Source of the DNA: Bacillota bacterium
GTDB lineage: Bacteria > Bacillota > Dethiobacteria > Dethiobacterales > Dethiobacteraceae
DNA length: 14,229 nt
Assembly (NCBI GenBank): GCA_024650095.1
Contig: JANKMV010000018.1
Location: 1-14,229, forward strand
Direction: 5' to 3'
The position numbers and the translations under genes are program-made. Shown here one piece after another: positions 1 through 14,229 of this stretch (the first letter of the stretch is position 1; every line of letters starts with the position of its first letter). The notes below the pieces were generated by a model. That model was not told where the DNA came from, did no database searches, and worked only from the letters and a program-made list of their open reading frames with translations.

Positions 1-35
1 GAACTTTCCTGCTATTTCTTCTTTTAGCTAGAAAC

Positions 36-263
36 TTACAGATACTTCTTTATATCTTCGACCGAAGGAACCCTACCCATGACCTTAACTTGCTCATCCA
101 CCACAAGTGCTGGCGTCGACATAACGCCATAGGCCATAATCGCTTGAATATCTTCGACCTTTTCAATGGTTGCCTCAAGACCCATCTCTTGCACTGCAGC
201 TTTCGCATTGGCTTCAAGCTTCTTGCAATTAGCACAACCCGATCCTAACACTTTAATTACCAT
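36..263 (-). CDS. Small thioredoxin-fold protein (redox-active disulfide protein 2 / TM0996 type)
   Basis: A 75-residue protein with a single thioredoxin fold. The active-site pair is Cys10-Ala-Asn-Cys13 after a first strand (VIKVLGSG), and the cis-proline loop is STP with Pro51. This is the compact glutaredoxin-like family related to MTH895/TM0996, expected to carry out thiol-disulfide exchange in the cytoplasm. The start is ATG with GGAGG nine bases upstream. It is the third gene of an operon with an ArsR regulator (33 bases upstream) and a corrinoid activation protein. In many bacteria this family sits beside ArsR and an ArsP/UPF0718 permease. No permease is visible here, but an AGGAAAG motif after the stop, close to the left edge, suggests another gene may follow outside the window. 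The specific partner is unknown. Confidence 0.9.
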   Translation of the reverse strand: MVIKVLGSGCANCKKLEANAKAAVQEMGLEATIEKVEDIQAIMAYGVMSTPALVVDEQVKVMGRVPSVEDIKKYL

Positions 264-296
264 TTTAGTAACCCTCCAAATACTTTAGTTTTCTTC

Positions 297-641
297 CTAC
301 TCTGTCTTGCATGACTGCATAAACTGCTCTTTATCCGCTAGACGCTCTAAATCCATCTGACACAATGGGTATTGCGAGATATTGTTAACAATAACCTCAA
401 TCATAGCAACGATAACGGGATCCGTAACATCTAAATAATAAAAAACAAACTGTTCTTTTCTCTGATCCCTGACAAAGCCAGTATCTCGCAGTTTTGCCAA
501 ATGCCTAGATACTTTGGGCTGCGAAAGATCAAGGATACCGCAGATTTCACAAACACACAGTTCTTCTTGATACAAAAGCATGATAATGCGAAATCTCGTT
601 TCATCCGAAAGCATTTTACATAGACTAACGACCTTTTTCAT
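297..641 (-). CDS. ArsR/SmtB-family winged-helix metalloregulator
   Basis: A 114-residue transcriptional repressor of the ArsR/SmtB type. It has the usual N-terminal helix (LSDETRFRIIMLL), then Cys29-Val-Cys31 in the ELCVCEI helix, which is the As(III)/Sb(III)-type ligand position of the family, with a further Cys34 and Cys8. The recognition helix is LSQPKVSRHLAKLRDTGFV (about 39-57), followed by a beta-wing (REQ..FYYL-like). Extra cysteines lie near the C-terminus (QYPLC, QSCKTE). An open frame begins at a GTG nine bases earlier, but ATG at 639-641 is preferred because GAGG sits eight bases before it. It lies 21 bases behind the corrinoid activation gene. It probably represses its own operon through the dyad at 1291-1316. 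The inducer (arsenite, antimonite or another thiophilic metal) is inferred from the cysteines only. Confidence 0.93.
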   Translation of the reverse strand: MKKVVSLCKMLSDETRFRIIMLLYQEELCVCEICGILDLSQPKVSRHLAKLRDTGFVRDQRKEQFVFYYLDVTDPVIVAMIEVIVNNISQYPLCQMDLERLADKEQFMQSCKTE

Positions 642-662
642 TGTGGACACCTCAACTAGCCC

Positions 663-1274
663 TTAGTGGTGATGTACATCTTCAACTTCCTCATCCGTGG
701 CATAGCGAATACCCGAGACTGATTTTATGGGCGACATCATACATCTCTCTGTTAGTGTAACCCCAATTGTACTAGGGTCTCCTAAAAGGGTAAAAATTTG
801 TTCTTGATCTCTAATGGTCCAATCCCGTAAAGAGCCTGGTCGTAGAGTAGCGACTTTCCCAACGGGATGATGCTCTTTAAAATGATCGTTAAAGTAATTA
901 CTCGCAGAAAACATGGCAAGTTCGCAAATGGCACCGGCGCAATATTTGGTAAACGTACCCGTAAAGCTAGCCGCCCAGTCACCTAGTTCCACGCCACAGG
1001 TAACAATAAAGGGATAGATACGGTCCACTTGACCCAGCTTTTCTCTTAAGCCACTACTCGTTAGTTTAATGCCATCAATAATGATAAAGTCTTCGCCCTT
1101 TTCGGCAATCAGCGCTTCCCGATACATCACCTTCGGGTGACCCTTGCTATTTGCAAACTGTAACAATTGAGCCAGATCTTCATGGGTACTTGGGCGATTC
1201 TGTAGCTTTAATCTCCCAATTAGAGCATCCAAAGTAACTTCAAAAGGAATTTGATCCAACACAGTGGCACTCAT
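663..1274 (-). CDS. Stand-alone vitamin B12-dependent methionine synthase activation-domain protein
   Basis: A 203-residue protein matching the reductive-activation domain of cobalamin-dependent methionine synthase (MetH C-terminus), here as a separate polypeptide like Thermotoga TM0269. Recognisable parts are the central helix and Cys region (IVTCGVELGDWA at about 90-101, YCAGAICELA at 111-120), the SAM-binding loop version LRPGSLRDW (144-152), and the late block IGVTLTERCMMSPIKSVSGI (170-189). In the family this domain presents SAM and an electron source to a cobalt(II) corrinoid to restore methylcobalamin. Longer upstream frames exist, but ATG at 1272-1274 has AAGGGAG about nine bases before it. 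First gene of an operon with an ArsR regulator and a small thioredoxin. The target may be a MetH lacking this domain or another corrinoid methyltransferase; neither is in the window. The HHH tail is native. Confidence 0.85.
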   Translation of the reverse strand: MSATVLDQIPFEVTLDALIGRLKLQNRPSTHEDLAQLLQFANSKGHPKVMYREALIAEKGEDFIIIDGIKLTSSGLREKLGQVDRIYPFIVTCGVELGDWAASFTGTFTKYCAGAICELAMFSASNYFNDHFKEHHPVGKVATLRPGSLRDWTIRDQEQIFTLLGDPSTIGVTLTERCMMSPIKSVSGIRYATDEEVEDVHHH

Positions 1275-1290
1275 GGCAGCACGCTCCCTT

Positions 1291-1316
1291 ATATAAATAT
1301 TCGCATATGTGTATAT
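1291..1316 (-). promoter_or_regulatory. Candidate ArsR operator dyad
   Basis: An AT-rich 26-base imperfect palindrome centred between 1303 and 1304, with 9 of 13 symmetric pairs matching; the core is ATAT-TCGC-ATAT at 1298-1309. It begins five bases downstream of the -10 hexamer, covering the likely transcription start and the beginning of the leader. That is a normal place for an ArsR/SmtB repressor to block transcription, and the operon encodes such a repressor. Assignment to ArsR is inference. Confidence 0.5.
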
Positions 1317-1320
1317 CGTA

Positions 1321-1349
1321 ATTCTACTGCCATCCCCTTTCTTTGTCAA
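1321..1349 (-). promoter_or_regulatory. Sigma-A type promoter of the corrinoid activation-arsR-thioredoxin operon
   Basis: On the minus strand the -35 is TTGACA (1344-1349) and the -10 is TAGAAT (1321-1326), separated by exactly 17 bases. It lies 46 bases before the start codon at 1274, in the short gap after the TPR gene, so the three-gene operon can be transcribed independently of the upstream genes. Confidence 0.8.
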
Positions 1350-1387
1350 TGGAATGGTGCGTGTTTCGAATGGATTTTGTTATATAT

Positions 1388-3217
1388 TTACGTAAATAAC
1401 GGCCTGATCTCTATGGGTACTGTGACAATCTTGGTACGACGATTATTAATACGCGCTGTCCCCACAAACACCAATGCCTTTGACCATAGTTTTCCTAACG
1501 TTGAGGTGGGTTCTCCCGCGGACCAATCGTCATCGTCCATCGTGCCAAATTTAGTGGTGACCATACGCAACCTAGCCCAACCACCCTTTGCCAATAAAAA
1601 TTGAATTAATGCCAACTCTGACGCGGACACAGCCGTGACCACTTCAAGATGATCTGGAGCGGATAAAAATCCAGCAATCTGTTTTTCCCTATCCTTTCGT
1701 AACCGTGCTGGCGTAAGACGCCAATAATTGCAAACACCATTCAACCAAGCTACGGGCATATTTTTTAGTCCCTGGACTAACGTTGTGTTCTGTGCTAATT
1801 GCTTCGCTTCCACGTCCTGTCTTACGCTACCCCGTGGCAAGCGGAACTTTTCTGTAACCTGCTTAAATGTCTTATACATCGCTAGCTGTTCTTCTACCAT
1901 CTGAAGACGCGCACGCCACTCCTGGTCAAGCTTGCAGTTCTTTAAACGCTTCACATACGCTTGCGCTTTTTCAAATTGATCAAGCTGCAACCATAAACCA
2001 GAGAAATTAAAAAGTAAGGCCGGGTCATCCGGGTCCACTTCCTCTAATATCTCCAGAATATCCTTCGCTTCAAGAAAGCGCTCCTGCCTACGATACAGAT
2101 TAGCCAGCAACATCATCATGGGAGGATACATAATTTCTTCATGGTAAATCTCCTCCACAATAGATAGCGCCGCCTCTATATCACCTTTAGCAAGCAAAGC
2201 TCTCGCCTTTTCATACAATGCCTCCAAGTCATAATCAGCCTCTAGGATAACTTCTCTCTGCGTTATTTCCACAACTCTTTGTTTCCCCTGAATATACATG
2301 GGGATTGGTTCACCAAACCCAAACACGCCCAGAGCGACTAGTTCCTGCGCTACTACTATTTTTAATGGATCCGCAATACTGCTTGTATCTAAGAGATTCA
2401 GTCCAAATTGCGTACCCCAATTATTATCATATTGAATGAGGGTCATGAGCGCTCCCTCGGCTGAATCTAAACTTACCTCTGGATGAAAAACAGTGCGCAA
2501 TAAGCGCATCCGCATTGGTGCCTTGTTCATATACGCCGCTCTTGCCTCCATATCTGTTTCGTCGAAATCGACGGCAGCAATCTTTTCATCCTCATAGGCA
2601 AAGGGAAATGGTGGGACCACACCCCGTTCACACATGAGCGCAATCATGGCAAAATCAGGAGCAAAATCCATATGAATACCGCTCCAATATGAAGTCGCTA
2701 GTTTAAAACGCTTGCGATTAAAGGCCGCCACGCCCGCGTAATACTCGCTATAAACAGGTAGATGATATTGCTGCCAGCGCTTATACAACCCCAATACTAA
2801 ACGGTGATCCCCCGTTAGTCCTGCAGCCCGCATCACCACCACCGCATATTCTAACCAAGCGTTTACATCTCCAACACCCTCAGCCTGTAATTTAGCCAAC
2901 CCATGATCAAAATCTAAGATAGCCTGCGTAACCTGCTGCTTTGCTTCATCCACCCGCCCCAACACCACCAGCATCTCTGCCGCCAGCGCATGAGCAAAGG
3001 GATTAAATAAAGCATGCGCCTGTATGTTTTCTTCTACTAACTCCAGTGCCTCTTTCACCTTACCGAGCTTAAAGGTAGCCAAAACTAAGTTATTTAATGT
3101 CACTGCACTTCCATTTACATCATAGACCTCGCTAAACAACTGTTTCGCTTTGCCAAACTCTCCGTCGTTTAAATACTGATGGGCTTTTTCTTCTTGTTTA
3201 GTATATGTAGTTGTCAT
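1388..3217 (-). CDS. Tetratricopeptide-repeat protein of unknown function
   Basis: A 609-residue, probably cytoplasmic protein with no signal peptide. The N-terminal part (about 5-110) is helical repeat of TPR character: KAHQYLNDGEFGKAKQLFSEVY, then LNNLVLATFKLGKVKEALELVEE, then a third pair ending in VDEAKQQV. A second TPR block lies around 340-430 (KARALLAKGDIEAALSIVEEI, LLANLYRRQERFLEAKDILEIL, LFNFSGLWLQLDQFEKAQAYV). The C-terminal third contains basic and helical segments (ARLRKDREKQIAGFL) that could form a small helical or winged-helix domain, but I cannot name it. ATG at 3215-3217 is chosen over an upstream frame start because AGGAGG stands seven bases before it. It follows the HIT-fusion gene by 57 bases and is probably co-transcribed. 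TPRs suggest protein-protein contacts; the partner is unknown. Confidence 0.85.
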   Translation of the reverse strand: MTTTYTKQEEKAHQYLNDGEFGKAKQLFSEVYDVNGSAVTLNNLVLATFKLGKVKEALELVEENIQAHALFNPFAHALAAEMLVVLGRVDEAKQQVTQAILDFDHGLAKLQAEGVGDVNAWLEYAVVVMRAAGLTGDHRLVLGLYKRWQQYHLPVYSEYYAGVAAFNRKRFKLATSYWSGIHMDFAPDFAMIALMCERGVVPPFPFAYEDEKIAAVDFDETDMEARAAYMNKAPMRMRLLRTVFHPEVSLDSAEGALMTLIQYDNNWGTQFGLNLLDTSSIADPLKIVVAQELVALGVFGFGEPIPMYIQGKQRVVEITQREVILEADYDLEALYEKARALLAKGDIEAALSIVEEIYHEEIMYPPMMMLLANLYRRQERFLEAKDILEILEEVDPDDPALLFNFSGLWLQLDQFEKAQAYVKRLKNCKLDQEWRARLQMVEEQLAMYKTFKQVTEKFRLPRGSVRQDVEAKQLAQNTTLVQGLKNMPVAWLNGVCNYWRLTPARLRKDREKQIAGFLSAPDHLEVVTAVSASELALIQFLLAKGGWARLRMVTTKFGTMDDDDWSAGEPTSTLGKLWSKALVFVGTARINNRRTKIVTVPIEIRPLFT

Positions 3218-3274
3218 CTCGTCACCTCCTGTGTGATCAAGACACCCTTCCATAAAAAGGACGTTTACATTATT

Positions 3275-3982
3275 TTATTCTAAATCTTTCACCCGTTCCA
3301 ACACGAAACGCTCCCGAAAGCGACCACGCTCGTTTGCCTTAGCCTCAGCCATGCTGGTAATTTCTTCCCAATCTCTACCCTGGTTTGCGGCCAACCCCTT
3401 AATCACTTCCAGAATATCCGCCAACTCCTCCGCTTCCCCAGAACCCGAAAATTCACGAACTTCCTCCCACAACTTCTCCTTTAAAACTCGTGCGTACTCT
3501 TCCTCATCTGCCACATGACAAACGGGTACTTTCCCAGACTTCTCAATAATTGTAGGGATTTTATCCCTCACCAACTTATTATAAACCTGCTCACTATTTT
3601 CTTCTTCCAAAGGATAGGGAACAACACTCTTCTTAATCTTTCTCACCCCACCACGAGGATTCTTTACATCGCCAACAAAACGTGGCATCACATGCACATG
3701 AAAGTGAAACACAGACTGCCCCGCCGCTTCCCCTACATTAACGCCAACATTGTACCCAGCCGGTTGGTATTTTTCATCCAGCAGCTCTTTAACCGTAAAG
3801 ATCAGTTCATTCATGGCCGCCAACTCTTCCGCACTCGCCTCAAAATAGCTAGCAACATGCCGTTTAGGCACCACTAACGTATGCCCCTCATTGACAGGAA
3901 AATTATCATAAAATGCTTTTGCCAAGCTATTCTCACAAAGTAAACTCTCACCTGTTTTAGTACAAAAGATACAATGGGCCAT
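3275..3982 (-). CDS. HIT-family nucleotide hydrolase fused to a MazG-like NTP pyrophosphatase domain (COG4997 type)
   Basis: A 235-residue two-domain protein. Residues 1-115 form a HIT domain: a CIFC zinc-knuckle-like start, GHTLVVPKRH at 33-42, and the histidine triad HFHVHV with His93, His95 and His97, the last being the usual nucleotidylated residue. Residues 133-235 (YNKLVRDKIPTIIEKSG onward) match the all-alpha COG4997 NTP-pyrophosphatase family. Its metal ligands fit ExxE (174-177) and ExxD (186-189), as in MazG folds. HIT proteins cleave nucleoside phosphoramidates or dinucleoside polyphosphates; COG4997 proteins are predicted to remove non-canonical NTPs. A joint nucleotide-housekeeping role is plausible but inferred. 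ATG has a GGGGG-containing site about nine bases upstream. It is first in a two-gene unit with the TPR protein; its leader contains hairpins. Confidence 0.9.
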   Translation of the reverse strand: MAHCIFCTKTGESLLCENSLAKAFYDNFPVNEGHTLVVPKRHVASYFEASAEELAAMNELIFTVKELLDEKYQPAGYNVGVNVGEAAGQSVFHFHVHVMPRFVGDVKNPRGGVRKIKKSVVPYPLEEENSEQVYNKLVRDKIPTIIEKSGKVPVCHVADEEEYARVLKEKLWEEVREFSGSGEAEELADILEVIKGLAANQGRDWEEITSMAEAKANERGRFRERFVLERVKDLE

Positions 3983-4027
3983 AAACTAAAACCCCCTTCT
4001 TCTACTCATTAAGTGTGCCATCAAGGT

Positions 4028-4056
4028 AAAAAACAATGCAGCAGCCATTTGCATTG
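4028..4056 (-). terminator. Intrinsic terminator or attenuator in the HIT gene leader
   Basis: On the minus strand CAATGCA and TGCATTG form a perfect 7-base stem with a nine-base loop, directly followed by six T residues (4028-4033). It lies 46 bases before the HIT start codon. It either ends transcription arriving from the right or works as an attenuator in the HIT leader; the sequence does not decide which. Confidence 0.5.
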
Positions 4057-4090
4057 GCACGACAAAGAGTATCTATTCTCCTCCATTGAT

Positions 4091-4117
4091 ATGAGTTGGA
4101 CAACTCTTGCAACTCAT
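4091..4117. repeat. Overlapping inverted repeats with two alternative pairings
   Basis: ATGAGTTG at 4091-4098 is a perfect inverted match to CAACTCAT at 4110-4117 (8 base pairs, 11-base loop). The same GAGTTG also pairs with CAACTC at 4101-4106, two bases away. The three copies of one hexamer in 27 bases could be an operator or a mutually exclusive RNA structure in the HIT leader. It lies just upstream, in the minus-strand sense, of the 4028-4056 hairpin. Confidence 0.45.
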
Positions 4118-4158
4118 AATATATGTATAGTTTTCTCTTTCTTCGCTATTATCCCTTC

Positions 4159-4198
4159 AAAAAAAACACTATTTATTACATTGAAATAATGATAGTGT
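4159..4198 (-). terminator. Terminator-like hairpin on the minus strand without an upstream gene
   Basis: On the minus strand ACACTAT (4192-4198) pairs with ATAGTGT (4166-4172), extended by ATTAT-like pairs after a two-base bulge, and is followed by a run of eight T residues. The form is that of an intrinsic terminator, but the stem is AT-rich and no minus-strand gene precedes it, since the next gene to the right runs the other way. It may stop antisense transcripts or be left from a lost gene. Confidence 0.4.
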
Positions 4199-4209
4199 CA
4201 TGATAAAGT
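4181..4209 (+). promoter_or_regulatory. Possible promoter of the methyltransferase gene
   Basis: TTGAAA at 4181-4186 and TAAAGT at 4204-4209 are 17 bases apart, matching the sigma-A consensus at 5 of 6 and 4 of 6 positions. It would give a long leader of roughly 220 bases before the methyltransferase ATG, containing the five-codon frame and the 4279-4295 hairpin. It overlaps the minus-strand hairpin at 4159-4198. Confidence 0.35.
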
Positions 4210-4236
4210 TAAGTTACAGAAAGAAGGAGTGAATTG

Positions 4237-4254
4237 ATGTCGGTAATTCTGTAA
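4237..4254 (+). other. Five-codon open frame (MSVIL) with strong ribosome binding site
   Basis: AAGGAG at 4224-4229 stands seven bases before ATG at 4237, an excellent initiation site, but the frame ends after MSVIL at TAA 4252-4254. It is in the same frame as the methyltransferase 180 bases further on. It could be a leader peptide or the surviving start of a lost gene; no attenuation structure can be proven. Confidence 0.3.
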
Positions 4255-4278
4255 GGACGTAGGTTAATGGCATGAAAT

Positions 4279-4295
4279 GAGCAGTTGTTCTGCTC
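4279..4295 (+). terminator. Small hairpin in the methyltransferase leader, weak terminator candidate
   Basis: GAGCAG, a five-base loop TTGTT, and CTGCTC form a perfect 6-base-pair stem, followed by a T-rich but interrupted stretch (TTGTTTGTGTTGT). It comes 24 bases after the MSVIL stop. The poor T-run makes efficient termination doubtful. Confidence 0.25.
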
Positions 4296-4437
4296 TTGTT
4301 TGTGTTGTCTAAAACTGCCTTACAGATTGAACGAACATCCATTATTTATCATGGTGTTGATTTGTAGCGCAGTAGGCATACTGTGCTTTTTTGTTTCTTT
4401 CTTTAAGGCGATAATTAGAACGGAAGGAAGGAATACC

Positions 4438-5163
4438 ATGTATACATTTACCAATCAGTTTATTGCTAATGAAAAAAATGCTGAGTTCCTAAAAGCGACT
4501 ATGATGGGGCCAAACGCCATGCGCGTAGCGGAGGAATTAGCATCACACCTACACATCAATCAGACTATGCGCATACTTGACCTCGGTTGCGGATCTGGTC
4601 TTTCCACGCTTTTATTAGCGAAAAAATATGGTGTGTCCGTTTTCGCCGCCGATCTTTGGATTTCGCCAACTGAAAACTATGAGCGTTTCCAATCCATCGG
4701 GATTGATGATAAGGCCGTTCCCATTTCCCTAGACGCGACCAAAGGGCTGCCTTTCGCAAACGGATATTTTGATTTGCTGTTCACCGTGGACGCGTACCAT
4801 TATTTCGGTGATACGTCAGCAATGCTCCCCTCGCTCATTCCTTTTGTAAAAAGGGGCGGCTATATCGCCGTGGCTATTCCCGGCTTAAAATACGAATTCG
4901 GAAAAAATATTCCCGCTGCAATGCAGCCATTTTGGAACAGCGAGATGGAAAGAACCATACACTCTCTTGATTGGTGGAAAGATTTGTGGAAGAAGACAGA
5001 GGGCATTGAAATGGTGGACAGCCGTGAAATGGCCTGTTGCGAACAGGCGTGGGAAGAATGGCTAACCGGCTACCATCCCGTCGTCGCGGAAGACATTAAG
5101 ATGATGGAGGCTGAGGACGGAAAGTATTTCAATCTCATTCAATTGATTGCTAAAGTCATTTGA
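4438..5163 (+). CDS. SAM-dependent class I methyltransferase
   Basis: A 241-residue soluble methyltransferase. Motif I is ILDLGCGSGLSTL (46-58), followed by the acidic residue after strand 2 (FAADLW, Asp72). DATKGLPFANGYFDLLFTVDAYHYFG (99-124) carries the motif II/III region with the typical PF..YFDLLF pattern, and IPFVKRGGYIAVAIPG gives the following strand. The C-terminal part is rich in Trp (SLDWWKDLW, EEWLTGYHP) and probably forms the substrate cap. The overall look is that of small-molecule methyltransferases often loosely called cyclopropane-fatty-acid-synthase-like; the substrate is unknown. The frame is open for about 150 bases upstream, but ATG at 4438 is chosen because GGAAGGAAGG stands right before it. 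It is the only plus-strand gene, probably monocistronic, and is closed by a strong terminator. Confidence 0.9.
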   Translation: MYTFTNQFIANEKNAEFLKATMMGPNAMRVAEELASHLHINQTMRILDLGCGSGLSTLLLAKKYGVSVFAADLWISPTENYERFQSIGIDDKAVPISLDATKGLPFANGYFDLLFTVDAYHYFGDTSAMLPSLIPFVKRGGYIAVAIPGLKYEFGKNIPAAMQPFWNSEMERTIHSLDWWKDLWKKTEGIEMVDSREMACCEQAWEEWLTGYHPVVAEDIKMMEAEDGKYFNLIQLIAKVI

Positions 5164-5204
5164 AGATACCTGTCGTACACATAAGCATAATCGGAAGCTA
5201 ATTT

Positions 5205-5243
5205 GCGGGGGCATTTTCTAACGAAGATACCCCCGCTTTTTTT
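5205..5243 (+). terminator. Intrinsic terminator after the methyltransferase gene
   Basis: GCGGGGG (5205-5211) and CCCCCGC (5230-5236) form a perfect 7-base-pair GC stem, with possible further TTC/GAA pairing inside the loop, followed by seven T residues (5237-5243). It begins 42 bases after the methyltransferase stop. On the minus strand the same hairpin lacks a good T-run, so it serves the plus strand mainly. Confidence 0.85.
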
Positions 5244-5297
5244 GTGCCCTTTTTAGGGACCCATGCTCTCGCAAATTTTATGACAAAAGATACATGC

Positions 5298-7700
5298 TCA
5301 GTCTAAAACCTTCTTTAATAAAGAGGCGATGAGCCCTTTGCCATTTTTGCCGTTAACAACGCTTTCCAATATCTGATGATCCCCCGCTTGAAATGCCTTT
5401 AGATACGCCTTTTGCTCATCATCAAGCTGATCCGATATTTCATATAGCTGACTACGTACATCCTCACGACCCATAACGTTGAACTCATCAATCATCCCCA
5501 AAGCAATTGCTAGTAGTAGATTCTCTTTACTCTCTAGACCCAATAATGCACTGCCAGCCTTACGCAACTGGGTTCTATAGGGTTTCCACTCATCCTGTAA
5601 CAAGAGCATAGCAATGATAAAATACGCGGTTTTACTCGCTACCTCTCGCCCGCTGCCAAACGTTCCGTCCGCATTCTGCTTTTGGGCAACCCTTCGTACC
5701 AATTCATCTATTTCTTCCTTACTCCGTACTTTCTTTGCTTCTGCACTGCTCTTATCCACAAAGGCCGCATCAACTTTCCTCGTGCTCCTGCGCCCACTCC
5801 GTGCTGCAAAAAATGGCATCTCTTCTTCGTCTGCCATGAGGGCATACGACATAATCGGTGGTGCAGCTACATCTGAAACACGTAGACTAGGCTGTAGCAT
5901 CTCCCACCCTCTTGGTTTTGCCACCGGCACAACAATCGTTTCCATCATGCCTTTTTCCTTGTTTTCTCGCTTGTAAACGGCCACCAAGGCTGTGCGCGTA
6001 GACATAACGCCATACTTTATCGATAACTCAACAATTTCCCTATTACTCAGTTTTTCCCTTCGAGGATTACTGCCACTGTGCCCCTCTTCTAGCATCTTAA
6101 TCTTTTCCTTTGCCCAGTGCAGAGAGAGTAATCTGGCATCCCCTGTTCTCGTTATACGCAACTGTAATTCAGTTTGCACCCCATTAGTCTCACCACGAAT
6201 AAAGAGCGCTGTCAGCTCTGCTAGCTTCTCTGATAGCACAGTAAAATGATACTCCTCCCCATGATATAAGCGCGCTGGTAGCGCGGGCACTGTTTCAAGT
6301 TTTCTTCCCTCACTGCCCACAACATAAGGGTCACTTACATAGGGCAGATGAATTCTAGAAAATTGCCGGATCACCTTATCTTCAATTCTTTCCCCCGGAT
6401 AAACATATTCAGGCATACCGTTGCCTACCGCAGCAAGACGGTCGATAAAATAGCGATTAACGGCAGTATCAATCCCAAAGGTAAAGAGACTGAGCCCATG
6501 ATTGTTTCTCCCAACCACTTTAATAATTTCGTCCTCATTGCCAACCTGGCCATCCGTAAACAGTAAAACAACTCTGTCCAACGTATGATCAGACCCATTC
6601 TGCAAAACGTACTGCAGAGGTTCTAGAATTTCGGTCCCGCCCCTAGCCGTTAATAATTCGATCCAGTGGTCAGCTTTATTAAGATTCTCTTGCGTATAAG
6701 GTACCATACGGGGGGAGAACGATTGGTGGCTACTTTCAAAAGCAACAATAGTAAACCAATCACCTTGCACAAGGTTGCGCAGCGAAATACCCAGTGCCCG
6801 CTTTGCCTGCTCTAGTTTTTCACCCGCCATGGAACCGGATACATCAATAAGAAACGTGTACTCATAATTCTTCTGTGCTTCCATTAGCTGTTCAAGCTCG
6901 AGCTTGAACCTAGCTTGGCCAATGACCGTCTGCTCATCCATTTCTGCTACATATAAACTGTTCTCATTTGTCTTTTCAAGCATAGCCGTCAAGATAAAAT
7001 CACTATCAAGAAGCTCTGTTTCTTTAGCGAGCGTCACAATAAACGTCTCACCCTGCATCTGCACCTCTAGCGGATGAGAGGGGGAAGAAATCTTTTTAAC
7101 TCCCTCAATCCCGGTAAATTCAGCTCGTACCCGCAACGTATAGGGCGCATCACCCACAGGCGGCGTAATAAAATCTGCATCGGGAACTCTATCCGTCGGT
7201 GATACCACCCCCGTCCCCATCTTTTTACCCGCCTTTTTACCCGGAATATAACGAGGAGCAACTACCGTGGGCAACACCCACCTCAGTTCATTATCCACAC
7301 ACTTTACATCTTCAAGATACGTTAACGTGATTGTTATGTATTCACCTGCTGCAATGTTACCCAGGCTTAACTGAAAGATATCTGGCCGATGGCTTTCCAA
7401 GAGAAAAGCACTATCCCCTTGCCGGATGGCATGATCATACTCCTTAAAGGCTTCTTCTTTCTCTCTAAATTCTCCCACCAATTCCGTCTCACCAATTTTT
7501 GCGCTAAAACCTGTCACCTGAGCCTGAGGAGGTAAGGGAAATGTATACAATGCTTCAATGGTACCCTTCCCCTCATGCTGATAGTTTTGCACCAGGGTAA
7601 CTTCAGCCATGGTGCTATCAATCTTTGCACTAGCGGCAACACTTTTTAAGGGACAAGCCAATTTTCCCGACTTTTTATTCAAAATACCATTTGTCATCAT
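5298..7700 (-). CDS. VIT domain and von Willebrand factor A domain protein
   Basis: An 800-residue protein with the inter-alpha-trypsin-inhibitor-like architecture. A VIT domain covers about 10-135 (YTFPLPPQAQVTGFSAKIG ... REKEEAFKEYDHAI ... LESHRPDIFQLSLGNI). A VWA domain follows at about 280-445 with a complete MIDAS metal site: DVSGS (Asp286, Ser288, Ser290), Thr356 in RGGTE and Asp383 in LLFTDG. The C-terminal 250 residues are less conserved, with a basic RSGRRSTRK stretch near 660. No signal peptide or membrane segment is evident, so a cytoplasmic scaffold role is likely but unproven. The start is uncertain: TTG 7712, GTG 7703 (AGAAGG nine bases upstream) or ATG 7700 are possible. It is preceded by, and nearly overlaps, the merR-type gene, which probably controls it. 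Confidence 0.9.
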   Translation of the reverse strand: MMTNGILNKKSGKLACPLKSVAASAKIDSTMAEVTLVQNYQHEGKGTIEALYTFPLPPQAQVTGFSAKIGETELVGEFREKEEAFKEYDHAIRQGDSAFLLESHRPDIFQLSLGNIAAGEYITITLTYLEDVKCVDNELRWVLPTVVAPRYIPGKKAGKKMGTGVVSPTDRVPDADFITPPVGDAPYTLRVRAEFTGIEGVKKISSPSHPLEVQMQGETFIVTLAKETELLDSDFILTAMLEKTNENSLYVAEMDEQTVIGQARFKLELEQLMEAQKNYEYTFLIDVSGSMAGEKLEQAKRALGISLRNLVQGDWFTIVAFESSHQSFSPRMVPYTQENLNKADHWIELLTARGGTEILEPLQYVLQNGSDHTLDRVVLLFTDGQVGNEDEIIKVVGRNNHGLSLFTFGIDTAVNRYFIDRLAAVGNGMPEYVYPGERIEDKVIRQFSRIHLPYVSDPYVVGSEGRKLETVPALPARLYHGEEYHFTVLSEKLAELTALFIRGETNGVQTELQLRITRTGDARLLSLHWAKEKIKMLEEGHSGSNPRREKLSNREIVELSIKYGVMSTRTALVAVYKRENKEKGMMETIVVPVAKPRGWEMLQPSLRVSDVAAPPIMSYALMADEEEMPFFAARSGRRSTRKVDAAFVDKSSAEAKKVRSKEEIDELVRRVAQKQNADGTFGSGREVASKTAYFIIAMLLLQDEWKPYRTQLRKAGSALLGLESKENLLLAIALGMIDEFNVMGREDVRSQLYEISDQLDDEQKAYLKAFQAGDHQILESVVNGKNGKGLIASLLKKVLD

Positions 7701-7708
7701 CACTCTAT

Positions 7709-8137
7709 TCAACCTTCTTTCACTAGCGATTCCGCATATTGATATAACTTCTCTACTAAGTCCAACGCCTTTTCGTTATCCACCGGAAAATGAATTTCCA
7801 CACCTTGCCCCACCGCTACCCGCTCATAAGATGTACCCATCTTTGGCCGGTACTCACTAGCGACCACTTCCATCACCACTTGCTCATCAAGACTGCTCAC
7901 AACATCCTCTAATGACATGCCCACAATCCGCTTCTTAATCTCTTCTAAGGGAAGATAGTTGTCTTGTAGCTTTTTGATCAGCATAATGCGCTGTAGATGT
8001 TCATCAGAATATGTCGTCCCCAAACCTGCACCATCAGGAGACGGGAGCAACCCCCTCCCAAGATAGTAATGAATGGTTCTCCGAGTAACTCCAGCCTTTT
8101 CCGCCAACTCACCAATTCGGTATTGTACCATATCCAT
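7709..8137 (-). CDS. MerR-family transcriptional regulator
   Basis: A 142-residue regulator. The N-terminal MerR winged helix-turn-helix is clear: YRIGELAEKAGVTRRTIHYYLGRGLLP (about 6-32), then a wing and second HTH helix pair (TTYSDEHLQRIMLIKKLQDNYLPLEEIKKRI). The C-terminal half (about 85-142) has no cysteine pattern for metals and ends in a short coiled helix, so its signal is unknown. An open frame starts at GTG 8146, but ATG 8137 is preferred with GAGG eight bases upstream. It stands first in a two-gene unit with the VIT/VWA gene, whose possible starts lie within 10 bases of its stop. It probably autoregulates through the dyad in its promoter spacer. Confidence 0.92.
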   Translation of the reverse strand: MDMVQYRIGELAEKAGVTRRTIHYYLGRGLLPSPDGAGLGTTYSDEHLQRIMLIKKLQDNYLPLEEIKKRIVGMSLEDVVSSLDEQVVMEVVASEYRPKMGTSYERVAVGQGVEIHFPVDNEKALDLVEKLYQYAESLVKEG

Positions 8138-8166
8138 ATTTCCCACCTCAACTAATTTCTACCATC

Positions 8167-8195
8167 ATTCTACTACCATAACGTAGTGGTGTCAA
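8167..8195 (-). promoter_or_regulatory. Near-consensus promoter of the merR-VIT/VWA operon
   Basis: On the minus strand -35 TTGACA (8190-8195) and -10 TAGAAT (8167-8172) are separated by 17 bases, 30 bases before the merR ATG. The hexamers are the same pair seen at 1321-1349. MerR-activated promoters usually have a longer 19-20 base spacer, so this one should be active without an activator, and the MerR protein more likely represses or modulates it. Confidence 0.8.
8172..8187. promoter_or_regulatory. Candidate MerR operator in the promoter spacer
   Basis: ACTAC at 8172-8176 and GTAGT at 8183-8187 form a perfect 5-base inverted repeat around a six-base centre, located between the -10 and -35 hexamers. 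MerR-family regulators bind such dyads in promoter spacers, and the first gene of the transcript encodes one. The functional link is inferred. Confidence 0.5.
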
Positions 8196-8233
8196 GTTAT
8201 GGGCAAAAAATAATTTAGTTGTACAAACAAGCA

Positions 8234-8246
8234 CTCGCATGTCGAG
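8234..8246 (-). terminator. Weak hairpin after the defence-type operon
   Basis: CTCG and CGAG pair around a five-base loop, and on the minus strand the hairpin is followed by TGCTTGTTTGT. It lies about 30 bases after the end of the broken nuclease gene and before the merR promoter. The stem is only four pairs and the T-run is poor, so this is a tentative transcript end. Confidence 0.2.
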
Positions 8247-8276
8247 GATTCACCGCTCGTTGCCAATAACACCGTA

Positions 8277-8589
8277 TTAAATAATGCCAACACACTGAAG
8301 CAAATCCACCAGGGCCGCAAGGTGTTCATCGGCACCAGGCAGGCGTTAATACAACAATACCGAATCCGTGTAGCTCTTGATAGGCCCTATTACAATACCT
8401 CGCTTCAAGATCAGCTGTATTTGGTTCCTTCGGCACCAGAATATAAGCCGCCTTAATAACTTTGCGACGCTGTTCGTCAACTTGGGTGCCATCGTCAGAT
8501 TTCCTTTCTAAAACAATATCCGGAATCATTTGAAAAGAATAAGATCCACGACCAGCTTCCCGATAATTATAGTAACGTTGGAAGTACAT
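8277..8589 (-). pseudogene. Frameshifted remnant of a probable PD-(D/E)XK restriction nuclease (McrC/DUF2357-like C-terminus)
   Basis: The uninterrupted frame covers 8326-8589 (87 residues): YYNYREAGRGSYSFQMIPDIVLE, then AAYILVP, then HGFGIVVLTP, ending AWCR. AGGC is duplicated in tandem at 8337-8344. Removing one copy lets the frame continue from LTP into GADEHLAALVDLLQCVGII up to TAA at 8277-8279, giving a natural 102-residue ending. The order PDIVLE, (A)YILVP, GI..L.PG, helix resembles the C-terminal nuclease domain of McrC/DUF2357-type restriction proteins. The part expected between PDIVLE and the YILVP strand, with the DxK catalytic pair, is missing or very short. So two lesions are likely, an internal loss and a 4-base duplication. 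It lies six bases behind the acidic-tail gene, in the same frame. The family name is from memory and moderately sure; the frameshift is seen directly. Confidence 0.65.
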
Positions 8590-8595
8590 GTGGAA

Positions 8596-9588
8596 TCACT
8601 TTTTGCGTGCGTGCTGTTCTATCCACTTTAGAAGCTTAATGGGATCATCAAACAATTTTTCATCAACCTCGTCGAGATAATCATCATCTTCTTCGTAGCT
8701 CAATTCACCCTCTATAGTGTTGTTACCAATAACAGCTTCTTCCCCATCGAATTCAATAGTATCCATATCGAGTGCAAACAACTCTAAGTCGAAATCTTCT
8801 GTACTCAACGATGATGCTTCTTGGTTATTATAGTCTTCGGCGACGTAATCTTCCTGGTATTCTTGGGATGAAGAGTTGTAATTGTCTTGCATTATCTGCT
8901 TAATGGTTTCTCTGTCAATGACAATACCATCATTTCCATCAAGCAACTTCAAGGGGAACATCTCATATGCGGCATATTCATATGAATCTTGGTATATGTA
9001 GTATGGACGTGCTATCGCATACACAAAATCATAGAAAAACTCTATTACTGAAACATGTATAAAATTTGAAGCATCAATGCGAAGCAGTATGTCTGCTTCA
9101 ATAATACTATTAAGAGAAAACCAGTCTGATAGCATTACAGTAGTCTGTTGATCCGGCTTGCGTTCCGCAAATGAAAACATATATAACTCATTTACTTCAA
9201 ATAAAATAACAGACAATGGCGACGATAGTCGGGATATAATCGAATGTATCTCATGTGCTAATTGGCTACGTTCATTACTTCTGGAATTGAGAGAAATTGC
9301 ATAATAATTAATTTCAGTCCTACAGTTTGTTATATCGAAGTAATTTGCTCCATTTGAGAAAAGTAGTGATGCTGTAATTACCTGGTTAAGACAAGTCCAA
9401 TCTGTAGGGGTCAAAACTTGATCGTGCTGAATATCAAAATATATAAAATCTCGAATACTCTCATTGAAGGTTACCGCTTTGGGATTAAAGGTGTGCCCAG
9501 CCGCACGGAATAACTGCATGGCAAGGCAACAAAAGTCGCCATCTTGAGAGATGTTGAAAATGTTATCACCTTCCTGCGGCTGAAACAA
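8596..9588 (-). CDS. Unrecognised defence-operon protein with highly acidic C-terminal region
   Basis: About 330 residues; no confident family. The first 220 residues look like a folded alpha/beta domain; HEIHSIISRLSSPLSVILFEVNELYMFSFAERKPDQ recalls the small strand-rich N-terminal domains found near some restriction enzymes (DUF4391-like), which I offer only as a weak resemblance. Counted from the GTG at 9597, residues 245-319 contain 29 Asp/Glu, one Lys and no Arg; the protein then ends in a basic amphipathic piece (KLLKWIEQHARKK). Such a tail could mimic nucleic acid or serve as a docking region. Start: GTG 9597 directly abuts AGAAGG, so TTG 9588, eight bases from it, is preferred. It lies 14 bases behind the 170-residue gene. 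Its TGA stop is followed in frame by the nuclease remnant. Confidence 0.7.
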   Translation of the reverse strand: MFQPQEGDNIFNISQDGDFCCLAMQLFRAAGHTFNPKAVTFNESIRDFIYFDIQHDQVLTPTDWTCLNQVITASLLFSNGANYFDITNCRTEINYYAISLNSRSNERSQLAHEIHSIISRLSSPLSVILFEVNELYMFSFAERKPDQQTTVMLSDWFSLNSIIEADILLRIDASNFIHVSVIEFFYDFVYAIARPYYIYQDSYEYAAYEMFPLKLLDGNDGIVIDRETIKQIMQDNYNSSSQEYQEDYVAEDYNNQEASSLSTEDFDLELFALDMDTIEFDGEEAVIGNNTIEGELSYEEDDDYLDEVDEKLFDDPIKLLKWIEQHARKK

Positions 9589-9602
9589 TTGCTTCACCTT
9601 CT

Positions 9603-10115
9603 TTATCCATTCATCAGTTTAGCAAGCTTATCCTCATATGAAATGCCTGATATTTCATCTTTAAATGTACTCATCAACTCATGGATCCTGCTCAAATAAT
9701 CGTTCTGAGTAGTACATCCGTCAATATATCTTTCATAGAGCACCTCGATTCCACCAAGCACATATCCATGGAATATTTCAAGGTTTGCTGACAATTTTTC
9801 TTTGCTTCCATTTTGGGCGTCATCCCTAAAAGTGCGATCCACACGTTCTACCGGCGTAAGCGGCGTGCTTTCATCTAGCATCATGGTGAGACGATACAGG
9901 AATACACAGTTTTCACGCTCATTAGCGAATGCATCGGCGTAAATTCTTGCTCTATCTGCCGAAGGATCTTTTTGACTATTTCGACCATAGAGTAACCCCC
10001 AAACAGCAGCGTTCATATAAACATCAATATATCTTGTAAATATTTTAGCGTCAATGACCATGTATTTTAGATAGGTTGCATGCTTGCCATTGATGGTATA
10101 ATCATTTTCAAACAT
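9603..10115 (-). CDS. Unrecognised 170-residue helical protein of the defence-type operon
   Basis: A 170-residue, mostly helical, soluble protein without signal peptide, membrane segment or metal-binding cysteine cluster. The conserved-looking part is at 14-52: TYLKYMVIDAKIFTRYIDVYMNAAVWGLLYGRNSQKD. The pattern of a helix followed by AA..G..YGR is reminiscent of small Dnd/SMC-associated accessory proteins, but I cannot assign a family. A second helical segment surrounds FHGYVLGGIEVLYERYID. Start ATG 10115 has GGGGG seven bases upstream, inside the end of the ATPase gene, and only two bases separate the genes, so translation is coupled. It probably acts as a partner of the DndD-like ATPase. 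Confidence 0.75.
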   Translation of the reverse strand: MFENDYTINGKHATYLKYMVIDAKIFTRYIDVYMNAAVWGLLYGRNSQKDPSADRARIYADAFANERENCVFLYRLTMMLDESTPLTPVERVDRTFRDDAQNGSKEKLSANLEIFHGYVLGGIEVLYERYIDGCTTQNDYLSRIHELMSTFKDEISGISYEDKLAKLMNG

Positions 10116-10117
10116 CT

Positions 10118-12103
10118 TTACACCCCCTTCATTTCTGTAAAGGTTTCGCTGTGTTTTTCCAAAGCATACCTACTGCCAACGCGATCTATCAACAAAGGTT
10201 CAGCATATCTCCAGTCCTTTTTCATAACGAACATAATCACCTGCTCAGCAACTTCTGGCAAGACACGTGAAATATTGCCAATATGTGTTTCATCTGCATT
10301 TGAAAACGGCGCATCCATGACGAGCGGATAGGGTTCAGTTGAAAGATTCAAGCCACCTTCCTCGGATGAGTTAACTATTTTTTCTTTCGCTAATGCAACA
10401 AGCCCAGCGATAAATGCAAAATTTTTAACCCTCTTGGAGCCCTCGGATTCACCGGTATCTACTTCTTTTTCAGCAATCGTGGATAGTAATGTAACCTGAT
10501 ATTTTTTGTCAATTACGACGCGCCTATGACCATGATACATCCTCTCGAAGATTCTATTTACTCGGGATTCCAATTCCTTGCGAATAAGATCTTCTTTATC
10601 TTTATAAGTGATGGATAACCAATCACGGATTTCCTCCGCATACATTATGTAAAGCATAGCTGCCTTATTTTTGTCGGAAACGGCTACTAAACTATCATAT
10701 ATCTTTTGGTATTTATCAATGTCCCGTTTGTGCGCTTCGTCGTCCCGAATGAGGCGTTCTTTTTTCATTTGTAGATCCCTAATCCGGCCTTTCACATCGG
10801 AAAGCTCTAGTTCGTACTGGCGCATATTCTCCTTACCCTTAATTTTCGTGATGATTTCTTCTATCTCGTCGGTCCAATCCTGCATTCTGACTTTGGAACG
10901 GTATAGCTCTTCAAAGCGTGATTTCATGCTTGAATAAATACGGTCGGAACTAGACCCAAAGTGAGAAAGGCGTTCTTTGTAATATCTGACTGTATTTCCT
11001 ATGGATTCGGGAGGGACGAACGCCAGTTCGCTCACAAGGTGCTCGAACGCCAAATTTCCTTCAACGATTTCTTCCCCGCAGATACATTTGCCTCGATTAA
11101 TGATATCCATAATAGTCACAGCGGTAAGGTCTTTGATGCCTTTGTCATCCACCTTAACCTCACGTAAAAAATCAAATGCCCTTTGCAACAAGGGCTGGGC
11201 AAAAAAATGAAGAGAACCATAATTAAATTCTTTAATAAATTCAGCAACAATGCTCTCTTGTGCAGATGACTCTGCTTTTACTTGCCGTTCAAGAGCCTCC
11301 TTCTTCTTTTGAAGTGCTGCCGTTGATTGATTATCTCGGAGAATTGTATCTAACTGCTCCTTCCTGCCCTCATAATAATTGATTTCGGAAAGGCAGGTTT
11401 CCATTTGAGACTCTACAGCCTCTCGTTTACTATGAGCGTCTTGAATACGAATCAAAGCTTCTTGCGCACGCGCATCTCCGTCTAAATCCATTGAGCCATA
11501 GAACTTACCAATAACACTGGTTTTTGTGGTTTTACTGCCAAGATGTTTAATGGCATTATCAAGAACTGATAAGCCCAGCAAGCCTTTAACGGCATCAGCT
11601 ACATCTTTTCTAGTGCTGATGTTATTCACGCGCTCTGTATCAAAGAAAAAATAAGACGAAAGATCTTCAGGGATGATAAAGTTTATTACATTTTTTATTT
11701 TTATATCTTTAATGAGTTCTGTTTGCCCATCAGGTTGTTTATAAGACACTTTCACAGAAGGCTGAAGTCCTCTAACCGTACCGTTCTTGCAAGTATAAAC
11801 CTGAGTCCGCGTGATAACATACTCCGTGTCATTATGCAGAAGAGCGATCTCCACCTCAACCTCGACGGATGCATCGTTTACCATGTCACTCTCAACCTCA
11901 AGATTAAGCAGAAAATCAGGGTTTTTATCAAACATGACTTTCTGGTAGAAGCACCAACTGAAGGCTTGTAAAAGAGTGGTTTTACCAAACGTATTATCCC
12001 CGAGAATTATAGTTACATTTTTTTCTGGGATACAGGAAAATAAGACTCTAGTTTCTCCTTTAAACTGACGGAAATTTACCATTTTAAGCGATTTTATAAG
12101 CAA
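10118..12103 (-). CDS. DndD/SMC-like ABC-type ATPase with coiled coils
   Basis: A 661-residue ATPase of the RecF/SMC/DndD type. An N-terminal NFRQFKG strand leads to Walker A GDNTFGKT (35-42). The DndD-like mark YFFFDTER is at 151-158. Two coiled-coil arms (about 215-285 and 385-475) flank a hinge with Cys340-Ile-Cys342-Gly, the short CxCG form of a zinc hook. The C-terminal half has a degenerate ABC signature GESEGSKRVKNFAFIAGL (551-568) and Walker B/D-loop PLVMDAPFSNAD (593-604), with the Asp-x-Pro form common in this family instead of Asp-Glu. It should bind DNA ends or structures and drive an ATP-dependent sensing or nicking step. The start is TTG 12103, six bases after a GGGGG site that overlaps the upstream stop. 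DndA, DndB, DndC and DndE are absent, so it is not taken as phosphorothioation DndD. Confidence 0.9.
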   Translation of the reverse strand: MLIKSLKMVNFRQFKGETRVLFSCIPEKNVTIILGDNTFGKTTLLQAFSWCFYQKVMFDKNPDFLLNLEVESDMVNDASVEVEVEIALLHNDTEYVITRTQVYTCKNGTVRGLQPSVKVSYKQPDGQTELIKDIKIKNVINFIIPEDLSSYFFFDTERVNNISTRKDVADAVKGLLGLSVLDNAIKHLGSKTTKTSVIGKFYGSMDLDGDARAQEALIRIQDAHSKREAVESQMETCLSEINYYEGRKEQLDTILRDNQSTAALQKKKEALERQVKAESSAQESIVAEFIKEFNYGSLHFFAQPLLQRAFDFLREVKVDDKGIKDLTAVTIMDIINRGKCICGEEIVEGNLAFEHLVSELAFVPPESIGNTVRYYKERLSHFGSSSDRIYSSMKSRFEELYRSKVRMQDWTDEIEEIITKIKGKENMRQYELELSDVKGRIRDLQMKKERLIRDDEAHKRDIDKYQKIYDSLVAVSDKNKAAMLYIMYAEEIRDWLSITYKDKEDLIRKELESRVNRIFERMYHGHRRVVIDKKYQVTLLSTIAEKEVDTGESEGSKRVKNFAFIAGLVALAKEKIVNSSEEGGLNLSTEPYPLVMDAPFSNADETHIGNISRVLPEVAEQVIMFVMKKDWRYAEPLLIDRVGSRYALEKHSETFTEMKGV

Positions 12104-12115
12104 ATGAAATCCCCC

Positions 12116-12283
12116 TTAATACGTCTTTTTTACTTCATCTGATATGATGCGTCGAATCGATTCTACCATTGTTTCGTTTGGGCGTTCCTGTGTTTTAAGG
12201 TTTTCTTCTTCTGCCTTTAAAATTGCTAATTTCATCCGTTTGAGTTTTTTCTCGTTGATTTCAACGTTCTGATTTTCAGACAT
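12116..12283 (-). CDS. 55-residue charged helical protein, translationally coupled to the helicase
   Basis: Starts at ATG 12283 inside the last codons of the helicase gene (8-base overlap) and ends at TAA 12116-12118, where the GGGGG ribosome binding site of the ATPase gene begins. The product begins MSENQNVEINEKKLKRMKLA and has a long amphipathic, Lys/Glu-rich helix, then a second helix near VESIRRIISDEVKK. There is no known domain. The clean fit between two real genes, with stop-start coupling on both sides, argues that it is real. A GAGGGGATGTAG stretch just upstream provides its ribosome binding site. It is likely a small subunit or adaptor linking helicase and ATPase; no function is known. 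Confidence 0.7.
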   Translation of the reverse strand: MSENQNVEINEKKLKRMKLAILKAEEENLKTQERPNETMVESIRRIISDEVKKTY

Positions 12284-14229
12284 CTACATCCCCTCCTTCA
12301 TCTTCAAAAGATATTTCATACGCATTCACAATATTTGATACTAATATGTCAACAGCCGATGGGTTTTCTGAAATAGAAGCAAAGTCCTTCATGCGGATGA
12401 TTTCCCTGATAGCAAGAGACTTAACACTTTGAAGTACATCCTCCGGGTATTCCTCTACTGCGGATAATGAGATTGGCAGAGTAATAAAATCATAGATAGT
12501 CGCTACTGTCTTGTTGGGATATTTTCGCAAGACGCGTCCACGACGCTGAATATATTCTTTTGGGTTAGTACTACTAGCAAGGATAAAAGCTGTTTTGATA
12601 CTTGGTATATTTACACCTTCATCAAGACACCTGATTGCAATTAGTGCCTGCAAGTGTTTCCCTTCAGCAAAACTAGCTTTTAAGATATCACGCTCTACTG
12701 ATGATTCCTCAGAAGAAAACTTAGAGATTCTCATTCCCATTTCATTTCCAAGCAGATCCGCCACTACGTCAATCTGCCTCATCTCATCTATTGGTGCTGA
12801 ATTCTCTCGATAATCAACATCACGCATCGTTGCTGCACCGCAATAAACAAGCATATGGCTATCATTTTTATACTTACTTATAAGTTGACCAAGAGCAGTA
12901 AGCTTCTCGGCAGCTGCAGCAACTAAACGTGCCCTCTTGATCAAGAGCATTTTTACAAATTCACTTAAAACCAATTTGCCGTGCTTATCCGCGTAAATAC
13001 TACTTCGGATCCTCTGAGTGAGTTCAAGATATTCATTCAATTCAATTTCGTTCAGTGATACAGGCACAGGATGATAATAGTAAGGCGTCAACATATCATT
13101 ATCAATTGCTTGCTTAAGGGTGTATTCAATACACTTTTCCCCAAAATAAGCATATAACTTTTGCGTTCCTTCTTCATCCCCGTGGCGGTCGATTGTTGCC
13201 GACAATGCCAATCTATACGGAATATTCGGCAGGAGCATTTTGCTTAGGTTTTCTGCCCCAAAGTTATGGGCTTCATCGACGATTAAAACAATATTATCCG
13301 TCAAACTCATCAATTGCTTTTGTACATAATCACTTGAAAAAGTTGCATTTGTGGAAATAACGCAAAAATGCTTTTGTACACCGAGTAAGAAACCTGTTAC
13401 GGCAGTCTGAAGCCGTTGCTTCCAATCACGCTGCGAAGACGCTGAATAGCATATAATGGGTCTCATCCCAAACATTTCGATATCAGTTCGCCACTGTTCT
13501 ACAAGGTGCTGGTATGGGCACACGATTATCACAGCAAGACGCTGCTCCGTGTATGCGTACAAGCGTACTAAAGCTGCGAGGGCTGTATAAGTTTTGCCTG
13601 TTCCTGTAGCCATATCAAAGATGCCCCTAAATCCGTGTTGTTCCCAACTTATAATGGCATCATCTTGATAGGGACGAATAAATACACCGGATGGCATACA
13701 AGGGCCTCTGCTGATTTCGTACTCGGGCGAAGCTTCGTTAACCGAGTTGTGCGTATCCTTGTATTCGCGTTCGTCAACAGATAAATCTACTGTATTAGTA
13801 CGTTTGTAGCGCAGAAGAATTTCCTTTGAAATGCTGGGAAAATCCACTACTTTAATGTGAGGTTCATAGTCCCCCCACATCGCATTAAATGCTGCTTGCT
13901 TTGTAAAAACACGCTCTTCCTCACCCGTCCATGAAGAAAAAACATCTATGGATTCGTAGTTAAACGAAAACGCATTTGCACTTTCGTTCATAGAACCGGT
14001 AAAAGCAATAATATTATTTTCTTTATCGTACATCAGTCCCATCTTCTCATGGAACATTCCGATTTGGCTATCACCTTCAAGGAATGCAATTTTTATTTCA
14101 AGTTTACCTAATGCAATAAGATTTGAAAGAAGATTCAGCCGCTCCTTCTCAAATTTGCCAACGGGTTGTGATAGCTCTCGTAGCAGACAATCTTCAATTA
14201 TCTCAAGTCGCCGGTCATGCCCATCATTA
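12276..14229 (-). CDS. PLD-nuclease domain / superfamily 2 DEAH helicase (5' end outside the window)
   Basis: The frame is open from its stop at 12276 to the right edge, so 650 residues are visible and the N-terminus is missing. Visible residues 1-100 are the end of a phospholipase-D-like domain with the HxK...GSxN motif: HEKMGLMYDKENNIIAFTGSMNES (from about 60). The helicase core follows: Q-motif-like IRPYQDDAI, motif I MATGTGKT (about 206-213), motif Ia VIIVCPYQHL, motif II DEAH (about 318-321), motif III SAT (about 343-345), and the second RecA domain ending in motif VI QRRGRVLR (about 561-568). PLD plus SF2 fusions are typical of restriction and phage-defence loci, where they unwind or translocate on DNA and may cut it. 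ATG 14057 lies inside the PLD domain and is not the true start. First visible gene of the operon; promoter off the window. Confidence 0.93.
   Translation of the reverse strand, partial: NDGHDRRLEIIEDCLLRELSQPVGKFEKERLNLLSNLIALGKLEIKIAFLEGDSQIGMFHEKMGLMYDKENNIIAFTGSMNESANAFSFNYESIDVFSSWTGEEERVFTKQAAFNAMWGDYEPHIKVVDFPSISKEILLRYKRTNTVDLSVDEREYKDTHNSVNEASPEYEISRGPCMPSGVFIRPYQDDAIISWEQHGFRGIFDMATGTGKTYTALAALVRLYAYTEQRLAVIIVCPYQHLVEQWRTDIEMFGMRPIICYSASSQRDWKQRLQTAVTGFLLGVQKHFCVISTNATFSSDYVQKQLMSLTDNIVLIVDEAHNFGAENLSKMLLPNIPYRLALSATIDRHGDEEGTQKLYAYFGEKCIEYTLKQAIDNDMLTPYYYHPVPVSLNEIELNEYLELTQRIRSSIYADKHGKLVLSEFVKMLLIKRARLVAAAAEKLTALGQLISKYKNDSHMLVYCGAATMRDVDYRENSAPIDEMRQIDVVADLLGNEMGMRISKFSSEESSVERDILKASFAEGKHLQALIAIRCLDEGVNIPSIKTAFILASSTNPKEYIQRRGRVLRKYPNKTVATIYDFITLPISLSAVEEYPEDVLQSVKSLAIREIIRMKDFASISENPSAVDILVSNIVNAYEISFEDEGGDVDV

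What the first reader, a model, noticed from the sequence alone, without database searches (positions are those of the whole stretch)
8277..14229. Possible uncharacterised multi-gene defence system: PLD-helicase, 55-aa protein, DndD-like ATPase, 170-aa protein, acidic-tail protein, nuclease remnant
Six genes are packed head to tail with 8-base overlap or gaps of 2 to 14 bases, the usual form of a co-translated complex. Helicase and DndD-like ATPase are clear defence families, yet the combination with the three unnamed proteins does not match any system I can name with confidence, and no phosphorothioation, BREX or methyltransferase gene is visible. The unnamed proteins may be specificity or control subunits. 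The missing left neighbour on the other side of the helicase might change this reading.
Basis: partly seen in the sequence, partly recalled or inferred. Interest (0 to 1): 0.72.

Follow-up and report, generated by a model that had tools for sequence, protein, structure and literature searches.

The report
Sulfur-mark phage defence with extra gene
These genes are the attack half of a known kind of bacterial antiviral system that tells self from foreign DNA by sulfur marks; here it sits beside a sulfur-marking module it is not usually described with, and it carries one extra acidic protein of unknown function.

Summary
The operon is real, but its core is not unnamed. The helicase and ATPase are PbeA and PbeC of the phosphorothioate (PT) defence module PbeABCD (PADLOC 4.9e-212 and 2.9e-110); the 55-aa and 170-aa proteins are PbeB- and PbeD-like. 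The DNA-marking genes were invisible because the contig ends inside PbeA. Contig C35 of the same genome holds the end of SspD, then SspB, SspC, SspA and the first 81 residues of PbeA. It shares 7 end bases with the window, and the two PbeA pieces abut on relatives. The locus reads SspD-B-C-A, PbeA-B-C-D, X. In the passages I read, Pbe is paired with Dnd or methylases; yet 13 of 398 Bacillota genomes hold both SspC and PbeC (1.6 expected), 10 within 15 kb on one contig, plus the window's own. The new part is X, the 333-aa acidic-tail protein: rare, in no family library, and following PbeD in L007 and L008. Profile comparison links it tentatively to DUF4391, a neighbour of HKD-type helicases and type III methylases. 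X as helicase brake is inferred. The 'nuclease remnant' has no support.

The parts
12276..14228 (-). PbeA: HKD (PLD-like) nuclease domain plus SF2 helicase, N-terminus cut by the contig end
   Evidence: PADLOC PbeA 4.9e-212; NCBIfam TIGR04095 6.7e-153, 509.9 bits, under its 600-bit cut-off for this cut copy; HEKMGLMYD...GSMN, GTGKT and DEAH motifs present
12116..12283 (-). PbeB-like small protein, 55 aa
   Evidence: No family match; 47% identical to the small ORF in the same place in L006 and L007
10118..12103 (-). PbeC: CxC-type ABC ATPase related to DndD
   Evidence: PADLOC PbeC 2.9e-110 against 3e-30 for the best DndD model; GDNTFGKT, NRGKCICGEEI and DAPF present
9603..10115 (-). PbeD-like protein, 170 aa (DndE clade-2 position)
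   Evidence: Homologous to the ORF after PbeC in L005-L008; broadened profile matches the gene after PbeC in nine other Pbe loci at 93.2%, P 2.9e-7; no match to clade-1 DndE (2.4%)
8596..9597 (-). X: 333-aa protein, alpha/beta core (tentatively DUF4391-like), acidic stretch, C-terminal helix
   Evidence: No family over cut-off; relatives directly after PbeD in L007 (8.5e-26) and L008 (3.9e-14); 24 acidic and 1 basic residue in 251-315; model pLDDT 77.2
8326..8589 (-). 87-aa ORF 6 bases after X; identity unknown, membership of the operon uncertain
   Evidence: No match in PADLOC, Pfam, NCBIfam at E<=1 or in plasmid records

Best explanation
This is the effector half of a PT-based antiviral system. 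An Ssp-type writer (SspD, SspB, SspC, SspA on contig C35) marks host DNA with sulfur, and the PbeABCD module acts on DNA that lacks the right marks. Proposed working: SspA mobilises sulfur and SspD passes it to DNA at sites chosen by SspB with SspC. PbeC with PbeD scans DNA. PbeA, an HKD-domain helicase, is loaded on unmarked DNA and nicks it or stalls its replication; PbeB keeps the complex assembled or restrained. X is proposed to dock on PbeA through its DUF4391-like core and to occupy the DNA path with its acidic tail (DNA mimic) until PbeC-PbeD signals foreign DNA. Shown here: gene identities, order, intact motifs, the neighbouring writer, recurrence of Ssp with Pbe and of X with PbeD. 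From the literature: PT chemistry and antiviral action of Pbe in one archaeon. Inferred: every working step for this operon, and the whole function of X.
For: PADLOC and NCBIfam matches; motifs and tight spacing; SspB 2.3e-61, SspC 6.2e-120, SspA 9.4e-37 on C35; C-terminal 46 residues of SspD at its start (67% identical to L006 SspD, 3.6e-20); PbeA pieces on C35 and in the window meet at residue 111 of L007 PbeA and residue 80 of L018 PbeA, with a shared 7-base end; the same Ssp-Pbe order on one contig in L006 and in several other loci; 13 of 398 genomes with both SspC and PbeC against 1.6 expected, P 3.6e-11; no DndC over cut-off in the own genome; X after PbeD in L007 and L008.
Against: No reads were seen across the C35-window junction, and 7 shared bases alone would be weak. 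DndC search left one match under the cut-off (22.9 bits). No PT measurement. Xiong et al. report no viral DNA cleavage, Rakesh et al. argue for cleavage (passages); nothing here decides. X is absent from the 22 other Bacillota Pbe loci, so Pbe does not need it. The X-DUF4391 link fails in some splits (6% and 0.5% against short DUF4391).
Confidence: 0.8

Rival explanations
1. X is not a brake on PbeA but one of several swappable accessory proteins in a variable slot after PbeD, acting as back-up effector or phage sensor.
For: The gene after PbeD differs among loci: DUF262-type-like ORFs in L024 and L035 (PADLOC PDC-M55C/HEC-05), a DrmC-like weak match in L018 (4.4e-6), X in L007 and L008. X is absent from 22 of 22 other Bacillota Pbe loci.
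Against: No nuclease or other effector motif or fold was found in X, and the conserved acidic tail fits a binding role better.
Confidence: 0.3
2. The C35 writer serves another effector, for example a BREX module, and Pbe is only a neighbour.
For: L006 SspD matches BrxP (6.9e-82) better than SspD (8.4e-13); the own genome also has PglZ and BrxL on contig C143.
Against: C35 itself runs from SspA into PbeA. PglZ passes its cut-off in 1 of 13 other Ssp-Pbe genomes, there about 1 Mb from the SspC-PbeC pair. The C143 BrxL matches the full Lon-related BrxL model, whereas PMC12839542 says type-4 BrxL lacks that C-terminal part (passage).
Confidence: 0.07
3. The locus is decaying and inactive.
For: The 87-aa ORF has no family and may be a relic; some relatives are broken, such as PbeC in G408/L035 and PbeA in L005.
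Against: Frames and motifs of PbeA, PbeC and X are open here; SspB, SspA are open and SspC is open apart from four unread residues.
Confidence: 0.05

Closest known systems
DndCDEA-PbeABCD (Xiong et al. 2019, PMC6459918: passages and section 10 read) = CxC ABC-ATPase/DndE system (Rakesh et al. 2024, PMC10853773: sections 13, 14, 16, 17 and passages read)
   Same: Gene order pbeA-B-C-D, HKD-helicase, small protein, CxC ATPase, DndE-position protein
   Different: Writer is Ssp-type, not DndCDEA; an extra gene X follows PbeD
SspABCD-SspE and SspABCD-SspFGH (Wang et al. 2021, PMC8092258: passages read)
   Same: SspA, SspB, SspC, SspD writer
   Different: Effector is PbeABCD; no SspE or SspF/G/H match among the best PADLOC rows listed for the six window proteins (capped at 25 rows each)
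BREX type 4 (PMC12839542: passages and section 34 read)
   Same: PAPS reductase of BrxP type with DUF4007 and BrxC/SspC-like ATPase
   Different: PglZ and BrxL are not on C35 or in the window; Pbe follows instead
HKD+Snf2 helicase / DUF4391 / type III methylase loci
   Same: An HKD-helicase with a DUF4391-type gene nearby
   Different: Methylation instead of sulfur; X only remotely similar to DUF4391

Membership tests
PbeABCD | PbeA: HKD nuclease domain fused to SF2 helicase | tested here: met
   PADLOC 4.9e-212; motifs; Pfam PLDc_2 26.4 bits, just under its cut-off 27, helicase domains over theirs
PbeABCD | PbeB: small protein between PbeA and PbeC | tested here: met
   55 aa in place, 47% to L006 and L007 counterparts; no library model matched
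PbeABCD | PbeC: CxC ABC ATPase | tested here: met
   PADLOC 2.9e-110, CICG at the coiled-coil middle
PbeABCD | PbeD: DndE clade-2 protein after PbeC | tested here: met
   Profile match to the gene after PbeC in nine other Pbe loci, 93.2%
PbeABCD | PbeD has two ribbon-helix-helix units | not tested
   No structure of PbeD predicted; no solved relative by sequence; no profile match to two clade-1 DndE (2.4%)
PbeABCD | Antiviral action that depends on PT | not testable with these tools
   Needs an experiment
Dnd PT writer (DndCDEA) | DndC over cut-off in the genome | tested here: not met
   0 over cut-off, one match of 22.9 bits against 290.4; assembly 93% complete
Ssp PT writer (SspABCD) | SspB, SspC, SspA and SspD beside each other | tested here: met
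   C35: SspB 2.3e-61, SspC 6.2e-120, SspA 9.4e-37; last 46-47 residues of SspD, the rest off the contig
Ssp PT writer (SspABCD) | PT in DNA | not testable with these tools
   Needs mass spectrometry
BREX type 4 | PglZ and BrxL with the writer | tested here: inconclusive
   Neither is on C35; both are on C143 of the same genome, position relative to C35 unknown
DUF4391 (X) | Score over the Pfam cut-off | tested here: not met
   15.5 bits against 29.9; 2 of 12 members match at E<=0.1, best 0.0028
DUF4391 (X) | Profile-level similarity | tested here: inconclusive
   81.5%, P 1.1e-5 overall; splits 79.9, 42.5, 6.1 and 0.5%

The most novel reading that the evidence does not exclude
A PT defence system in which an Ssp-type writer drives the PbeABCD effector, with X as a fifth effector subunit in its lineage: a DUF4391-type partner of HKD-helicases with a DNA-mimicking tail. 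Methylation-based and sulfur-based systems would then share one kind of helicase brake.
Probability: 0.3. Interest if true: 0.7.

Novelty: new variant of a known kind. Interest (0 to 1): 0.5.

Why it matters
Wang et al. 2021 report 2,211 of 2,678 sspBCD loci without SspE or SspFGH and suggest unknown effectors (passage). Xiong et al. 2019 report 320 of 553 PbeAC without DndCD within 10 kb (section 10). If Ssp and Pbe work together, as 10 side-by-side cases plus the window's own in 398 Bacillota genomes suggest, one pairing explains part of both gaps, and it can be tested by moving one operon into a laboratory host. X would give a handle on how HKD-helicase effectors are kept in check.

Tried and rejected
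Uncharacterised system: rejected for the core by PADLOC and the literature. Dnd-type writer in the own genome: nothing over cut-off.

X as a widespread family: 11 relatives by sequence and 27 by profile in 5.8 billion proteins (itself not counted); P0011 of the first search is not in the second. No relative was confirmed in genome contigs or viral contigs with alignment A1, although the L007 and L008 contigs of genome contigs do hold distant ones, so that scan was not sensitive. None in phages with P0001, in plasmids with P0015, or in viral contigs with P0015. With the X profile 4 of 398 genomes ring; three match only positions 324-412, the charged tail of the long members, and were discounted, and the fourth is the window. 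A match in G070 (E 0.007) lies among unrelated ORFs and was dropped.

Caveats on counts. P0026 was left out of alignment A2 because residues 1-199 are SspC (58% to L006 SspC) and 182-421 are X-like: a fusion or an assembly error. Profile scores of L007 and L008 with A2 are by construction; I quote the earlier blastp. The 398 genomes are species representatives, not independent. G180 (35 kb apart) and G361 (145 kb apart) hold both SspC and PbeC but not side by side. In G408 PbeC is broken by stops. The contig-length test is indirect and saw only the best 120 of 532 PbeD rows.

PbeD and PbeC: no solved relative by sequence. Whether Ssp-Pbe pairing is in print: searches. I opened passages of PMC7464106, PMC12707154, PMC8092258, PMC11931770, PMC12839542, PMC11676413, PMC11662687 and PMC9646914. 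PMC7464106 tabulates strains with PT-writing genes (dnd or ssp) plus pbeA-D, so the co-occurrence may lie unremarked in its data. Supplementary tables and subscription papers such as Xiong et al. 2020 were not read; PMC9239217, PMC8053081, PMC9239176, PMC7461809 and PMC8617147 were seen in listings only.
Full report
What is there. The right half of the window holds six minus-strand ORFs with spacings of -8, 12, 2, 5 and 6 bases. The window is a complete contig of a fragmented assembly, and the first gene is cut by the contig end.

Core identity. The helicase matches the PADLOC PbeA model at 4.9e-212 and the ATPase matches PbeC at 2.9e-110, ahead of the best DndD model at 3e-30. PbeA keeps HEKMGLMYD...GSMN (HKD type), GTGKT and DEAH; PbeC keeps GDNTFGKT, CIC and DAPF. 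The 55-aa protein is 47% identical to the small ORF in the same place in L006 and L007. The 170-aa protein belongs to a set of 532 proteins, itself included. A broadened profile of it matches the gene after PbeC in nine other Pbe loci at 93.2% (P 2.9e-7), while two control profiles give 0.2% and 0.1%; against two clade-1 DndE it gives only 2.4%. This is the order pbeA-pbeB-pbeC-pbeD of Xiong et al. 2019, with reported PbeB and PbeD sizes of 66 and 152 aa (passages). Rakesh et al. 2024 describe PbeA as an HKD endoDNase fused to a helicase, PbeB as a small mostly disordered protein, PbeC as a CxC ABC ATPase and PbeD as the DndE cognate (section 16).

The missing neighbour. DndC is not over its cut-off in the own genome. 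In L006 the order is SspD, SspB, SspC, SspA, PbeA, PbeB, PbeC, PbeD. With L006 SspB and SspC as queries, the own genome gave one match each, both on contig C35. C35 has 6,174 bases. It begins with the C-terminus of SspD (67% to L006 over 46 residues), followed by SspB, SspC and SspA, and ends with the first 81 residues of PbeA. Its last 7 bases equal the first 7 of the window read in the same sense. On L007 PbeA the C35 piece ends at residue 111 and the window piece begins at 111; on L018 both meet at 80. The contigs are therefore very probably neighbours, though no reads were seen. SspC carries four unread residues.

How common is the pairing. PbeC is found in 23 of 398 Bacillota genomes, the own included, and SspC in 28 of 398. 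Thirteen hold both, against 1.6 expected (P 3.6e-11; the genomes are related, so the P is a guide). In ten the two lie within 15 kb on one contig; in the own genome they lie on C35 and C99; in G180 and G361 they are 35 and 145 kb apart. I fetched the surroundings of PbeC in all 22 other genomes. SspB and SspC were present in 10 of 22, and 2 of 22 have Dnd writers: DndB, DndC and DndD over cut-off in L015, DndC and DndD in L017. Xiong et al. counted DndCD near 233 of 553 PbeAC, and methylases near 155 of the 320 others (section 10). I found no statement of an SspABCD-PbeABCD pairing in the passages opened, with the limits given under Tried and rejected.

X. The 333-aa protein matches no family over a cut-off. 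It has 11 relatives by sequence and 27 by profile, itself not counted. Relatives follow PbeD directly in L007 (Eggerthellales) and L008 (Lachnospiraceae), with blastp 8.5e-26 and 3.9e-14; L005 and L006 of the same search have none there, and L006 ends just after PbeD. In L008 the next gene has a DGQHR domain over its cut-off and a DndB match under its own. One further relative, P0026, is part SspC and part X. Nine of 27 profile relatives lie on a longest contig of exactly the length found for a PbeD relative among the best 120 of 532 rows; 8 of 27 lengths fall within 25 bases without being equal, so a chance match is possible for a single pair but nine are not expected. X was not found in the 22 other Bacillota Pbe loci, nor, as a true match, in any of the 397 other genomes of that sample. 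So it marks a minority lineage of Pbe loci.

Anatomy of X. The second model has pLDDT 77.2, with ten-residue means of 83 or more from residue 21 to 200, an alpha/beta core and a poorly ordered stretch before a final helix. Residues 251-315 hold 24 acidic and 1 basic residue, and this stretch is net negative in 30 of 30 aligned members. Profile comparison with 26 DUF4391 sequences gave 81.5% (P 1.1e-5, 144 columns); reversed X gave 0.1% and 20 column shuffles at most 1.0%; SspB, SspA and DndE-position profiles gave under 1%. Split tests were uneven: distant X against long DUF4391 79.9%, close X against long 42.5%, distant X against short 6.1%, close X against short 0.5%. Fold searches found nothing useful. 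Of 25 DUF4391 loci, 21 have both a helicase and a methylase like those of L043, L045 and L052 within the fetched stretch, 23 the helicase and 22 the methylase. Two of two helicases tested match PADLOC 'HKD+Snf2' best and two of two methylases match type III methylase. PbeA is also an HKD-helicase. The common theme would be a DUF4391-type partner of HKD-helicases, and the acidic tail suggests a DNA-mimic brake. Both are inferences; the DUF4391 link itself is tentative.

Verdict. A known effector module, intact as far as visible; an under-described pairing with an Ssp-type writer; one undescribed accessory protein. Xiong et al. saw no viral DNA cleavage, while Rakesh et al. argue for cleavage; nothing here decides between them.

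Noticed in passing
L026 3352-4836, L027 11486-13543, L032 6800-8056: Other PbeA/PbeC loci have a radical-SAM-type gene nearby (Pfam Radical_SAM over cut-off in L027, just under it in L026 and L032; B12-binding domain over cut-off in L032; none in L030, L033, L034). They might use a different DNA modification with the same effector.
   Followed up: partly
G000:C143 (L069) 2-2967: The same genome has a PglZ C-terminus and a full Lon-related BrxL, so a BREX system too, on a contig whose place relative to C35 is unknown.
   Followed up: partly
window 3275-3982 (-); L022 12270-12977: A HIT-domain protein (Pfam HIT 5.1e-24) lies downstream on the same strand in the window, and an ORF of the same length and similar start lies two genes after PbeD in L022 of the same family. 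Link to the defence locus unknown.
   Followed up: no
P0014, P0015, L007 12638-14278 and P0006, P0018, P0019: Several X relatives carry extra C-terminal parts: a long charged, coiled-coil-looking repeat (P0014, P0015) or a short extra domain that looks alike in P0006 and P0018 (reading of the letters; no Pfam match).
   Followed up: partly
L005 1-9995: Rearranged Ssp-Pbe locus: SspC, SspB, SspD and PbeD on the minus strand, SspA, PbeA fragments and PbeC on the plus strand.
   Followed up: no
L024 11382-13547, L035 11440-13584: DUF262-like reading frames follow the Pbe genes in two Ssp-Pbe loci (PADLOC PDC-M55C and HEC-05 partial matches; SspE 2.2e-4 in L035), suggesting a variable accessory slot.
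   Followed up: partly
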